From Stenotrophomonas raiganjensis (SeqCode) (lineage in GTDB: Bacteria > Pseudomonadota > Gammaproteobacteria > Xanthomonadales > Xanthomonadaceae): 64,000 bases of DNA. The notes beneath the pieces were generated by a model. The model was not told the DNA's origin. It saw only the letters and a program-made list of their open reading frames with translations, and made no database searches. The position numbers and the translations under genes are program-made. Of this stretch, positions 1 to 64,000 are shown piece after piece. Where the stretch lies: positions 56,524-120,523 of the forward strand of contig NZ_JAUTXR010000149.1 in assembly GCF_030658505.1 (NCBI RefSeq). The letters are read 5' to 3'. Numbering within the stretch: the stretch's first letter is position 1; each line of letters begins with the position of its first letter.

Positions 1-638
1 TACAGCTGCACAGCGCGGATGGCGTCGTCGTTGCCCGGGATGGCGTAATCAACCAGTTCCGGGTTGTAGTTGGTGTCGACCACGGCGATGACCGGGATGC
101 CCAGCTTCTTGGCTTCCTTGATCGCGATGTCTTCGTGGCCGATGTCGATCACGAAGATGGCGTCCGGCAGGCGGTTCATGTCCTTGATGCCGCCCAGCGA
201 GGCTTCCAGCTTGTCGCGCTCGCGACGCAGGCCCAGCACTTCGTGCTTGACCAGCTTCTCGAAGGTGCCGTCGGTTTCACCGGCTTCCAGTTCCTTCAGG
301 CGGGCAACCGACTGCTTGACGGTACGGAAGTTGGTCAGGGTGCCGCCCAGCCAACGCTGGTTCATGAACGGCATGCCGCAACGCTCGGCTTCTTCCTTGA
401 TGGTTTCGCGGGCGCTGCGCTTGGTGCCCAGGAACAGGACGGTGCCGCGCTTCTGGGCAACCGACGAGATGAAGTTCATCGCATCGTTGAACAGCGGGAC
501 GGTCTTTTCCAGGTTGATGATGTGGATCTTGCCGCGGGCGCCGAAGATGTACGGAGCCATCTTCGGGTTCCAGTAACGGGTCTGGTGGCCGAAGTGGACG
601 CCGGCTTCCAGCATCTGACGCATGGTGACCTGGGGCAT
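1..638 (-). CDS. rpsB: 30S ribosomal protein S2 (3' end outside window)
   Basis: Ribosomal protein S2 of the small subunit. The 212 visible residues carry the S2 signature from the N-terminus ([20 protein letters not shown]) through the [11 protein letters not shown] block to the [15 protein letters not shown] and [20 protein letters not shown] blocks. Roughly the last 50 residues run off the left edge of the window, so the gene is cut by the window and not broken. The start at 638 is set by an AGGAG ribosome-binding site at 646-650. In this family of bacteria tsf normally follows, which would lie outside. The gene is transcribed from a promoter about 210 nt upstream (see 858-887), leaving a long 5' leader where S2 autoregulation, known for other gammaproteobacteria, could act. 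Confidence 0.97.
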
Positions 639-857
639 TGCAATACTCCTGATATGGAACCGGCGATTCCGCCCGCGGGGATAGGTGTGCGGGACGCGTG
701 GAAGCGCGATGGGTTCCGGGGTTGGGCTTCCCTGTTGCCTCCGTGGCCGAACTCCTTGCGGAGCACCCCGGCACGGATGGGGGCAGCAGGTGTGGATTCA
801 CCGGTGACGTCCGGTGTGGACGGGTTCCCGCGCACGCAGGCGGCAGGAATCCGGTCG
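639..857 (-). other. long 5' untranslated leader of rpsB
   Basis: About 210 nt lie between the predicted rpsB transcription start (near 850) and its ATG. No open reading frame with a plausible ribosome-binding site is seen here. A leader of this length before rpsB fits translational autoregulation by S2, which is established for enterobacterial rpsB-tsf; that the same happens here is inference. Confidence 0.45.
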
Positions 858-887
858 ATTATAGCCCGCTCGGTGCCCTCGCTGCAA
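858..887 (-). promoter_or_regulatory. probable sigma70 promoter of rpsB
   Basis: On the minus strand a -35 TTGCAG (887-882) and a consensus -10 TATAAT (863-858) are separated by 18 nt. The -10 overlaps the TAA stop codon of the upstream fimbrial chaperone gene (859-861), so the promoter of an essential gene is embedded in the end of the pilus operon. Confidence 0.75.
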
Positions 888-1569
888 TTGCCGGGTCCGG
901 CGCGGTCAGGTCGATCATGCGGCCGTCCGGCAGTCGGGCCTGGAAATGGCCATCGATGTAGCCGTCGGCACGGGTCGGCAGGGCCCAGTGGCGCTCCTGC
1001 CCAGCCAGGACATAGCCGGCCAGACCCGGCAGCAACACGGTACGCCGACCATCATTGGCGACGAAGGTGAGGTCCTGCAGGCGAGCGTGCAGTGTCCCTG
1101 TATTGCTCAGTCGCAGCGAAGGTTGCGACGGTTTGAACTCAGTCCAGGCGCGCAGTCGTGGCTGTGCCAACGGCCCGGGCTTGCCCCGAAACAGGGGCAG
1201 CGAGTAGCGCGGCAGGCCGGGGGCGCTGGGGGCGAGCACGACCCGGTAGGCCTGTTCGGCGGCCACGGGTGTGGGTTGGCGTGGCAGCAGCCAGATGCGC
1301 TGGCGGGTGCCAGGCGGGATATCGAGCCGGGTGGGGCTGGCCAGGATCCGGTCGCTGGCACGCAGCTCTTCCGCGTCGGTCTGCTGTTCCCAGGCCAGGA
1401 TCCGCACCTGGCCCTGCCAGCGGTCGGGGCCAGGGTTGTACAGCCACAGTTCGCCGTGGCCGCCTTCGGCAGGCAGCTGCAGGGTGGTCGGCAGCAGGTC
1501 CAGCGCCGCAGCGGGCAGTGCCAGCAGTAGTGCCAGCAGTAGTGCCAGCAGGCTCAGCAGGATGCGCAT
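859..1569 (-). CDS. PapD-like fimbrial chaperone, second copy in the operon
   Basis: A 236-residue periplasmic chaperone of the PapD/CsuC type. A signal peptide (MRILLSLLALLLALLLALPA, ending about residue 22) is followed by an immunoglobulin-like domain with the ordered chaperone blocks LWLYNPG, RILAWEQQ, RIWLLPRQ and YRVVLAP, then a second domain. Chaperones of this class cap pilin subunits in the periplasm and hand them to the usher. It is the last gene of the operon; its ATG overlaps the stop of the preceding small gene (TGATG). Having a second chaperone at the distal end, after the adhesin gene, is unlike the Csu order and suggests it serves the small adjacent subunit. The N-terminal Leu codons are an imperfect AGTGCCAGC repeat at the DNA level. 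Confidence 0.8.
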   Translation of the reverse strand: MRILLSLLALLLALLLALPAAALDLLPTTLQLPAEGGHGELWLYNPGPDRWQGQVRILAWEQQTDAEELRASDRILASPTRLDIPPGTRQRIWLLPRQPTPVAAEQAYRVVLAPSAPGLPRYSLPLFRGKPGPLAQPRLRAWTEFKPSQPSLRLSNTGTLHARLQDLTFVANDGRRTVLLPGLAGYVLAGQERHWALPTRADGYIDGHFQARLPDGRMIDLTAPDPAIAARAPSGL

Positions 1570-1814
1570 CAGTAGATGACGGTCACGGCAGGCGCCGCGT
1601 CGTCGTTGTCGGCCGGCGGCGCGAGGTCGTGGATCTGTTGCGGAAGCTCGGGCTTGTCGCTGCGCTGGTGCGGTGCCGTGCATCGGGTGTTGCCGCCATC
1701 GCCGCTGCAGTCCTCGACCACGGTCAGCCGGATCTGCAGGGAGGTGCTGCCGGGATCGGCCCACGCGGGCGTACTGGCGACCAGCATCGCCCCGATCAGA
1801 AGTGCGCGAACCAC
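1569..1814 (-). CDS. small secreted spore-coat-U-like protein, probably truncated pilin
   Basis: An 81-residue exported protein: signal peptide VVRALLIGAMLVASTPAWA, then about 60 residues with two Cys (VVEDCSGDGGNTRC) and a C-terminus ending AVTVIY, which mimics the terminal strand (TVTITY, TATITY) of the two spore-coat-U subunits in this operon. Normal subunits are 130-150 residues after cleavage, so most of the domain is missing. I chose GTG at 1814, which follows a GGTGGA ribosome-binding site and begins directly at the signal peptide; the longer frame to 1931 adds residues with no signal character. It is translationally coupled to the chaperone gene downstream. It could be a decayed subunit or a specialised cap; the sequence does not decide. 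Confidence 0.55.
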   Translation of the reverse strand: MVRALLIGAMLVASTPAWADPGSTSLQIRLTVVEDCSGDGGNTRCTAPHQRSDKPELPQQIHDLAPPADNDDAAPAVTVIY

Positions 1815-1918
1815 CTGCCATCCACCGTGCTGTAGGACCCGTTGCGCGGTATCGGCCGGATCGGCCGAATCTGTAGGGCCGACTGCCAGTCGACTGGTCC
1901 TGGCGCAGGAGTGATGCG

Positions 1919-1983
1919 CGCATCCACGCATGGCGTGGATCTACCGAAACCCACCCCGGTGGGTGCCGACCGTTGGTCGGCAT
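1919..1983. repeat. SMAG-type palindromes inside the pilus operon
   Basis: Two short palindromes lie between the adhesin and the small subunit gene: one of the ATCCACGC/GCGTGGAT type (1921-1944, ending in CTAC, i.e. GTAG on the minus strand) and a GCCGACC-GTT-GGTCGGC hairpin (1965-1981). Both stem types recur at 47149-47213 and 63672-63716. Confidence 0.7.
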
Positions 1984-1988
1984 GCTGG

Positions 1989-3026
1989 TCAGTAGGTGAT
2001 CGTCACCGTCACCAGATCGTTGTAGGTGCCGGCCGCCGGCTGACCAGTGACGGCAGGGACCCGGCCGTAGATGGTCAGCTGCTGCGCGCTGCCAGTGCCG
2101 GTGCCGCTGACCGTATCGACCGCCAGTGTGCTTCCCCAGCGCTGGGTGCGTGCCGGATCGCGATACAGCTCGTAGGTCAGGTATTGGCTGCTGTTGTTGA
2201 CCGCCGTCGTGCGCATGCGCCGGGCGGTGCCTTCCGCAGGGGCGTTCGTGCCGTTGTTGAGGCCGATCTGGTAAGCCGTGCGCTTGAGGCAGTTCAGCGT
2301 CAGCGTGGCGGTCTGATCGATGTTGCTGCCGATGTTGCCGGTGACGGTGCCGAAATCCATGTTGGTAGCCAGGTAGCTGCCACATTGCGGTGCAACGCTT
2401 GCGGTAGCGATGAAGCTGAATGCGCCGCTGGTGCTGCTGCTGCCGGCATTGCCCGACGTGCAGGTGGCAGGGGGGGCGACCGAGCCGATCAGCTGTTCGT
2501 TGGCTCCCCACGTGATCACGACGTTGGCGCCGGAAAACGTGCTGCTGTAGTTGCCGGAAGCCAGGATCTGGCTGGCAGGTACCTGCGCATACAGCTGCGT
2601 GCTGGCGGTGCCGGTGCCGACCAGCACCGGGGCGGTGTAGGCCATGGTCAGCTGCTGTGGCGCGGGTGACCCGCCCGGGGTCAGCCCGGTGACCTGGGTG
2701 AAATTGGCCTGGTTGTAGATCTGGAACGACATGGGGTCGAGCGTGCTGTTGGTGAGGGTGCGCAGCGGCTGGGTCGTGGAGCCGCCCGTGCCGGTGCCCA
2801 GGCCCACGCATACGCGCACGCCGGCGCTGCCACCGACCGACACGGCCGTGGTGGTGCAGGTCACCGTGACGTTCAGTGTGCCGGTGGCGCCCGCGCCAGC
2901 GCTGACGATGGTGCCGAAGGGCAGGCTCGCGTCGGCGGCAGTGACTGCGCAGGTGGTGACCGCATGGGCCACCGGGGCGACCGTCGCGCCAGCGATCAAC
3001 AGCAGGAACAGCAGCAACGTCCTCAT
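1989..3026 (-). CDS. two-domain spore-coat-U tip adhesin (CsuE-like)
   Basis: A 345-residue exported protein with signal peptide MRTLLLFLLLIAGATVAPVAHA and two tandem spore-coat-U (SCPU) domains, roughly residues 24-180 and 195-345. Each has the pattern of an N-terminal Cys strand (TTCAVTAADASLPFGTI; APQCGSYLATNMDFGTV), a second Cys after the core (VTVTCTTT; LNCLKR) and the second domain ends TVTITY. In Csu-type archaic pili the two-domain subunit sits at the tip and binds surfaces, and its gene is the last, as here after the usher. The ATG at 3026 overlaps the usher stop (ATGA); the longer frame beginning at 3119 lies inside the usher and is not used. Confidence 0.85.
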   Translation of the reverse strand: MRTLLLFLLLIAGATVAPVAHAVTTCAVTAADASLPFGTIVSAGAGATGTLNVTVTCTTTAVSVGGSAGVRVCVGLGTGTGGSTTQPLRTLTNSTLDPMSFQIYNQANFTQVTGLTPGGSPAPQQLTMAYTAPVLVGTGTASTQLYAQVPASQILASGNYSSTFSGANVVITWGANEQLIGSVAPPATCTSGNAGSSSTSGAFSFIATASVAPQCGSYLATNMDFGTVTGNIGSNIDQTATLTLNCLKRTAYQIGLNNGTNAPAEGTARRMRTTAVNNSSQYLTYELYRDPARTQRWGSTLAVDTVSGTGTGSAQQLTIYGRVPAVTGQPAAGTYNDLVTVTITY

Positions 3027-5455
3027 GGCGCTACCTTCGGGATGCACGCCAGCGGTGCCGGCTTCGGCCGCGCACCGGCTGCCACGACCTTCGGCAGGTC
3101 GGGCAACTTCACCCGGCACTGGCCGCGGCTGGTGGTGATGTACAGCACGCTGCCGGCAGCGACGTCCTCCAGATACAGCAGGCCGTCGTATCCGACGGTA
3201 GCCTGGCGGCCATCGGGAAGCTGCACCTCGCTGCCGACTTCCAGTGGTTTTCCGTCCATGTCCTGCAGCGTCAGGCTCAGCGAGGGGCGCGAGCGCAACT
3301 GGAACGTCACGTGGGTACCGGCACGCTGGCGCGGTGTCACCCAGTCTTCGATGCGGTCGGCACGCATGTCCTCGGGCAGGTCCAGGGTGTCGATCGAGAC
3401 CCGGTTGCGCTGCCAGGACAGCAACGGACTGACCAGCAGCAGGCCGCGATCATCGGTGACGCCGATCAAGCGGTTCTCCAGCCGTACCGGGACGCCGCCG
3501 ACGCCATTGGTGCTGATCACCGCGAATGCGTCGGAGACCTCGCGGGTGGCGAAGGCATGCCCACCCATCCACACCAGGCTGCCACTGGCGCTGGCGTAGG
3601 CATAGTTGAGCCCGCCCTGGCGCGAGGCGCCGAACGAGTAGCGGCCAATGTCATTGAGGATGCCGACCTCGGCCAGGCCACCATTGCCGTCCTCGCCGTG
3701 GCGCACCTGCGCGCGCCAACCGATGCCGCCTGCACTGCCATCGCCGGGCACGGGCTGGGTGACGTCGGCCACCCAGGTCTGGCTGTCGCCGTTGCGTTGG
3801 CTGGACAGGCTGGCCTGGCGGTTGTTGCCCAGGCTGGCGGTGACCGACAGGTAGATGCTGCGGTCATCGCTCTGGTCCAGGTTCTGGTTCACCGACAGGT
3901 AGGCCGACCAGCGCTGGCTCCAGGTGCGCGACCAGAACAGGCTGGCATAACGGTTGTCCTCGCCATCCGGGTAGCGCAGGCGCAGGTAGCTGGTGCTGAG
4001 CGTGCCCAGCTTCAGCAGGTCCAGGCCGACCGTGGCCTGTTCGCTGATGCTCGGCGGCAGGTTGCCCTGCAGCGCGCCCAGGTCGCGGTAGACGCCGTGG
4101 CTGCGCACGCTGCGCAGATTGACGTTGAAGCGACGGTTGTTCCAGCTGTAGCCCAGCGCCCATTGCCCACCCTGCAGGCCGTGGTAGTCACTGTGCGCAT
4201 AGGCGGCATTGAACACGCCGGCGGCGCCGAGAAGCCACCAGCCACCGATGCCGGCCTGGGCCAGGCCACCACCGCCTTCGGCATGGGCTTCACCGGTAAA
4301 GGTATCGCTGACGCCGCCGCGCCAGCTGGCACTGGCCACGGTGCGATCGTCGTAGGCGAAGGAACGCTGGCCGAAATCCTCACGCAGGCGGCCAACGCCG
4401 GCCGACCAGTCCGACAGACCCTTGGCCAGCAGCTGCTGGGTGCCATAGAAACTGAAATCCAGCGTCTGCATGCGGCCGAACGCATCAGTCACCACCACCT
4501 GCGCACTGCCGGTGCCGCTGATGCCGGGCTGCGCGGCCAGCTGGAATGGACCGACCGGCACCTGCCCGCTGTACTGGCGCAGGCCATCGACGTACAGCTC
4601 GACCGTGGACGGCACCACCGCCTGGCCGAGGAAGCTGGGGGTGGGCGTGAGCACGCGATAGGGCTGCAGGCCGTAGTTGCGGCCGATCTGCAGGCCGCCC
4701 ATGCGCACGGGGCGGGTCCAGTCGACGAAACCGCTGTAGAAGTCGCCGACGTCCAGGGTCATCGCCCTGTCGGGGAAGTCCAGGCTCCAGCGCGTATCCA
4801 GGCGCACGCTCTCACCACGCCAGCGGCGGTCACCGGATTGCTGGTAGCGGCGGCTGATCGCCGTGTTTTCGAAGGTGCCGTTGCCGATCCCGAACAGGCG
4901 CAGCTCCGAGCTGAGGCTGAGGTTGCCGAGCGTGTCGACCCGGCTGCCATAGACGTCGTAGTTCAGCAGCAGGCCGGGCGAGGCGCTGCCGGCCGGTGCG
5001 CGGGTCTGCGGCTGGCTGAGCACGGTGGTCGGCAGGGTCAGCTGGTCCAGCGGCACGTCCAGGGCCAGGGTCTGCATGTGCGCGTCGTAGCGCACCACCG
5101 CGCCACTGATCTGGTCCAGGTACACCGGCGCCTCGCCGCTGGCGTTGAAGCCGAGCTGGCGCAGCACTTCGGGGCTGGCCTGCAGGCGGCCGTGATTGTC
5201 GCTGAACGGCAGCAGGCCGCGTGGCGTGCTGTTGAGCGATACGTCCAGATACAGGGTCTGGCTGGCGGTCAGTGGCGTCGGCGGCGGCAGGATCGCATCG
5301 GCGGAGATGCCTGATACGTCGGCAGCCCCCGTGGCTGCTGCGCCGGACACATCGGCGGCTTCGGTCGCCGCAGGAGCGAGGGCAGCCAGCAGCGCGCCCA
5401 TCAAGGCCTCAGCGAGCCGGTGGTGGCGATAGCGGGGTCTGTTCCGACTCGCCAT
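3023..5455 (-). CDS. archaic fimbrial usher (CsuD-like)
   Basis: An outer-membrane usher of about 810 residues, the pore through which chaperone-subunit complexes pass and polymerise. The sequence has the usher N-terminal domain (LYLDVSLNSTPRGLLPF, then LRQLGF), a barrel region rich in aromatic/Gly strands (DFYSGFVDWTRPVRMGGLQIGRNYG and onward, about residues 200-640) and C-terminal plug/Ig-like segments with a Cys near the end (SRGQCRVKLPDLP). Start choice is uncertain: ATG at 5455 gives a basic n-region before the hydrophobic stretch but overlaps the chaperone gene by 47 nt; ATG at 5401, 7 nt after the chaperone stop, has TGAGG just upstream but leaves a signal sequence without positive charge. 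Confidence 0.9.
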   Translation of the reverse strand: MASRNRPRYRHHRLAEALMGALLAALAPAATEAADVSGAAATGAADVSGISADAILPPPTPLTASQTLYLDVSLNSTPRGLLPFSDNHGRLQASPEVLRQLGFNASGEAPVYLDQISGAVVRYDAHMQTLALDVPLDQLTLPTTVLSQPQTRAPAGSASPGLLLNYDVYGSRVDTLGNLSLSSELRLFGIGNGTFENTAISRRYQQSGDRRWRGESVRLDTRWSLDFPDRAMTLDVGDFYSGFVDWTRPVRMGGLQIGRNYGLQPYRVLTPTPSFLGQAVVPSTVELYVDGLRQYSGQVPVGPFQLAAQPGISGTGSAQVVVTDAFGRMQTLDFSFYGTQQLLAKGLSDWSAGVGRLREDFGQRSFAYDDRTVASASWRGGVSDTFTGEAHAEGGGGLAQAGIGGWWLLGAAGVFNAAYAHSDYHGLQGGQWALGYSWNNRRFNVNLRSVRSHGVYRDLGALQGNLPPSISEQATVGLDLLKLGTLSTSYLRLRYPDGEDNRYASLFWSRTWSQRWSAYLSVNQNLDQSDDRSIYLSVTASLGNNRQASLSSQRNGDSQTWVADVTQPVPGDGSAGGIGWRAQVRHGEDGNGGLAEVGILNDIGRYSFGASRQGGLNYAYASASGSLVWMGGHAFATREVSDAFAVISTNGVGGVPVRLENRLIGVTDDRGLLLVSPLLSWQRNRVSIDTLDLPEDMRADRIEDWVTPRQRAGTHVTFQLRSRPSLSLTLQDMDGKPLEVGSEVQLPDGRQATVGYDGLLYLEDVAAGSVLYITTSRGQCRVKLPDLPKVVAAGARPKPAPLACIPKVAP

Positions 5456-6158
5456 TGAGCTTGGCCGTGATCTGGTCGTTGTCGCGGTCGATCGCCATGC
5501 GCTCGATCGGCCAGCGCATCACCTGGCCAGGCAGCACATAGCCCAGCAGGCCGGGGTGCACGATGCGAGGGCGCGTGGTGCTGCCAAGTGCGAGGTCGGC
5601 AATCTGTGCGTAGCTGTTGCCCGAATTGGCCACTTCGACGCCGTTGCGGCCATCGCCCAGCGTCACCAGGCGCGCCTGCAACTGGGGGGCGAGCTTGCCG
5701 GCTGCGGGCTGCACGAATACCGGAATCGAATAGCGCAGTACGAACTGCATGCCCTCGGCACGGGTGGCCAGGTCCGGTATCTCGTCCACGATCAAACGGT
5801 AGTGCCGCTGTACAGGCGGCGGCTCCTTGTCCGGCCGCATCACCCGTACCAGCTGCTGCTGGCCGGCGGCCAGTTCCTGCATCGGCGGCGTGGCCATCAG
5901 TTCGTCGGTGGGCAGCAGCTGTTCCTGCCCACCCTCCTGCACCCATCGGAACAGGCGTACCTGCAGCTTCACCGGCGAGGTGCCGCTGTTGGTCAGCCAC
6001 AGCTCGCCAGCCCGCTGGCGGGCTTCCAGCTGCAGGCTGGTGGGGGCGACCTGCAGGCTGGTGGCGCCTGCCGCAGAGGTCGCCAGCAGGTACAGGGCGA
6101 GCAGCGCCACGCCGATGGCGCGCCACGGGCGGGGTCCGGCCATGCGGGCGTGCTCCAT
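5409..6158 (-). CDS. fimbrial periplasmic chaperone (CsuC-like)
   Basis: A 249-residue PapD-fold chaperone, second gene of the pilus operon. A signal peptide (residues about 12-33) precedes the N-terminal Ig domain with LQVAPTSLQLEARQRAGELW, a conserved LTNSGTSPVKLQVRLFRW strand, LVRVMRPDK and HYRLIVDEIP, followed by the LRYSIPVFV strand that opens the hinge to domain 2. In the archaic class the chaperone gene lies between the major pilin and the usher, exactly as found. The ATG at 6158 overlaps the pilin stop as TGATG; a TTG one codon upstream is also in frame but the ATG is the natural choice. Confidence 0.88.
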   Translation of the reverse strand: MEHARMAGPRPWRAIGVALLALYLLATSAAGATSLQVAPTSLQLEARQRAGELWLTNSGTSPVKLQVRLFRWVQEGGQEQLLPTDELMATPPMQELAAGQQQLVRVMRPDKEPPPVQRHYRLIVDEIPDLATRAEGMQFVLRYSIPVFVQPAAGKLAPQLQARLVTLGDGRNGVEVANSGNSYAQIADLALGSTTRPRIVHPGLLGYVLPGQVMRWPIERMAIDRDNDQITAKLNGESEQTPLSPPPAR

Positions 6159-6688
6159 CAATAGGTGATCGTGGCAGTGACCGTATCGAGGTAGTTACCG
6201 GTGGCCGGGTTGTTGGTGCTCAGGTTCAGGATCTGGCCGTAGACGATGTAGGGCACGGCCAGGCCCGTGCCGATGCCGGCCTGGGTGTTGGTGCCGGAGG
6301 TGGAGCCCCAGACCAGGGTGTGCGCGGCATCCTGGTACAGCTGGTAGCCCACGTAGTTGTTGGCGGTCACCGCGGCGTTGGTGTTCTTCATCCGCCGGGT
6401 GGTGACGTCGTTGGCGGTGCTGGCATTGGCGCCCGCATTCAGTGAAATCGTGTACGGGGTCAGTGCCGAGCACTGAGCGGTCACCGTGCCCTGGCCCAGC
6501 GTGGGCGTGGCGGTGGTCGACGCCGCAGTGCCGAAGTCCACGTTGGTGGCGGCCGCGGCGGTGATGGTGCAGGCCTTGGTGACCACCAGGGTGACGTTGA
6601 ACGTCGTTGTGTCGGCGGCCAGTGCGGGGCCGGCCAGCAACAGTCCGGTCAGGGCCCAGGCGAGCGGTGAGCGGAGCGTGGATCGCAT
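6158..6688 (-). CDS. major pilin, spore-coat-U domain (CsuA/B-like)
   Basis: A 176-residue subunit, first gene of the pilus operon. Signal peptide MRSTLRSPLAWALTGLLLAG to ALA is followed by one SCPU domain: a donor-type N-terminal strand (TTTFNVTLVVTKACTI), the paired Cys (KAC and AQC), the NVDFGT motif typical of the family, and the terminal strand TVTATITY. Subunits of this kind polymerise by donor-strand exchange into thin archaic pili used for biofilm attachment in Acinetobacter and Pseudomonas. The ATG at 6688 has a GGGAGG ribosome-binding site six bases upstream; a TTG two codons earlier is rejected. Confidence 0.85.
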   Translation of the reverse strand: MRSTLRSPLAWALTGLLLAGPALAADTTTFNVTLVVTKACTITAAAATNVDFGTAASTTATPTLGQGTVTAQCSALTPYTISLNAGANASTANDVTTRRMKNTNAAVTANNYVGYQLYQDAAHTLVWGSTSGTNTQAGIGTGLAVPYIVYGQILNLSTNNPATGNYLDTVTATITY

Positions 6689-6927
6689 GGACAACCTCCC
6701 TGACCCGAAGGTCTGTTGAACAAGGCGAAGGCGGCGCGTTCAGGGCCGCTTTGACGACGGTCGTGGCCAGCTTGTGCGGGTAAGTGTCTGTAATCCGTGA
6801 TAAATAGGCGTTCGAAAGGGTGGAGGTCGTCACGCTTTCACTTTCCTTGTTGGAACCGTGCACGCCCCGGATCGCCAGTTGGGTGGCGTTCGTTCAGATT
6901 GCGGCCGGATCGGCGATAATGGCGGCC
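6689..6927. promoter_or_regulatory. divergent pilin/map intergenic region
   Basis: This 239-bp region must hold the pilus operon promoter (minus) and the map promoter (plus). For map a GATAAT hexamer (6914-6919) lies only 8 nt before the ATG, with TTCAGA 16 nt upstream of it (6892-6897), which would make the map message nearly leaderless. No convincing promoter for the pilin gene was recognised; the AT-richer stretch around 6788-6810 is the likeliest place. Confidence 0.35.
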
Positions 6928-7704
6928 ATGAGCGTGAATCTGAAAACCCCGCAGGAAATCGAGATGATGCGAATCGCCGGCCGCCTGGCCAGCGAAGTGC
7001 TCGACATCGTCACCCCCCACGTCAAGCCCGGTGTCACCACCGAGGAACTGGACCGCATCTGCCACGACCACATCGTGAACGTGCAGGGCGCCATTCCGGC
7101 CAACGTCGGCTACCGCGGCTTCCCCAAGACCGTGTGCACCTCGGTCAACAACGTCATCTGCCACGGCATTCCCAGCGAAGGGAAGGTGCTCAAGGATGGC
7201 GACATCATCAACATCGACGTCACCGTCATCAAGGACGGCTGGCACGGCGATACCAGCCGCATGTACTTCGTCGGCACGCCCTCGGTGATGGCCCGCCGCC
7301 TGGTGGAAACCACCTACGAAGCCATGTGGCGCGGCATCCGCGCGGTGCGTCCGGGCGCCACCCTGGGCGATATCGGCCATGCCATCCAGAGCTACGCCGA
7401 AGGCGAACGTTTCAGCGTGGTGCGCGAGTACTGCGGCCACGGCATCGGCAAGGTCTACCACGACGAGCCGCAGGTGGTGCACTACGGCCGCCCGGGCCAG
7501 GGCCTGGTGCTGCAGCCGGGCATGACCTTCACCATCGAACCGATGATCAATGAGGGCACCCGCTACAACAAGGTGCTGCCGGATGGCTGGACCGTGGTGA
7601 CCAAGGACCGCAAGCTGTCGGCACAGTGGGAGCACATGATCGCGGTCACCGAGACCGGCGTCGACGTGCTGACCCTGTCGCCGGGCGAGTCGCAGGTCTC
7701 CTGA
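6928..7704 (+). CDS. map: methionine aminopeptidase type I
   Basis: Removes the initiator Met from nascent proteins in the cytoplasm. The 258-residue protein has all catalytic residues of the pita-bread fold: substrate His79 (ICHGIPS), metal ligands Asp97 (NIDVTV), Asp108 (HGDTSRM), His171 (GHGIG), Glu204 (TIEPMI) and Glu235 (QWEHMI). Length matches the family (about 260). The ATG at 6928 opens the classical MSVNLKTPQEIEMMRIAG start; upstream in-frame Met codons would add an unrelated 36-residue extension. glnD follows after two bases, so the two are probably co-transcribed. Confidence 0.97.
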   Translation: MSVNLKTPQEIEMMRIAGRLASEVLDIVTPHVKPGVTTEELDRICHDHIVNVQGAIPANVGYRGFPKTVCTSVNNVICHGIPSEGKVLKDGDIINIDVTVIKDGWHGDTSRMYFVGTPSVMARRLVETTYEAMWRGIRAVRPGATLGDIGHAIQSYAEGERFSVVREYCGHGIGKVYHDEPQVVHYGRPGQGLVLQPGMTFTIEPMINEGTRYNKVLPDGWTVVTKDRKLSAQWEHMIAVTETGVDVLTLSPGESQVS

Positions 7705-7706
7705 GG

Positions 7707-10334
7707 ATGCTGCCGGCGAGTTCGCTGCTGGACACGCCGGCCGCGTCGCTCAACGACCCGGACTGGGCTGCTGCCGCGCGCCAGGCGCTGCAGCAGGCCG
7801 ACGCGCGCCTTTACCGCCGCTTCGACCAGGGCGACAACATCGAGCGCCTGCTGGCATTGCGTGCACGCGCCGCCGATCATCTGATCCGCCTGGCCTGGCA
7901 GCGCTGCCTGCCGGCCGACAGCGGCCTGTCGCTGTTTGCGGTGGGCGGTTACGGCCGCGGCGAACTGTTCCCGCGTTCGGACATCGACCTGCTGGTGTTC
8001 GGCGACCCGCCCGCACAGCTGGCGCACGAGGCGGCCCTGGCGCGCCTGTTCGCGCTGTTGTGGGACTGCGGGCTGGCGGTCAGCCATGCCGTGCGTTCGG
8101 CGGCGCAGTGCCGCGAGGCGGCCGTCGACCAGACCGTGCTGACCGCGCTGATCGAGGCGCGCCCGATCCTGGCCGATGACACGGCCCGCCGCGCGCTGCG
8201 CGAGGCCATCGACGACCGCGAACTGTGGCCGGCGCGTGCCTTTTTCCTTGCCAAGCTGGAAGAACTGCGCAATCGCCACCAGCGTTTCGGCGACACCGCC
8301 GACAACCTGGAGCCGGACCTGAAGGACGGCCCGGGCGGCCTGCGCGATCTCAATACGCTGGGCTGGATGGCGCTGCGCGCGTTCGGTGTGCGCGACCTGG
8401 AAGCGTTGGTCGGGCTGGGCCATCTCGGTGCCGACGAAGCCGCCGCGTTGAAGCGCGAACGCGCAGTGCTGGCGCGCCTGCGCTTCGGCCTGCACCTGGT
8501 GGCGCGCCGGCCGGAAGAGCGCCTGCGTTTCGATTACCAGAAGACCCTGGCCGCGCGCCTGGGCTTCGAAGACGATGCCGAGAATCTCGGCGTCGAGAAA
8601 ATGATGCAGGGCTTCTACCGCGCCGCACTGGTGGTGCGCCGGATCAGCGACCGCCTGCTGCAGCGCTTCGAGGAACAGTTCGACGGCGAGGCGCAGCCGG
8701 AACCGCTGACTGTGGGCTTTTCGCTGCGCCGCGGTTACCTGGCGGCCAACGATGCAGACTGGCCGCGCGGCGATATCGGCCAGGTGTTTGCACTGTTCTC
8801 CAGCTGGGCCAACAATCCGCAGGTCCGCGGCCTGCACTCGTTGACCGCGCGTGCGCTGGCCGAGTCGCTGCCGCTGCTGCCGGCCTATGGCCAGGCCGAT
8901 AGCGATGCGCGCGAGCATTTCCTGGCCCTGCTGCGTGGCCAGCGTCCGGTCGACACCCTCTCGCGCATGGCGCGGCTGGGCGTGCTCGGGCAATGGATTC
9001 CCGCCTTCGCCCAGGTCAGCGGGCGCATGCAGTTCGACCTGTTCCATGTCTATACGGTGGACCAGCACACGCTGATGGTCCTGCGCAACATCGGCCAGTT
9101 CGCCAGCAGCCGTGCCGACGAGCGCTTCTCGATCGCGCATGAAGTCTGGCCGCGCCTGCGCAAGCCGGAGCTGCTGCTGCTGGCTGGCCTGTTCCATGAC
9201 ATCGCCAAGGGCCGTGGCGGTGACCATTCCGAGCTGGGCGCGGTGGACGCGCGCGCGTTCTGCCAGGCCCATGCACTGAGCGCATCCGACACCGAACTGG
9301 TGGCGTGGCTGGTCGAGCAGCACCTGCGCATGTCGGTGACCGCGCAGAAGCAGGACATCGCCGATCCGGTGGTGATCCATCGCTTCGCCACCCTGGTCGG
9401 CAGCCGCGACCGCCTGGACTACCTGTACCTGCTGACCTGTGCCGACATCGCCGGTACCAGTCCGAAGCTGTGGAATGCATGGAAGGACCGCCTGCTGGCT
9501 GACCTGTACTTCGCCACCCGCCGCGCGCTGCGTGAAGGCCTTGAGCACCCGGTGCCTGCCGCCGAGCGCGTGGCCGAGGCGCGTGACAGCGTGCGCGCGC
9601 TGGTGCGCGAGCAGGGCTACGACGATGCCACCATCGACCGCCAGTTCGCGGTGATGCCGGATGAGGGCTTCATCCGCCTGCGCCCGGAGCAGCTGGCCTG
9701 GCAGGCCGCCGCGCTGGTGCCGGTGAAGCAGGGCCAGGCGCTGGTGAAGGTGCGCCGCATCAGCGTCGACGACCCGGCACTGGAAGTGTTCGTGCATTCA
9801 CCGGACCGCGACGGCCTGTTCGCCGCCATCGTGATGACCCTGGACCGCAAGGGCTACGGCATCCATCGCGCGCGCGTGCTGGATGGTCCGGCCGACACCA
9901 TTTTCGATACCTTCGAAGTGAACCCGGCCGACAGTTTTGCCGACGGCAGCAGCGCCAACCTGGAGGCCGCGCTGCGCGAAGCACTCGGTGGCGACCTGAC
10001 ACGCCTGCGGCCGTCGCGCCGGGTGGTGCCACGGCAGCTGCGCCATTTCCGTTTCGCCCCCCGCATCGAGTTCCGCGATGAACCCGGCGCGACCCGTTTT
10101 GCCCTGGTCGCACCTGACCGCCCCGGCCTGCTGGCCGACGTGGCGTTCGTGCTGCGCAACCAGGGCCTGCGCGTGCATGATGCGCGCATTGCCACGTTCG
10201 GCGAACGCGCCGAAGACACCTTCGTGATCAGTGACGAACACGACCTCCCCCTGACTGAACCCGCCCGGCAGCAGCTGCATGATGCGATGCTGGCCTGCCT
10301 GGACCCTGATCGAAACGCCGGAGACCCCGCCTGA
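7707..10334 (+). CDS. glnD: bifunctional uridylyltransferase/uridylyl-removing enzyme GlnD
   Basis: Senses glutamine and adds or removes UMP on the PII proteins, thereby controlling nitrogen metabolism. The 875-residue protein has the standard order: nucleotidyltransferase domain with [17 protein letters not shown] (about residues 80-96, Asp92 and Asp94), a helical GlnE-like segment with [12 protein letters not shown], an HD domain with [18 protein letters not shown] near residue 495 that removes UMP, and two C-terminal ACT domains (about 690-760 and 800-870) that bind glutamine. The ATG at 7707 follows a GAGG site inside the end of map; the frame extends back into map but that part is out of phase with any homology. 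Its stop overlaps the dapD start by one base. Confidence 0.96.
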
Positions 10335-11422
10335 TGGCCACCAAGCCTGCTAAGAAGACTGCTGCCACCGCCAAGAGCGCAGCGGCCAAGAAAGCTCCAC
10401 AACAGCCGAAGGCTGGTCAGATTGCCGCCGTGCCGGCCGCGAAGAAGGCGGCCGCGCCGAAGAAAGCCGCTGCGGTGAAGGCGCCGGCGAAGAAGGTGGC
10501 GGCAGCGAAGAAGGCCCCGGCCAAGAGTGCAGAAGCCGCACGCGCCGAAACCATCGCCCGCAAGTCGCTGCGCAAGCCGGCCGCGCCGGGCGTGGAAGAA
10601 CTGAAGTTCGGCATTGAAAGCGCCTTCGAACGCCGCGCCACGCTGACCCTGCATGAACTGGAAGGCTCGACCAGGCCGCTGGTCAACCGCGTGATCGATG
10701 GCCTGGAAAGTGGCGAATTCCGCGTCGCCGAGCCGGATGGCCACGGTGGCTGGAAGGTCAACGAGTGGCTGAAGAAGGCGGTGCTGCTGTACTTCCGCGT
10801 CAACGACATGGCCGTGGTCGACGCGCGTCCGGCGCCGTTCTGGGACAAGGTCGAATCGCGGTTCGCGGGGTACGACGAAGCGAAGTTCCGCCGTGGCGGC
10901 GTGCGCGTGGTGCCGGGCGCGATTGCCCGCCGCGGTACGTACTTCGGCAAGGACGTGGTGCTGATGCCGAGCTTCACCAATATCGGCGCTTACGTGGGCG
11001 AAGGCACCATGGTCGATACCTGGGCCACGGTGGGCTCCTGCGCGCAGATCGGCCAGCACTGCCACCTGTCCGGTGGTGCCGGTATCGGTGGCGTGCTGGA
11101 ACCGCTGCAGGCCAGCCCGACGATCATTGAAGACCACTGCTTCATCGGTGCACGTTCGGAAGTGGTGGAAGGCGTGGTGGTCGGCCACCACAGCGTGATC
11201 GGCATGGGCGTGTTCCTCAGCCAGAGCACCCGCATCTACAACCGCGCCACTGGCGAGATCAGCTACGGCTACATTCCGCCGTACAGCGTGGTGGTGTCCG
11301 GTTCGCTGCCGAGCAAGGACGGCACCCACTCGCTGTACTGTGCGGTGATCGTCAAGCAGGTCGATGCCAAGACCCGCAGCAAGACCAGCGTCAACGACCT
11401 GCTGCGCGGCCTGGCCGACTGA
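10334..11422 (+). CDS. dapD: tetrahydrodipicolinate N-succinyltransferase with Lys/Ala-rich N-terminal tail
   Basis: Succinylates tetrahydrodipicolinate in the succinylase branch of lysine/diaminopimelate synthesis. Residues from about 88 on match DapD along its full usual length (about 274): [27 protein letters not shown], the left-handed beta-helix core [36 protein letters not shown] and the C-terminal [22 protein letters not shown]. In front lies an 85-residue tail almost wholly Lys, Ala and Pro (PAKK, AAKK repeats) like the tail of histone H1 or bacterial H1-like proteins. The ATG overlaps the glnD stop. A GTG at 10592 (GVEELKFG) would give a normal-length enzyme, but the tail keeps perfect coding character and I keep the long form. 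Confidence 0.93.
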
Positions 11423-11424
11423 AG

Positions 11425-12291
11425 GTGACTGCGCCGGAGGACCTGGCGCAGTCCGCGATCTACCGGCATCCGTCCGATACGTTGTTCGGGCGGATGCTGC
11501 CGCGCCTGCTGCACGCCCCCCGCTGGACCCGGTTGCGCCGGGCGCTGTCGCGGCGCTGGCCGATGCCGGCGCTGGTCAGTGATGTGCGCGACGTGGTCTA
11601 CGTGAGCTGGTGGGTCGATGTGCGCCATGCGCCGCCACCGCCACCGGGCCACCACTACGTGGTCCATGCCGGACGCACGCCTTACACCCTCCTGAGCTAC
11701 CGTCATGGCCACTTCGGGCCAGCGTTGGCCGGGCCGCTGCGTTCCCTCATGCCGTCTCCTGCGCAGAGCAACTGGCGCTGGTACCTGCGTCGTGACGACG
11801 ACCCGGACGGGACGCCGGTGGTGCTGTTCGACCGCAACGTGATGGATCAGTTGGCTTTCGTAGCCGGTGCGCGCGCCTTCAGCGATGCCATGCAGCCCCA
11901 CCTGTCCACATGCTTCGAGCACGTGGTGCGCGCCGATGGCGGTGGTCACACCCTGGTCAAAGGCGGGCAGGGCAGTGCACCGGAGCTGCGCCTGCAGTGG
12001 CGGGCTGCCGCCGACTGGGAGGATGCCGCATGGGCGGCGGCCTTCGATGGTCATCAGGCCCCGTTGCGCTTCCTGACCTGCCAGGACGAGGTCATTGCGC
12101 GCACCTGTGACCGGCGCTGGGCCAGCACCCGCATCGCGCTGCCGGTGGACGTCGGCAGCCTGCAGCCGCTGCAGCTGGAGGGCAAGCTGCATTGCCCGCG
12201 CCTGCAGGCGATGGGCGTGGCGTTGCACGAGGGACTGGCCTTCCGCCTGCCACGGGTGCCGTTCCGGGTCGTGTCCGAGCGCCTGTTGTGA
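11425..12291 (+). CDS. conserved hypothetical protein
   Basis: A 288-residue protein I do not recognise. It starts at GTG 11425, two bases after dapD, and so belongs to the same transcript. It has no signal peptide or membrane segment; it is rich in Arg, His, Trp and Pro, with a PPPPPGHHY stretch near residue 73, a YTLLSYRHGHFGP block near 89 and one or more Cys late in the chain. Its position between dapD and dapE may be passive. I see weak general resemblance to DUF2071-type proteins but not enough to assign it. Confidence 0.7.
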   Translation: MTAPEDLAQSAIYRHPSDTLFGRMLPRLLHAPRWTRLRRALSRRWPMPALVSDVRDVVYVSWWVDVRHAPPPPPGHHYVVHAGRTPYTLLSYRHGHFGPALAGPLRSLMPSPAQSNWRWYLRRDDDPDGTPVVLFDRNVMDQLAFVAGARAFSDAMQPHLSTCFEHVVRADGGGHTLVKGGQGSAPELRLQWRAAADWEDAAWAAAFDGHQAPLRFLTCQDEVIARTCDRRWASTRIALPVDVGSLQPLQLEGKLHCPRLQAMGVALHEGLAFRLPRVPFRVVSERLL

Positions 12292-12322
12292 GATTCTGGC
12301 CCTCTGTTTTCCAGCATCACAG

Positions 12323-12694
12323 ATGGCCATGAGCACCACTGTCTACGGTTTGAAGAACTGCGATACCTGCAAGAAGGCGACCAAGTGGCTGGACCGCTTC
12401 GGCGTGCCGTACACCTTCGTCGACTACCGCGACAACAAGCCGAGCCCGGAAACACTGTTGGCATGGGCCGAGCAGCTGGGTGGCCTGGCCGCGATGGTGA
12501 ACAAGTCGTCCACCACCTGGCGGCAGCTGCCGGACAACCGCAAGGCTGCCGACTCCGACGCCGAATGGAAGCTGCTGCTGCGCGAGTACCCGCAGCTGAT
12601 CAAGCGTCCGCTGGTGGTCACGGCCGACGGCAAGGCCAGCCAGGGTTTCAGTGACAATGGCTTCAAGGCGCGCTTCGGCGTGGGCGACGCATGA
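12323..12694 (+). CDS. ArsC/Spx-family reductase-like protein YffB
   Basis: A 123-residue thioredoxin-fold protein of the ArsC family. The N-terminus gives [18 protein letters not shown], i.e. the C-x2-C (Cys-Asp-Thr-Cys) of the YffB branch, followed by [11 protein letters not shown] and the RPLVV block near residue 95 that in ArsC holds the cis-Pro region. Function in the cell is unproven for YffB; the arsenate reductase name is family inheritance. Placement directly before dapE, with an ATGA overlap, repeats the yffB-dapE neighbourhood of E. coli. ATG codons at 12323 and 12329 are both possible starts. Confidence 0.85.
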
Positions 12695-13818
12695 GTGCCG
12701 TCCTCGACCTGGCCTGCGACCTGATCGCGCGGCCCTCGGTGGCCCCGGACGATGCCGGCTGCCAGGCACTGCTGGCGGCGCGGTTGAAGCAGGCGGGGTT
12801 CCACTGCGATCACCTGCGCCTGGGTGAGGTCGACAATCTGTGGGCGACCCACGGCACCGGTGCGCCGGTGCTGGTCCTGCTTGGCCACACCGATGTGGTG
12901 CCGCCCGGCCCGCGCGAGGCCTGGGCCAGCGACCCGTTCACGCCGCAGATCCGCGACGGTGTGCTGTACGGGCGTGGCGCCGCCGACATGAAGGGCAGTG
13001 TTGCCGCGTTCGTGGTCGCCGCCGAGCAGTTCGTCGCCGCACACCCTGACCACCCGGGCACGCTGGCGGTGCTGTTGACCAGCGACGAGGAAGGCGACGC
13101 CATCGATGGCGTGCGCCACGTTGCACGCCTGTTCGCCGCGCGCGGCCAGCGCATCGACTGGTGCATCACCGGTGAGCCGTCATCGACGGCGACGCTGGGT
13201 GACCTGCTGCGCGTCGGTCGCCGTGGCAGCCTGTCGGCCAAGCTGCACGTGCAGGGCGTACAGGGGCATGTGGCGTACCCGGAGAAAGCGCGCAATCCGA
13301 TCCACCAGGCGGCGCCTGCGCTGGCCGAGCTGAGCGCGCGACGCTGGGACGACGGCTACGAGAGCTTCCCGCCGACCAGCCTGCAGGTCTCCAACATCCA
13401 TGCAGGCACCGGCGCCAACAACGTGATTCCCGGCGAACTCGAAGTGGATTTCAACATCAGGTACAACCCGCACTGGGATGCACCGGGGCTGGAGGCGGAG
13501 ATCACCACGCTGCTGGACCGGCACGGCCTGCAGTACACGCTGAAGTGGCATCGCAGCGGCGAGCCGTTCTACACCCCGGAAGGCACGCTGCGCGCCACCG
13601 CGCGTGCGGTGCTGGCCGAGCACATCGGCCGCGCGCCGGAAGAGAGCACCGGGGGCGGTACCTCCGATGCGCGCTTCATCGCGCCGCTGGGCGCGCAGTG
13701 CATCGAAGTGGGCCCGGTCAACGCCAGCATCCACCAGGTGGACGAGAACGTGCGCGTGGACGAGCTGGAAGCACTGCCGGGCCTGTACCAGCGGCTGGTG
13801 GAGCGGCTGCTGGTGTGA
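12691..13818 (+). CDS. dapE: succinyl-diaminopimelate desuccinylase
   Basis: Hydrolyses N-succinyl-LL-diaminopimelate to LL-diaminopimelate, two steps after DapD. The 375-residue M20 metallopeptidase has His66 and Asp68 ([11 protein letters not shown]), metal-bridging Asp99 (GRGAADMKG), the catalytic Glu pair 133-134 (LTSDEEGDA), and the dimerisation domain with [14 protein letters not shown] and [19 protein letters not shown]. The late [11 protein letters not shown] and [14 protein letters not shown] blocks complete the active site. Length matches the family exactly. Start by ATGA overlap with the preceding gene. With dapD upstream this is a lysine/peptidoglycan precursor operon. Confidence 0.97.
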
Positions 13819-13833
13819 GCCTGCGACGGTGGT

Positions 13834-13944
13834 TGCCGACCGTTGGTCGGCACGCTCCCCCCGCCGGAGCTACATCCCTGTAGAGCCGAGCCATGCTCGG
13901 CTGATGTCTACCGGCAGAAGCAGCCGAGCATGGCTCGGCTCTAC
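13834..13944. repeat. SMAG inverted pair after dapE
   Basis: A GCCGACC/GGTCGGC hairpin (13835-13854) is followed by an inverted SMAG dimer: GTAGAGCCGAGCCATGCTCGG begins at 13880 and its reverse complement ends in CTAC at 13944. It lies between convergent genes. The GTAG of the right arm puts a second TAG directly behind the TAG stop of the Sel1 lipoprotein gene. Confidence 0.85.
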
Positions 13945-14822
13945 TATTCCGAAAAAAGGAAGAACGGCGGCTTGATCGCTTTTTCCCAGTAACTCGGCGC
14001 CGCCATGTAGAAGCGCTGCGCTTCGGCCTTCGCGAACCAGCCGGCCGCCGCCCCGGTGTCCTTCTCCACGCCGGGCGCACTCTGGCCCAACAGCAGCCCG
14101 GCAAAGTACTGGCCAAACACATTGCCCTGCTCCCCGGCACGCTGGTACAGCTGCAGCGCACGCGCCGGATCGCGCGGCAGCCCCATGCCTTTCTCCAGCA
14201 GCGCACCCAGGTCCACCTGCGCTTCGGCATCGCCACGCGCGGCGCGACGCTGGATCTGCGCAACCAGAGGATGCACGGTGTCACCCTGTGCGGCCACCGC
14301 ATCCGGCAATCGCGATGAACGGCTTGGATAGCGCTGGTAGATCATCGCGCGCAGGTCCCAGCGCAGTGCCTGCTGTGCGTCGCCCTGCTGGCGATAGGCA
14401 GCGGCCAGTTCATGGAACGCGTAGGGATTGCCGTGGTTTGCCGCGTCCAGGTAGGCGCGCTCGCCGCGTCGCCACGAAGCACGCAGCACCGGTGCAGGAT
14501 CGATGCGGGGGCTGTCGGCATGCCGCAGCGTGCCGGAAATCCAGATCCGGCCCAGTGCTTCTTCCGCCTTGGTGTTGTGGAAGGTCCAGGGGGTGATCGC
14601 TGCGGCACGCTCGTAGTAGGCGATGGCACGCGGATCGTTGAAGCGCTCGAAGGTCTCTGCGGTATCCCAGGCACCGTCAAAGCTGCCATCGTTCCCGCGT
14701 TGCTCCAGGGCCTGCAGCTGTGCCGGTGGCAGCCTGGAGGGCGGGGGCAGGGTCTGGCAGGCCGCCAGGCCCAGGCAGAGCAGGGCGGCCACGGCCACGG
14801 TGCATCCATTGCGGTGTTGCAT
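13944..14822 (-). CDS. Sel1-repeat lipoprotein
   Basis: A 292-residue predicted lipoprotein: a signal peptide ends in the lipobox LGLAAC, with Cys about residue 22. The body is a helical repeat protein; clear Sel1-like repeats are seen as GDAEAQVDLGALLEKGMGLPRDPARALQ and the following GNVFGQYFAGLLLGQ, with looser TPR-like units before (PRAIAYYERAAAIT; NPYAFHELAAAYRQQGDAQQALRW). Such proteins are usually protein-protein scaffolds in the periplasm; no partner is evident here. I start at ATG 14822, which begins the signal peptide; a GTG three codons upstream (14831) is also possible. It is transcribed away from the asnB leader. Confidence 0.8.
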   Translation of the reverse strand: MQHRNGCTVAVAALLCLGLAACQTLPPPSRLPPAQLQALEQRGNDGSFDGAWDTAETFERFNDPRAIAYYERAAAITPWTFHNTKAEEALGRIWISGTLRHADSPRIDPAPVLRASWRRGERAYLDAANHGNPYAFHELAAAYRQQGDAQQALRWDLRAMIYQRYPSRSSRLPDAVAAQGDTVHPLVAQIQRRAARGDAEAQVDLGALLEKGMGLPRDPARALQLYQRAGEQGNVFGQYFAGLLLGQSAPGVEKDTGAAAGWFAKAEAQRFYMAAPSYWEKAIKPPFFLFSE

Positions 14823-14883
14823 TCCTGCCACACGGTTCAGGGCGGGCCATTATGCGCTCCAGGCGTGGTTGCCGACGCAACTG

Positions 14884-14912
14884 TTGCGCCGCGCCGGAAA
14901 CCGGGGTAGGGT
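14884..14912 (+). promoter_or_regulatory. predicted promoter of the asnB leader
   Basis: A -35-like TTGCGC (14884-14889) and a -10-like TAGGGT (14907-14912) are 17 nt apart. The expected start of transcription, 6-8 nt after the -10, falls at 14918-14920, on or next to the A of the leader-peptide ATG. If right, the leader peptide is read from a leaderless or nearly leaderless RNA. Confidence 0.45.
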
Positions 14913-14919
14913 CGATGCC

Positions 14920-15021
14920 ATGTCGATCCGCTTGGCCACCGCCGTCAATAACAACAACCGCAATAATCTGCGCGCGAACAATCGTGCGCGGCCGATGCGG
15001 GACTGCGCCCTGGGTAGATAG
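14920..15021 (+). CDS. Asn-rich leader peptide of asnB
   Basis: A 33-codon open frame from ATG 14920 to TAG 15019-15021. Eight of the residues are Asn, clustered in codons 10-13, 15-16 and 20-21, with both AAU and AAC used; there is no other amino-acid cluster except the Arg residues between. The frame stops 29 nt before a terminator hairpin and 140 nt before asparagine synthetase. This is the arrangement of ribosome-mediated attenuation peptides such as those of trp, his and leu operons: ribosome stalling at Asn codons when Asn-tRNA is short would report the need for the downstream enzyme. The peptide itself probably has no function. Confidence 0.8.
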   Translation: MSIRLATAVNNNNRNNLRANNRARPMRDCALGR

Positions 15022-15095
15022 ACAGCAACACACGCCCGGACACCAGAAAACCCGCATCGGCCGATGCGGGTTTTTTTTGTGCCCGGGCGCAGTCC
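14971..15095 (+). promoter_or_regulatory. transcription attenuator controlling asnB
   Basis: Mutually exclusive RNA pairings are visible. Segment 2 (14990-15001, GGCCGATGCGGG) is perfectly complementary over 12 nt to segment 3 (15051-15062), the antiterminator. Segment 3 also pairs with segment 4 (15059-15070), which gives the terminator. A short hairpin (14971-14975 with 14986-14990) holding Asn codons 20-21 in its loop could act as segment 1:2. A further 11-nt complementarity joins 15000-15010 to 15085-15095, beyond the terminator. Ribosome stalling at the first Asn cluster would leave segment 2 free to capture segment 3 and let RNA polymerase reach asnB. Confidence 0.75.
15047..15078 (+). 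terminator. intrinsic terminator of the asnB attenuator
   Basis: CCCGCATC (15051-15058) pairs with GATGCGGG (15063-15070) around a GGCC turn, flanked by AAAA on the left and eight T residues on the right (15071-15078). It stands between the leader peptide and asnB, so it must be bypassed for asnB expression. Confidence 0.9.
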
Positions 15096-15161
15096 TTCCC
15101 GGGCCTGGATGGCCGGTCGAACACCCCTCCCTCAGTGAATCCCCCAAACAGGAGCTCTGCC

Positions 15162-16853
15162 ATGTGTTCGATCTTCGGAATCTTCGGCCTGCAGGCCGGT
15201 GACGATCTTCCCGCTCTGCGTCGCCACGCGCTGGAACTGTCGCAGCGCCAGCGCCACCGTGGGCCCGACTGGAGTGGCGTATACCTCGACGAAGGTGCGT
15301 TGCTGGTCCACGAGCGGCTGGCCATCGTCGACCCGGCCGGTGGTTCGCAGCCGCTGCTGTCGGCCGATGGCCAGCTGGCGCTGGCGGTCAACGGCGAGAT
15401 CTACAACCACCAGCAACTGAAGGCCGCGCTGACCACCGCCTACGGCTTCCAGACCGGTTCGGACTGTGAAGTGATCAACGCGCTGTACCGCCAGGGCGGA
15501 TCGCCGGCGCAGTGGCTGGAGCGGCTCAACGGCATCTTCGCCTTCGCCCTGTGGGATCGTGCTGCCGGCCGCGTGCTGGTGGCACGCGACCCGGTTGGCG
15601 TGGTTCCGCTGTACTGGGGACATGACGCGCAGGGGCGCCTGCGCGTGGCGTCGGAAATGAAGGCGCTGGTCGACACCTGTGCCGATGTCGCGCAGTTCCC
15701 GCCGGGCCACTATTTCGACAGTGAAAGCGGCGAGTTGGTGCGCTACTACCAGCAGCCGTGGCGCGACTATGCCGACGTGCAGGGCCGCCAGGCCAATCTG
15801 GCTGAGCTTCGCCAAGCCTTTGAACATGCGGTGGAACGCCAGCTGATGAGCGACGTGCCGTACGGCGTGCTGCTGTCCGGTGGCCTGGATTCATCGCTGG
15901 TGGCCGCAGTGGCTGCTCGCTACGCGCGGCGCCGCATCGAGGACGGTGGCCAGACCGAAGCCTGGTGGCCGCGGTTGCACTCGTTCGCGATCGGGCTGAA
16001 GGGATCGCCCGATCTGGCCGCTGCCGCGGTTGCTGCCGAAGCGCTGGGTACTGTGCACCACGGGTTCGAATACACCTTCGAAGAAGGCCTGGACGTGCTG
16101 CCGGAAGTGATCCGCCACATCGAAACCTACGACGTCACCACCATCCGCGCGTCGACGCCGATGTTCCTGCTGGCGCGGCGGATCAAGGCGATGGGCGTGA
16201 AGATGGTGCTGTCCGGCGAAGGCAGCGACGAGATCTTCGGTGGCTACCTGTACTTCCATAAAGCGCCGGATGCGCGTGAATTCCACGATGAGCTGGTGCG
16301 CAAGCTCGACGCGCTGCACAACTACGACTGCCTGCGTGCCAACAAGGCGATGATGGCCTGGGGCGTGGAGCCGCGCGTACCGTTCCTTGATCGCGAATTC
16401 CTTGATGTGGCGATGTGCTTCGATGCCGCGCACAAGATGGTCGGTGCAGGCTTCGGTGGCCGCCGCATCGAGAAGGCAGTGCTGCGCGAGGCGTTCGACG
16501 GCTACCTGCCGGACAGCATCCTGTGGCGGCAGAAGGAACAGTTCAGCGACGGCGTCGGCTATGGCTGGATCGATGGGTTGAAGGCACATGCCGAAGCGCA
16601 GGTCAGTGACCGCGTACTGGCGGCCGCCGACAAGCGCTTCCCGCACAACCCGCCGCAGACCAAGGAGGCCTACTACTACCGTCACCTGTTCGAGCAGTTC
16701 TTCCCGAGCCGTGCGGCCGCCGAGACCGTGCCGGGCGGCAAGTCCATCGCCTGCTCGTCGCCGGCGGCCATTGCCTGGGACGCCAGCTTCGCGGCGGCGG
16801 CCGACCCTTCCGGACGCGCGATCGCCGGCGTGCACGAACAAGCCCTGGCGTAA
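15162..16853 (+). CDS. asnB: asparagine synthase B (glutamine-hydrolysing)
   Basis: Makes asparagine from aspartate, ATP and glutamine. The 563-residue protein has the catalytic N-terminal Cys2 (MCSIFGIFGL) and Ntn-type glutaminase features (RGPDWSG, HERLAIVDP, NGEIYNH), about residues 2-190, then the synthetase domain with the pyrophosphate-binding SGGLDSSLVAA near residue 239, and GEGSDEIFGGYLYFHKAP and RVPFLDREFL further on. Length agrees with E. coli AsnB (554). The ATG at 15162 has GGAG at 15151-15154. It sits 84 nt behind the attenuator terminator and is the only gene obviously under its control. A GTAG palindrome pair follows the stop. Confidence 0.96.
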   Translation: MCSIFGIFGLQAGDDLPALRRHALELSQRQRHRGPDWSGVYLDEGALLVHERLAIVDPAGGSQPLLSADGQLALAVNGEIYNHQQLKAALTTAYGFQTGSDCEVINALYRQGGSPAQWLERLNGIFAFALWDRAAGRVLVARDPVGVVPLYWGHDAQGRLRVASEMKALVDTCADVAQFPPGHYFDSESGELVRYYQQPWRDYADVQGRQANLAELRQAFEHAVERQLMSDVPYGVLLSGGLDSSLVAAVAARYARRRIEDGGQTEAWWPRLHSFAIGLKGSPDLAAAAVAAEALGTVHHGFEYTFEEGLDVLPEVIRHIETYDVTTIRASTPMFLLARRIKAMGVKMVLSGEGSDEIFGGYLYFHKAPDAREFHDELVRKLDALHNYDCLRANKAMMAWGVEPRVPFLDREFLDVAMCFDAAHKMVGAGFGGRRIEKAVLREAFDGYLPDSILWRQKEQFSDGVGYGWIDGLKAHAEAQVSDRVLAAADKRFPHNPPQTKEAYYYRHLFEQFFPSRAAAETVPGGKSIACSSPAAIAWDASFAAAADPSGRAIAGVHEQALA

Positions 16854-16859
16854 TGCTTC

Positions 16860-16914
16860 CGCCGGGCATGGCGCGGCGCTACCGAGCGATGGTAGCGCCG
16901 GGCCACGCCCGGCG
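16860..16914. repeat. SMAG inverted pair between asnB and the antiporter gene
   Basis: A CGCCGGGC...GCGCTAC arm (16860-16882) faces GTAGCGCCGGGCCACGCCCG (from 16892). The two form an inverted SMAG dimer 7 nt after the asnB stop. Confidence 0.75.
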
Positions 16915-16990
16915 AGCACAAGGAGGACCTAATCTCCTCCGTCCCCTCTTTGCGACGTATCATCGGCGCCCTGCACATTGGGGAATGTTC

Positions 16991-18373
16991 ATGGACGTAC
17001 CGCGCGGCAGCCAACGGCCGCCGATGAAGTGGGGATGGCGCTATCTGGCGTGGGCCGCGCTGCCCTTGCTTGCCGGTGTACTGCTGGCACGCTTCGCTGG
17101 CCCTGCTGCACCCGCTGCGGTTGCCCGCGCTACGGCTGTGGCCGAGGGCGGCTGGGCGCAGCATCTGGCCTCGCCGCTGGGCCTGTTCCTGCTGCAGTTG
17201 CTGGTGCTGTTGCTGGTGGCCAAGGGGGCGGGCGCACTGCTGAAGCGGCTGGGCCAGCCGGCGGTGATCGGCGAGATGGCGGCCGGCCTGATGATGGGCC
17301 CACTGGTGCTGGGCAGCGCGCTGCCGCAGCTGCATGGGGCGCTGTTCCCGGACAGTTCGCTGGGCCCGCTGGGCATGCTCAGCCAGCTGGGCGTGCTGAT
17401 GTTCCTGCTGGTGGCCGGTGCCGAGCTGGACCTGGCGGCGCTGCGTGGGCGCCGGCGCTTCGCCTTCACGGTCAGTCATGCCGGCATCGCGGTGCCGTTC
17501 GTATCCGGCGTTGCCCTGGCCATCTGGCTGTACCCGCAACACGGCCCGCCGGGCGTGGGCTTCACTGCATTCGCACTGTTCGTTGGCATCTCGATGAGCA
17601 TCACCGCGTTCCCGGTGCTGCTGCGCATCCTTGCCGATCGCGGGATCACGCAGAGCCCGCTTGGGCAGACCGCCATCGCCTGCTCGGCGCTGGGCGACGC
17701 CACTGCATGGTGCCTGCTGGCGTTGATCGTGGCCGCTGCACAGGCCAGCGGATGGCTGCCGGCCAGCATCAACCTGCTGTGCGTGGTCGCGTTCGTGGCG
17801 CTGATGCTGGGGGTGGTGAAGCCGTGGTTCGCCCGCCAGCAGATCGCGCCGGGCCGCGAGGGGCGTTGGCTGTTGGGCATCCTGCTGCTGTCGCTGGCCA
17901 GTGCCCTGGTCACCGAGATGCTCGGCATCCATGCGCTGTTCGGTGCGTTCGCAGCGGGCGTGGCGGTGTCGTCCAATGTGCAATTGCGCGACCTGCTGAT
18001 GGCGCGCGTCGAACCGTTCGCGGTGACGCTGCTGCTGCCACTGTTCTTCGCCATGACCGGCCTGCGCATGCGCGCCGATGTACTGCAGGCCAGCGACATC
18101 GTGCTGTGCGTGGTGGTGATTGCGGTGGCCACGGCCGGCAAGCTGCTGGGCACCTTCAGTGCCGCACGCAGTGCGGGCATGCCATCGCGCGAAGCGTGGC
18201 GGTTGGGCGCGCTGATGAATACCCGTGGCCTGATGGAGCTGATCGTGCTCAACCTCGGCTACGAACTGGGCCTGCTCGGCGACCGCCTGTTCGCGGTGCT
18301 GGTGATCATGGCGCTGGTGACCACGGCGATGACCGGGCCGCTGTTGAACCTGATCGAGCGGCGTAGAAGCTGA
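16991..18373 (+). CDS. CPA2-family cation:proton antiporter
   Basis: A 460-residue inner-membrane protein with about 12-13 hydrophobic segments from residue 14 on. Family features are VIGEMAAGLMMGPLVLG in the third helix region, a SQLGVLMFLLVAGAELDL block, ISMSITAFPVLLRIL, the GDATAWCLLALIVA segment that carries the ion-binding Asp in Kef/NapA proteins, and NTRGLMELIVLNLGYELG near the end. It lacks a C-terminal TrkA-N domain, so ligand gating like KefC is unlikely. It would exchange Na+ or K+ for H+; which ion cannot be told. ATG 16991 and ATG 16985 are both preceded by a GGGGA site; the former has better spacing. Confidence 0.85.
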   Translation: MDVPRGSQRPPMKWGWRYLAWAALPLLAGVLLARFAGPAAPAAVARATAVAEGGWAQHLASPLGLFLLQLLVLLLVAKGAGALLKRLGQPAVIGEMAAGLMMGPLVLGSALPQLHGALFPDSSLGPLGMLSQLGVLMFLLVAGAELDLAALRGRRRFAFTVSHAGIAVPFVSGVALAIWLYPQHGPPGVGFTAFALFVGISMSITAFPVLLRILADRGITQSPLGQTAIACSALGDATAWCLLALIVAAAQASGWLPASINLLCVVAFVALMLGVVKPWFARQQIAPGREGRWLLGILLLSLASALVTEMLGIHALFGAFAAGVAVSSNVQLRDLLMARVEPFAVTLLLPLFFAMTGLRMRADVLQASDIVLCVVVIAVATAGKLLGTFSAARSAGMPSREAWRLGALMNTRGLMELIVLNLGYELGLLGDRLFAVLVIMALVTTAMTGPLLNLIERRRS

Positions 18374-18398
18374 CCCGGTAGCGCCGCGCGGGCATTCT

Positions 18399-18459
18399 GT
18401 AGAGCCGAGCCCATGCCCGGCTCCGCGCCAGAAGCAGCCGAGCATGGGCTCGGCTCTAC
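18399..18459. repeat. SMAG inverted pair
   Basis: GTAGAGCCGAGCCCATGCCCGG starts at 18399 and the reverse arm ends CGGCTCTAC at 18459. A single further GTAG half lies just before (18378-18394). It separates convergent genes. Confidence 0.85.
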
Positions 18460-18496
18460 AGCGTGCAGCGCACCCTCGGGCTTGTGGGTGTGGCCG

Positions 18497-20824
18497 TCAG
18501 CGCGCCGGCACCAGCGTCATGCTGTGTTGTGCCTTGCCAGGCAGGAACGGGGTCGGTCGGCCATGCACCCAGTCTTCGTGGCCGGCGCCCCAGTAGGGCG
18601 ACAGTGGGTGCCCGCTCTGGCCGCCGGGCATGTGCACGATGCCGTCGGCCTCGTGGCCGGGCGATACCACCATGCGCTCGGAAGCACCGAAGTTCGGCGT
18701 CTGCACCCGCGGCATATCGCGGTCGCCGGGCAGGCGGTCGGCCGGCATGCACAGCCAGCGCTTGGCGAACTCCGGCAGCGCGCGTGCGATCGGATGGCAG
18801 ATCGCCGCGGTATTGCGTTCCCCCCACGTGCGCTTGGCCAGTGGGCCTTGCCTGGAGAGCTCGGCTTCCGTGCGACGTGCTGCATCGATCAGCAGCGCAT
18901 CCCAGCTGTCGAACGCTGGCGGCAGCAGGTTGGCCGGGCGCTGCTGCAGCATCGGCCAGGCCACGCCTTCCAGCTGCGCCAGGCGCGGCTCCAGGTAGTC
19001 GTCGCCCAGCTGCGCGTTGGCCGGTGCCAGCAGTGCATCGGACAACGTCTCCATCACCTGCGCACGGAACTCGCGCACCACCCGGTAACTGGCCGAGTCG
19101 GCTGAAGCGCGCCCGCCCCACTGATGGCTGACCGCCTTCAATCGCTTCAGCGCGGGATCGTCACTGCGTTCGATGACGTCGTGCAGCAGTGCCCACCAGC
19201 GCTGCAGGAACACCGCGCGGTCATCGAGCTGGATCGCCAGCAGGTCATGCTCGTCGAAGCGCTCCTGGATCGCGAGCAGGTCACGGATCTGCCGCGCCCG
19301 TGCACCGAGGTCATAGCCGCCGTTGCCGGCCGTGGCCAGCGCTTCGCCGTCGAGGACGCGGCCGTTGGCGGTCCACAGCCGATGGCTGGGTGGGTCGATC
19401 AGCGCCGGCGCGGCATCGCTGCGGATCGGCCAGGGGGCGCAGTCCTGGTTGCTGGCGGCGTTGAAGCCGGCCGGTGCGCAGCGGGGGCCGCGGTCCGGAC
19501 GGGCGCCGATCAGGCGCCAGGCGATGCGTCCGCTGCGGTCGCCGACCACCAGGTTCTGCGCGGGAATGCCAGCGTGGTCGGCGAACTGCAGGGCAGCGTC
19601 CAGATCACCGGCGCGGGCCAGGTCCGCGAAGTCCAGGCGCACTGCGCCGGGCAGCTGGGCGACCCAGCGCAGCGCATCACCGCTGCCATCGGCATGCGTG
19701 TGCAGGATAGGGCCCCAGGCGGTTTCGCGCACCGGGAACACCACGTCGGCCTGGCCAGCCACGGCGATGCGTTCTTCATGCACGGTCACTGCGGCGTTGG
19801 CCGGTTCAGTGCGGTAGTCGGCAGTATCGATGTAGCTGTTGGTGAAGCCCCAGGCCACGTGGCCGTTGCTGCCGACGATCACCGCCGGCAGGCCGGGCAG
19901 CGAGAAGCCGGTGACGTCGACCTCGCCGCCCGCGGCCTGCGGGTCGGGATAGCGCAGGCGCACACGGAACCACAGGCCGGGCGCGCGCAGGCCCAGGTGC
20001 ATGTCGTCGGCCACGATGGCGCGACCGTCGGCGGTGAGTGCACCGGCGACCGCGAAGTTGTTGCTGCCGATGACGTCGGCTTCTTCCTGCTCGGTGCCCG
20101 GCTTTCCCTTCAGTGTGCGCAGGTCCAGCTGGCTGGCATCGGGCAGGGTGGCATTGCCGGTGGGTTCGCCGAACAGTGGTGCATCCCATTCGCTGCCGTC
20201 GTGGGCAATCAGCGCATACAGCGCCGGCGGCACCACTGCGCGGATGCGGCTGAGTGCAAGCTCGGTCTGGTTGTCCGGGTCCTGCAGGTCGGCGTACATG
20301 GCCAGCCCGGCCAGCACGCTGTCGCTGGCCTGCCAGGGCTGCGGCGATTGTCGCAGCAGCAGGTACGCCCACGGCCGCACGGAGAGGTCGGCAAGGCCTT
20401 CGTTGACACCGGCCACGTAGGCGCGCACGGCCTCGCCGTTGCCGCCCAGTGCGGCCTGCAGATTCGCCTCGGTCCGTGCGCGCAGGCGATGCACGCGCAT
20501 GCGCTTGTCGGCGTCGATGGCCTTGGGCCCGAACAGCGCCGACAGCTCGCCAGCGGCACTGCGGCGCATCAGGTCCATCTCGAAATAGCGCTCCTGCGCG
20601 TGTATGCGGCCCAGTGCACGCATCGCGTCGGCCTGGCTGCCAGCGGTGATGGTGACTACGCCCAGCGCATCGCGCTCGATGCTGACCGGCCTGGCCAGCC
20701 CTGGCAGCGTATGCTCGCCATCCAGGTCGGCCAGGCTGCCGCGCAGCAGCAGCCACAGGACCAGTGCGGTAACCAGCACGATGGCGATCATCACGCCCAG
20801 CACCCAACGCCATGTACGTCGCAT
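18497..20824 (-). CDS. penicillin acylase-family hydrolase
   Basis: A 775-residue Ntn-hydrolase of the penicillin amidase (S45) family, with one N-terminal hydrophobic segment (VLGVMIAIVLVTALVLWLLL) acting as anchor or signal. Such enzymes are made as precursors and cut in front of a Ser that becomes the nucleophile; here the site is VIGSNNFAVAG with Ser254. The alpha-chain part holds GRIHAQERYFEMDLMRR, which forms part of the substrate pocket, and the beta part holds NGHVAWGFTNSYIDTADYR and LWTANGRVLDG. Relatives act on penicillins, acyl-homoserine lactones or other amides; substrate cannot be read from the sequence. ATG at 20824 starts a clean basic n-region (MRRTWRW). Confidence 0.9.
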   Translation of the reverse strand: MRRTWRWVLGVMIAIVLVTALVLWLLLRGSLADLDGEHTLPGLARPVSIERDALGVVTITAGSQADAMRALGRIHAQERYFEMDLMRRSAAGELSALFGPKAIDADKRMRVHRLRARTEANLQAALGGNGEAVRAYVAGVNEGLADLSVRPWAYLLLRQSPQPWQASDSVLAGLAMYADLQDPDNQTELALSRIRAVVPPALYALIAHDGSEWDAPLFGEPTGNATLPDASQLDLRTLKGKPGTEQEEADVIGSNNFAVAGALTADGRAIVADDMHLGLRAPGLWFRVRLRYPDPQAAGGEVDVTGFSLPGLPAVIVGSNGHVAWGFTNSYIDTADYRTEPANAAVTVHEERIAVAGQADVVFPVRETAWGPILHTHADGSGDALRWVAQLPGAVRLDFADLARAGDLDAALQFADHAGIPAQNLVVGDRSGRIAWRLIGARPDRGPRCAPAGFNAASNQDCAPWPIRSDAAPALIDPPSHRLWTANGRVLDGEALATAGNGGYDLGARARQIRDLLAIQERFDEHDLLAIQLDDRAVFLQRWWALLHDVIERSDDPALKRLKAVSHQWGGRASADSASYRVVREFRAQVMETLSDALLAPANAQLGDDYLEPRLAQLEGVAWPMLQQRPANLLPPAFDSWDALLIDAARRTEAELSRQGPLAKRTWGERNTAAICHPIARALPEFAKRWLCMPADRLPGDRDMPRVQTPNFGASERMVVSPGHEADGIVHMPGGQSGHPLSPYWGAGHEDWVHGRPTPFLPGKAQHSMTLVPAR

Positions 20825-20948
20825 CGCACGTCCTTTCCGAACTCGTGGGTCGATTGTAGCCGCAGGCGCAACTGCGACTGATTCCGATTAGATCACCATA
20901 TTTTGAAATGCGGCACCCTATGTCGCATCGATTCACAGGAGCCCCCCC

Positions 20949-21437
20949 ATGAAAGGCAACCCGGACGTCATCGCCTGCCTGAAGGAACTGCTGCGCGGCG
21001 AGCTCGCTGCCCGCGACCAGTACTTCATCCATTCCCGCCGCTACGAGGACCAGGGCCTGTTCGCGCTGTACGAACGCCTGAACCACGAAATGGAAGAGGA
21101 AACCCAGCACGCCGATGCGCTGCTGCGCCGGATCCTGTTCCTGGGCGGCGACCCGGACATGCGCCCGCATGCCACCGAGCCGGGCAAGACCGTGGAGGAG
21201 ATGCTGCAGAAGGACCTGGATACTGAATACGCGGTCCGGAACAATCTGGCCGCCGGCATGAAGCTGTGCGAGGAGAAGGGTGACTACGTGAGCCGCGACA
21301 TCCTGCTGGCGCAGCTGAAGGACACCGAGGAAGACCATGCCTGGTGGCTGGAGCAGCAGCTGGGCCTGATCAAGCGCATCGGCCTGGAGCTGTACCAGCT
21401 GAGCAAGATCGACGGTAGCGGCGCCCCGGCGCACTGA
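20949..21437 (+). CDS. bacterioferritin-family ferritin lacking the haem-ligand Met
   Basis: A 162-residue iron store of the bacterioferritin family. Ferroxidase ligands are present: Glu18, Glu51, His54, Glu94 region (DTEYAVRNN), and the [13 protein letters not shown] pair near 127-130. The residue aligned with haem ligand Met52 of E. coli Bfr is Thr ([12 protein letters not shown], Thr52), and the nearby Met is at 48. The same block is found in Pseudomonas aeruginosa FtnA (formerly BfrA), which the rest of the sequence also resembles. So this is best called an FtnA-like subunit that would bind haem poorly or only in mixed cages. AGGAG lies 8 nt before the ATG. No bacterioferritin-associated ferredoxin gene is adjacent. 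Confidence 0.93.
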
Positions 21438-21453
21438 GCCGACGTCGCTCTCT

Positions 21454-21512
21454 GTAGAGCCGAGCCATGCTCGGCTGCTGTTGGATCCGAGTCGAGCATG
21501 GCTCGACTCTAC
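21454..21512. repeat. SMAG inverted pair
   Basis: GTAGAGCCGAGCCATGCTCGG from 21454 faces CGAGCATGGCTCGACTCTAC ending at 21512. The right arm has G-to-T type changes on both sides of the stem that keep it paired. Confidence 0.85.
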
Positions 21513-21595
21513 AAAGTTCTGTCGCCCGCCAGCACCGGAGCACCGCCAGCCAGCCTTCGCCCGCCAGCTGCTCCACCGCCCGCCAGCCGACAACG

Positions 21596-21623
21596 AAAAA
21601 GCCGGGGAATTCCCCGGCTTTTT
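21596..21623. terminator. bidirectional terminator between ferritin gene and parC
   Basis: A perfect 28-bp palindrome: AAAAAGCCGGGGA and its exact complement around AATT, ending in five T residues. It would work for the plus-strand ferritin gene and for parC coming from the right. Confidence 0.9.
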
Positions 21624-21649
21624 CGTGTCTGACGTTCCAGGATTCCGGT

Positions 21650-21721
21650 GATGCCGGCCGCTGGCAGGCATCATTGGATCCCAGAGGCATTCAGCAGTTG
21701 CCAGCCAGCGGCCGGCACTAC
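21650..21721. repeat. SMAG variant with GCCGGCCGCTGG stems
   Basis: TGCCGGCCGCTGGCAGGCA (from 21652) faces TTGCCAGCCAGCGGCCGGCAC, ending CTAC at 21721. The same stem type appears at 35426-35498 after rnr. It ends three bases before the parC stop. Confidence 0.75.
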
Positions 21722-21724
21722 CGG

Positions 21725-23968
21725 TCATTCCACCGACAACCCTTCCACCTTCTGCCAGCCGCGCGGCAGCAGGTGGCCGCGGGTGGCGCGGGCGCCGAGA
21801 TAGGCGTCGAGCTCGTTGAACTTCAGGCCCATCGTGCGCTGGCCCGCGCGCACCTGCAGGGTCTGCCCCGGACTGATCGCCACGATGGCGACCACGCGTT
21901 CGGTGGCGAGCTTGGCCTTCGGGATCTCGATGATCTTGTTGCCCTTGCCCTTGTCCAGTTCCGGCAGGTCGTTGGCGGCGATCGCCAGCAGGTTGCCCGA
22001 ACTGGTCACCGCCACGATGCGATCGGTCGCCACGTTGGCCACGGCCGACGGCGTCAGTACCGCGGAGCCGGCCGACAGGTTCAGCATCGCCTTGCCGGCC
22101 TTGTTGCGGCCGATCAGGTTCTCGAAGCGGGTGACGAAGCCATAACCGTGGCTGGAGGCCAGCACGAAGCGGGTGTCCGGCTCGGCGCTGGCCAAGGTCA
22201 CGAAGCTGGTGCCGGGTGCCGGCGAGAAGCGACCGGTCAGCGGTTCACCATTGCCGCGCGCCGACGGCAGGGTATGCACCGGCGTCGAGTAGGCGCGGCC
22301 CTCGCTGTCGAGGAACGCGACCTGCTGGGTGCTGCGCGCACGCACGGCGCCCTGCAGCGCGTCGCCATCGCGGTAGGAGAGGGCGGACGCATCGACGTCG
22401 TGGCCCTTGGCGGCACGGATCCAGCCCTTCTCCGACAGCACCACGGTCATCGGTTCGCTCGGCACCAGCTCGGTCTCGTCGATGGCCTGCGCCGCCTGGC
22501 GCTGGACCAGCGGCGAACGGCGTGCGTCGCCGAACTTCTTGGCATCGGCGGTCAGTTCGTCACGGATCAGCTTCTTCAGTTTGGCCTTGCTGTCGAGGAT
22601 GCCGAGGATCTTCTCGCGCTCCTTGGCCAGCTCGTCCTGCTCGCCGCGGATCTTCATCTCTTCCAGGCGGGCCAGCTGCTTCAGCTTGGTTTCCAGGATG
22701 TACTCGGCCTGTTCCTCGGACAGGCCGAAGCGCGCGATCAGCGCCGCCTTCGGTTCGTCCTCGGTACGGATGATGTGGATCACCTCGTCCAGGTTGAGGA
22801 AGGCGACCAGCAGGCCTTCCAGCAGGTGCAGGCGGCGCTCGACCTTCTGCAGGCGGTGCTGCAGGCGGCGGGTGACGGTGTTGCTGCGGAAGGTCAGCCA
22901 TTCGCTGAGCAGCATCTTCAGGTTCTTCACCTGCGGACGCCCGTCCAGCCCGATCACGTTGAGGTTGACGCGATAGCTGCGCTCCATGTCCGTGGTGGCG
23001 AACAGGTGGCCCATCAGCTGCTCGGCGTCGACACGGTTGGAACGCGGCACCAGCACCACGCGCACCGGGTTGGCGTGGTCGGACTCATCGCGGATGTCCT
23101 CCAGCCACGGCAGCTTCTTGGCGCGCATCTGCGCGGCGATCTGCTCGATCACCTTCGACGGCGACACCTGGAACGGCAGCGCCGTCACGACGATGTTGTT
23201 GGCTTCCTTGGTGAAGGTCGCACGCGCACGCACGCTGCCGTTGCCGGTCTCGTACATGTTCCGCAGATCGTTGGCCGCGGTGATGATCTCGGCGCTGGAC
23301 GGGTAGTCCGGGCCCTGCACGTGCTCGCACAGGTCGCGCACGCTGGCGTCGGGGTTGTCCAGCAGGTGCAGCAGCGCGCTGACGATCTCGTTGAGATTGT
23401 GCGGCGGCACGTCGGTGGCCATGCCCACGGCGATGCCGGTGGTGCCATTGAGCAGCAGGTGCGGCAGCCGCGCCGGCATCCAGGTCGGCTCCTGCAGGGT
23501 GCCGTCGAAGTTCGGCGCCCAGTCGGTGGTGCCCTGGCCCAGTTCGCCCAGCAGCACTTCGGCGATCGGGGTCAGCTTGGATTCGGTATAACGCATCGCC
23601 GCGAACGACTTCGGGTCGTCGCTGGAGCCGAAGTTGCCCTGGCCCTCGATCAGCGGGTAGCGGTACGAGAACGGCTGGGCCATCAGCACCAGCGCCTCGT
23701 AGCACGCGCTGTCGCCGTGCGGGTGGTATTTACCGATGACGTCACCGACGGTGCGCGCAGACTTCTTCGGCTTGGACGCGGCATTCAGGCCCAGCTCGCT
23801 CATCGAATAGATGATGCGGCGCTGCACCGGCTTCAGGCCGTCGCCGATGAACGGCAGGGCGCGGTCCAGGACCACATACATCGAGTAGTCGAGGTAGGCG
23901 CGTTCGGCGTACTCGCGCAGCGGCAGTTGTTCGAATCCGTGGAACACGGGGCGGGCAAGTTCGGTCAT
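21725..23968 (-). CDS. parC: DNA topoisomerase IV subunit A
   Basis: Decatenates daughter chromosomes together with ParE and is a fluoroquinolone target. The 747-residue protein has the winged-helix block with catalytic Tyr in [11 protein letters not shown], the [20 protein letters not shown] start, and a C-terminal beta-pinwheel with [19 protein letters not shown] type blades. The quinolone-resistance region reads [17 protein letters not shown], i.e. unchanged Ser80 and Glu84 by E. coli numbering, so this copy shows no classical target mutation. ParC rather than GyrA is supported by length and by the divergent C-terminal blades lacking a GyrA box. parE is not in the window. Confidence 0.96.
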
Positions 23969-24028
23969 GCGGCGTTGTTACCTGTTGTCGGGAGGCGGCG
24001 ACGGCGGTCGCCGCTCGCAATCCTGTGA

Positions 24029-24910
24029 TTATCCGGATGCGGCCGGGGATGCCAAGCCGCGTGCAGGGTCCAGCCCGGTTTCCAGGCCGTGCCCGGCCCG
24101 CGCCAGGTAGCGCCCCGGCGGCAGCCCGAAGTGGCGACGGAACACGGTGACGAAGGCGCTGGCGCTGCTGAAGCCCAGTGCATGGGCGATGTCGGCGACG
24201 CTGCGGCCATCGGTCAACTGGCGCAGGGCTTCGGACAGCCGGGCCTGCTGCCGCCACTGGGCGAAGCTGAGGGTGGTCTCGTCGCGGAAGTGGCGGGTCA
24301 GGCTGCGCGGTGACAGCCCGGCCCAGTGTGCCCATTCGGCCAGGCTGCGTTCGTCGGACGGGTCGGCCAGCAGCTGCGAGGCGATCTTCAGCAGGCGCCG
24401 GTCATGCGGCATCGGCAGGTGCATGCGCTGGCGTGGCGCTGTGCGGATCTCGTCCACCAGCACCTCGATGATGTGCTGGCGTTCGGGTGTTGTGTCGTAG
24501 CCCGGTGGCCAGTCGCAGATGCGGTCGGCCAGTGCTTGTGCCAGCTTGGACAGGCCCAGCACGCAGGGATCGGAGGGCAGCGTGGCGCAGACCGGCGCTG
24601 CCAGCGCCATGCCCCAGCCACGCAACGGGCCGTCGAGGGTGACCGTGTGCGGCTCCAGCGGCGGCATCCAGCCGGCCGAGCCCGGCGCCAGCGACCAGGT
24701 GCCGTGCGAGGTACGGGTGGTCAGCAGGCCGCGCTCGACACAGATCAGCTGGGCGCGCTGGTGGTGGTGCCAGTCCACTTCCCGCACCAGCCCCTGCGGG
24801 CTGTCGAAGCGGAAACCGACTACCGGGGGACCATCGTTGCGCTCGAACCAGTCCAGTGCTTCGTCCCTGAGCAGGCGTTTGGGAGCGGGAATTTCTGCCT
24901 TGTTCATCAT
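24029..24910 (-). CDS. AraC-family transcription regulator
   Basis: A 293-residue regulator with a cupin-like N-terminal sensor (WHHHQRAQLICVERGLLTTRT, about residues 45-65) and a C-terminal double helix-turn-helix: SLAEWAHWAGLSPRSLTRHF near residue 205 and SVADIAHALGFSSASAFVTV near 250, followed by FRRHFGLPPGRYL. It diverges from emrR with 172 bp between them, so it may regulate itself, the pump operon or both, but no site for it is recognised. The start MMNKAEIP at 24910 is chosen; the frame runs on upstream through the intergenic region without homology. Confidence 0.85.
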   Translation of the reverse strand: MMNKAEIPAPKRLLRDEALDWFERNDGPPVVGFRFDSPQGLVREVDWHHHQRAQLICVERGLLTTRTSHGTWSLAPGSAGWMPPLEPHTVTLDGPLRGWGMALAAPVCATLPSDPCVLGLSKLAQALADRICDWPPGYDTTPERQHIIEVLVDEIRTAPRQRMHLPMPHDRRLLKIASQLLADPSDERSLAEWAHWAGLSPRSLTRHFRDETTLSFAQWRQQARLSEALRQLTDGRSVADIAHALGFSSASAFVTVFRRHFGLPPGRYLARAGHGLETGLDPARGLASPAASG

Positions 24911-25036
24911 GTCCGCTGGCTGAAATGTGTCATCCATTGGCTGGATTGTACTACCGGGCCACCTGACCAGATCATTAAGGTAGGCGCCTTCACCGATCCA
25001 GCCCACTGCTGCAACACAGCATTCGATGCCAGATCG

Positions 25037-25058
25037 AATATTTCCATTGAGAAATATT
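25037..25058. promoter_or_regulatory. inverted repeat, likely EmrR operator
   Basis: A perfect 8-bp inverted repeat, AATATTTC (25037-25044) and GAAATATT (25051-25058), separated by 6 bp. It lies 25 bp before the emrR ATG in an AT-rich stretch unlike the surrounding GC-rich DNA. Size, symmetry and place fit a MarR-type operator for autoregulation of emrRCAB. Binding is inference. Confidence 0.6.
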
Positions 25059-25082
25059 TTTTTTGGAAGAGAATGCTCCCCC

Positions 25083-25526
25083 ATGATCTGTCCTGCAACC
25101 ACTCCCCCCAGCTTCGGCCTGCTGCTGCGCCAGGTGCGCGACGGCCTGGTCCGGCAACTCGACGCGTCCATGGCTGAAGAAGATCTGGGTATCGGCTTCA
25201 CCCACTACATCGGGTTGAAGGTGCTTTCCCATATGGCGCCGTGCACCGCCAATGAGCTGGCCCAGGCCATCGACCAGGTGCCCAGCGCGGTGACCCGCCT
25301 GCTGGACAAGCTCGAGGCGCTGGGCTGTGTCCGCCGCGAACCGCATGCGCAGGACCGTCGCGCGCTGCAGATCGTACTGACCGACGAAGGCCGCGCGCTG
25401 TGGGCGCGCTTGAAGCTGCGTGGCGACGCGGTGATGGATTACGCCCTACGTGATCTTTCCAGCGACGAGCGCACGCTGCTGCTGTCCCTCCTTACCCGAA
25501 TCCGCGATTCCCTGACGACCCCATGA
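25083..25526 (+). CDS. emrR: MarR-family repressor of the Emr pump
   Basis: A 147-residue winged-helix regulator. The DNA-binding part is clear: TANELAQAIDQVPSAVTRLLDKLEALGCVRREPHAQDRRALQIVLTDEG, the standard MarR recognition helix and wing with the DRR turn. EmrR-type proteins repress the pump operon and release DNA on binding drugs or uncouplers. Start at ATG 25083, directly after the AT-rich operator region; a longer frame from 25026 begins inside the inverted repeat and is rejected. Its stop overlaps the start of emrC (ATGA). Regulation of the S. maltophilia EmrCAB pump by an adjacent MarR protein is established knowledge; this locus matches that order. Confidence 0.9.
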   Translation: MICPATTPPSFGLLLRQVRDGLVRQLDASMAEEDLGIGFTHYIGLKVLSHMAPCTANELAQAIDQVPSAVTRLLDKLEALGCVRREPHAQDRRALQIVLTDEGRALWARLKLRGDAVMDYALRDLSSDERTLLLSLLTRIRDSLTTP

Positions 25527-27016
25527 ACCTGATCCCGCATCCCACTCTCCGCCGCTCCGGGCGCGCGCTGCTGGTGTCAGCGCTGGCCCTGGCCCTGGCC
25601 GCCTGCGCCAGCAGCCGTGGCCTCAATCCGCAGGGCCACGTGCTCGATGTGGACAGCCTGCACAGCGAACGCACTCTGGCCGACACCGACCTGAGCGCCA
25701 CCGGCTTCCCAGCGCAGGACTGGTGGAAGGCGCTTGGCGACGCGCAGCTGGACGCGCTGGTTGCTGAAGGCCTTGCCGGTCATCCGAGCCTGGATGCCGC
25801 CGACGCGCGCCTGCGCCAGGCCCAGGCCCAGGTCGGCACTGCGCGTGCGGATGAGCTGCCCAGCCTGTCGGTGTCCGGTGGCTACACCGGCCTGCGCCTG
25901 CCCGAGTCGATGGTCGGCAGCGAGATGGGTGGCCGCTACGGCGGCAGCAGCCAGGTCGCCTTCGACTTCAGCTATGGCGTGGACCTGTGGGGTGGCAAGC
26001 GCGCTGCCTGGGAAGCGGCCGTGGACGGTGCACATGCCGCTACCGTCGAAGCCCAGGCCGCGCGCCTGAATCTCTCGACCGGCATTACCCAGGCCTATGC
26101 CGACCTCGCCTATGCGTGGCAGCTCAACGATGTGGCCGAGGAAGAACTGACCCGCTCGCAGAAGTCGCTGCAGCTGACCCGGCAGCGCCGCGGCGCCGGC
26201 ATCGACAGTGACCTGCAGGTGCGCCAGGCCGAGGCCCGTGTGCCGGCCGCGCAGCAGCAGGTGCTGGCTGCACAGCAGCGCATCGATGCCGCTCGCACCG
26301 CGTTGGCGGCACTGGTCGGCAAGGGCCCGGACCGCGGGCTGTCGATCCAGCGCCCGCAGCCGCTGAACCCGATGGCGCTGCAGTTGCCGGGCGTGCTGCC
26401 CAGCGAACTGCTCGGCCGTCGCCCCGACATCGTCGCCGCACGCTGGCGCGTGGAAGCGGCCGACAAGCAGATCAAGGTCGCCAAGACCAAGTTCTACCCG
26501 AGCTTCAACCTGACCGCGCTGGCCGGCGTGGTCGCCCCGAACGTGGGCGACCTGCTGAAGAGCAGCTCCACCTTCGCCTACATCGGCCCGGCGCTGAGCC
26601 TGCCGATCTTCGAAGGCGGCAAGCTGCGCGCCAACCTGGCCAACACCGATGCGCAGTACGACCTGGCGGTGGCCAACTACAACCAGGCTGTGCTCGACGC
26701 GCTGCGTGACGTGGCCGACCAGGTCAACGCGGTGCGCTCGCTGGCCCAGCAGGCGCAGTCGCAGCAGCAGGCCGTGGATACCGCACGCTCGGCCTTCGAC
26801 CTGGCCCAGCAGCGCTACCGCGCCGGCATCGGCAGCTACCTGGACGTGCTGACCGCGCAGTCCACGCTGTTGCAGTCGCAGCAGCAGCTGGCCGGCCTGC
26901 AGTCGCAGCAGGTGCAGACCTCGGTGCGACTGAGCAAGGCGCTCGGCGGTGGTTTCCAGCCCGCTGACGCCGACCGCGCACCGATCGCCTCCCATTCCGA
27001 TTCCTCGCATTCCTGA
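25523..27016 (+). CDS. emrC: outer-membrane efflux lipoprotein (EmrC-type)
   Basis: A 497-residue TolC-like outer-membrane factor of the NodT group. Signal peptide ends in LALAACASSRG, giving a lipidated Cys near residue 28. The body has two OEP halves with long helices, [74 protein letters not shown] and GIGSYLDVLTAQSTLLQSQQQLA. E. coli EmrAB borrows TolC, but the S. maltophilia pump encodes its own outer-membrane protein between regulator and adaptor, as here. Start overlaps emrR by ATGA. Confidence 0.93.
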   Translation: MNLIPHPTLRRSGRALLVSALALALAACASSRGLNPQGHVLDVDSLHSERTLADTDLSATGFPAQDWWKALGDAQLDALVAEGLAGHPSLDAADARLRQAQAQVGTARADELPSLSVSGGYTGLRLPESMVGSEMGGRYGGSSQVAFDFSYGVDLWGGKRAAWEAAVDGAHAATVEAQAARLNLSTGITQAYADLAYAWQLNDVAEEELTRSQKSLQLTRQRRGAGIDSDLQVRQAEARVPAAQQQVLAAQQRIDAARTALAALVGKGPDRGLSIQRPQPLNPMALQLPGVLPSELLGRRPDIVAARWRVEAADKQIKVAKTKFYPSFNLTALAGVVAPNVGDLLKSSSTFAYIGPALSLPIFEGGKLRANLANTDAQYDLAVANYNQAVLDALRDVADQVNAVRSLAQQAQSQQQAVDTARSAFDLAQQRYRAGIGSYLDVLTAQSTLLQSQQQLAGLQSQQVQTSVRLSKALGGGFQPADADRAPIASHSDSSHS

Positions 27017-27027
27017 AGACGCCCGCC

Positions 27028-28209
27028 ATGAGCCAGACCCAAGACACCGCGGCCCCGGCCGCCCCCAACCGCCGCGGCAACCTGCTGCGCGGCCTGTTCG
27101 TGATCGTCGTGCTGCTGCTTGCCGCACTGGCGCTGTGGTACTTCATGTTCGGCCGTTGGTTCGAAGAGACCGACGATGCCTACGTGCAGGGCAACCAGGT
27201 GCAGATCACCCCGCTGGTGGCCGGTACCGTGGTCGCCATCAACGCCGATGACGGCATGCGCGTGGAGCGCGGCCAGCTGCTGGTGCAGCTGGACCCGTCC
27301 GACACCGCGGTGGCACTGCAGCAGGCCGAAGCCAACCTGGCCAAGACCGTGCGCCAGACCCGCGGCCTGTACCGCAGCGTAGAAGGCGCGCAGGCGGACC
27401 TGAACGCCCGCCAGGTGACCCTGAAGCGCGTGCGCGAAGACTACGCCCGCCGCAAGGACCTGGCCGCCACCGGCGCCATCTCCAACGAAGAACTGGCCCA
27501 CGCCCGCGACGAGCTGGCCGCGGCCGAAGCCGCCGTGGCCGGTTCGCGCGAGACCGTCGAGCGCAACCGCGCGCTGGTCGACGACACCGTGATCGCCACC
27601 CAGCCGGACGTGCAGGCCGCCGCCGCACAGCTGCGCCAGGCCTTCCTCAACAACGCCCGCGCCGGCATCGTCGCGCCGGTCTCCGGCTACGTCGCCCGTC
27701 GTTCGGTGCAGGTCGGCCAGCGCGTGCAGCCGGGCAACGCGCTGATGGCGGTAGTGCCGACCGAGCAGATGTGGGTCGAGGCCAACTTCAAGGAAACCCA
27801 GCTGCGCCACATGCGCCTGGGCCAGGAAGTGGAGCTGAAGTCGGACCTATATGCTGGTGACGTGAAGTACAAGGGCCGCATCCAGAGCCTGGGCCTGGGC
27901 ACCGGTTCGGCGTTCTCGCTGCTGCCGGCGCAGAACGCCAGCGGCAACTGGATCAAGATCGTGCAGCGCGTACCGGTGCGCATCGCCATCGATGCCAAGC
28001 AGCTGGCCGAGCACCCGCTGCGCATCGGCCTGTCGATGAAGGCCGAAGTGAGCCTGCGCGACCAGAAGGGCGAAGTGCTGCCGAGCACCCCGGCCAAGGG
28101 CACGGTGTTCGACACCGACGTGTATGCCAAGCAGCTGCATGATGCCGACGAGGTGATCCACACGATCATCCAGGGCAACCTGCCGCAGCAACAGGCGAAG
28201 GTGGGCTGA
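27028..28209 (+). CDS. emrA: membrane-fusion adaptor of the Emr pump
   Basis: A 393-residue HlyD-family adaptor joining EmrB to EmrC. One N-terminal membrane anchor (LFVIVVLLLAALALWYFMF, residues 17-38) precedes TDDAYVQGNQVQITPLVAGTV, the strict EmrA signature, then a long alpha-helical hairpin (about 85-200) and barrel segments (GYVARRSVQVGQRVQPGNALMAVVP; IKIVQRVPVRIAID). It begins 12 nt after emrC and is followed by emrB after 7 nt, so all belong to one transcript. Confidence 0.95.
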   Translation: MSQTQDTAAPAAPNRRGNLLRGLFVIVVLLLAALALWYFMFGRWFEETDDAYVQGNQVQITPLVAGTVVAINADDGMRVERGQLLVQLDPSDTAVALQQAEANLAKTVRQTRGLYRSVEGAQADLNARQVTLKRVREDYARRKDLAATGAISNEELAHARDELAAAEAAVAGSRETVERNRALVDDTVIATQPDVQAAAAQLRQAFLNNARAGIVAPVSGYVARRSVQVGQRVQPGNALMAVVPTEQMWVEANFKETQLRHMRLGQEVELKSDLYAGDVKYKGRIQSLGLGTGSAFSLLPAQNASGNWIKIVQRVPVRIAIDAKQLAEHPLRIGLSMKAEVSLRDQKGEVLPSTPAKGTVFDTDVYAKQLHDADEVIHTIIQGNLPQQQAKVG

Positions 28210-28216
28210 GGTCGCC

Positions 28217-29803
28217 ATGTCCGCACAAGCTCCAGCCGCGCCCGGCGCTCCGGGCGCACCGGCGGCGCCGGCTGCGGCCTCCGGGTTCCTGCCGCCCAGC
28301 GTCGCCCTGTGCACCGTTGGCCTGGCGATGGCGTCGTTCATGCAGGTGCTCGACACCACCATCGCCAACGTCTCGCTGCCGACCATCGCCGGCAACCTCG
28401 GCGCCAGTTCGCAGCAGGCGACCTGGGTCATCACCTCGTTCGCGGTCAGCACGGCCATCGCGCTGCCGCTGACCGGCTGGCTCAGCCGCCGTTTCGGCGA
28501 ACGCAAGCTGTTCGTCTGGGCGACTCTGGCCTTCGTCATCACCTCGCTGTTGTGCGGCCTTGCGCAGAGCATGGGCATGCTGGTGGTGTCGCGTGCGCTG
28601 CAGGGTTTCGTGGCCGGTCCGATGTACCCGATCACACAGTCGCTGCTGGTCTCGATCTATCCGCGCGAGAAACGCGGGCAGGCATTGGCGCTGCTGGCGA
28701 TGATCACGGTGGTGGCGCCGATCTGCGGCCCGATCCTCGGTGGCTGGATCACCGACAACTACAGCTGGGAATGGATCTTCCTGATCAACGTGCCGTTGGG
28801 CATCTTCGCCGCGCTGGTGGTGGGCAACCAGTTGAAGGGGCGCCCGGAACAGATCGAGAAGCCGAAGATGGACTACGTCGGCCTGATCACGCTGGTGATT
28901 GGTGTCGGCGCGCTGCAGCTGGTGCTCGACCTGGGCAACGACGAGGACTGGTTCTCGTCGATGAAGATCGTGGTGCTGGCCTGCGTGGCGGTGGTAACGC
29001 TGACCGTGTTCCTGATCTGGGAACTGACCGACAAGGATCCGATCGTCGACCTGAAGCTGTTCCGGCACCGCAACTTCCGCGCCGGCACGCTGGCGATGGT
29101 GGTGGCCTATGCGGCGTTCTTCAGCGTGGCCCTGCTGATTCCGCAGTGGCTGCAGCGTGACATGGGCTATACCGCGATCTGGGCAGGCCTGGCGACCGCA
29201 CCGATCGGCATCCTGCCGGTGATCATGACGCCGTTCGTGGGCAAGTATGCGTCGCGCTTCGACATGCGGATGCTGGCCACCGTGGCCTTCATCGTGCTGT
29301 CGATGACCAGCTTCCTGCGCTCGAACTTCAACCTGCAGGTGGACTACATGCACGTGGCCGGCGTGCAGCTGATCATGGGCATTGGCGTGGCGCTGTTCTT
29401 CATGCCGGTGCTGCAGATCCTGCTGTCGGATCTGGATGGGCGCGAGATCGCCGCGGGCTCCGGCCTGGCGACGTTCCTGCGTACGCTGGGCGGCAGCTTC
29501 GCGGCCTCGCTGACGACGTGGCTGTGGGCGCGGCGCACGCAGGTGCACCATGCCGACCTGACCGAGCACATCTCGGCCTATCAGCCGGGCATGCAGGACC
29601 AGGTCACGGCGATGGGGCAGGGTGACCTGCAACACGGTGCAGCGGTGCTGAACAACATGATCAACCACCAGGCATCGCAGATGGGCTTCAACGACATCTT
29701 CTTCCTGCTGGGCTGGATTTTCCTGGCGATCATTACGTTCCTGTGGCTGGCCAAGCCGCCATTCGGCGCAGGTGCGGGTGCAGCCGCCGGTGGTGGACAC
29801 TGA
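28217..29803 (+). CDS. emrB: MFS multidrug transporter of the Emr pump (DHA2, 14 TM)
   Basis: A 528-residue drug:H+ antiporter with 14 hydrophobic segments. It starts with an Ala/Pro-rich lead, then the DHA2 motifs: FMQVLDTTIANVSLPTIAGNLG (motif D1), WLSRRFGERKLFVW (motif A), SRALQGFVAGPMYP and GPILGGWITDNYSWEWIFLINVP (motif C). EmrB relatives export uncouplers, nalidixic acid and hydrophobic drugs. It ends the operon; a terminator follows 31 nt later. Confidence 0.95.
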   Translation: MSAQAPAAPGAPGAPAAPAAASGFLPPSVALCTVGLAMASFMQVLDTTIANVSLPTIAGNLGASSQQATWVITSFAVSTAIALPLTGWLSRRFGERKLFVWATLAFVITSLLCGLAQSMGMLVVSRALQGFVAGPMYPITQSLLVSIYPREKRGQALALLAMITVVAPICGPILGGWITDNYSWEWIFLINVPLGIFAALVVGNQLKGRPEQIEKPKMDYVGLITLVIGVGALQLVLDLGNDEDWFSSMKIVVLACVAVVTLTVFLIWELTDKDPIVDLKLFRHRNFRAGTLAMVVAYAAFFSVALLIPQWLQRDMGYTAIWAGLATAPIGILPVIMTPFVGKYASRFDMRMLATVAFIVLSMTSFLRSNFNLQVDYMHVAGVQLIMGIGVALFFMPVLQILLSDLDGREIAAGSGLATFLRTLGGSFAASLTTWLWARRTQVHHADLTEHISAYQPGMQDQVTAMGQGDLQHGAAVLNNMINHQASQMGFNDIFFLLGWIFLAIITFLWLAKPPFGAGAGAAAGGGH

Positions 29804-29834
29804 AACTCCCTGGAAACACCGTGCTGTATTTTGA

Positions 29835-29857
29835 CCCCGCCGCGAGGCGGGGTTTTT
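29835..29857 (+). terminator. emrRCAB terminator
   Basis: CCCCGCC (29835-29841) and GGCGGGG (29846-29852) around GCGA, followed by TTTTT. Confidence 0.88.
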
Positions 29858-29914
29858 GTTGGGGCGACGCTGGTCGCGCGGGCATTGCCCTCGGGGTGGT
29901 GCAACGGCGCAGGT

Positions 29915-30193
29915 TCAGCGCGTGCGATAGACGCGTTTGAACACCACCCGGTCGGAAGACCATCGGGAAATGGCCCAGATCCCCGCCACAAGTACGGCGC
30001 CGCATGCGAGCCAGCCGGCAGTGGCCTGAAATCGGCTGCCGACAAGTGCGCCGGAGATGATGGCGGCGACAAAGACAAGCATTACGGCCTCCTTTGATGC
30101 GCCGTAGTGGACCTCGGCCTGGCATCCCACGCATACGCTTACGCCGTGGTTCGAGCCGGTATGGCAGTGTGGGCAGATGATGCTGCGCTGCAT
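29915..30193 (-). CDS. small zinc-ribbon membrane protein
   Basis: A 92-residue protein with a zinc-ribbon at the N-terminus (MQRSIICPHC, then VCVGCQAEV: two C-x2-C knuckles 12 residues apart) and two hydrophobic segments, about residues 36-55 and 60-78, followed by a basic tail (RVVFKRVYRTR). AAGGA lies 9 nt upstream of the ATG. The frame upstream of 30193 runs into a tRNA gene and is not coding. Function unknown; membrane proteins with a cytoplasmic zinc ribbon are common and diverse. Confidence 0.65.
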   Translation of the reverse strand: MQRSIICPHCHTGSNHGVSVCVGCQAEVHYGASKEAVMLVFVAAIISGALVGSRFQATAGWLACGAVLVAGIWAISRWSSDRVVFKRVYRTR

Positions 30194-30477
30194 TGGTGCG
30201 TCCTTTGGGGGAGAGGAGGGGCGCTGGTCAGGTCGTGGCGATACACCTGCAACCGGCTCCCGCAAATCTGCCTCCCACCGAAAAGGAATCGGGTGGATCT
30301 CGACTAGGAAAAGTACGAATTGAACGGGGAACGTGAAATGCGCCCCAAAAGGGGGCCGTTCAAGGTCTGGTGACGACGCGCCAGGAGGAGGTATGCACCC
30401 GCAGACGACGCCCGGACGGTGCGAGATACGACAGTCCGAGTGGCGGTTGCGATGCCAGGATCGCCAAACCCCGGAAA

Positions 30478-30500
30478 CGAAAAAACCCGCTTTCGCGGGT
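30478..30500 (-). terminator. terminator of the first tRNA-Leu gene
   Basis: ACCCGC (30485-30490), loop TTTC, GCGGGT (30495-30500). On the minus strand it is followed by a run of six T residues, 18 nt behind the tRNA. Confidence 0.85.
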
Positions 30501-30517
30501 TTGATCATCTTGAGTCG

Positions 30518-30602
<85 letters not shown>

Positions 30603-30652
30603 GACTCAGGAGATGAATTGTGCGGGACGGCAGAGAGAGTGTCAACAACATT

Positions 30653-31552
30653 TCACACATTTTTCTGCGGCTGCACGCCCAGGTGAAGCAGCAGGCTGCG
30701 CATCGCCGGTGACAGCTGCGCCCATTCGGCGAAACAGGCGCACAGGCGGCGCTGTGCCCACGCATCTGCAAGCGGGACCGCAACAGTACGGGTATTGCGT
30801 CGATGCTGGCGGGCGATGGTGCGCGGCACGATGCCGAGACCAATGCCGTGGCCGACCATGATGCACACGCCTTCGAAGGTCTTCATGCGGATGCGTACGT
30901 CCAGGCGTCGCCCGATGTCGCGTGCCTGGTCTTCGATGTAGGCCTGCAGTGCATTGCCGTCGGCCAGCGCGACGAAGGTCTCGCCGGCAACATCGGCGAA
31001 GGCCACGCTGCGCCGCGATGCGAAGCGGTGTTCCGCGGGCAGCAGCATCACCAGTGGATCTTCGGCGACCACGTGCTGCTGCAGGCCGGCAGCGTCGACC
31101 GCATCACTGATGATGCCGGCTTCGGCCTGGCCAGCGTTGATCGCACGCACGACTTCGGGGCTGGTGCGCTCCAGCAGTTCCACGTGCAGGCGCGGGCGTT
31201 CGGCCAGCCACGGTGCCAGCCGCGAAGGCAGGTAGTTGGTCAGTGCTGCGGTGTTGGCATACAGATGCAGTGTGCCGCGCGCGCCGTGCGCGAACGCCTG
31301 CAGTTCACCGCGCAGCTGCGCCTGCTGCTGCAGGATCAATCGTGCATGGTGGGCGAGGGCGGCGCCGGCTTCGGTCAGGCTGACGCCGCGGGGGTGCCGG
31401 TTCACCAACGCGGTGCCGGCATCGGCTTCGATCGTGCGCAGGCGTTCGCTGGCCGACGCCAGTGCCAGGTTTGCCTGCGCTGCGCCGGCCGTGATGCTGC
31501 CCGCCTCGGCAATCGCCAGGAACAGGCGCAGGTCGGCGATATCCATCCGCAT
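30653..31552 (-). CDS. LysR-family transcription regulator
   Basis: A 299-residue LysR regulator: N-terminal helix-turn-helix in MDIADLRLFLAIAEAGSITAGAAQANLALASASERLRTIE, then a substrate-binding domain (GTLHLYANTAALTNYLPSRL onward). It is transcribed away from the TauE/SafE permease gene, the usual layout for a LysR regulator and its target, so it probably controls that permease; the ligand is unknown. Start at 31552 (MRMDI) or 31546 (MDI). The end is close to tRNA-Leu copy 1. Confidence 0.9.
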   Translation of the reverse strand: MRMDIADLRLFLAIAEAGSITAGAAQANLALASASERLRTIEADAGTALVNRHPRGVSLTEAGAALAHHARLILQQQAQLRGELQAFAHGARGTLHLYANTAALTNYLPSRLAPWLAERPRLHVELLERTSPEVVRAINAGQAEAGIISDAVDAAGLQQHVVAEDPLVMLLPAEHRFASRRSVAFADVAGETFVALADGNALQAYIEDQARDIGRRLDVRIRMKTFEGVCIMVGHGIGLGIVPRTIARQHRRNTRTVAVPLADAWAQRRLCACFAEWAQLSPAMRSLLLHLGVQPQKNV

Positions 31553-31651
31553 GTGATGCCCTCATCGCAACGGCTGCGCCTTCGGATCAGCCGAAGGCAA
31601 GGCCGGAAACACCGCATTGTGCGCCGAGCGGCCGGCCGATCCAATGAAGGC

Positions 31652-32398
31652 ATGAATGAATCAATGTACTTCTACGTGCTGCTGGTGGCGGTGTTCGTGC
31701 TGGCCGGTGTGGTCAAGGGTGTGACTGGCATGGGGTTGCCGACGGTGGCGATGGGGCTGCTGGGCAGCACGCTGTCGCCGGTGGCGGCAGCGTCGATGCT
31801 GTTCATTCCCACTTTCGTCACCAATGCGTGGCAGCTGTTGTCCGGGCCGTCACTGGACCGTATCGTGCGGCGCCTGTGGCCGATGATGCTGGTCGTGGTG
31901 GTGGTGACGCTGGGCTCGGCGGCGCTGCTGGTGCGGGTCGATCGCACTTGGTCGCGCGTTGCGTTGGGCGTGGCATTGGTGGTCTATGCCGCCTATGCGT
32001 TGCTTGCGCCGGTGTTCCGCGTGCAGCAGCGGCGCGAGCGTTGGCTGGGGCCGCTGGTGGGGGCGTTGTCGGGCGTGGTGACCGGCGCCACCGGCGTGTT
32101 CGTGATGCCGGCGGTGCCGTACCTGCAGTCGCTGGGGTTGCAGCGCGAGGAGCTGGTGCAGGCGCTGGGGCTGGCGTTCACGGTGTCAACGATTTCGCTG
32201 ACCGCCGGCCTGGTGCTGCACGGCGCATTCGGCATCCAGCAGCTGGGGCTGAGTGCGCTGGCGGTGCTGCCGGCATTGCTGGGCATGTGGCTGGGGCAGG
32301 TGATCCGGCAGCGCATCAGTGCGCGGGTGTTTCGGGGCTGCTTCCTGGGTTTCCTGCTGCTGCTCGGGCTGGAACTGGTGCTGCGGCCGCTGCTCTGA
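31652..32398 (+). CDS. TauE/SafE-family permease
   Basis: A 248-residue protein with about 8 hydrophobic helices. The first repeat has LVAVFVLAGVVKGVTGMGLPTVAMGLLG and the second GPLVGALSGVVTGATGVFVMPAVPYLQSLGL, the two glycine-rich halves that define the TauE/SafE (DUF81) family of anion and sulfonate/sulfite exporters. Substrate is not evident. It diverges from a LysR gene. ATG 31652 is chosen; ATG 31664 in the same frame is also possible. A bidirectional terminator follows. Confidence 0.85.
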   Translation: MNESMYFYVLLVAVFVLAGVVKGVTGMGLPTVAMGLLGSTLSPVAAASMLFIPTFVTNAWQLLSGPSLDRIVRRLWPMMLVVVVVTLGSAALLVRVDRTWSRVALGVALVVYAAYALLAPVFRVQQRRERWLGPLVGALSGVVTGATGVFVMPAVPYLQSLGLQREELVQALGLAFTVSTISLTAGLVLHGAFGIQQLGLSALAVLPALLGMWLGQVIRQRISARVFRGCFLGFLLLLGLELVLRPLL

Positions 32399-32416
32399 TG
32401 CCGGATTCCGGGCATG

Positions 32417-32442
32417 AAAAAACCCGCTCTCGCGGGTTTTTC
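32417..32442. terminator. bidirectional terminator, permease and tRNA-Leu copy 2
   Basis: ACCCGC (32422-32427), loop TCTC, GCGGGT (32432-32437), with A5 on the left and T5 on the right, so it can end the permease message from the left and the tRNA from the right. Confidence 0.85.
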
Positions 32443-32454
32443 TCATTCTCGACG

Positions 32455-32539
<85 letters not shown>

Positions 32540-32708
32540 GTCGAGGAGCGAAATTATGGGGTGTTGTTACGGGGGTGTCAACACTTTTTCTGGATCCGGT
32601 GTCGGATCCCGTTTCGCGTGCGGAGCGGGCGCTGACCCCATCTCACTCGCTTGGGGTCGGAGCGCTTTCCTTCGGAAAGAAATTCGGCCCCGTTGCTGGA
32701 TTGCAGGC

Positions 32709-32740
32709 AAAAAAAATCCCCGCCGAAGCGAGGAGTTTTT
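32709..32740 (-). terminator. terminator of tRNA-Leu copy 3
   Basis: On the minus strand TCCTCGC pairs with GCGGGGA (one G-U pair) around a stable TTCG loop (32717-32734), followed by eight T residues (complement of 32709-32716). Confidence 0.8.
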
Positions 32741-32744
32741 TCGT

Positions 32745-32829
<85 letters not shown>

Positions 32830-32957
32830 GTTCCAGAGGCGCAATTGTGAAGATGAATCCGCAGGTTGTCAACGACTTCCTGAATATTTTTCACGCAAGG
32901 CCTTCAAGACGGCCACTGACCCGTTCTGCACGCCGTCAACGGCTACCATGTAGGGCG

Positions 32958-35417
32958 ATGACTACCAAAAAACCAAGCAAGGGCGGGAGCACCTCCCGCG
33001 GCCAGGCCCCGAAGAAGGGCGCCAAGGCGGGCACGGCCCGCACCACCAAGCCGGGCAAGCCGTTGCCGGGCTGGTTCCCCGAATTGAATGAAGGCGGCAC
33101 ACCGCCGCGTGGCCGCAAGGTCCGCAGCAGCGACGCACCGGGCCCGGCCCCGGGCCGCAAGTTGCCGCCGACCGGCAAGGTGATCGACGATCCCTATGCC
33201 GCCCGCGAAGCAGAGAAGTACGAACAGCCCATCGCCAGCCGCGAAGCCATCCTGGCCCTGCTGGAGCGTTGCGAAGGGCCGCAGACGGCAGAGGAACTGG
33301 GCGCACGCCTGGGCCTGACCGCACCGGACCGTGCCGAAGCACTGTCGCGCCGGCTCGGCGCCATGGTCCGCGACGGCCAGCTGGTGCAGAACCGCCGCGG
33401 CGGCTTCGCCCCGATCCAGACCCTGAACCTGGTCACCGGCGTGGTGATCGCCAACCCGGAGGGGTTCGGCTTCCTGCGCCCGGTCGAGGGCGGCGACGAC
33501 CTGTTCCTGCCGCCGTATGAAATGCGCAAGGTCATGCACGGCGACAAGGTGCTGGCCCGCGTGACCGGCATCGACCACCGTGGCCGCCGCGAAGGCAGCA
33601 TCGCCCGCGTGCTCGAACGCGGTATGACCCGCCTGATCGGCCGCTTCAGCATCGAGATGGGCATCAACTACGTGGTGCCCGACGACAAGCGCGTGCAGCG
33701 CAACGTGCAGGTGCCGCCGGACCAGACCGGTGGCGCGCGCGACGGCCAGCTGGTGGTCTGCGAACTGACCCAGGCCCCGGACAGCCGCCGCCCGCCGATC
33801 GGCCGCATCATCGCCGTGCTTGGCGACAAGCTGACCGCGTCGCTGGTGGTGGAGACCGCCATCCACGGCCACGAACTGCCGTTCGAGTTCCCGCAGGAGG
33901 TGCTGGACGAAGCGGCCGCGGTGCCGCTGGTGGTGGAACCGCCAATGATCGGCGACCGTGTCGATCTGCGCAGCACGCCGCTGGTCACCATCGACGGTGA
34001 GGATGCCAAGGACTTCGACGACGCGGTGTACTGCGAGCCGAACGCCGATGGCTTCCGCCTGGTGGTGGCGATTGCCGATGTCTCCAACTACGTGCGCCCC
34101 GGTACGCCGCTGGATGAGGAGGCGCAGAAGCGTGCCACCTCGGTGTACTTCCCGGGCTTCGTGGTGCCAATGCTGCCGGAGACGCTGTCCAATGGCATCT
34201 GCTCGCTGATGCCGAAGGTCGACCGCATGTGCTTCGTCTGCGACATGCAGATCGACCGCGATGGCCTGGTCACGCATTCGCGCTTCTACGAGGCGGTGAT
34301 GAATTCGCATGCGCGCCTGACCTACACCCAGGTGTGGAAGGCGGTGGGCGAGGACGATGCCGATACCAAGGCCTGGATGGGCGAGCTGCTGCCGCAGGTG
34401 CAGCGCCTGCACCAGCTGTACAAGGTGTTGTCCAAGGCACGTGCCAAGCGCGGCGCCATCGAGTTCGAAAGCAGCGAAGTTCGCTTCGTGCTGGACAACC
34501 GTGGTGAAGTCACCCAGGCCGGCATGCTGGTGCGCAATGACGCGCACAAGCTGATCGAGGAATGCATGATCGCGGCCAATGTGGAGGCAGCGAAGTACCT
34601 GCTGTCGCGCCATGTGCCGGCCCCGTACCGCATCCACGAGAAGCCGCCGGAAACCAAGTACGCCGACCTCCTGGAATTCCTTAAGGAGTTCAAGCTGAGC
34701 CTGCCGCCATGGTCGAAGGTGCGCCCGGGCGATTACACCAAGCTGCTGAAGAAGATCCGCGACCGCCCCGATGCCACGCTGCTGGAATCGGTGCTGCTGC
34801 GCAGCCAGAGCCTGGCGATCTACAGCCCGGAAAACCACGGTCATTTCGGTCTGGCACTGGAGGCGTACGCGCACTTCACCTCGCCGATCCGCCGTTACCC
34901 CGACCTGCTGGTGCACCGCGCGATCAAGCACGCGCTGTCCGGCAAGCCGCTGGACAAGTTCACCTACAACGCGCGCGAAATGGCTGCGCTGGCGCTGCAG
35001 TGCTCCGAGCGCGAGCGCCGTGCCGATGAAGCCGAACGCGAGGTCGACGAGCGTTACCGCGCGGCGTGGATGGAAAAGCACGTGGGTGGCCAGTTCGATG
35101 GCGTGATCAGCGGCGTGACCAGCTTCGGCCTGTTCGTGGAACTGGACGAGTCGAAGGTGCAGGGCCTGGTGCACGTGACCCAGCTGCCGCAGGACTATTA
35201 CAAGTTCGACGCCACGCGCAAGACGCTGACCGGCGAACGCCGCGGCAGCAGTTACCGTCTGGGCGACCGCGTGCGGATCCTGGTGCTGAAGGCCAGCATG
35301 GAAGAGCGCAAGATCGACTTCCGCCTGGTCGAGCACAAGGGCGAGGACGAGGGTGGTGGCCTGCCGCCGCTGCCCGAGCGTGGCAAGCCGGCCAAGCGGA
35401 AGAAAGAGAAATACTGA
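32958..35417 (+). CDS. rnr: ribonuclease R
   Basis: A processive 3'-5' exoribonuclease that degrades structured RNA. The 819-residue protein begins with a 60-residue basic, disordered lead (Lys/Gly/Thr-rich), a winged-helix segment (SREAILALLERCEGPQTAEELGARL), two cold-shock/OB domains (GFGFLRPVEGGDDLFLPPYEM near 170), the RNB catalytic domain with the TIDGEDAKDFDDAVY acidic cluster near residue 345, and a C-terminal S1 domain (GVISGVTSFGLFVELDES near 720) with a Lys-rich tail. The RNB acidic residues are intact. Start at ATG 32958. rlmB lies downstream, as in E. coli, but with a GFA gene between. Confidence 0.96.
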   Translation: MTTKKPSKGGSTSRGQAPKKGAKAGTARTTKPGKPLPGWFPELNEGGTPPRGRKVRSSDAPGPAPGRKLPPTGKVIDDPYAAREAEKYEQPIASREAILALLERCEGPQTAEELGARLGLTAPDRAEALSRRLGAMVRDGQLVQNRRGGFAPIQTLNLVTGVVIANPEGFGFLRPVEGGDDLFLPPYEMRKVMHGDKVLARVTGIDHRGRREGSIARVLERGMTRLIGRFSIEMGINYVVPDDKRVQRNVQVPPDQTGGARDGQLVVCELTQAPDSRRPPIGRIIAVLGDKLTASLVVETAIHGHELPFEFPQEVLDEAAAVPLVVEPPMIGDRVDLRSTPLVTIDGEDAKDFDDAVYCEPNADGFRLVVAIADVSNYVRPGTPLDEEAQKRATSVYFPGFVVPMLPETLSNGICSLMPKVDRMCFVCDMQIDRDGLVTHSRFYEAVMNSHARLTYTQVWKAVGEDDADTKAWMGELLPQVQRLHQLYKVLSKARAKRGAIEFESSEVRFVLDNRGEVTQAGMLVRNDAHKLIEECMIAANVEAAKYLLSRHVPAPYRIHEKPPETKYADLLEFLKEFKLSLPPWSKVRPGDYTKLLKKIRDRPDATLLESVLLRSQSLAIYSPENHGHFGLALEAYAHFTSPIRRYPDLLVHRAIKHALSGKPLDKFTYNAREMAALALQCSERERRADEAEREVDERYRAAWMEKHVGGQFDGVISGVTSFGLFVELDESKVQGLVHVTQLPQDYYKFDATRKTLTGERRGSSYRLGDRVRILVLKASMEERKIDFRLVEHKGEDEGGGLPPLPERGKPAKRKKEKY

Positions 35418-35425
35418 TGGCCGTG

Positions 35426-35498
35426 GTAGTGCCGGCCGCTGGCCGGCATCCATGGCACCCTCGGCACCGACGGGTTGCCGGCCAGCGGCCGGCACCAC
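35426..35498. repeat. SMAG variant with GCCGGCCGCTGG stems
   Basis: GTAGTGCCGGCCGCTGGCCG begins at 35426 and the reverse arm CGGCCAGCGGCCGGCACCAC ends at 35498. The head of the right arm is CCAC in place of CTAC, a one-base change from the usual GTAG. Confidence 0.75.
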
Positions 35499-35511
35499 CA
35501 GGAGACATCGC

Positions 35512-36006
35512 ATGCAAGGCCAACCCGAATACAGTGGCGGCTGCCAGTGCGGCGCGATCCGCTTCCAGGCGCGCGGTGCGCTGACCGATAGTTCGATCTG
35601 CCATTGCCGGATGTGCCAGAAGGCCTTCGGTGCCTACTACGCACCGCTGGTGTCGGTGCGTGGCGTGCAGTTCAGCTGGACCCGCGGCCAGCCGCGCTAT
35701 TTCCAGTCCTCCAACGTGGTGCGGCGTGGCTTCTGCGCCGACTGCGGTACGCCATTGACCTACGAAGCGCCCGATGGCGTGGCGGTGGCTGCCGGCGCGT
35801 TTGACGAACCCGAACGCCTGCCACCGACGATCCAGTACGGGGTCGAGCGCAAGCTGCCGTTCGTGGATGCACTGGCCGGCCTGCCGGCACGGCGTACAGA
35901 GGAAGACATCGCGGCCCTGGACTTCCTGGCCACGATCGTGTCCCACCAGCATCCCGACCACGACACCCCGCACTGGCCGCCGCGCAGCCGTTCAGCCGAA
36001 GGGTGA
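35512..36006 (+). CDS. GFA/CENP-V domain protein
   Basis: A 164-residue zinc-binding protein of the glutathione-dependent formaldehyde-activating (GFA) fold. Zinc Cys residues are in order: GGCQCGAIRF near residue 10, CHCRMCQKAFGAY near 30, and FCADCGTPLTYE near 78. Most family members have no proven formaldehyde activity, so the name describes the fold. Start at ATG 35512 after a GGAG site at 35501. It is co-directional with rnr and rlmB but set off by SMAG elements on both sides. Confidence 0.85.
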   Translation: MQGQPEYSGGCQCGAIRFQARGALTDSSICHCRMCQKAFGAYYAPLVSVRGVQFSWTRGQPRYFQSSNVVRRGFCADCGTPLTYEAPDGVAVAAGAFDEPERLPPTIQYGVERKLPFVDALAGLPARRTEEDIAALDFLATIVSHQHPDHDTPHWPPRSRSAEG

Positions 36007-36013
36007 ACGGCGG

Positions 36014-36036
36014 GTAGCGCCGGGTCATGCCCGGCG
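36014..36036. repeat. single SMAG element
   Basis: GTAGCGCCGGGTCATGCCCG then GCG: one GTAG-headed stem-loop, 7 nt after the GFA gene stop. Confidence 0.75.
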
Positions 36037-36099
36037 AGCGCGAAGCGCGGCCGTCGCCGATGCTCTACCATAGCCACCCCCTTTCCGGTCCCCGCCCGC

Positions 36100-36843
36100 A
36101 TGAGCAAGAACAGCCAGTGGATCGTCGGCGTCAACGCCGTCGCCTCCTCCATCGAGAACGACGCCGAGAACGTCCGCGAAGTGCTGGTCGAGGCCGGTGC
36201 GAAGAACCCGCGCCTGACCGAGATCGAGGAAAACGCCCGCCGCAAGGGCATCGACGTGCGCAAGGTGAACAGCCAGGCGCTGGACGGTGTCGGCGGTTCG
36301 GTACGCCACCAGGGCGTGGCCGCTCGCTATGCCGCCGCCCGCACTTACAGCGAGAACGAGCTGGAGGGCCTGGTCACCGCAGCCGAGGGCAAGGCCCTGC
36401 TGCTGGTGCTGGACGAAGTGCAGGACCCGCACAACCTTGGCGCTTGCCTGCGCTCGGCGGCTGCCGCAGGCGCCACTGCCGTGATCATCCCCAAGGACAA
36501 GTCGGCCACGGTGAACGCGACCGTGCGCAAGACCTCGGCCGGTGCCGCCGATCTGATCCCGGTAGTGGCGGTGACCAACCTGTCACGCTGCCTGAAGGAC
36601 CTGCAGAAGCAGGGCGTGTGGATCTACGGCCTGGCCGGCGAAGCCACTGCGTCGCTGTACCAGCTGGACCTGAAGGGCAACATTGCCCTGGTGCTGGGTG
36701 GCGAGGCCGATGGCCTGCGCCGCCTGACCCGCGAGAACTGCGATGGCCTGGTCAAGATCCCGATGCCGGGCGAGATCGAGAGCCTGAATGTCTCCGTCGC
36801 CGCCGGCGTCAGCCTGTTCGAGGCCGTGCGCCAGCGCGGTTGA
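36100..36843 (+). CDS. rlmB: 23S rRNA (guanosine2251-2'-O)-methyltransferase
   Basis: A 247-residue SpoU-class methyltransferase. The N-terminal substrate-binding domain (WIVGVNAVASSIENDAENVREVLVEAG) is followed by the three SpoU motifs forming the trefoil knot: DPHNLGACLRSAAAAGA (motif 1), LVLGGEADGLRRLTRENCD (motif 2) and IPMPGEIESLNVSVAAGVSLFE (motif 3). It methylates G2251 in the P loop of 23S rRNA. Start ATG 36100. Confidence 0.95.
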   Translation: MSKNSQWIVGVNAVASSIENDAENVREVLVEAGAKNPRLTEIEENARRKGIDVRKVNSQALDGVGGSVRHQGVAARYAAARTYSENELEGLVTAAEGKALLLVLDEVQDPHNLGACLRSAAAAGATAVIIPKDKSATVNATVRKTSAGAADLIPVVAVTNLSRCLKDLQKQGVWIYGLAGEATASLYQLDLKGNIALVLGGEADGLRRLTRENCDGLVKIPMPGEIESLNVSVAAGVSLFEAVRQRG

Positions 36844-36859
36844 TTGGGCGACAGCCCAT

Positions 36860-36952
36860 GTAGAGCCGAGCCCACGCTCGGCTGCCGCGCGCGGCCCACC
36901 GCGCCGCATGGGCATTCAGACGAAAAGCAGCCGAGCATGGGCTCGGCTCTAA
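36860..36952. repeat. SMAG inverted pair with long spacer
   Basis: GTAGAGCCGAGCCCACGCTCGG from 36860 and a reverse arm GCCGAGCATGGGCTCGGCTC ending TAA at 36952 (the last base of CTAC is changed). The 40-nt spacer is longer than in other pairs. It lies between convergent rlmB and macC. Confidence 0.8.
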
Positions 36953-36960
36953 AGAAGGCC

Positions 36961-38400
36961 TCAGCCCGCGCTGCCGCCCAGCGCCTTGAACAGGGTGACG
37001 TCGTTGTTCAGCTGGCCCTGGCGCACGCGCGCCAGTGACAGTTCGGCATCGCGCCGGGTCTGCTGTGCTTCCAGCCAGGTGCGCAGATCGGTGGCACCGA
37101 CGCGATAGCGCACCTCCTGCGCGCGTTCCACTTCCACCGCTTCGTCATACGAGGCCTGCGAGGCGGCCACCTGGCGCGCCAGCTGCTCGCGGGCCGACAG
37201 TGCGTTGTCTACTTCCGAGAGCGCGGTGTACAGCGTCTTGCGGAAGTTGGTGGCGGCGATCTGATAGGCGGTGCCGGCGATGTCGGTATCCAGCTGCGCG
37301 CGCTGCAGGTTGAGGAACGGCAGCGAAAGGCCTGCACCCAGGGTGGCCACCGGATTGCGCAGCACATCCCCCAGCGAGGTCGCACTGGAGCCGAGGCTGC
37401 CGGTCAGGCTCAGCGCCGGGTAGTACTGGGTGGCGGTCACCTTGATGGTCTTCAGGCTGTTGCGCAGGCGAAGTTCGGCCGCGCGCAGGTCGGGACGGCG
37501 GCCGAGCAGATCGGTCGGCAGGCCCTCGGCGATGCCCGGACTGCGTGCACCCAGCAGGTCCTGTGGCTCGTCCTGCAGCGGCCAGGGCGTGCCGTCCAGC
37601 AGCACGGTCAGCGCGTTGCGCACTTCCACCCGCTGCTGTTCCAGCGCGCTCTGCGAGGAGCGTTGCGATTGCAGGTTCTGCAGCGCCTGGCGCACTTCCA
37701 GGCGCGATACCGCACCGGCGTCGAAGCGCGCCTGTACCAGTTCGCGGGTGCGTTCCAGCCGCTCCAGGTTGGCCTGGCCGGTGGCGATCGACTGGTTGAG
37801 GTAGGCCAGGTTCCAGTACTGGGTGATGGTGTCGCTGATCACCAGCAGGGCGGTGTTCTGCCGGTCTTCCTCGCTGGCTTCGGCTTCCCAGCGGGCGATG
37901 TCGCGCTGGGTGCGCAGGCGCCCCCACAGATCGACTTCCCAGCCCAGCGAAACGCCGGTGGAATAGCTGCGGCGCCAGTCGTCGGCCTGGTCGGTGGCGC
38001 GGCTGGCATTGCCGCTGACGCCGGATGACGAAGGCTGCGGCCACAGCGCGTTGCTGGCCAGCCCGGCCTGCAGGCGTGAACGCTGCACGGCCAGCCCGGC
38101 GGCGGCCAGATCGCTGTTGGCGGCCAGTGCCTGCGCCACCAGCCGGTCCAGGCGTTCATCGCCGAAGCCGGTCCACCAGGTGTCCTGGCGGATGTCACGG
38201 CCCGGTGTATCCAGGCTGCTGCGCGGGTCGTCGGCCGGGGCATTGAGGCTGGCATCGCCACGCCCGTAGCTGGCCGCCACATCGGGGTCATGCACCGGGT
38301 AGCGGCCGATCGACGCACAGCCGGGCAGGGCGAGCAGAACGGCGCCCGCCAGCAGCAGGCGCGAAGGAGCGGGGAAGGGCAGTCGGGTCATCATCTTCAT
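36961..38400 (-). CDS. macC: outer-membrane efflux lipoprotein of the Mac pump
   Basis: A 479-residue NodT-type outer-membrane factor, third gene of the pump operon. Signal peptide ends [12 protein letters not shown] with lipidated Cys near residue 28. OEP halves are clear: [77 protein letters not shown] and [23 protein letters not shown]. Its start overlaps macB (ATGA). E. coli MacAB uses TolC, whereas here the pump has its own channel, as reported for MacABC of S. maltophilia. Confidence 0.92.
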
Positions 38401-40355
38401 TCGCGGGCCAGGGCCTCCACCGGATCGAGCTGCGCGGCATTGCGCGCGGGCAGGAAGCCGAATGCCACGCCGATCAGGGTCGAGCAGGCAAAGGCGGCGA
38501 CGATCGAGGTGGTGGAGAACAGCACCTGGAAGTCGCTGGCGAAGCGGCCGATCATCGAGCCCAGCAGCAGGGCCAGGCCGATGCCGAGCGCGCCGCCGAG
38601 CAGGCACACCAGCACCGCTTCGATCAGGAACTGCTGGCGGATGTCACTCTGCCGTGCGCCCACGGCCATGCGCACGCCGATCTCGCGGGTACGCTCGGTC
38701 ACCGACACCAGCATGATGTTCATCACGCCGATGCCACCGACCAGCAACGCGATGGCGGCGATGGCGCCGATCAGCAGGGTCATCGTCCGCGTGGTCTGTT
38801 CGATGGTGTCGCGGATCTCGGCGCTGTTGCTGAGGAAGAAATCCTCGGTGCCGTGGCGCATCGTCAGCAGGCGGGTGATCGCTTCCTGAGCGGCATCCAT
38901 CGGTGTGTTGTCGTCGACGCGCACGGTGATGCTGGAGACATGGCTCTGCCCGAGCATGCGCGACATCACCGTGGTGTATGGCACCCACACGCTGAGACTG
39001 GTGCTGCCACCGAAACCGAAGCTTTGCCGCTTGGCCACGCCGATCACGCGTGCTGGCACGTTGCCGAGCAGGATCACCTGGCCGACCGGGTCGACATCGG
39101 GGAAGAACTGGGTCTGGGTGTTCTCGTCGATCACCGCTACCTGGCCGAGGCCCCTCACGGCATCGGCATCGAAGAAGCTGCCGCTGAGCAGGTTTACCCC
39201 CTTGACCCGGAAGAACTGCTCGCCGACGCCGCTGACCTGCGCAGTGGAAGACTGGTTGCGGTAGCGCGCAGTGACCGAGGTCGACACGCTGGGGGTGGCG
39301 CTGTCCACATAGCTCTGCTTCGCCAGTGCGTCGGCATCGCTGGCCTTGAGCGTCTGCACCCGCGCCGAGCGCATGTCGCCGAAACCACGGCCGGGATAGA
39401 CGTCGATGGTGTTGGTGCCCAGCGCGCTGATGTTCTGCAGGATCTGCTGCTGCGAACCGTTGCCCAATGCCACCACCGAGACCACCGAGGCGATGCCGAT
39501 GATGATGCCGAGCATGGTCAGGAAGGTGCGCAGCCGATGGGCGTTCATCGCCAGCAGCGCCATGCGGAACGCTTCGGTGAAGCGGTCGCGTGCCGCCCGC
39601 CAGCTGTTGCCGTGGGCAACACCGGTGCTGGCCTCGCGCTGCGCGCGGTAGGTCGGCGCATCCGGGTTGGCGCGGTCGGCGATGATCTCGCCATCACGGA
39701 TCTCGATGATGCGCTGCGCGTGCTGGGCCACGCTCATGTCGTGGGTGACGATGATGATGGTGTGGCCTTCGGCATGCAGCTCGCCGAGGATCGCCATCAC
39801 TTCCTCGCCGGATTTCGTGTCGAGCGCGCCGGTGGGTTCGTCGGCCAGGATCACCTCGCCGCCATTCATCAGTGCGCGCGCGATCGACACGCGCTGCTGC
39901 TGGCCACCGGACAGCTGGCCGGGCTTGTGGTGCATGCGGTCGCCCAGGCCCAGCCGCCGCAGCAGCTGCTCGGCACGCGCGTTGCGCACCGCGCCGGGGC
40001 TGCCGGCGTATACCGCCGGCACTTCCACGTTGCCGCGTGCATCCAGATCGCCGAGCAGGTGGTAGCGCTGGAAGATGAAACCGAAGTGCTCGCGGCGCAG
40101 TTCGGCCAGTTCGTCCGGCTCCATCTTTCCGGTCTCGCGGCTGGCCACCTGGTAGCTGCCCCGGGTGGGACGGTCAAGGCAGCCGAGGATGTTCATCAGC
40201 GTCGACTTGCCCGAGCCGGACTGGCCGACGATGGCCACCATCTCACCGGCGTGGATGTCGAGATTGACGTCGCGCAGCACCGCGATCACATCGTCGCCGG
40301 CCGGGAACTCGCGTCGCAGGTCGCGCAGGCGCAGCAGCGGCGCCATCGTGCTCAT
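38397..40355 (-). CDS. macB: MacB ABC transporter, fused ATPase and permease
   Basis: A 652-residue inner-membrane transporter that pushes macrolides, haem or lipopeptide-like substrates into the MacA-MacC conduit. The N-terminal ATPase (residues 1-225) has Walker [10 protein letters not shown], signature LSGGQQQR, Walker [13 protein letters not shown] and the His switch IIIVTHD. Four membrane helices follow the MacB plan: one near 285-305 ([21 protein letters not shown]), then the large periplasmic domain (about 305-520) and three at the C-terminus ([28 protein letters not shown] onward). Length matches E. coli MacB (648). The ATG overlaps the macA stop. Confidence 0.95.
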
Positions 40356-41593
40356 CGGCGCCCCATGCCGGGGCCGCCGACCCGCATCTGCATGCCGCCG
40401 CGGCTGCCGCCACCAGGGCTGGCACCGGTTGCACCGGCTTCGCCGACCACCACGCGCTCGCCTTCCTTCAAGCCGGACAGGATCTCGGCCGAGGCGCCGT
40501 TGTTGATGCCGACGGTGACCTTGCGCGGCTGCGGCTGGCCCTTGTCGTCCAGTACCCGCACCATGCGCTCATCGCCACGGCGCTTCGGCCCCAGTGCCAC
40601 CGACGGCACCATCAGCACGCCCTTGGCCTGCCTGAGCAGTACCGAGACCTGCGCGGTCATGTCGATGCGCAGCGTGCCATCAGGATTCTCCACGTCGAAC
40701 AGTGCGTTGTAGTAGACCGCGCTGCTGGAACTGGAGCTGGACGAACTGCTGGAGCTGGACGAATTCTCGTTGGCGATCGAGGCCGGCGCCGGATTGATCT
40801 GGCGCAGCGTGGCGTGGTACTTGCGGTCCGGATCGCCCAGCGTGGTGAAGTACACCGGCATGCCGGCCTTGATCTTGACCACGTCGGCTTCGGAAATCTC
40901 GGCGTTGACGGTGACCACGTCCAGCCGCGCCAGCATGACGATGGTCGGTGCGGTCTGGTTGGCGTTCACGGTACGGCCTTCCTCGGCCACCACCGCGACC
41001 ACGGTGCCGTCCATCGGCGCGGTGATGCGGGTGTAGGCCAGGTTGGCGCGGGCGGTGCCCAGTTCGGTTTCGCGGCCCTTGATCTGCGCCTCGTAGGACT
41101 GCAGCTGGGCACGGGCGGTCTTCAGCTGCGCTTCGGCGGCATCGTACTCCTGGCGCGAGGTGGCCTCGGCGGCCAGCATCTGCTGCTGGCGCGCGAACTC
41201 CAGTTCGGCCTGGCGCAGGGTGGCCTGCTGCACGGCGCGCTGGGCGGTGACCTGGTCCAGCGACGCCTGGGCGTTCAGCACCTGGTTCTGCTGGGTGGTG
41301 GCGTCGATCTCGGCGATCAGATCGCCTTCCTTGACCGTATCGCCCAGCTGAACCTTCAGCGACTTGATCTGGCCCGAGGCCTGCGCGCCGACGCTGACCA
41401 GCTTGTAGGCGTCGATCACGCCGGTGGCCTCCACGGTCTGCTCGATGTCGCCGCGGCTGACCGGGGTGGTCGCTACGGCCGGGGCGGCGGGCTTGCGCAG
41501 CAGCCACCAGGTGGCCACGGCAACGATCAGGGCAAGCAGGGCGACCAGTATCAGGCGACCCTGGCGGGTCGCGGGCAGCAGGCGGAACGTCAC
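40352..41593 (-). CDS. macA: MacA membrane-fusion adaptor
   Basis: A 413-residue adaptor of the Mac pump. N-terminal anchor [19 protein letters not shown] (residues 14-33), then the MacA signature [30 protein letters not shown], a helical hairpin with [19 protein letters not shown], barrel domains, and the [20 protein letters not shown] segment. A run of 14 Ser residues (near 290-305, just before AVYYNALF) lies in the loop where other MacA proteins have a shorter Ser/Thr stretch. The start is GTG (41593), not ATG. The protein ends in a Gly-Gly-Met rich tail. It diverges from the response regulator gene. Confidence 0.93.
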
Positions 41594-41796
41594 GTGGTGG
41601 CTTCACTCTCGGAGCCGCAGCGGCGGCGTTGGTGGGCATTGTGAAGATCGACCGACGGGGGGCCAATCCTCGGGGTATGTCTCTATGTAACACTGTCGGT
41701 GAATACGCGTAACCACAGGTATCCCGCCCGTGGGTGGATACACTGGTACGCATTGCCCCGGATGCGGTTCAGCTGCCGACACGGGATGATTGCGAC

Positions 41797-42525
41797 ATGG
41801 AGACTGAAAACCCGATGCATCGACTGCTGATCGTCGACGATGACAACGACATCCGTACCCTGCTGGCCGAGCAGCTCGGTCGTGCCGGTTACCAGGTGAG
41901 CACGGCCGCTGACGGTACCGCGATGCGCCAGTTGCTGGACCGCGAGCACGTGGACCTGATCGTGCTCGACCTCAACCTGCCGCGCGAAGACGGCCTGACC
42001 CTGTGCCGCGACCTGCGCGCGCGCTCGAACACGCCGGTGATCATGCTGACCGCGCGTGCCGAGCCGATCGACCGCGTGCTGGGCCTGGAAATGGGCGCCG
42101 ACGACTACCTGGCCAAGCCGTTCGAGCCCCGTGAGCTGCTGGCGCGCATCCGCAACGTGCTGCGCCGGACCGAGGCGCTGCCGGCCAACCTGGAGCCGCT
42201 GGCGGTACGCCGCGCACGCTTCTCGCGCTGGGTGTTCGACCTGGAACATCGCCACCTGGTCGATCCGGATGACCGCGTAGTGGTGCTGTCCGGTGCCGAG
42301 TTCCGCCTGCTGCGGGTGTTCATCGCGCATGCCAACAAGGTGCTGTCGCGCGAGCAGCTGGTCGCGCTCAGCAGTGGCCGCAACTACGAGGCTCAGGATC
42401 GCGCGATCGACCTGCAGGTCAGCCGCCTGCGCAACAAGCTGGGCGACGACGGTGGCCCGGACGGACTGATCAAGACCGTACGCAACGAAGGCTACGTGCT
42501 GGCCTCGTCGGTCAACCTGGAATAA
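41797..42525 (+). CDS. OmpR-family response regulator beside the Mac pump
   Basis: A 242-residue regulator with receiver domain (LLIVDDDNDIRTLLAEQL, acidic pair; phospho-Asp in LIVLDLNLPREDG; Lys in YLAKPFEPRELLARI) and a C-terminal winged helix (VVLSGAEFRLLRVFIAHANKVLSREQL, DRAIDLQVSRLRNKL, GYVLAS). It diverges from macA, and its partner kinase follows after six bases. A two-component pair next to macABC has been described in S. maltophilia (macRS, from memory); whether it controls the pump is not shown by the sequence. ATG 41797 and ATG 41815 are both possible; codons upstream of 41797 are not conserved in character. Confidence 0.92.
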   Translation: METENPMHRLLIVDDDNDIRTLLAEQLGRAGYQVSTAADGTAMRQLLDREHVDLIVLDLNLPREDGLTLCRDLRARSNTPVIMLTARAEPIDRVLGLEMGADDYLAKPFEPRELLARIRNVLRRTEALPANLEPLAVRRARFSRWVFDLEHRHLVDPDDRVVVLSGAEFRLLRVFIAHANKVLSREQLVALSSGRNYEAQDRAIDLQVSRLRNKLGDDGGPDGLIKTVRNEGYVLASSVNLE

Positions 42526-42531
42526 ACCGCG

Positions 42532-43941
42532 ATGAAGCGCCTGCGCCATTTCCTGTCCTCGATGGTCGGGCGGTTGTTCGTGATCCTGCTGCTGGGCATG
42601 AGCGTGGCCGCGATCGGCGCGACCATGCTGGCCACCTCCAAGCGCCAGCAGGAGTTCGAACGGCAGAACCTGAACCGCATCGCTGACCGCCTGCAGGGCT
42701 ACGTCAACCTGCTGGATGGAAATCCGGAGCTGCGCGAGCGCCTGCTCGAGATCGGTGGGCCCAGCGTGCGGGCGCTGCAGCCGGGCGCTCGCCTGGGGCG
42801 CGCCGACACGGCGCTGATGGAAGTGCTGGATGACCGGCCGGGTCCGGTGTCGCGTGCGCACGTCCACTTTGCCTCGTTCCGATCCTGCATTCCCAAGCTG
42901 CAGGATCTACTGCCGCCGCCGCCGCCCGGGCACCGCCGGCATCCGCGTGAGCGTGATCCAGCGTTCATCCCGCCCAAGTGCCGCGCGGTGGACGTCACCC
43001 TCAACGATGGCACACTGCTGAAGCTGGCGCTGGATTCGCCGGCGGTGGCGCACAACGGCATCCTGGCCGTGGACCCGTGGTTCCTGACTCTGCTGGTGCT
43101 GGCGATCGCGGTGCTGGCCTACATCGTCGCGCGCATGGCCAGCGCGCCGTTGCAGGAACTGGCGGCCGCTGCCGAGGACCTTGGCGACGATCTGCAGCGT
43201 GATCCCCTGCCGTTGCGCGGACCGCGCGAGGTGCAGCGTGCCGCTGAAGCCTTCAACGCCATGCAGCACCGCCTGCAGCGGCACCTGGCCGAGCGCACGC
43301 AGATGCTGGCGGCGATCACCCATGACCTGCAGACCCCGCTGACCCGCCTGCGCCTGCGCCTGGAGAACGTCAGCGATGAAGCGCTGCGCGAGCGCCTGAT
43401 CGGCGATCTGGCAGCGATGCAGGCGCTGGTGCGCGAAGGCCTGGAGCTGGCCCGCAGCGCCGAAAGCGCCGAGCAGCGTGCCGCGCTGGACCTGGATTCA
43501 TTGCTGGAGAGCATTGTCGAAGACGCCACCGAGGGCGGTGCCGACGTCGTCTTCGAGGGGGGCACAGGCGCGGTATTGATGCTGCGCCCACTGGCCATGC
43601 ATCGCCTGTTCTCGAACCTGGTGGACAACGCCGTGATGTATGCCCATCGCGTGCGGGTGCGGGTGGAGCGTGGTGGTGGCACGATCACCGTGATGGTGTC
43701 GGATGACGGTCCTGGTCTGGCGGACGACCAGCTGGAAGCCGTGTTCGATCCGTTCGTACGGGTGGAGACCTCGCGTTCGCGGCAAACCGGCGGGGCCGGG
43801 CTGGGCCTGACCATCGCCCGCGCACTGGCCGAGAAGGACGGCGCGCGCCTGTGGTTGCGCAACCGTGCCGAGGGCGGGCTGGAGGCGGTGGTGCAGTGGC
43901 CGGCCAGTGCGCAGGTGGTGCCACCGGGACGGGCCGGCTGA
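42532..43941 (+). CDS. sensor histidine kinase, partner of the adjacent regulator
   Basis: A 469-residue membrane kinase. First TM segment about residues 11-32 (LFVILLLGMSVAAIGATMLA), periplasmic sensor to about 180, including a Pro/His/Arg-rich stretch (PPPPPGHRRHPRERDP, near 125-140) that might bind metal or anionic ligands, second TM at about 183-203 (LTLLVLAIAVLAYIVARM), HAMP domain, HisKA box AAITHDLQTPLTRLRLRLE with the phospho-His near residue 264, and HATPase motifs NLVDNAVMY, DDGPGLADDQ and GGAGLGLTIARAL. Together with the upstream gene it forms a normal two-component pair. Confidence 0.93.
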   Translation: MKRLRHFLSSMVGRLFVILLLGMSVAAIGATMLATSKRQQEFERQNLNRIADRLQGYVNLLDGNPELRERLLEIGGPSVRALQPGARLGRADTALMEVLDDRPGPVSRAHVHFASFRSCIPKLQDLLPPPPPGHRRHPRERDPAFIPPKCRAVDVTLNDGTLLKLALDSPAVAHNGILAVDPWFLTLLVLAIAVLAYIVARMASAPLQELAAAAEDLGDDLQRDPLPLRGPREVQRAAEAFNAMQHRLQRHLAERTQMLAAITHDLQTPLTRLRLRLENVSDEALRERLIGDLAAMQALVREGLELARSAESAEQRAALDLDSLLESIVEDATEGGADVVFEGGTGAVLMLRPLAMHRLFSNLVDNAVMYAHRVRVRVERGGGTITVMVSDDGPGLADDQLEAVFDPFVRVETSRSRQTGGAGLGLTIARALAEKDGARLWLRNRAEGGLEAVVQWPASAQVVPPGRAG

Positions 43942-44017
43942 GTCCACTGCACCGGCAACGGTGACGCCCGGGCCGGCGTTTGGCCTATCATCTGCGCATC
44001 TCCCCAGCTTCCCCCCA

Positions 44018-44119
44018 ATGAGCCAGCCCGTCCTTGCCGGCCCGCTGTTCCGCGTTGCCGGGTTGTTCCCGCACGTTGCCGTGCCCGGCAGCCCGCGCTG
44101 GCCGCCGCCGCTGCACTGA
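44018..44119 (+). CDS. possible short upstream frame coupled to the cyclase gene
   Basis: A 33-codon frame (MSQPVLAGPLFRVAGLFPHV...) ends TGA at 44117-44119, overlapping an ATG (44119) in frame with the diguanylate cyclase as TGATG. No strong ribosome-binding site is seen. It could be a leader used for translational coupling, or chance. Confidence 0.25.
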   Translation: MSQPVLAGPLFRVAGLFPHVAVPGSPRWPPPLH

Positions 44120-44178
44120 TGGGCAGGCAGGGGGGCAACGTGCGCTGGGTGGAGCGCCACGCACCGGGGATCGGCGGG

Positions 44179-47145
44179 ATGCTGCGGCGGGCCGTGCTGT
44201 GGCTGCTGCTGGTGCTGGCCGTGCCGCTGGCGGCACAGGAAGGTGCGCCGCCGCTGCGCGACTACGCCATCGATGTATGGACATCGCGCAACGGCCTGCC
44301 GCACAACTCGCTGCGGGACATCGCGCAGACCCCCGAAGGACACCTGTGGTTCGCCACCTGGGAGGGCCTGGTGCGCTACAACGGCCTGGACTTCACCGTG
44401 TTCGACCGCAGCACCCGCCCGGGCCTGCGCGACAACGGTATCGGCGCGCTGTTCGTTGACCGCCAGGGAGCATTGTGGATCAGCGATTCGCGGGGCAATG
44501 TCAGCCGGCGCGGAAGCGATGGCCAATGGCGCGTGTGGGAGCATCAACCCGATACCCCGCAGGTGCTGATCCAGTCGATGCAGATGGACAGCCTGGGGCG
44601 GCTTTGGCTGCTCTATGAAGGCAAGGGTCTCGGCTACCTGGTGCCGGACAAGGGCATTGTCTACCGGCCGCCGCCAGCCGATCTGCCGATGGCGATGAGC
44701 TTCACCAAGCTGGTGGTCGATGCCCAGGACCGGGTCTGGGTCGGCACGCTCGATGGGCTGGTGCTGCGCGACAATGACGGCGTGCTCAAGCGCGCGCCCG
44801 CGGCGTGGGGGCTGGGTGCCGGCAGCGGCCTGTCATGGCCGTACCGGGCTCCGGATGGCGCGCTGTGGATCGTGGCCGGCGAGCGCCTGTACCGGGTGGA
44901 GGACGATCAGCTGGTGCTGGTGCACCGCCTGCCGGGCCAGCTGCACATGACCTCGATGCTGCAGGACCGGCACGGTGACCTGTGGCTGGGCACCGAGAAC
45001 CAGGGCCTGCTGCGCATCTCCGCACATGGGCTGGAACGGCTGCCGGCCGGCTTGAACCTGCCTGGCGGGCGCGTGGTCAGCCTGCGCGAGGATGCCGAAG
45101 GCAGCATCTGGGTGGGGGCCAACGGTGGGCTGTATCGCTTGCGCGAAACACTGTTCAGCAGCTACACCGAGCGCGATGGGCTCAGCGGCGACTACGTGCG
45201 CACCGTGTTCGAGGACCGCGATCGCCAGTTGTGGGTCGGCAGCGCCAGTGGTCTGGACCTGCAGACGCCGGATGGCCGGTTCCGTGCCGTGCCGCTGCAC
45301 AACCGCGGTGGCAAGGCACCGTCGGTGCTCAGCCTGGCGCAGGGGCCGGATGGTGATCTGTGGGTGGGCACCTTCGGCGATGGGGTCTATCGGCTGGGCC
45401 GCGACGGCAGCCTGCGGCATACCTATGCGGCGGCGGATGGCATGCCGGGTGGCAACATCCGTGCGATCAGCGTTGACCCGCAGGGCGTGGTCTGGGCCGG
45501 CACGCAGAAGGGCGTGGTGCGCATCGATGGCGACCGGGTGCGGGTCTCGAACGTGCCGGGCATGCCCGGTGGCCTGATCACTGCGCTGGAGCACGACCCT
45601 CAGGGCAATCTGTGGATCGGCACCATCGAAGGCATCCGTGTGCTGCGCGGCGACCACGTGCAGTCGATCGACCTGGCCCCACTGGGGGGCGGCCGCAGCG
45701 TGTTCGGCTTCCACCAGCTGGGCGATGCGATGTGGATCAGCAGCGATCGTGGCCTGTACCGCTGGCGCAACGGGACGCTGGCGCGGGTCGGGCTGGAGCA
45801 GGGGATGCCGGTGGATGCGGTGTTCCAGCTGGTGCCCGACCGCCTCGGCAACGTGTGGATCAGCAGCAACCGTGGCGTGCTGCGCACCGACATGGCCACC
45901 CTCAACGCGGTCGCCGATGGCCGCGCGCCGCGGGTGGTGGTGGAGCGCTACAACGAGATCGACGGCATGGCCAATGCGCAGGCCAACGGCAGCTCGGGGC
46001 CGTCGGCGATCCTGCGCCAGGACGGCACGTTCTGGGTGGTCACAGCCGGCGGCCTGAGCACGGTCGACCCGCAACGCCTGCAGCGCTTCCGCGAGCGCCT
46101 TTCACCGCCGGCAGCGATTGAAAGCGTGCAGGTGGATGGCGCGCCGGTGCATTGGGAAGGCCCGGACCGCAACTACATTCCCGGCGGCCGCCGGTTGACG
46201 GTGAGCTATGTCGGCCTGAGCTACCTGATGTCTGACCGGATCCGCTACCGCACGCGGCTGGACGGCCTGGATGCAGGGTGGGTCGAACGCGGGCCGCAGC
46301 GCAGCGTCGAGTTCGTCGGCCTGCCGCCGGGCGACTACACCCTGCACGTGGCGGCCGCACATCCCGGTGGGAGCTGGGGCCAGCAGGAAGCGGTATGGAG
46401 CTTCACCGTGGAGCCGTTCTGGTGGCAGCGCCGCAGCGTGCAGGTGCTGGGTGGCCTGCTGCTGCTGGCCGGGCTGGTGGCGCTGTACCGCCTGTTGCTG
46501 CAGCAGCTGAAGGCCAGCAACCTGCGCCTGGCACGGCGGGTGGACGAAGCGACCTTCGACCTGCAGGCCAAGACCGTGCACCTGCAGGCGCTGAACCAGG
46601 AAAAGACCGAACTGGCCGAGCGTCTGGCGCGGCAGGCCGAGGCATTCGAGCGGCAGGCCCGCGAGGATGCGCTGACCGGCCTGGCCAATCGCCGTGCCTT
46701 CGATGAAACCCTGGCCCGCGACTTCGCGCGTTCGCAGCGCAGTGGCCATCCGCTGTGCCTGGTAGTGCTGGATATCGACCATTTCAAGGACGTCAACGAC
46801 CGCCACAGCCACAGCATCGGCGACGCCGTGCTGGTGCAGGTGGCGCGGTTGATCGCTGCCGCCAGCCGTGATTCGGACCTGCCCGCGCGGACCGGTGGCG
46901 AAGAGTTCGCGCTGCTGCTCAACGACACCCGCCTGGAGGAGGCCGCACAGCTGTGCGCGCGCCTGCGCGGCCTGTTCCATGACCACCCCGACTGGGCCGG
47001 TGTGGACGGCCTGCGTGTGACCTTCAGTGCGGGCCTGGTAGAGCTGGACGCCGACGACCGCACCCCGGCGCTGCTGTATCAGCGCGCCGACCGCGCGCTG
47101 TACCGCGCCAAGAGCGATGGCCGCGATCGTACGAGTATTGGTTGA
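44179..47145 (+). CDS. beta-propeller sensor diguanylate cyclase
   Basis: A protein of about 988 residues that would make cyclic di-GMP in response to a periplasmic signal. After a signal peptide (MLRRAVLWLLLVLAVPLAAQ) come some 14 Reg_prop repeats (LWFATWEGLVRYNG, LWIGTIEGIRVLRG and similar), forming two seven-blade propellers, then a Y_Y_Y domain (YRTRLDGLDAGWVERG and onward), one TM helix (VLGGLLLLAGLVALYRLLL), a coiled coil, and a GGDEF domain. The active loop is GGEEF and is preceded by an RxxD inhibitory site exactly five residues upstream (RDSD), so product feedback is expected. ATG 44119 would add 20 residues before the signal peptide; ATG 44179 fits better. Confidence 0.9.
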   Translation: MLRRAVLWLLLVLAVPLAAQEGAPPLRDYAIDVWTSRNGLPHNSLRDIAQTPEGHLWFATWEGLVRYNGLDFTVFDRSTRPGLRDNGIGALFVDRQGALWISDSRGNVSRRGSDGQWRVWEHQPDTPQVLIQSMQMDSLGRLWLLYEGKGLGYLVPDKGIVYRPPPADLPMAMSFTKLVVDAQDRVWVGTLDGLVLRDNDGVLKRAPAAWGLGAGSGLSWPYRAPDGALWIVAGERLYRVEDDQLVLVHRLPGQLHMTSMLQDRHGDLWLGTENQGLLRISAHGLERLPAGLNLPGGRVVSLREDAEGSIWVGANGGLYRLRETLFSSYTERDGLSGDYVRTVFEDRDRQLWVGSASGLDLQTPDGRFRAVPLHNRGGKAPSVLSLAQGPDGDLWVGTFGDGVYRLGRDGSLRHTYAAADGMPGGNIRAISVDPQGVVWAGTQKGVVRIDGDRVRVSNVPGMPGGLITALEHDPQGNLWIGTIEGIRVLRGDHVQSIDLAPLGGGRSVFGFHQLGDAMWISSDRGLYRWRNGTLARVGLEQGMPVDAVFQLVPDRLGNVWISSNRGVLRTDMATLNAVADGRAPRVVVERYNEIDGMANAQANGSSGPSAILRQDGTFWVVTAGGLSTVDPQRLQRFRERLSPPAAIESVQVDGAPVHWEGPDRNYIPGGRRLTVSYVGLSYLMSDRIRYRTRLDGLDAGWVERGPQRSVEFVGLPPGDYTLHVAAAHPGGSWGQQEAVWSFTVEPFWWQRRSVQVLGGLLLLAGLVALYRLLLQQLKASNLRLARRVDEATFDLQAKTVHLQALNQEKTELAERLARQAEAFERQAREDALTGLANRRAFDETLARDFARSQRSGHPLCLVVLDIDHFKDVNDRHSHSIGDAVLVQVARLIAAASRDSDLPARTGGEEFALLLNDTRLEEAAQLCARLRGLFHDHPDWAGVDGLRVTFSAGLVELDADDRTPALLYQRADRALYRAKSDGRDRTSIG

Positions 47146-47148
47146 TCG

Positions 47149-47213
47149 CATCCACGCATGGCGTGGATCTACTGTTGTTGTCGTACCACCCGGCGATGCC
47201 GACCAACGGTCGG
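47149..47213. repeat. SMAG-type palindromes
   Basis: ATCCACGCATGGCGTGGAT with a CTAC end (47149-47172), then TGCCGACCAACGGTCGGCA (47193-47211). The same two stems stand together at 1919-1983. Confidence 0.7.
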
Positions 47214-47328
47214 CAGCTGCCAGGGAACTGACCCGCCACCGAGGTCACCGGCAGCACCCATCGAGCGCAGCGATCCGCTGTTGCTCCCGCTTTTCTGATC
47301 TTCCCGTGGCGCCCCGCAACCTGTCGAA

Positions 47329-47432
47329 GGCCGGGCAGGGTGGGGTCGCAGGGGTATCCGCGCCATGGATGGCGCGGCTAAGCCCCCAGGGACGGGTTCA
47401 CGGCGTCCCCTGCGAACCCACCTTGCCCGGCC
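47329..47432. repeat. long imperfect inverted repeat
   Basis: The left arm starts GGCCGGGCAGGGTGGG at 47329 and the right arm ends CCCACCTTGCCCGGCC at 47432; over 28 nt the arms differ at only a few positions. Smaller palindromes (GCGCCATGGATGGCGC) fill the middle. Related half-elements occur at 63745-63900. Confidence 0.65.
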
Positions 47433-47480
47433 CAACCGATGATTCGCTTCACGCCACGAGGGGCGCCGCCGTTGGCTGCT

Positions 47481-48140
<660 letters not shown>

Positions 48141-48187
48141 CTAGCAGAGCGCCCCCGAGCGCCCGGCCAGCCTCAAGAGCCCGGTGG

Positions 48188-48236
48188 GTGCCAACCCTGG
48201 TTGGCACGATGCGCGCCGACCAAGGTCGGCATCTAC
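48188..48236. repeat. SMAG-type palindromes overlapping the doxX stop
   Basis: GTGCCAACCCTGGTTGGCAC (48188-48207) and GCCGACCAAGGTCGGC (48215-48230) followed by ATCTACC. The CTAC, read GTAG on the minus strand, contains the TAG stop codon of the DoxX gene. Confidence 0.75.
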
Positions 48237-48754
48237 CGGACTGCGGGACGTGCCGCCACGCCCGACGGATGCCACCGCGCCAGCAGCGCATCCACGCTCA
48301 GCCTGCCGGCGCCGCTGAAGACCAGGGGCAGCAGCATGGCCATGAACAGTACCGGCAGCTTGAAATTGCCAAAGCCCTGGTCGCTGATCGCATAGCCCAT
48401 CGCCAGCTCGGCCAGCGAGTTCCACTCCATCGGCCAATGCACCGCATAGGTGGCCACCACGGTCAGCACCAGCAGGCTGGCAGCGGCAAAACGAGTACCA
48501 AAGCCGAACAGCAGGCAGGCTGCGCCGAGCAGTTCAAACCAGGTGGCCAGCTGCCAGTTCAGGGCCGCGGGCAGTTGGTTGAACGGGAACGGAAAGGCGT
48601 CCTGCAGGTCGGCGAACCAGTTCTGGCCTTGGAGTTTCTCGCGGCCGGATTCGAAGTATTCCCAGGCCAGCAACAGGCGCAGGCCGAGCGGCGCCAACCA
48701 GGGGGCGAGGCGGTCCAGCTGGCCACGTGCAGCGGCCAGGATCGGAAGGTTCAT
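48233..48754 (-). CDS. DoxX-family membrane protein of the RiPP operon
   Basis: A 173-residue inner-membrane protein with four hydrophobic helices, starting after a short amphipathic lead: [60 protein letters not shown], and [29 protein letters not shown]. The GREKL and [13 protein letters not shown] blocks are typical of the DoxX family. DoxX genes often accompany DUF692/DUF2063 operons, where they are thought to help redox or electron supply at the membrane. It is the fourth gene of the operon, 22 nt after hvfC. Its TAG stop lies in a SMAG element. Confidence 0.85.
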
Positions 48755-48776
48755 CAGGGGATCTCCGCGAAAGGGG

Positions 48777-49532
48777 TCAGGGAGGGGGGAGGAGCGGGCC
48801 GATCACGCCGGCCTGCAGGAACTGCTGCAGCAGCGCCGCACCAGGTGCAGCCAGTGCGTCGGCGGCCAGCCCGTGTGCGGTGGCCAGCTGCTGCAGGTAG
48901 GCATGACCCTCAAGGCCGGGTTGATCGCCGATGCTGGACAGCAGGTACACCGCCAGCGGGCTGAGTACGGCAAAGCGCACGTTGCCGTCGGATTCGCGGC
49001 GGACCAGCAGGCCAGTCGGTTCAGCGGGCGGCGCGGCCGGTGCATCCTCGGCACCGAGACGGTGCACCGGCCACTGGTACAGCAACGGCCAGGCCAACGG
49101 TGAGCGCTGCAGCGGCACCCGCAGCGGATCGATGCCGCCAGGCGGTGGAAGAGGCTCGGCCTGCCACTGGTACAGCGCGGTCTCCACCCACTCGTAGTGG
49201 GCCAGCTCGGCCAATGCCGGGTGGGGCAGCTGTGGCTGCGCCTGCAGCCATTGCACGAACTCAGCGGCCAGTTCGGTGAACAGCGGTGTCTGGCAGCGAT
49301 GGGTCGCGAAGTACTGGCGCACCAATTTGCTCCAGGCTGGTTCGCCGAGCAGGCGCACGCAGACCGGGAAGCCGTTGCCCAACAGGCCGAGCAGGTTGTT
49401 GAACAGCAGTCGTTGGTATACCGCGACCCGGCGTGGCTCCAGGCCGGCCGGCGCGGGTATTGCCTGCGGGTCGCGCAGGTGCGCGGTGAATGCGTGCTGC
49501 TGCGCGCGCAGGGTGTCGGCGGAATCAGCCAT
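48777..49532 (-). CDS. hvfC: DUF2063 partner protein of the MNIO oxidase (HvfC-like)
   Basis: A 251-residue protein of the DUF2063 family, recognised by [41 protein letters not shown] near residue 35-75, [14 protein letters not shown] and the following [19 protein letters not shown]. In Haemophilus HvfC and bufferin BufC systems this protein binds the precursor leader and delivers it to the DUF692 iron enzyme. It overlaps hvfB by 8 nt. The second half ([16 protein letters not shown] and on) would be the winged or HTH-like domain. Confidence 0.87.
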
Positions 49533-50400
49533 GTGCAGTCCCGGCATGCGCGGCCTGCAGGTGGCGGATGGTCTGCAGTTCGCCCTGCAGTTCTGCATAG
49601 GGCGGGAAATTGAAATCGCGTTCGAGCAGGGTGGGGCGCGGGCCGATACGTGCATAGGTACGCGCCAGCAGCTCCCAGACCGGGTCGATCACCGCGCTGC
49701 CGTGGGTATCGATTTTCAGGTCCGGGGCTTCATCCAGATGTCCGGCCACGTGCAGGCAGACGACGCGTTGTGCGGGCAGGCCGGCGATGAAGGTGTCGGC
49801 ATCGTAGCCGTGATTGCAGGCGTTGACGTAGACGTTGTTGACGTCCAGCAGCAGGTCGCAGTCGGCTTCGGCAAGCACGGCATTGGTGAAGGCCAGTTCG
49901 TCCATCGCCGGCGCGGGCGCCAGGTAGTAGGACACGTTCTCCACTGCGATGCGGCGGCCCAGCAGGTCCTGCACCTTCCGGATGCGCGCGGCGGTGTGGC
50001 GTACGGCTTCGTCGGTGAAGGGAATCGGCAGCAGGTCGTACAGGTGGCCGTCGTCGCTGCAGTAGCTCAGGTGTTCGCTGTACAGCGGCACGCGGTACTT
50101 TTCCAGGAACTGGCCGATCTGTTCCAGCAGCTGGGTATCCAGCGGCGCACTGCCGCCCAGCGACAACGACAGGCCGTGGCAGCTCAGCGGATGGCGCTGC
50201 GCCAGTTCGGCCAGTGCATCACCGGCGGTGCCACCCACGCCGATCCAGTTCTCCGGGGCGCATTCGAGGAAATCGAAGTCTCCGGCGGGTGCGGCGCGCA
50301 GGTCCTGCAGCAACGCGCGGCGCAGCCCCAGGCCCGCGGCCGCCGCTGGAAGCGGCGACCGCGGCTGGACGACGCCGGCGCTGACGTCAGTGCTTGCCAC
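49525..50400 (-). CDS. hvfB: DUF692 multinuclear non-heme iron oxidase (MNIO, HvfB-like)
   Basis: A 291-residue TIM-barrel enzyme that installs oxidative modifications on Cys residues of a RiPP precursor. Likely metal ligands appear in the family order: Glu in [11 protein letters not shown], His in [10 protein letters not shown], His in YSEHLSYC, Glu in IAVENVSYY, Asp/Asn in [16 protein letters not shown], His in LHVAGH and His in IDTHGSAV, ending [14 protein letters not shown] start at GTG 50400, which overlaps the precursor stop by 14 nt and has GAAGG about 10 nt upstream; the longer frame to 50547 is only the precursor gene read in another frame. Confidence 0.9.
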
Positions 50401-50755
50401 CGCACTTGCCTTCGCCGCACTTGCCTTCGGCCGACTTGGCATCGCCGGTCTTGGCCTTGGCACCTGCTGCGGCACCCGCGGCCTTGCCCTTGTCGGCGCC
50501 GCACTTGCCTTCGCCACATTTGCCTTCGGCAGCCTTGCCCTTGTCACCGCCGCACTTGCCTTCAGCGGTCTTGCCGTCCGCGCCGCACTTGCCTTCGGCG
50601 TGCTTGGCCTCGGCCGCCTTGGCCGCCTGGCCAGCCACCAGGTAACCCTGGGCGAGGTCGCTCATGCTCAGGGCCGAGGCACTGGCGGTCATGCCCAGGC
50701 CGGCGGCCAGGGCGGTAGCGGTCAGCAGGGACAGGGTCTTGTTGGAACTGCTCAT
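50387..50755 (-). CDS. hvfA: EGKCG-repeat RiPP precursor (HvfA/bufferin-like)
   Basis: A 122-residue exported precursor. A signal peptide ([20 protein letters not shown] to SASA, about 28 residues) acts as leader. The rest is Lys, Gly, Glu and Ala rich and contains exactly six Cys, every one in an EGKCG motif: three after HAEGKCG spacing in the first part, a tandem [10 protein letters not shown] pair twice, the last just before GKH. In characterised relatives the MNIO enzyme turns these Cys into oxazolone-thioamide groups that bind copper(I). AGGAG precedes the ATG by 8 nt. First gene of a four-gene operon (hvfA-hvfB-hvfC-doxX). The CDS looks like a DNA repeat array because of the recurring codons. 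Confidence 0.88.
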
Positions 50756-50924
50756 CGGTCTTACTCCTGGGTGGTGGGCAGGTGCCCGGGGTGAATCGAT
50801 GGTGCAGCGATCCTACTCAACGAATCCTCGCCAAGAACTCAAATTTTCGTGAGATTTGTTACAGAGGCATCCGGAAGGTCTGCACCGGGCAAGCCTGGCG
50901 CCCACAATGCGGGTGGAATACGCC

Positions 50925-50958
50925 AAAAAAGAAGGCCGCTGTCACTGGGACAGCGGCC
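50925..50958 (-). terminator. phoU terminator
   Basis: GGCCGCTGTC (50934-50943) and GACAGCGGCC (50949-50958) around a 5-nt loop; on the minus strand the hairpin runs into TTCTTTTTT. It ends the pst-phoU transcript. Confidence 0.9.
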
Positions 50959-50992
50959 ACCTTGGAGTCAACTCTGGTGTTGCAGTGCAGCG

Positions 50993-51700
50993 TCAGGGCT
51001 GCCCGGTGCTGGAGGTCTCGTCGCGCTTTTCGCGCGGCGGCAGCGGCTGCTCGCCGTGGACCAGGAACCACACGTTCTCGGCGATGTTGGTGGCGTGGTC
51101 GCCCACGCGCTCCAGGTTCTTGGCCATGAACAGCAGATGGGTGCACGGGGTGATGTTGCGCGGGTCTTCCATCATGTAGGTCAGCAGCTCGCGGAACAGC
51201 GCGGTGTACTGCGCGTCCAGGCGGGCGTCGTCCTGGCGCAGCTCCAGCGCGGCGTCGGCGTCGTTGTCGCGGTATGCAGCGATGGCGCGGCGGACCTGCT
51301 GCGCGGCCAACCGGCCGAGCGCACGCAGGCCCTGGATCTGCGGCAGCGGCGGCACCTTGCCCAGCGCGATCGAACGCTTGGCGACGTTGGCGGCGTAGTC
51401 GCCGATACGCTCGATGTCAGCCGGGATGCGCAGCCCCGCGAGGATCTCGCGCAGGTCGCGCGCCATCGGGCCACGCAGCGCCAGGCGCATCACGTCGTGG
51501 CTGATCTGCTGTTCCAGCGCGTCGATGGCTTCATCGTTGGCGATGATGCGATGGGCGGCGTTCTCGTCGCGCTTCTCGATCACGTCCATCGCCGCTTCCA
51601 GCTGGGCGACGGCCATCTCGCCCATGCGCACGATTTCGGCCACCAGGCGCTGCTGTTCTTCGTCGTAGCTCTTGACGATGTGGTCGTTGGGAAGATTCAT
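50993..51700 (-). CDS. phoU: phosphate transport regulator PhoU
   Basis: A 235-residue all-helical protein made of two three-helix repeats. Each half has the PhoU metal-binding E(D)xxxD motif: LRIPADIERIGDYAANVAKRSI in the first and MAKNLERVGDHATNIAENVWFLV in the second. PhoU relays the state of the Pst transporter to PhoR and keeps the Pho regulon off when phosphate is plentiful. Start at ATG 51700 (MNLPNDHIVKSYDEE); a TTG three codons upstream is less likely. It is the last gene of the pst transcript, separated from pstB by SMAG elements. Confidence 0.96.
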   Translation of the reverse strand: MNLPNDHIVKSYDEEQQRLVAEIVRMGEMAVAQLEAAMDVIEKRDENAAHRIIANDEAIDALEQQISHDVMRLALRGPMARDLREILAGLRIPADIERIGDYAANVAKRSIALGKVPPLPQIQGLRALGRLAAQQVRRAIAAYRDNDADAALELRQDDARLDAQYTALFRELLTYMMEDPRNITPCTHLLFMAKNLERVGDHATNIAENVWFLVHGEQPLPPREKRDETSSTGQP

Positions 51701-51714
51701 GGTGTGCAATCCAG

Positions 51715-51773
51715 GTAGAGCCAGGCCATGCCCGGCTGCCGTTGTCTGTAGAGTCGAGCCATGCCCGACTGCC
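51715..51773. repeat. tandem SMAG elements
   Basis: Two elements in the same orientation: GTAGAGCCAGGCCATGCCCGG from 51715 and GTAGAGTCGAGCCATGCCCG from 51748. They fill the pstB-phoU gap within one operon, where such stems often tune message stability. Confidence 0.85.
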
Positions 51774-51776
51774 GTT

Positions 51777-52634
51777 TCAGCCGAAGCGACCGGTGATGTA
51801 GTCCTCGGTCTGCCGCTGCGACGGCTGCGAGAAGATCACCTCGGTGCGGTCGTGCTCGATCAGGTCGCCCAGGTACATGAAGGCGGTGTAGTCGGACACG
51901 CGCGCGGCCTGCTGCATGTTGTGGGTGACGATGACGATGGTGTACTCGTGCTTGAGTTCTTCCACCAGCTGCTCGATGCGGCTGGTCGAGATCGGGTCCA
52001 GCGCCGAGGTCGGTTCGTCCAGCAGCAGCACCGACGGGCGCAGGGCCACGGCACGGGCGATGCACAGGCGCTGCTGCTGGCCACCGGACAGGCCCAGTGC
52101 GCTCTGCCCCAGCTTGTCCTTCACTTCGTCCCACAGCGCGCCCTGGCGCAGCGCCTGCTCGACGCGGTCGGCCATGTCGGCCTTGCTCAGCTTCTCGTGG
52201 TGGCGGATGCCGTAGGCCACGTTCTCGAAGATGGTCATCGGGAACGGCACCGGCTTCTGGAACACCATGCCGACCTTGCTGCGCAGGCGGTTCATCGGGT
52301 ACTTCGGCGACAGGATGTTCTCGCCGTCCAGCAGCACTTCACCGCGTGCTTCCAGCTTCGGGTACAGCGCGTAGATACGGTTGAAGATGCGCAGCAGGGT
52401 CGACTTGCCGCAACCGGAGGGACCGATCAGCGCGGTCACGCGCTTTTCCGGGATTTCCAGGTTGATGCCCTTCAGGGCGTGGAACTTGTCGTAGTAGAAG
52501 TCCAGTCCACGCGCAGCCAGCTTCACCGGCGACGGCGTGTGCAGGCTCTCGTGCGAGGACGGCACGGCGATGCGCTGCATCGGCACGGCGTTGGAAAGGT
52601 CGTTCATGGCGTTATCCACGGAAAGGTCAGTCAT
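51777..52634 (-). CDS. pstB: phosphate ABC transporter ATPase
   Basis: A 285-residue ATPase of the high-affinity phosphate importer. Walker A is GPSGCGKST, the signature [16 protein letters not shown], Walker [14 protein letters not shown] and the switch His is in VIVTHNMQQ, with the PstB-typical [20 protein letters not shown] between. Two starts are possible: ATG 52634 overlaps pstA by 8 nt and ATG 52607 gives 276 residues; the N-terminal 25 residues carry no family homology either way. Confidence 0.96.
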
Positions 52635-53490
52635 GGGAGATACGGTTGCGCAGCAGGATGCCGCGGGCGGCAAGGCTGACCAGCAACACGAAGACAGTGA
52701 GCACCAGGGCACCGGCCCAGGCCAGCACCTGCCAGGATTCATACGGGCTGCCGGCGAACTGGTTCATCACCACCGGCACCGAGGCCATCGGTTGGAAGAT
52801 GTTGTTGTTCCAGTACTGGTTGCCGAAGGCGGTGAACAGCAGCGGAGCGGTCTCGCCGGAGATGCGGGCCAGCGCCAGCAGGATGCCGGTGATGATGCCG
52901 GCCGACGCACTGCGGTACAGCACCTGCACGATCACCTTCCACTGCGGGATGCCAAGCGAGAGCGCCGCTTCGCGCATCTGCGAGGGCACCAGCCGCAGCA
53001 TTTCGTCGGTGGTGCGTACCACCACCGGCAGCACGATGAAGGCCAGCGACAGGGCGCCGGCGAAGGCCGAGAAGTTGCCGCCGGTCTGCATCACGTACAG
53101 CGTGTAGACGAACAGGCCCAGCACGATGGACGGCGCCGACAGCAGGATGTCGTTGACGAAGCGGACCACGGTGCCGGCCTTGCGGGCGTTGCCGTACTCG
53201 GCCAGCCAGGTACCGGCCAGCACGCCCAGCGGGGTACCGATGCCGATTGCCAGCGCACACATCACGGCGCTGCCGAAGAAGGCGTTGGCGAGGCCGCCGT
53301 CCTGCATCGGCGGTGGCGTCATCTTGGTGAACAGATCCCAGTTGATGCCGGCCAGGCCCTTGGAGGCCAGGGTGAACAGGATCCAGCCCAGGAAGAACAG
53401 GCCGAACAACGCAGTGGCGCAGGAGGCGGTGATCGCAACGACGTTGCCGATGCGGCGGCGCAGGTACAGCGAATCAGCGGTGGTGGACAT
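52627..53490 (-). CDS. pstA: phosphate ABC transporter permease PstA
   Basis: A 287-residue permease with six hydrophobic helices. The EAA loop is [48 protein letters not shown], the PstA form with the GETAPL block. Together with PstC it forms the channel. Its ATG overlaps the pstC stop by one base. Confidence 0.96.
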
Positions 53491-54458
53491 CAGTTGCCCT
53501 CCTTGCGGGACAGGCGCATCAGCATCAGGCGGGCGATGGCCAGCACCACGAAGGTGACGATGAAGAGGACGAAGCCGAGCAGCAGCAGGGCCGAGCGGTA
53601 GGTTTCAGTGGCTTCGCCGAAATCGTTGGCGATCAGTGCGGCGATGGTGGTGCCCGGTTCCAGCAGCGACGGCGACAGGCGCACGCTGTTGCCGATCACG
53701 AAGGCCACCGCCATGGTCTCGCCCAGGGCGCGGCCGAGGCCGAGGAAGATGCCACCGATCACCGCCGAGCGGGTGTAGGGCAGGACGATGTCCCAGCTCA
53801 CTTCCCACTTGGTGGAACCCAGCGCATAGGCCGATTCCTTCAGGCGGGTCGGCACGGTCAGGAACACTTCGCGCATCACCGAGGAGATGAACGGAATGAC
53901 CATGATGGCCAGCACGAAACCGGCGGTGAGCATGCCGATGCCCAGCGGCGGGCCCTGGAACATCGGGCCGATGATCGGCCATTCGCCCAAGGTCTCGTTG
54001 AGGAACGGGGTGACGTACTCGGTCATCACCGGCACCAGCACGAACAGGCCCCACATGCCGTAGATGATCGAGGGAATGCCGGCCAGCAGTTCGATGGCGG
54101 TACCGACTGGGCCACGCAGCCAGCGCGGGGCGACTTCGGTGAGGAAGAAGGCGATGCCGAAGCTGACTGGCACGGCGATGACCATCGCGATGACGGCGGT
54201 GACCAGGGTGCCGTAGATCGGGGCGAGGGCGCCGAACTTGTTTTCGACCGGGTTCCAGTCGGCGGAGAAGAAGAAGCTCAGGCCCTGCATCTGCAGGGCA
54301 TGGCGGCCGCCCCACAGCATCGACAGCGCGGCGCAGGCCAGGGCGATCAGGACGAAGATGACGGTGCCGACCAGCACCCATCGGAACAGTTTGTCGTTGC
54401 GGGCATCACGCGCATCACGCGTGGACGGGGCGGCTACAGGCTGGGCGATGGCATTCAT
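53490..54458 (-). CDS. pstC: phosphate ABC transporter permease PstC
   Basis: A 322-residue permease, six helices, with a 20-residue cytoplasmic lead. The EAA region reads ESAYALGSTKWEVSWDIVLPYTRSAVIGGIFLGLGRALGETMAVAFVIGN, ending in the PstC-typical GRALGETMAV. It lies 82 nt after pstS and is coupled to pstA. Confidence 0.96.
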   Translation of the reverse strand: MNAIAQPVAAPSTRDARDARNDKLFRWVLVGTVIFVLIALACAALSMLWGGRHALQMQGLSFFFSADWNPVENKFGALAPIYGTLVTAVIAMVIAVPVSFGIAFFLTEVAPRWLRGPVGTAIELLAGIPSIIYGMWGLFVLVPVMTEYVTPFLNETLGEWPIIGPMFQGPPLGIGMLTAGFVLAIMVIPFISSVMREVFLTVPTRLKESAYALGSTKWEVSWDIVLPYTRSAVIGGIFLGLGRALGETMAVAFVIGNSVRLSPSLLEPGTTIAALIANDFGEATETYRSALLLLGFVLFIVTFVVLAIARLMLMRLSRKEGN

Positions 54459-54540
54459 GGGGACGGCAGGGCCAGGAAGGGGCGGGGCGGCACGGCGCGG
54501 AAGCGGCGGTGCCCGCGAGGGGCGGGCACCGTGCTGTCCA

Positions 54541-55629
54541 TCACTTCAGGTCGGACGCCCAATAGGCCTCGATCTGCTTGACCAGTTCGGCCGGCAGCGG
54601 CACGTAGTGCAGCTCGTTGGCCTGGGCCTGGCCGTTTTCGAAGGCCCACTTGAAGAAGGCCAGGGTGTCCTGGTTGCGCTTGGCATCCTTCGGCTGCTTC
54701 TGCATCAGCATGAAGTTGGTGGCGGTGATCGGCCACGCCTGCTCGCCCGGTGCGTTGGTGATGACCAGGTTGAAGTCCTTGGCGCTGGCCCAGTCGGCGC
54801 TGGCGGCCGCAGCGGCGAAGGTTTCCGCGCTCGGCTCGACCCAGTTGCCGGCCGCGTTCTGCATGGCGGTGTACGGCATGCCGTTCTGCAGCGCGTAGGC
54901 CAGTTCGACGTAGCCGATGGAGCCCTTGATCTGCTTCACGTAGGAAGCGACGCCTTCATTGCCCTTGCCACCGACGCCGTCCGGCCACTGCACCGACGTG
55001 CCTTCGCCAACCTTGCTCTTCCATTCCGGGCTGACCTTGGACAGGTAGTTGGAGAAGTTGAAGGTGGTGCCCGAGCCATCCGAACGGTGGACCAGGGTGA
55101 TCTTGCCGTCCGGCAGCTTCACGCCCGGGTTGGCGGCGACGATGGCCGGGTCGTTCCAGGTCTTGACCTTGCCCAGGAAGATGTCAGCCAGCAGGGCACC
55201 GCTCAGGCGCAGCTTGCCGCCTTCCAGGCCTTCGATGTTGACCACTGGCACCACGCCGCCGATGGCGGACGGGAACTGGGCCAGGCCGGCCTGGGCCAGC
55301 TCTTCGCTGCTCAGCGGCTTGTCGGAGGAACCGAAGTCGACGGTGCCGGCCTTGATCTGGGCGATGCCGCCGCCGGAGCCGATCGACTGGTAGTTGATCT
55401 TGGCACCGGTGCTGGCGTTGTAATCGGCCGACCACTTGGAGACCAGCGGGAAGATGAAGGACGCGCCCGCGCCGGACACTTCGGCGGTCACCTTGGCACC
55501 GGCAGCGGCCGGGGCGGCGGCACCGTCGGCAGCCGGCTGCTGCGCGGCCTGCTTGTCGCCACCGCAGGCCGACAGGCCCAGGGCGATGGCCAGGGAAAGG
55601 GCGGCAAGGCCGGCCGAGTGCAGTTTCAT
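54541..55629 (-). CDS. pstS: phosphate-binding protein PstS, lipoprotein form
   Basis: A 362-residue periplasmic receptor. The signal peptide ends in the lipobox LGLSACGGD, so it is a lipoprotein anchored in a membrane. Phosphate-contact segments are present: SGAGASFIFPLVSKWSADY, GSGGGIAQIKAGTVDFGSSD and VHRSDGSGTTFNFSNYL. An Ala-rich linker of about 20 residues separates the lipid anchor from the domain. Start ATG 55629 has GGAG six nt upstream. Upstream, a CTGTCAT half-site (55719-55713) may belong to a degenerate Pho box. It shares long blocks with the second PstS upstream, so the two arose by duplication. Confidence 0.95.
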   Translation of the reverse strand: MKLHSAGLAALSLAIALGLSACGGDKQAAQQPAADGAAAPAAAGAKVTAEVSGAGASFIFPLVSKWSADYNASTGAKINYQSIGSGGGIAQIKAGTVDFGSSDKPLSSEELAQAGLAQFPSAIGGVVPVVNIEGLEGGKLRLSGALLADIFLGKVKTWNDPAIVAANPGVKLPDGKITLVHRSDGSGTTFNFSNYLSKVSPEWKSKVGEGTSVQWPDGVGGKGNEGVASYVKQIKGSIGYVELAYALQNGMPYTAMQNAAGNWVEPSAETFAAAAASADWASAKDFNLVITNAPGEQAWPITATNFMLMQKQPKDAKRNQDTLAFFKWAFENGQAQANELHYVPLPAELVKQIEAYWASDLK

Positions 55630-55827
55630 GGTCACTCCATAGCGGGGAAGAGCCGACGTGGTCGGCGGATGCGGCTATGAAATGATGTTTTTGTTACAGC
55701 CGTATTACGACCATGACAGAGGTGTCCTGGATCACGTTCTGACAAGGGTTTCACAGGGTTGGCTGCGATCCGTGAGACCCCCGCAGACCCCGGATCTGCG
55801 CACAGGCATGACCGCCGGATGGCCCTC

Positions 55828-55924
55828 GTAGCGCCGAGTCTGCTCGACTGCTCCCTGTCCTCGGTAGGTGCGGACCGTTGGTCCGCACGCTCCAAAGCGC
55901 AGCCGAGCATGGGCTCGGCACTAC
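55828..55924. repeat. SMAG cluster between pstS genes
   Basis: GTAGCGCCGAGTCTGCTCGAC from 55828, a GTGCGGACC-GTT-GGTCCGCAC hairpin (55868-55890) and a right arm GCCGAGCATGGGCTCGGCAC ending CTAC at 55924. Confidence 0.75.
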
Positions 55925-55943
55925 AGAGGCAGGTGCATCCCCG

Positions 55944-55980
55944 AAAACAAGAAGAGCGCGAGATCTCGAGGATCTCGCGC
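55944..55980 (-). terminator. terminator after the upstream pstS copy
   Basis: GCGCGAGATC (55956-55965) and GATCTCGCGC (55971-55980) around a 5-nt loop; on the minus strand it continues CTTCTTGTTTTC. Confidence 0.75.
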
Positions 55981-56044
55981 CCGGGTGGGATCGGCGGGGG
56001 AGAGAGGACCCGCCGGTCCCGTTCCTGCGGGGGAACGCGCTTGC

Positions 56045-57061
56045 TTACTTCAGGTTCTGCGACCAGTAGGTCTCGATCTGGCGGACCAGGCTGTCCGGCA
56101 GCGGCACGTAGTCCAGCTGGCGGGCCTGGGCGTCGCCGCTCTTGTAGACCCAGCGGAAGAACTCCTGGGTAGCCTTGCCGTTGGCGGCATTCTTCGGCTT
56201 CTTGTGCACCAGGATGAAGTTGGTGGCGGTGATCGGCCAGGACTCGGCGCCCGGGGCGTTGGTCATCACCAGGTAGAAGTCCCTGGCGTTGGCCCAGTCG
56301 GCGCTGGCGGCGGCGGCAGCGAACGACGCGTCGCTCGGCTGCACGAAGCGGCCGGCGGCGTTCTTCATCGCGGTGTACGACAGCTTGTTCTGCAGTGCGT
56401 AGGACAGCTCGACGTAGCCGATGCCGCCCTTGATCTGCTTCACGTAGGCCGCAACGCCTTCGTTGCCCTTGCCGCCGATGCCGGCCGGCCACTGCACCGA
56501 GGTGCCTTCACCGACCGAGCTCTTCCACTCCGGGCTGATCTTGGACAGGTAGTTGACGAAGTTGAAGGTGGTGCCCGAACCATCCGAACGGTGCACGACG
56601 GTGATCTTGGCGCTCGGCAGGGTCACGCCCGGGTTCAGCGCGGCGATGGCCGGATCGTTCCAGGTCTTGATCTTGCCCAGGAAGATGTTGGCCAGCACGG
56701 TGCCGTCCAGCTTCAGCGCGCCCGGGGCGATGCCGGCCACGTTGACCACCGGCACCACGCCGCCGATCACCGACGGGAACTGGGCCAGGCCCGAAGCGGC
56801 CAGTTCTTCCGGCTTCAGCGGAGCGTCGGAGGAGCCGAAATCAACGGTCTTGGCCTTGATCTGCGCAATGCCGCCGCCGGAGCCGATCGACTGGTAGTTG
56901 ACCTTGTTGCTGGTGGCAGCGTTGTAGTCGGCCGACCACTTCGACATCACCGGGTAGATGAACGAGGCGCCCGCGCCGGTGATTTCGGCGGCGTTGGCGG
57001 CGAACACGGACGACGCTGCGAAGACGGCAACGGCAACGCGCGACTTGAAGGCGTGGATCAC
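56045..57061 (-). CDS. pstS: second phosphate-binding protein PstS, secreted form
   Basis: A 338-residue paralogue of the preceding receptor. Here the signal peptide (HAFKSRVAVAVFAASSVFAANA, cut before AEITGAG) lacks a lipobox Cys, so it is a soluble periplasmic protein. The same ligand blocks are present: GAGASFIYPVMSKWSADYN, GSGGGIAQIKAKTVDFGSSD, VHRSDGSGTTFNFVNYL. The start is GTG at 57061, eight nt after GGAG; upstream in-frame ATG codons lie in the promoter region. A Pho box (57116-57133) stands about 55 nt upstream. It is the first gene of the phosphate block and is followed by its own terminator. Confidence 0.93.
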   Translation of the reverse strand: MIHAFKSRVAVAVFAASSVFAANAAEITGAGASFIYPVMSKWSADYNAATSNKVNYQSIGSGGGIAQIKAKTVDFGSSDAPLKPEELAASGLAQFPSVIGGVVPVVNVAGIAPGALKLDGTVLANIFLGKIKTWNDPAIAALNPGVTLPSAKITVVHRSDGSGTTFNFVNYLSKISPEWKSSVGEGTSVQWPAGIGGKGNEGVAAYVKQIKGGIGYVELSYALQNKLSYTAMKNAAGRFVQPSDASFAAAAASADWANARDFYLVMTNAPGAESWPITATNFILVHKKPKNAANGKATQEFFRWVYKSGDAQARQLDYVPLPDSLVRQIETYWSQNLK

Positions 57062-57115
57062 GGGGTGGCTCCTGGGTTGATTGGAATGCGGGGTTACCCG
57101 CCCGGCGCACATTCC

Positions 57116-57133
57116 ATAACGGTTCGATGACAG
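57116..57133 (-). promoter_or_regulatory. Pho box upstream of the secreted pstS
   Basis: On the minus strand CTGTCAT (57133-57127), four bases, then CCGTTAT (57122-57116): two 7-bp half-sites 11 bp apart as in PhoB boxes, the first perfect and the second 5 of 7. Confidence 0.6.
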
Positions 57134-57612
57134 CGCAGGGACCGTTGTATGACGCATCCGTTACAGCGCCGGCTGGAGCCCTTGCAGCCAGGGCTGTGCA
57201 GGTGTCGCGCGCTGACGGCAACGTCCTGGCCGGCATGTGGCGGTGGCCCCGCACTGTTCGCGTGCCCTTTGCACATGTCACTGACAGCCGGTCCATCGCG
57301 GTTGTCGCGCGACTCCCGGTGGGCATCCCGCAGCGATGCCGCGTCATCCGCACGCAACCGGCGGTGCCGGTGAAGGTCGCGCTGTCGCCGGCCCGCGCAT
57401 CGGCATTGATACGTCACGCCATATGCCGCAAGGGATCGACAAGGATGTCGCCGCAAATGAGTCGTACGCATGACCGCACGAAGAAATCTGTGGTTGGTGC
57501 TCAGGTTGTCATTCGGCTGTCATGGTTTTAACGGAACGTTCGCAAAACGCTTGACCGGCCTGCCGGCGTGGCGTTCTGCCCAAGCCATTCCAACCCTCTG
57601 GAGAAATCCAAA
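57134..57612. other. divergent promoter region, pstS and porin
   Basis: About 480 bp without a gene. It contains the porin Pho box (57506-57523), and ends with the porin ribosome-binding site TGGAG (57599-57603). Several small frames exist but none has a ribosome-binding site or recognisable product. Confidence 0.6.
57506..57523 (+). promoter_or_regulatory. Pho box upstream of the porin gene
   Basis: TTGTCAT (57506-57512), four bases, CTGTCAT (57517-57523): two half-sites exactly 11 bp apart, 13 of 14 bases matching CTGTCAT. It lies 90 nt before the porin ATG, where PhoB would replace the -35 contact. Confidence 0.8.
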
Positions 57613-58845
57613 ATGCGTTCCCATTTGCTCGCCGCCGCGGTCGTTGCAAGCCTCGGTCTGGTTTCCGCCGACGCCTTCGCAGCCCCCGCCAGCTCGGGCG
57701 TGTCCCAGGCACAGTTGCAGCAGCTGCAGGCACAGATCGCTGCGCTGCAGGCCCAGGTCCAGCAGTTGCAGAACGATTCGCAGGCGCTGCAGGCGCAGTC
57801 CGACGCGCAGTCCGAAGTGAACATCACCCAGGCCCAGGCCCTGGAAGGCGCGCAGAAGACCCAGACCAGCGTCGACAAGCTGGCCAAGCTGGTCAATGAC
57901 AACAAGATCGGCGGTCGCATGTTCTTCGACCTGACCAACATCGACAAGACCAGCAACGGCAAGGACACCGCCGCCAGCGGCACCGGCCTGGACGTCAAGC
58001 GCTTCTACCTGACCGTCGACCACAAGTTCAATGACATCTGGTCGGCCAACCTGACCACCGACTTCCAGTACAGCTCGGCCATCGGCAACACCGAGCTGTT
58101 CGTCAAGAAGGCGTACGTGCAGGGCAGCTTCGACCCGGCCTTCAACCTGCGCGTCGGTGCCGCCGACATGCCGTGGATTCCGTACGTCGAGAAGTTCTAT
58201 GGCATGCGCTATGTCGAGAACACCCTGACCGACCGCCTGAAGTACGGCAACTCGTCCGACTGGGGCCTGCATGGGTTCGGCAACCTGGGCAACAACTTCA
58301 ACTACGCCGTCTCGGTGGTGTCCGGCGCCGGCTACAAGAACCCGACCCGCAGCAAGGGCATGGACGTGGAAGGCCGCGTGGCCTACACCCCGAACGAGAA
58401 CTTCGTGGTCGCCGTCGGCGGCTACAGCGGCAAGCTGGGCAAGGAAACCGACATCCAGAGCGCCGAGAACACCTACACCCGCGCCAACGCAATGGTGGCC
58501 TACGCCGACAGCAACTTCCGCGTCGGTGGTGAGTACTTCCAGGCCAAGAACCTCAACAACGTGCTGACCGTTGCCACCGACAAGACCAGTGGCTGGTCGG
58601 TATGGGGCAGCGTGCGCGTGACCGACGGCGGCATCAACGTGTTCGGTCGTTACGATGACACCGACGTCAGCAAGACCCTGGACCCGACCCTGAGCGACAA
58701 GTACTGGAACGTCGGCGTCGAGTTCCCGGTCATGAAGAACCTCAAGCTGTCGACCGTGTACAAGTACACCCACCTGGCCAACGCCGGTGACAAGAAGAAC
58801 GACAAGACCAAGGAATTCGGCGTCTGGGGCGACCTGTCGTTCTGA
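57613..58845 (+). CDS. phosphate-starvation porin (OprP/OprO type)
   Basis: A 410-residue outer-membrane porin. After the signal peptide (MRSHLLAAAVVASLGLVSAD to FA) comes a coiled coil of about 45 residues made of Gln-Leu heptads (QLQQLQAQIAALQAQVQQLQ), as in OprP/OprO and related porins, then beta-strands with alternating pattern (FYLTVDHKFNDIWSANLTTD, ELFVKKAYVQGSF) and a C-terminal Phe (GVWGDLSF) for BAM recognition. The Pho box and the divergent pst genes point to phosphate or polyphosphate uptake. The product name is family-level; ion selectivity is not shown. The start is ATG 57613; the longer frame from 57568 begins upstream of the ribosome-binding site. Confidence 0.88.
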   Translation: MRSHLLAAAVVASLGLVSADAFAAPASSGVSQAQLQQLQAQIAALQAQVQQLQNDSQALQAQSDAQSEVNITQAQALEGAQKTQTSVDKLAKLVNDNKIGGRMFFDLTNIDKTSNGKDTAASGTGLDVKRFYLTVDHKFNDIWSANLTTDFQYSSAIGNTELFVKKAYVQGSFDPAFNLRVGAADMPWIPYVEKFYGMRYVENTLTDRLKYGNSSDWGLHGFGNLGNNFNYAVSVVSGAGYKNPTRSKGMDVEGRVAYTPNENFVVAVGGYSGKLGKETDIQSAENTYTRANAMVAYADSNFRVGGEYFQAKNLNNVLTVATDKTSGWSVWGSVRVTDGGINVFGRYDDTDVSKTLDPTLSDKYWNVGVEFPVMKNLKLSTVYKYTHLANAGDKKNDKTKEFGVWGDLSF

Positions 58846-58875
58846 TTTCCTGAAGCACCCTTGTCTACAAGCAGA

Positions 58876-58907
58876 GACGGCGGGCCTTGTGCCCGCCGTC
58901 TTCGTTT
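58876..58907 (+). terminator. porin terminator
   Basis: GACGGCGGGC (58876-58885), loop CTTGT, GCCCGCCGTC (58891-58900), then TTCGTTT. Confidence 0.85.
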
Positions 58908-58926
58908 CGTCACAACAGGGACCGGG

Positions 58927-59619
58927 TCACGCCTCGGCCGTGGTCTTTTCCTTGAACCGGCACAGATCGGCGATCACGCAGCCCGGGCAATCCGGCTTGC
59001 GCGCCTTGCATACATAACGTCCGTGCAGGATCAGCCAGTGATGCGCATCGAGCAGGAACTCGGCGGGAATCACCTTCACCAGCTTGTCTTCCACTTCACG
59101 CACGTTCCTGCCTGGTGCCAGGCCGGTGCGGTTGGAGACTCGGAAGATATGCGTGTCGACCGCCATCACCGGCTCGCCGAACGCGGTGTTGAGTACCACG
59201 TTGGCGGTCTTGCGGCCCACGCCCGGCAACGCTTCCAGCTCATCCCGATCGCGCGGCACTTCACCGCCATGCTTCTCCAGCAGGATCGCGCAGGTGGCGA
59301 TCACGTTCTTTGCCTTGGCGTTGAACAGGCCGATGGTGGCGATGTACTGCTTCAGGCCATCCTCGCCAAGCGCGAGGATCTTTGCCGGGGTGTTGGCGAC
59401 CGGGAACAAACGGCGCGTGGCCTTGTTGACGCCGACGTCGGTGGCCTGCGCCGACAGCGCGACCGCCACCAGCAGCTCGAACGGCGTGCTGTACTCCAGT
59501 TCGGTTTTGGGATGCGGATTGAGTTCACGCAGGCGGGTGAACATCTCCACCACGTCGGCGCGCGGCATGCTGCCGCCGCGCCGCGCTGGAGCGCGGGTGG
59601 TCTTCTTCGCGACGGCCAT
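58927..59619 (-). CDS. nth: endonuclease III
   Basis: A base-excision repair glycosylase/AP lyase for oxidised pyrimidines. The 230-residue protein has the helix-hairpin-helix LPGVGRKTANVVLN with the catalytic Lys, the catalytic Asp in VDTHIFRVSNR, and the C-terminal iron-sulfur loop C-x6-C-x2-C-x5-C. It carries a 17-residue basic N-terminal lead (KKTTRAPARRGG), after which a second Met (residue 18) could start the usual-length protein. Coupled to the upstream small gene by TAATG. Confidence 0.96.
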   Translation of the reverse strand: MAVAKKTTRAPARRGGSMPRADVVEMFTRLRELNPHPKTELEYSTPFELLVAVALSAQATDVGVNKATRRLFPVANTPAKILALGEDGLKQYIATIGLFNAKAKNVIATCAILLEKHGGEVPRDRDELEALPGVGRKTANVVLNTAFGEPVMAVDTHIFRVSNRTGLAPGRNVREVEDKLVKVIPAEFLLDAHHWLILHGRYVCKARKPDCPGCVIADLCRFKEKTTAEA

Positions 59620-59972
59620 TACTGCTCCTTGCCGGTAGCGCGGGCCTTGGCCCGGGCGAGGATGGCGGCGGCGGCCGGGGGCAGGGCAGGCTTCACGTCC
59701 GGCGCCGGGGCCGGCGTGCGTCGCGCGTCGCGTTCAGCCTCGCGGCGGGCCAGGCGCACGGCCCGGGCACGGTAGCGTTCACGCGCGGCCCAGGCTGTGT
59801 GCAGCCGCTGCTGCGCTTGCTGCAGGCGCTGCGGAAGGTCCGGATGGCCGGGCAGCAGCTGTTCGTCGCCAGCGCGGGCGACGTAGTCCATCAGCCCGGC
59901 CTGCAGGGCGCCGTCGAGATCGTCTGCCTGGACCCGGGCGAACAGCTGCGCGGGGTTGGGTCGGGATGCCAT
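59619..59972 (-). CDS. small conserved hypothetical protein coupled to nth
   Basis: A 117-residue basic protein, very rich in Arg, Ala and Gln, that I do not recognise. It is predicted to be mainly helical (LQQAQQRLHTAWAARERYRARAVRLARREAERDARR), with a Pro/Ala-rich end. No signal peptide or membrane segment. It overlaps nth by one base and follows the enoyl-CoA hydratase gene after 4 nt, so the three are likely one transcript. Confidence 0.65.
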   Translation of the reverse strand: MASRPNPAQLFARVQADDLDGALQAGLMDYVARAGDEQLLPGHPDLPQRLQQAQQRLHTAWAARERYRARAVRLARREAERDARRTPAPAPDVKPALPPAAAAILARAKARATGKEQ

Positions 59973-59976
59973 GGCG

Positions 59977-60759
59977 TCAGCGGTTCTGGAACGCCGGCGG
60001 GCGGCGCTGCAGGAACGCGCTGGTGCCTTCGCGCATGTCCTCGGTGGCAAACAGCAGGCCGAACTGCGCGCTTTCATATTCCAACCCGGCGTCCAGGCTG
60101 CATTCGCCGCCCACGTGCACCGCATCGAGCAGTCCGCGCAGGGCCAGCGGCGCCGAGCGCGCCAGCTGGCGGGCCACGTCCTGCACGCGATTGTCCAGCG
60201 CGTCGCCCGGTACCACCTCGTTGACGATGCCCAGTTCCAGCGCACGTGCGGCGCTGATCGGTGCGCCCAGCAGGCACAGTTCAAGGGTGGCGGCGCGACC
60301 GCACAGGCGCAGCAGGCGCTGGCTGCCACCGAAGCCGGGGATCAGGCCGAGATTGATCTCTGGTTGCCCGACCTTGGCGGTATCGGCGGCAATGCGCAGG
60401 TGGCACGCCATTGCCAGCTCCAGGCCGCCGCCCAGGGCAAAGCCGTTCACGCGGGCGATGACCGGTTTGGGCATGCGTTCGATCTGGCGCATCAGGGCCT
60501 GGCCCAGCAGCGAGAAATCACGTCCCTGAACCGCGCTGAGCGTGTTCATCTCGGCGATGTCAGCACCGGCCACGAAGGCCTTGGGACCGGCGCCGGTCAG
60601 CACCACCACGCGGACCTCCGGGGCTGCTGCGGCGGCGCTGAACGCCTCGGCCAGCGCCTGCAGGGTGGCGGCATTGAGGGCATTGAGCTTGTCCGGGCGC
60701 TGGACGGTCACGGTGCGGATGGCGCCGTCGTCGGTGACGGCGATCAGGGCATCGGCCAC
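59977..60759 (-). CDS. enoyl-CoA hydratase/isomerase family protein
   Basis: A 260-residue crotonase. The oxyanion-hole segments are TGAGPKAFVAGADIAEM and GFALGGGLELAMACHLRIA; catalytic Glu positions appear in the latter (GGGLELA) and in GQPEINLGLIPGFGG, both present, which fits hydratase activity. Typical length. In bacteria such stand-alone genes serve fatty-acid oxidation or amino-acid breakdown; no pathway genes are nearby, so substrate is open. Confidence 0.9.
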   Translation of the reverse strand: MADALIAVTDDGAIRTVTVQRPDKLNALNAATLQALAEAFSAAAAAPEVRVVVLTGAGPKAFVAGADIAEMNTLSAVQGRDFSLLGQALMRQIERMPKPVIARVNGFALGGGLELAMACHLRIAADTAKVGQPEINLGLIPGFGGSQRLLRLCGRAATLELCLLGAPISAARALELGIVNEVVPGDALDNRVQDVARQLARSAPLALRGLLDAVHVGGECSLDAGLEYESAQFGLLFATEDMREGTSAFLQRRPPAFQNR

Positions 60760-60926
60760 GGGGAAACTCCTGAAACGTTAAAAAGAAGTGAGATTGAACT
60801 CCGCGAACGCAGACGGGTCTTAGCCTGCATCGTGAGTAGCGGTTACACGTTGTGCCCGTTATCCTAACCCGTCGCCTCAGGGCGGCGCAGAACGTCCCTG
60901 AGTTACCACCCCTGGAGAACTGTTTG

Positions 60927-61628
60927 ATGAAGTTGCGTTCTATCGCGGTCGCCGTCGCGGCCCTGGCCCTGACGGGCAATGCCTTCGCCCAGGACGTCTC
61001 GTCCGAAAAGGGCAAGCTGAGCTACTACTTCGGTTACGACTACGGCAACAACCTGGCGGAGCTGACCGGTCGTGGTGAGCAGCTGGACATCAACTCGGTG
61101 GTGAAGGGCCTGCAGGACGCCTACGCCAAGAAGCAGCCGGCGATCACCGCCGAGCAGCTGAAGCCCGCCGTTGAAGCCTTCCAGAAGCGCGAGCAGGGCC
61201 GTGCCCAGGCTGCCAAGGCTGAGTACGAAAAGGCGGCTGCCGAAAACAAGACCAAGAGCGATCAGTTCATCGCGGCGAACAAGGCCAAGGCCGGCGTGCA
61301 GTCCCTGCCGAGCGGTGTCCAGTACCGCGTGATCGAAGCCGGCAAGGGTGCCAAGCCGACCCAGGCCAGCACCGTGCAGCTGGAAGTGGCCGGTCCGTTC
61401 CCGTACGGCCAGCGCCCGACCGAAGCCCGCCCGGCCCAGCAGATCCCGTCGATCAAGGTCAGCGAAGTCGAAATGAAGGCCATGCGCGAGACCCTGCTGC
61501 AGATGCCGGCTGGCTCGAAGTGGGAAGTCACCCTGCCGCCGGACCAGGCCTACGGTGCCGACCCGCGCACCCCGTTCCCGCCGAACGTGGCTGTGCAGTT
61601 CGAGATCAAGCTGGTCAGCGTCAAGTAA
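60927..61628 (+). CDS. FKBP/Mip-like periplasmic protein with altered catalytic domain
   Basis: A 233-residue exported protein: signal peptide MKLRSIAVAVAALALTGNAFA, then an FkpA/Mip-type N-terminal dimerisation domain (KLSYYFGYDYGNNLAEL, a long helix of about residues 80-130) and a C-terminal FKBP-like domain from LPSGVQYRVIEAGKGAKPT. In active FKBPs the next block is VxVHYTGxLxDGxxFDSS; here it is STVQLEVAGPFPYGQRP, so the Tyr and Asp of the drug/proline pocket are missing. The end AYGADPRTPFPPNVAVQFEIKLV is conserved. It may be a chaperone without isomerase activity. GGAGAA precedes ATG 60927. Confidence 0.85.
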   Translation: MKLRSIAVAVAALALTGNAFAQDVSSEKGKLSYYFGYDYGNNLAELTGRGEQLDINSVVKGLQDAYAKKQPAITAEQLKPAVEAFQKREQGRAQAAKAEYEKAAAENKTKSDQFIAANKAKAGVQSLPSGVQYRVIEAGKGAKPTQASTVQLEVAGPFPYGQRPTEARPAQQIPSIKVSEVEMKAMRETLLQMPAGSKWEVTLPPDQAYGADPRTPFPPNVAVQFEIKLVSVK

Positions 61629-61645
61629 ATCGAAGCAGCAAACGA

Positions 61646-61678
61646 AACGCGCCGGTGATCCCATCGGCGCGTTTTTGT
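61646..61678 (+). terminator. terminator of the FKBP-like gene
   Basis: AACGCGCCG (61646-61654) and CGGCGCGTT (61665-61673), then TTTTGTTT, 18 nt after the stop. Confidence 0.85.
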
Positions 61679-61696
61679 TTGCGCAGCGCGCGACCT

Positions 61697-61719
61697 GTAG
61701 CGCCGAGCCATGCTCGGCG
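61697..61719. repeat. single SMAG element
   Basis: GTAGCGCCGAGCCATGCTCG then GCG: one stem-loop with GTAG head between the FKBP-like gene and the Nudix gene. Confidence 0.8.
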
Positions 61720-61805
61720 AACGCGCGCAGCGCGATGCCGTCACGCGCAGCATCGTTACCCGCGCAAATCCCGCCCATTCGCGCTACTGTTGCCGGGTGC
61801 AAACA

Positions 61806-62609
61806 ATGGAAGAAACGGCGCGTGTTGTCGCAAGTCCCTGCATCGGAGTGTGCACGCTGGATCCGCACCGGCAGTGCACCGGCTGCGGGCGCCATATCGA
61901 TGAGATCGCACGGTGGTCGTCAATGAGCAACGACGAGCGCAGCCGGATCCTGCATCGCGTGCAACCGCTGCGCGAGCAATTGCAGCAATCACTACGCGGA
62001 TCGCTGGCCGACCACGAGCGCTTGATGCGCGCGTTGCACCCCCTGGCCGAACCGCCGGCGGGCGACGGCTGGAACCGCAGCGAACTGATCGACCTGCTGC
62101 CGCCCGGGCCTGCGGTGGAAGCCGCGGTGCTGGCGGGCATCGTGCCGCGCGCCACGGGTGCGCAGGTAATCCTTACCCGGCGCACCGAAACGCTGCGCAC
62201 GCATGGTGGCCAGGTCGGGTTCCCCGGTGGCCGCACCGAACCCGATGACCGCGACGCGCTTGCGGCCGCTCTGCGCGAGAGCCAGGAAGAAATCGCACTG
62301 GCACCGGGCCAGGTGCAGGCACTGGGCTATCTCGATCCCTTCGTGACCATCACCGGCTACCGGGTCACGCCGGTGGTGGCGGTGGTCGATCCGGATTTCG
62401 TGCCGGTGCCGCAGCCCAGCGAAGTGGCCGAAGTGTTCGAGGTGCCGCTGGACTACCTGATGGCCGCCGACAACCTGCGCCAGGTCGAAATCAATCATCG
62501 CGGCCGCATCCGCCACGTCCTCGAATACGGCTGGCCCGGGCAGCGTATCTGGGGTGCGACCGCCGCCATCCTCTACAACCTGCGTCGCCGCCTGGAGCAA
62601 GTGCAATGA
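61806..62609 (+). CDS. DUF1289-Nudix fusion, probable CoA pyrophosphatase
   Basis: A 267-residue protein joining two usually separate units in one frame. Residues about 9-60 are a DUF1289 domain: SPCIGVCTLDPHRQCTGCGRHIDEIARW, with four Cys that could bind metal or an iron-sulfur cluster. Residues about 95-265 are a Nudix hydrolase of the NudL type: ILTRRTETLRTHGGQVGFPGG, then DALAAALRESQEEIAL, which is the CoA-pyrophosphatase variant of the Nudix box with its preceding UPF0035 motif. It would cut CoA to 3'-phosphoadenylate and 4'-phosphopantetheine. The start at ATG 61806 precedes the DUF1289 part. The next gene overlaps as ATGA. Confidence 0.85.
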   Translation: MEETARVVASPCIGVCTLDPHRQCTGCGRHIDEIARWSSMSNDERSRILHRVQPLREQLQQSLRGSLADHERLMRALHPLAEPPAGDGWNRSELIDLLPPGPAVEAAVLAGIVPRATGAQVILTRRTETLRTHGGQVGFPGGRTEPDDRDALAAALRESQEEIALAPGQVQALGYLDPFVTITGYRVTPVVAVVDPDFVPVPQPSEVAEVFEVPLDYLMAADNLRQVEINHRGRIRHVLEYGWPGQRIWGATAAILYNLRRRLEQVQ

Positions 62610-63508
62610 AGCCGATCGATCCGCCGTGGACCACTCTGGTCGATGTCGCCACCCTGGCCGCTGCATTGGGCGAAGGCGTACGCGTGGTCGACGCGCGTGC
62701 CACCGCCAGCACCGTCGTGCGCGTGGTCGATGCGCGTTCCGCGCTGGCCGATCCGCAGGCGGGAAGCAGCCAGTATCTGGCAGGTCATATCCCGGGTGCG
62801 GTATATGCCGATCTGAATCGTGACCTGTCTGATCTGTCGCGCGTCGGCCATGGTCGCCATCCACTGCCGGACAGCGATGCTTTTGCCGCGAAGCTGGGGC
62901 AGTGGGGTATCGGCCCCGACACCCAGGTGGTGGTCTACGATGGCAGCGACGGCAGCATGGCCGCCTCGCGCCTGTGGTGGCTGCTGCGACTGATTGGCCA
63001 CCACAAGGTGGCCGTGCTCGACGGCGGTGTCGCAGCCTGGCAGGCCGCCGGTCACGCGCTGGAAAGCGGTCAGAGCGACGTGGCGGTGCTGCCGGCCTAT
63101 CCGGGCCGTTTCGACAGCACCCAGATCGCCAGCGCCGATGAAATCACCGCGCGGCTGAAGCATGCGCCGGGCTGGCTGGTCGACGCACGCGCGGGCGAAC
63201 GTTTCCGCGGCGAAGTGGAGCCCCTCGACCCGGTGGCCGGCCACGTGCCGGGCGCGGTCAACCGCCCGTTCGCATTGAACGTACTCGACGGCCACCTGCG
63301 CGACCCACAGGAGCTGCGTGCCGAACTGCAGGGCGTGATCGGCAACCGCGATCCAGAACAGGTGGTGCTGATGTGCGGCTCCGGCGTGACCGCCTGCCAC
63401 CTGCTGCTGGCGATGGAAAGCGCAGGCCTGAGCGGCGCACGCATCTACGCCGACTCCTGGAGCGGCTGGGTGAGCGACAGCAGCCGCCCGGTGGCCACCG
63501 GCGCCTGA
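62606..63508 (+). CDS. 3-mercaptopyruvate-type sulfurtransferase
   Basis: A 300-residue two-domain rhodanese. The N-terminal inactive domain includes HIPGAVYADLNRDLSD and VVVYDGSDGSMAASRLWWLLRLIGHHKVAVLDGGVAAW; the C-terminal domain carries active-site Cys257 in CGSGVTA, the loop typical of 3-mercaptopyruvate sulfurtransferases (rhodaneses proper have CRKGVT). Near the start VRVVDAR occurs twice, 15 residues apart, from a 45-bp near-duplication at the DNA level (about 62680 and 62725). Translationally coupled to the Nudix gene. Confidence 0.9.
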   Translation: MKPIDPPWTTLVDVATLAAALGEGVRVVDARATASTVVRVVDARSALADPQAGSSQYLAGHIPGAVYADLNRDLSDLSRVGHGRHPLPDSDAFAAKLGQWGIGPDTQVVVYDGSDGSMAASRLWWLLRLIGHHKVAVLDGGVAAWQAAGHALESGQSDVAVLPAYPGRFDSTQIASADEITARLKHAPGWLVDARAGERFRGEVEPLDPVAGHVPGAVNRPFALNVLDGHLRDPQELRAELQGVIGNRDPEQVVLMCGSGVTACHLLLAMESAGLSGARIYADSWSGWVSDSSRPVATGA

Positions 63509-63671
63509 CTCTATCGTCTTGATTTCCACGCAAAGAGCAGTCGAGCGCGGAGCCTCTCCAGAGCCGAGCGGCCGGCTCCACGCGCATGGCGATGCGTTCA
63601 AATCATCGGCGCCCGCAGGTCATGGAACGCGGCTCGACTCTACAAAAGCCCGTTCCGATCGATTTGACGTT

Positions 63672-63716
63672 CATCCACGCATAGCGTGGATGAACGGTGT
63701 CGACCAAGGTCGACAC
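63672..63716. repeat. SMAG-type palindromes
   Basis: CATCCACGCATAGCGTGGATG (63672-63692) followed by GTGTCGACCAAGGTCGACAC (63697-63716), the same order of stem types as at 1919-1983 and 47149-47213. Confidence 0.7.
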
Positions 63717-63744
63717 CTGCCAACAGCGGCAGATATCTGTCGAA

Positions 63745-63890
63745 GGCGGGGTGGGTCCGGTTGCGGGGGCGTGAGCCGCATGGATGCCGGAGGGCGTCAG
63801 GCCGGGCTGCACCCTGCACCCGCGGAGGCCAGAGCAACAACAACAGCGGGCTTTCTGGTGAGGGCGGGGTGGGTCCGGTTGCGGGGGACG
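63745..63890. repeat. direct repeat of a GC-rich 25-bp element
   Basis: GGCGGGGTGGGTCCGGTTGC followed by GGGGG occurs at about 63748-63772 and again at about 63864-63888, 116 bp apart. The core GGGTGGGT resembles the arms of the long inverted repeat at 47329-47432. Confidence 0.65.
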
Positions 63891-64000
63891 CTGCAAGTAC
63901 CCCTCCGGGGCCCGGCCAAGCCGCTGGCGGCTGTGCGTTCGGGCGCTTGCGAAGCAGTGCTTCGCAAGCAAAGCGCCCTCACCCATGTAAGCTCGGTCGC

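Follow-up and report, generated by a model that had tools for sequence, protein, structure and literature searches.

A putative asparagine-sensing leader-peptide attenuator upstream of asnB in Stenotrophomonas and other relatives of Xanthomonas

Leader-peptide attenuators are known in proteobacteria from the trp, his, thr, leu, ilv and phe operons. The region upstream of asnB in the window analysed here (a stretch of 64,000 nucleotides from Stenotrophomonas raiganjensis) resembles these in having a short frame of control codons, a choice between 2:3 and 3:4 pairings, an intrinsic terminator and a biosynthetic gene downstream, but differs in its control amino acid, asparagine, and in its target, asnB. 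Most of the Asn leaders also differ in lacking a Shine-Dalgarno sequence and in having their start codon at the predicted transcription start. A further point of comparison with the classical attenuators is that segment 2 falls within the leader frame, close to the stop codon, a position known from other attenuators too and no novelty.

T-box riboswitches of asparagine genes in Firmicutes sense tRNA charging through a terminator/antiterminator choice and bind uncharged tRNA directly, with no leader peptide needed. The Asn leader would likewise act as a charging sensor with such a choice, but relies on a leader peptide; no T-box or other Rfam leader was found at gathering scores, cmscan of the window giving three tRNAs only. 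A report on Sinorhizobium meliloti trpL (rnTrpL/peTrpL) describes an attenuator RNA that is leaderless and begins with the leader ATG (PMC7298713). The Asn leader appears to share this kind of start, but with Asn in place of Trp and in a different class of bacteria, and no sequence relation is claimed. No described Asn leader peptide was found in the open-licence literature.

The comparative sequence evidence set out below supports the attenuator interpretation of the earlier note, with its choice between antiterminator and terminator, and the region is very probably a ribosome-mediated transcription attenuator which senses charged tRNA-Asn and controls asnB, the response to Asn itself being what we infer. 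If so, leader-peptide attenuation would extend to asparagine as a sensed amino acid, and a likely regulator of asnB would be at hand in Xanthomonas, Stenotrophomonas, Lysobacter, Luteimonas, Dyella, Rhodanobacter and their relatives. The 167 leaders would then form a natural set, apparently leaderless in most, in which initiation on leaderless RNA, the choice of control codons and the position of the stall could be tested side by side.

Leader frame, terminator and alternative pairing at the locus

The features of the region are as follows.

14884..14912, + strand: putative promoter, TTGCGC (14884-14889), 17 nt, TAGGGT (14907-14912); sequence reading, spacing kept in relatives
14920..15021, + strand: leader peptide frame MSIRLATAVNNNNRNNLRANNRARPMRDCALGR, probably leaderless; sequence reading, Asn-rich frame kept in relatives
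14947-14958, 14962-14967 and 14977-14982, + strand: eight control Asn codons; sequence reading, AAY bias in relatives
14989..15001, + strand: segment 2, the antiterminator strand, within the leader frame; perfectly complementary over 13 nt to 15051-15063
15051..15063, + strand: segment 3, terminator left arm and loop, common to antiterminator and terminator; sequence reading, pairing comparison
15051..15078, + strand: intrinsic terminator with 8-bp stem, GGCC loop and T8; sequence reading, by rule in 151 of 164 leaders
15150..15154, + strand: Shine-Dalgarno AGGAG of asnB; sequence reading, a similar motif preceding asnB in 151 of 164 loci
15162..16853, + strand: asnB, glutamine-hydrolysing asparagine synthetase B, the presumed regulated gene; NCBIfam NF006949 861 bits, TIGR01536 425 bits

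A short frame with many codons for asparagine, the amino acid that the enzyme makes, thus precedes asnB, with an intrinsic terminator between leader and gene. The leader ATG is at 14920 and the frame runs for 33 codons to a TAG stop codon at 15019-15021, with Asn at codons 10-13, 15-16 and 20-21 (8 of the 33), so that the earlier description of a 33-codon frame with eight Asn codons in three clusters, before a terminator and asnB, can be read directly from the sequence. At least eight Asn codons per 14 were reached in none of 2000 dinucleotide shuffles of 14832-15161 (shuffle maximum 5), and a binomial estimate based on five neighbouring coding frames gives a probability of 1.9e-7 for at least eight Asn in 33 codons. 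Pure chance as the origin of the leader arrangement is ruled out by the shuffles together with the conservation described below. A second Asn leader in the genome was sought with the strict pattern AAYAAYNNNAAYAAY only: the pattern occurs five times genome-wide, once upstream of asnB, three times within long open frames (308, 619 and 748 aa) and once within a 53-aa frame. Its reversed control likewise has five occurrences, which indicates rarity and not enrichment.

The terminator reads CCCGCATC-GGCC-GATGCGGG at 15051-15070, then eight T at 15071-15078, as had been reported. The complement reported between 14990-15001 and 15051-15062 is indeed perfect but is 13 nt long instead of 12 (14989-15001 with 15051-15063), extending one base into the terminator right arm. 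Segment 2 ends 17 nt before the leader stop codon, and no 13-nt complement at least 20 nt apart arose in 1000 shuffles of 14920-15077 (shuffle maximum 11). Neither this terminator nor the putative promoter was listed by a consensus scan of the window. Two 11-nt segments on either side of the terminator (15000-15010 and 15085-15095) are also complementary; among 14 loci chosen for a check this match was full length only in the window and in one other locus (L035), and it is treated as local.

Conservation of Asn codons, terminator and pairing

The comparison with relatives proposed in the earlier note indicates that many relatives of Xanthomonas share this arrangement; the outcome that the note named as refuting, loss of the Asn codons or of the complementarity in close relatives, did not come about. 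At least four Asn codons per open 14-codon window, within 350 nt upstream, were found for 106 of 115 family asnB genes at least 69% identical to that of the window, for none of the 115 on the reverse strand and for none of 15 distant AsnB genes of the family (at most 67% identical), where the identity classes were entered by hand and the counts precede the reduction of 210 loci, from overlapping genome sets, to 197 distinct upstream regions. Nine of the 115 fall below the threshold, three of which (L164, L167, L173) have no leader by eye, and two of 132 genomes with AsnB (G023, G143) were left out with asnB at a contig edge. The Asn rule also held at 14 of 16 loci and 3 of 3 loci in two other families of the order (f167 and f158, respectively). 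Outside the order it held at none of 11 loci (L068, L075, L103, L105, L107-L112 and L114, the placement of L108 being doubtful) and at none of six class-level loci (L223, L228-L232); this is a small test, since AsnB of this class was rare in the sample (7 of 276 genomes over the cut-off, three of them outside the family).

Across 167 leaders, AAY outnumbers AAR by 982 to 8 in windows picked on AAN regardless of the third base, which therefore argues for selection on Asn codons, and this codon-level conservation suggests that the leader frame is translated. The AAY-rich runs contain much A and stay mostly unpaired in the predicted fold, as do many protein-binding sites in RNA, and the region might accordingly be imagined as an untranslated element bound by a protein or another RNA. 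Such a motif without translation is disfavoured by the AAY/AAR ratio, by the rarity of Asn codons when these stretches are read in their two other frames and by a start codon at a fixed distance from the promoter-like element, which together make it barely conceivable.

The peptide is 20-48 aa long in 140 of 146 cases. Both its length and the residues flanking the Asn runs differ widely between loci, while the Asn codons and the match of the frame end to the terminator arm are kept; this is the pattern expected of an attenuator. It speaks against a small protein acting in trans, with Asn kept for peptide function and the terminator merely ending its transcript, which is highly improbable even though work on peTrpL of Sinorhizobium describes a leader peptide also acting in trans (PMC7298713). 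A second, in-trans role of the leader peptide may exist besides attenuation.

A hairpin with a T-rich tail was found by a fixed rule in 151 of 164 leaders, and the remaining 13 have, by eye, a GC-rich hairpin whose T-run is short or interrupted. These counts were made without 13 hand-picked loci (L068, L108, L111, L112, L114, L203, L212, L164, L167, L135, L144, L171 and L173), among which a leader is present in L135 and L171 (by eye) and in L144 (start-codon analysis), missed by the choice of window. In the 13 leaders with defective T-runs intrinsic termination might be weak, as would suit an Asn-rich frame that is translated and regulatory but exerts its control via translation or Rho. Against this stand the terminators of the other 151, and the distance from the end of the T-run (15078) to the asnB Shine-Dalgarno (from 15150) leaves the ribosome site uncovered by the hairpin; control of this kind is very unlikely.

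The complement of the left arm ends 6-8 nt before the leader stop in 100 of 151 leaders. Observed complementarity was 2913 compared with 2590 +/- 28 when arms were permuted among loci (200 permutations), and 896 compared with 844 +/- 12 for 49 distinct arms (300 permutations). The flanks of the fixed core gave 175 contiguous pairs against 122 +/- 9, with 0 of 2000 permutations as high, and slid controls of the flanks gave 20-102 against 180 observed; shared ancestry is not fully removed in the permutation tests. Pairing within the core follows from how it was defined, and a matching core is absent from 18 of 151 loci. At some flanking positions two-sided changes keep both the 2:3 and the 3:4 pairing, so that the expectation that segment 2 changes together with the terminator arm is borne out above permuted or slid controls, and a mutually exclusive antiterminator on the terminator left arm is accompanied by compensatory changes. 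In many loci the 2:3 helix is only 5-7 bp and often partial outside its 5-6 bp core; positions other than the core and the one next to it on the 5' side are paired in 34-43 of 85 distinct triples.

In fold predictions that leave out segment 4 and place a ribosome over the first Asn codon, the left arm pairs with upstream RNA by at least 8 bp in 78 of 149 loci, compared with 183 of 1490 folds in which the leader part was shuffled. A threshold of at least 4 bp to the leader (148 of 149) was discarded as support, shuffled leaders reaching 4 bp in 1149 of 1490. With a ribosome at the stop codon, the terminator is predicted to form in 148 of 149. A point against the attenuator comes from thermodynamic folds of the full-length RNA: when segment 2 is left free, 2:3 beats 3:4 in only 58 of 149 (ribosome at the first Asn codon) or 46 of 149 (last), and most loci would therefore need co-transcriptional timing.

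Promoter spacing and the leader start codon

The elements TTGCGC and TAGGGT each match the consensus hexamers at three positions, below the rule of the consensus scan, and their spacing would place the transcription start at the leader ATG or one base before it. Among leaders with a single candidate ATG, 80 of 96 have a -10-like NANNNT 6-7 nt before the ATG and a TTG 16-18 nt further upstream, near -35, a spacing found for only 1 of 1060 ATGs in the reverse-strand control. This analysis kept 167 of the 197 distinct regions and left out ten hand-picked loci (L068, L108, L111, L112, L114, L203, L212, L164, L167 and L173), the other distant loci of L198-L212, L077 (60 nt only) and six loci assigned outside the order (L075, L103, L105, L107, L109 and L110).

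No Shine-Dalgarno sequence was seen before the ATG at 14920. A similar motif precedes the leader ATG in 37 of 164 cases overall, but in 3 of the 112 with a -10 element other than CAGGAT. With a start codon predicted to fall no more than one or two bases from +1, and without a Shine-Dalgarno sequence, the leader frame is probably leaderless, starting right at its promoter; the earlier note had made no mention of this.

tRNA-Asn charging, proposed mechanism and codon choice

The AsnB of the window scores 861 bits against an NF006949 cut-off of 499. Of 149 genomes, 144 score above the cut-off for AsnRS and none for GatB, the same GatB search having matched in 12 of 14 control genomes. Charging of tRNA-Asn by a GatCAB-based route, which would uncouple Asn-tRNA from free Asn, was thus ruled out. 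Because AsnRS is present and GatB missing, charging of tRNA-Asn would depend on free Asn, and the loop would therefore close on the enzyme's own product.

On the attenuator reading, transcription would start at or beside the leader AUG and a ribosome would load on the leaderless message, as the promoter spacing suggests. When Asn-tRNA is plentiful, the ribosome would reach the stop codon and cover segment 2, segment 3 would pair with segment 4, and RNA polymerase would stop at the T-run, giving an RNA of approximately 159 nt. When Asn is scarce, the ribosome would stall at the Asn codons and leave segment 2 free to capture segment 3 while segment 4 is still to be transcribed, and RNA polymerase would presumably read on into asnB.

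Both AAU and AAC are decoded by one tRNA-Asn, the first anticodon base of which is normally queuosine. The Asn codons of the leaders comprise 463 AAT and 450 AAC, compared with 363 T and 1885 C among the other pyrimidine-ending codons of the same frames. It is distinctly unlikely that asnB expression is also set by how fast AAU is decoded, and through this by the queuosine status of tRNA-Asn. The other queuosine-read codons of the leaders give this reading mixed support, His following the AAU-like trend somewhat (31 T, 44 C), Asp less so (11 T, 32 C) and Tyr not at all (0 T, 10 C).

The asnB leader in the window

The gene following the leader encodes AsnB according to NCBIfam, and this protein is the sole full-length match in its own genome, with four other places giving partial matches of 29-44% identity. 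When the window sequence was re-read, the coordinates and Asn codon positions of the earlier note proved correct. The locus comprises:

13944-14831, minus strand: divergent gene with a weak NF033786 match (33 bits vs a cut-off of 350)
14920-15021: leader frame of 33 codons, eight of them Asn codons
15051-15078: terminator, ending in eight T
15162: start of asnB, with its own AGGAG upstream

A 12-nt complement between the leader and the left arm of the terminator had also been described; the pairing is indeed perfect, but its length is 13 nt. In 1000 shuffles of 14920-15077 the longest complement with its strands at least 20 nt apart was 11 nt, compared with 13 in the real sequence, and 2000 shuffles of the intergenic region gave a maximum of 5 Asn codons per open 14-codon window vs 8 real. 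The predicted fold of 14905-15100 has an energy of -90.9 kcal/mol (z = -5.3). The terminator is also enclosed by an 11-nt perfect complement (15000-15010 with 15085-15095), which amongst 14 loci compared is full length only in the window (L001) and in L035.

At Rfam gathering scores the window matches only three tRNAs, whose genes lie close together on the minus strand (30521-30602, 32458-32539 and 32748-32829, each 53.4 bits). A main survey of proteobacterial attenuators is that of Vitreschak et al. (2004). No Asn leader peptide was recognised in the open-licence PubMed Central literature, represented mostly by titles and the starts of abstracts. In the passages available, PMC2965389 contains neither 'asparagine' nor 'asnB', PMC1262725 does not contain 'asparagine', and PMC6685928, PMC5009743 and PMC5864092 carry no Asn leader; histidine is treated in PMC9413887 and the leader peptides of C. 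glutamicum in PMC3890552, likewise in the passages available. In an sX13 mutant, qRT-PCR showed no change in XCV1533 (AsnB2), according to a passage that does not mention a leader (PMC3771888). Given its anatomy, the lack of an Rfam match and of any described Asn leader found in these sources, the asnB leader is filed here, by anatomy, as a putative leader-peptide attenuator.

Asn codons upstream of asnB in Xanthomonadaceae and the order

AsnB was matched in 132 of 149 family genomes (E <= 1e-100) and upstream regions were obtained for 130 of these (the window's own, 29 other loci and 100 further stretches); 80 named loci formed a second set. Open windows of 14 codons with at least four Asn, lying no more than 350 nt upstream of asnB (the Asn rule), were found in 106 of the 115 loci whose AsnB has an identity of 69% or more, and on the reverse strand of none of them. 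None of the 15 loci whose AsnB identity is 67% or less had such a window. The named loci gave 65/80, and 0/80 on the reverse strand. Six of the nine failures among the 115 have by eye a leader short of Asn (L129, L134, L142, L161, L140 and L194), and in three no leader was seen by eye (L164, L167 and L173). The 15 named failures include three leaders with three Asn in the window (L048, L055 and L057) and one locus with only 60 nt of upstream sequence (L077); the remaining eleven are titled from outside the order.

With windows picked on AAN, ignoring the third base, 167 leaders yielded 982 AAY vs 8 AAR codons, these loci having been preselected for at least three Asn codons per window, a selection that does not exclude AAR. 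The two other frames of 151 leaders hold 4 and 10 Asn codons, compared with 895 in frame. Judged from the sequences, the conserved feature is the codons and not the nucleotides. Amongst 164 leaders with an ATG, the 913 Asn codons are split evenly (AAU 463, AAC 450), far more AAU than the remaining pyrimidine-ending codons in these frames would predict; most of those end in C (T 363 vs C 1885, 2248 in total). Five coding frames of the window have 37 AAC and 12 AAT.

Across the order, 121 genomes were sampled and 77 had AsnB, of which all 57 outside the window's family and three inside it were analysed. The Asn rule held in 14/16 loci of family f167, 3/3 of f158 and 3/3 of f1, and in 1/16 of f165, 1/20 of f163, 0/1 of f161 and 0/1 of f160. 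On the reverse strand it held in 3/20 f163 loci and in no other family, so that in f163 the rule performs no better than its control. The only f165 locus to pass, L254, lacks leader anatomy by eye. Its f163 counterpart, L263, has by eye the anatomy MFAIYNTINTTNNRLLRSAGSF followed by a T8 terminator, and the other 19 sampled f163 loci fail; the L263 leader may be either of separate origin or a relic. This locus (561 bases, AsnB 64% identical) has a promoter-like site farther upstream of the ATG than elsewhere, and its leader seems to extend farther at the 5' end than the others. The two f167 failures are L250, with a three-Asn leader and a hairpin by eye, and L265, with an AsnB identity of 66%.

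Predicted terminator and antiterminator pairings

By rule, 151/164 leaders are followed by a hairpin whose tail is rich in T; in the other 13 the hairpin seen by eye is GC-rich and its T-run short or interrupted. In 100/151 loci the complement of the terminator left arm (segment 3) ends 6-8 nt ahead of the leader stop codon; in the window the distance is 17 nt. Swapping left arms between loci lowered the complementarity (2913 observed vs 2590 +/- 28), also with one locus per distinct arm (896 vs 844 +/- 12). In 133/151 loci a core of 5 nt has a partner close to the leader stop codon. The helix around it has 175 contiguous pairs vs 122 +/- 9, above all 2000 permutations (72 distinct combinations), and sliding the partner by 1 to 3 bases left 20-102 pairs vs 180 real (73 combinations), although these controls, the arm swaps included, remove shared ancestry incompletely.

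Pairing of the core is given by construction in the 85 distinct triples compared, with T-A for C-G in six at one position and G-T for G-C in seven at another. Its 5' neighbour on the segment 3 side is paired in 69/85 (G-C 41, A-T 16, G-T 12), and positions farther out in 34-43/85, where A-T, C-G, G-C, T-A and T-G all occur. Two-sided changes thus exist, yet in many loci the putative antiterminator is a short GC-rich helix.

In predicted folds with the first Asn codon masked by a ribosome and the terminator right arm (segment 4) absent, the left arm paired with upstream RNA over at least 8 bp in 78/149 loci, compared with 183/1490 after shuffling of the leader part; at 4 bp there was little discrimination (149/149 vs 1149/1490). 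For a ribosome that has reached the stop codon, terminator formation is predicted in 148/149. In full-length RNA with the antiterminator strand free (segment 2, 14989-15001 in the window), its pairing with the left arm was favoured over the terminator in 58, 58 and 46 of 149 loci for stalling at the first, middle and last Asn codon, respectively, and in all three states for the window. Since this preference is seen in only 46-58 loci, the choice elsewhere would have to be kinetic.

Probable start of the leader and asparagine supply

Ninety-six leaders have just one candidate ATG in frame, and in 80 of them NANNNT stands 6-7 nt before it, in all 80 with TTG 16-18 nt farther upstream; 1060 reverse-strand ATGs of the same regions gave NANNNT in 40 and both elements in 1. 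The window reads TTGCGC, 17 nt, TAGGGT, 7 nt, ATG, and the usual sigma-70 spacing puts the expected transcription start at about 14919-14920. The leader frame therefore appears to be leaderless, its start codon lying at the predicted transcription start. A Shine-Dalgarno-like motif (GGAG, GAGG or AGGA) precedes asnB in 151/164 loci and the leader ATG in 37/164, or 3/112 when loci with a CAGGAT -10 element, which itself contains the motif, are set apart. As counter-cases, NANNNT is missing at 4-9 nt in 18/164 leaders, most of them titled as Dyella, Luteibacter, Rhodanobacter and kin, where several show by eye TCTAGT-like elements at equal distance; 3/167 have no ATG in frame. The trpL RNA also begins at its own ATG, according to the passages available from PMC7298713. 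The combination of Asn specificity with this start arrangement was not found described in the open-licence literature, in the portions available.

AsnRS was found above the cut-off in 144/149 genomes, the remaining five having weaker matches only, and a search for GatB found nothing in any of the 149 (12/14 control genomes were positive). Asn-tRNA should consequently be supplied from free Asn alone. Free Asn is the product of AsnB, and a ribosome stalled on the Asn codons would report Asn-tRNA. Of the 17 genomes without AsnB at 1e-100, none has GatB and 16 have AsnRS above the cut-off.
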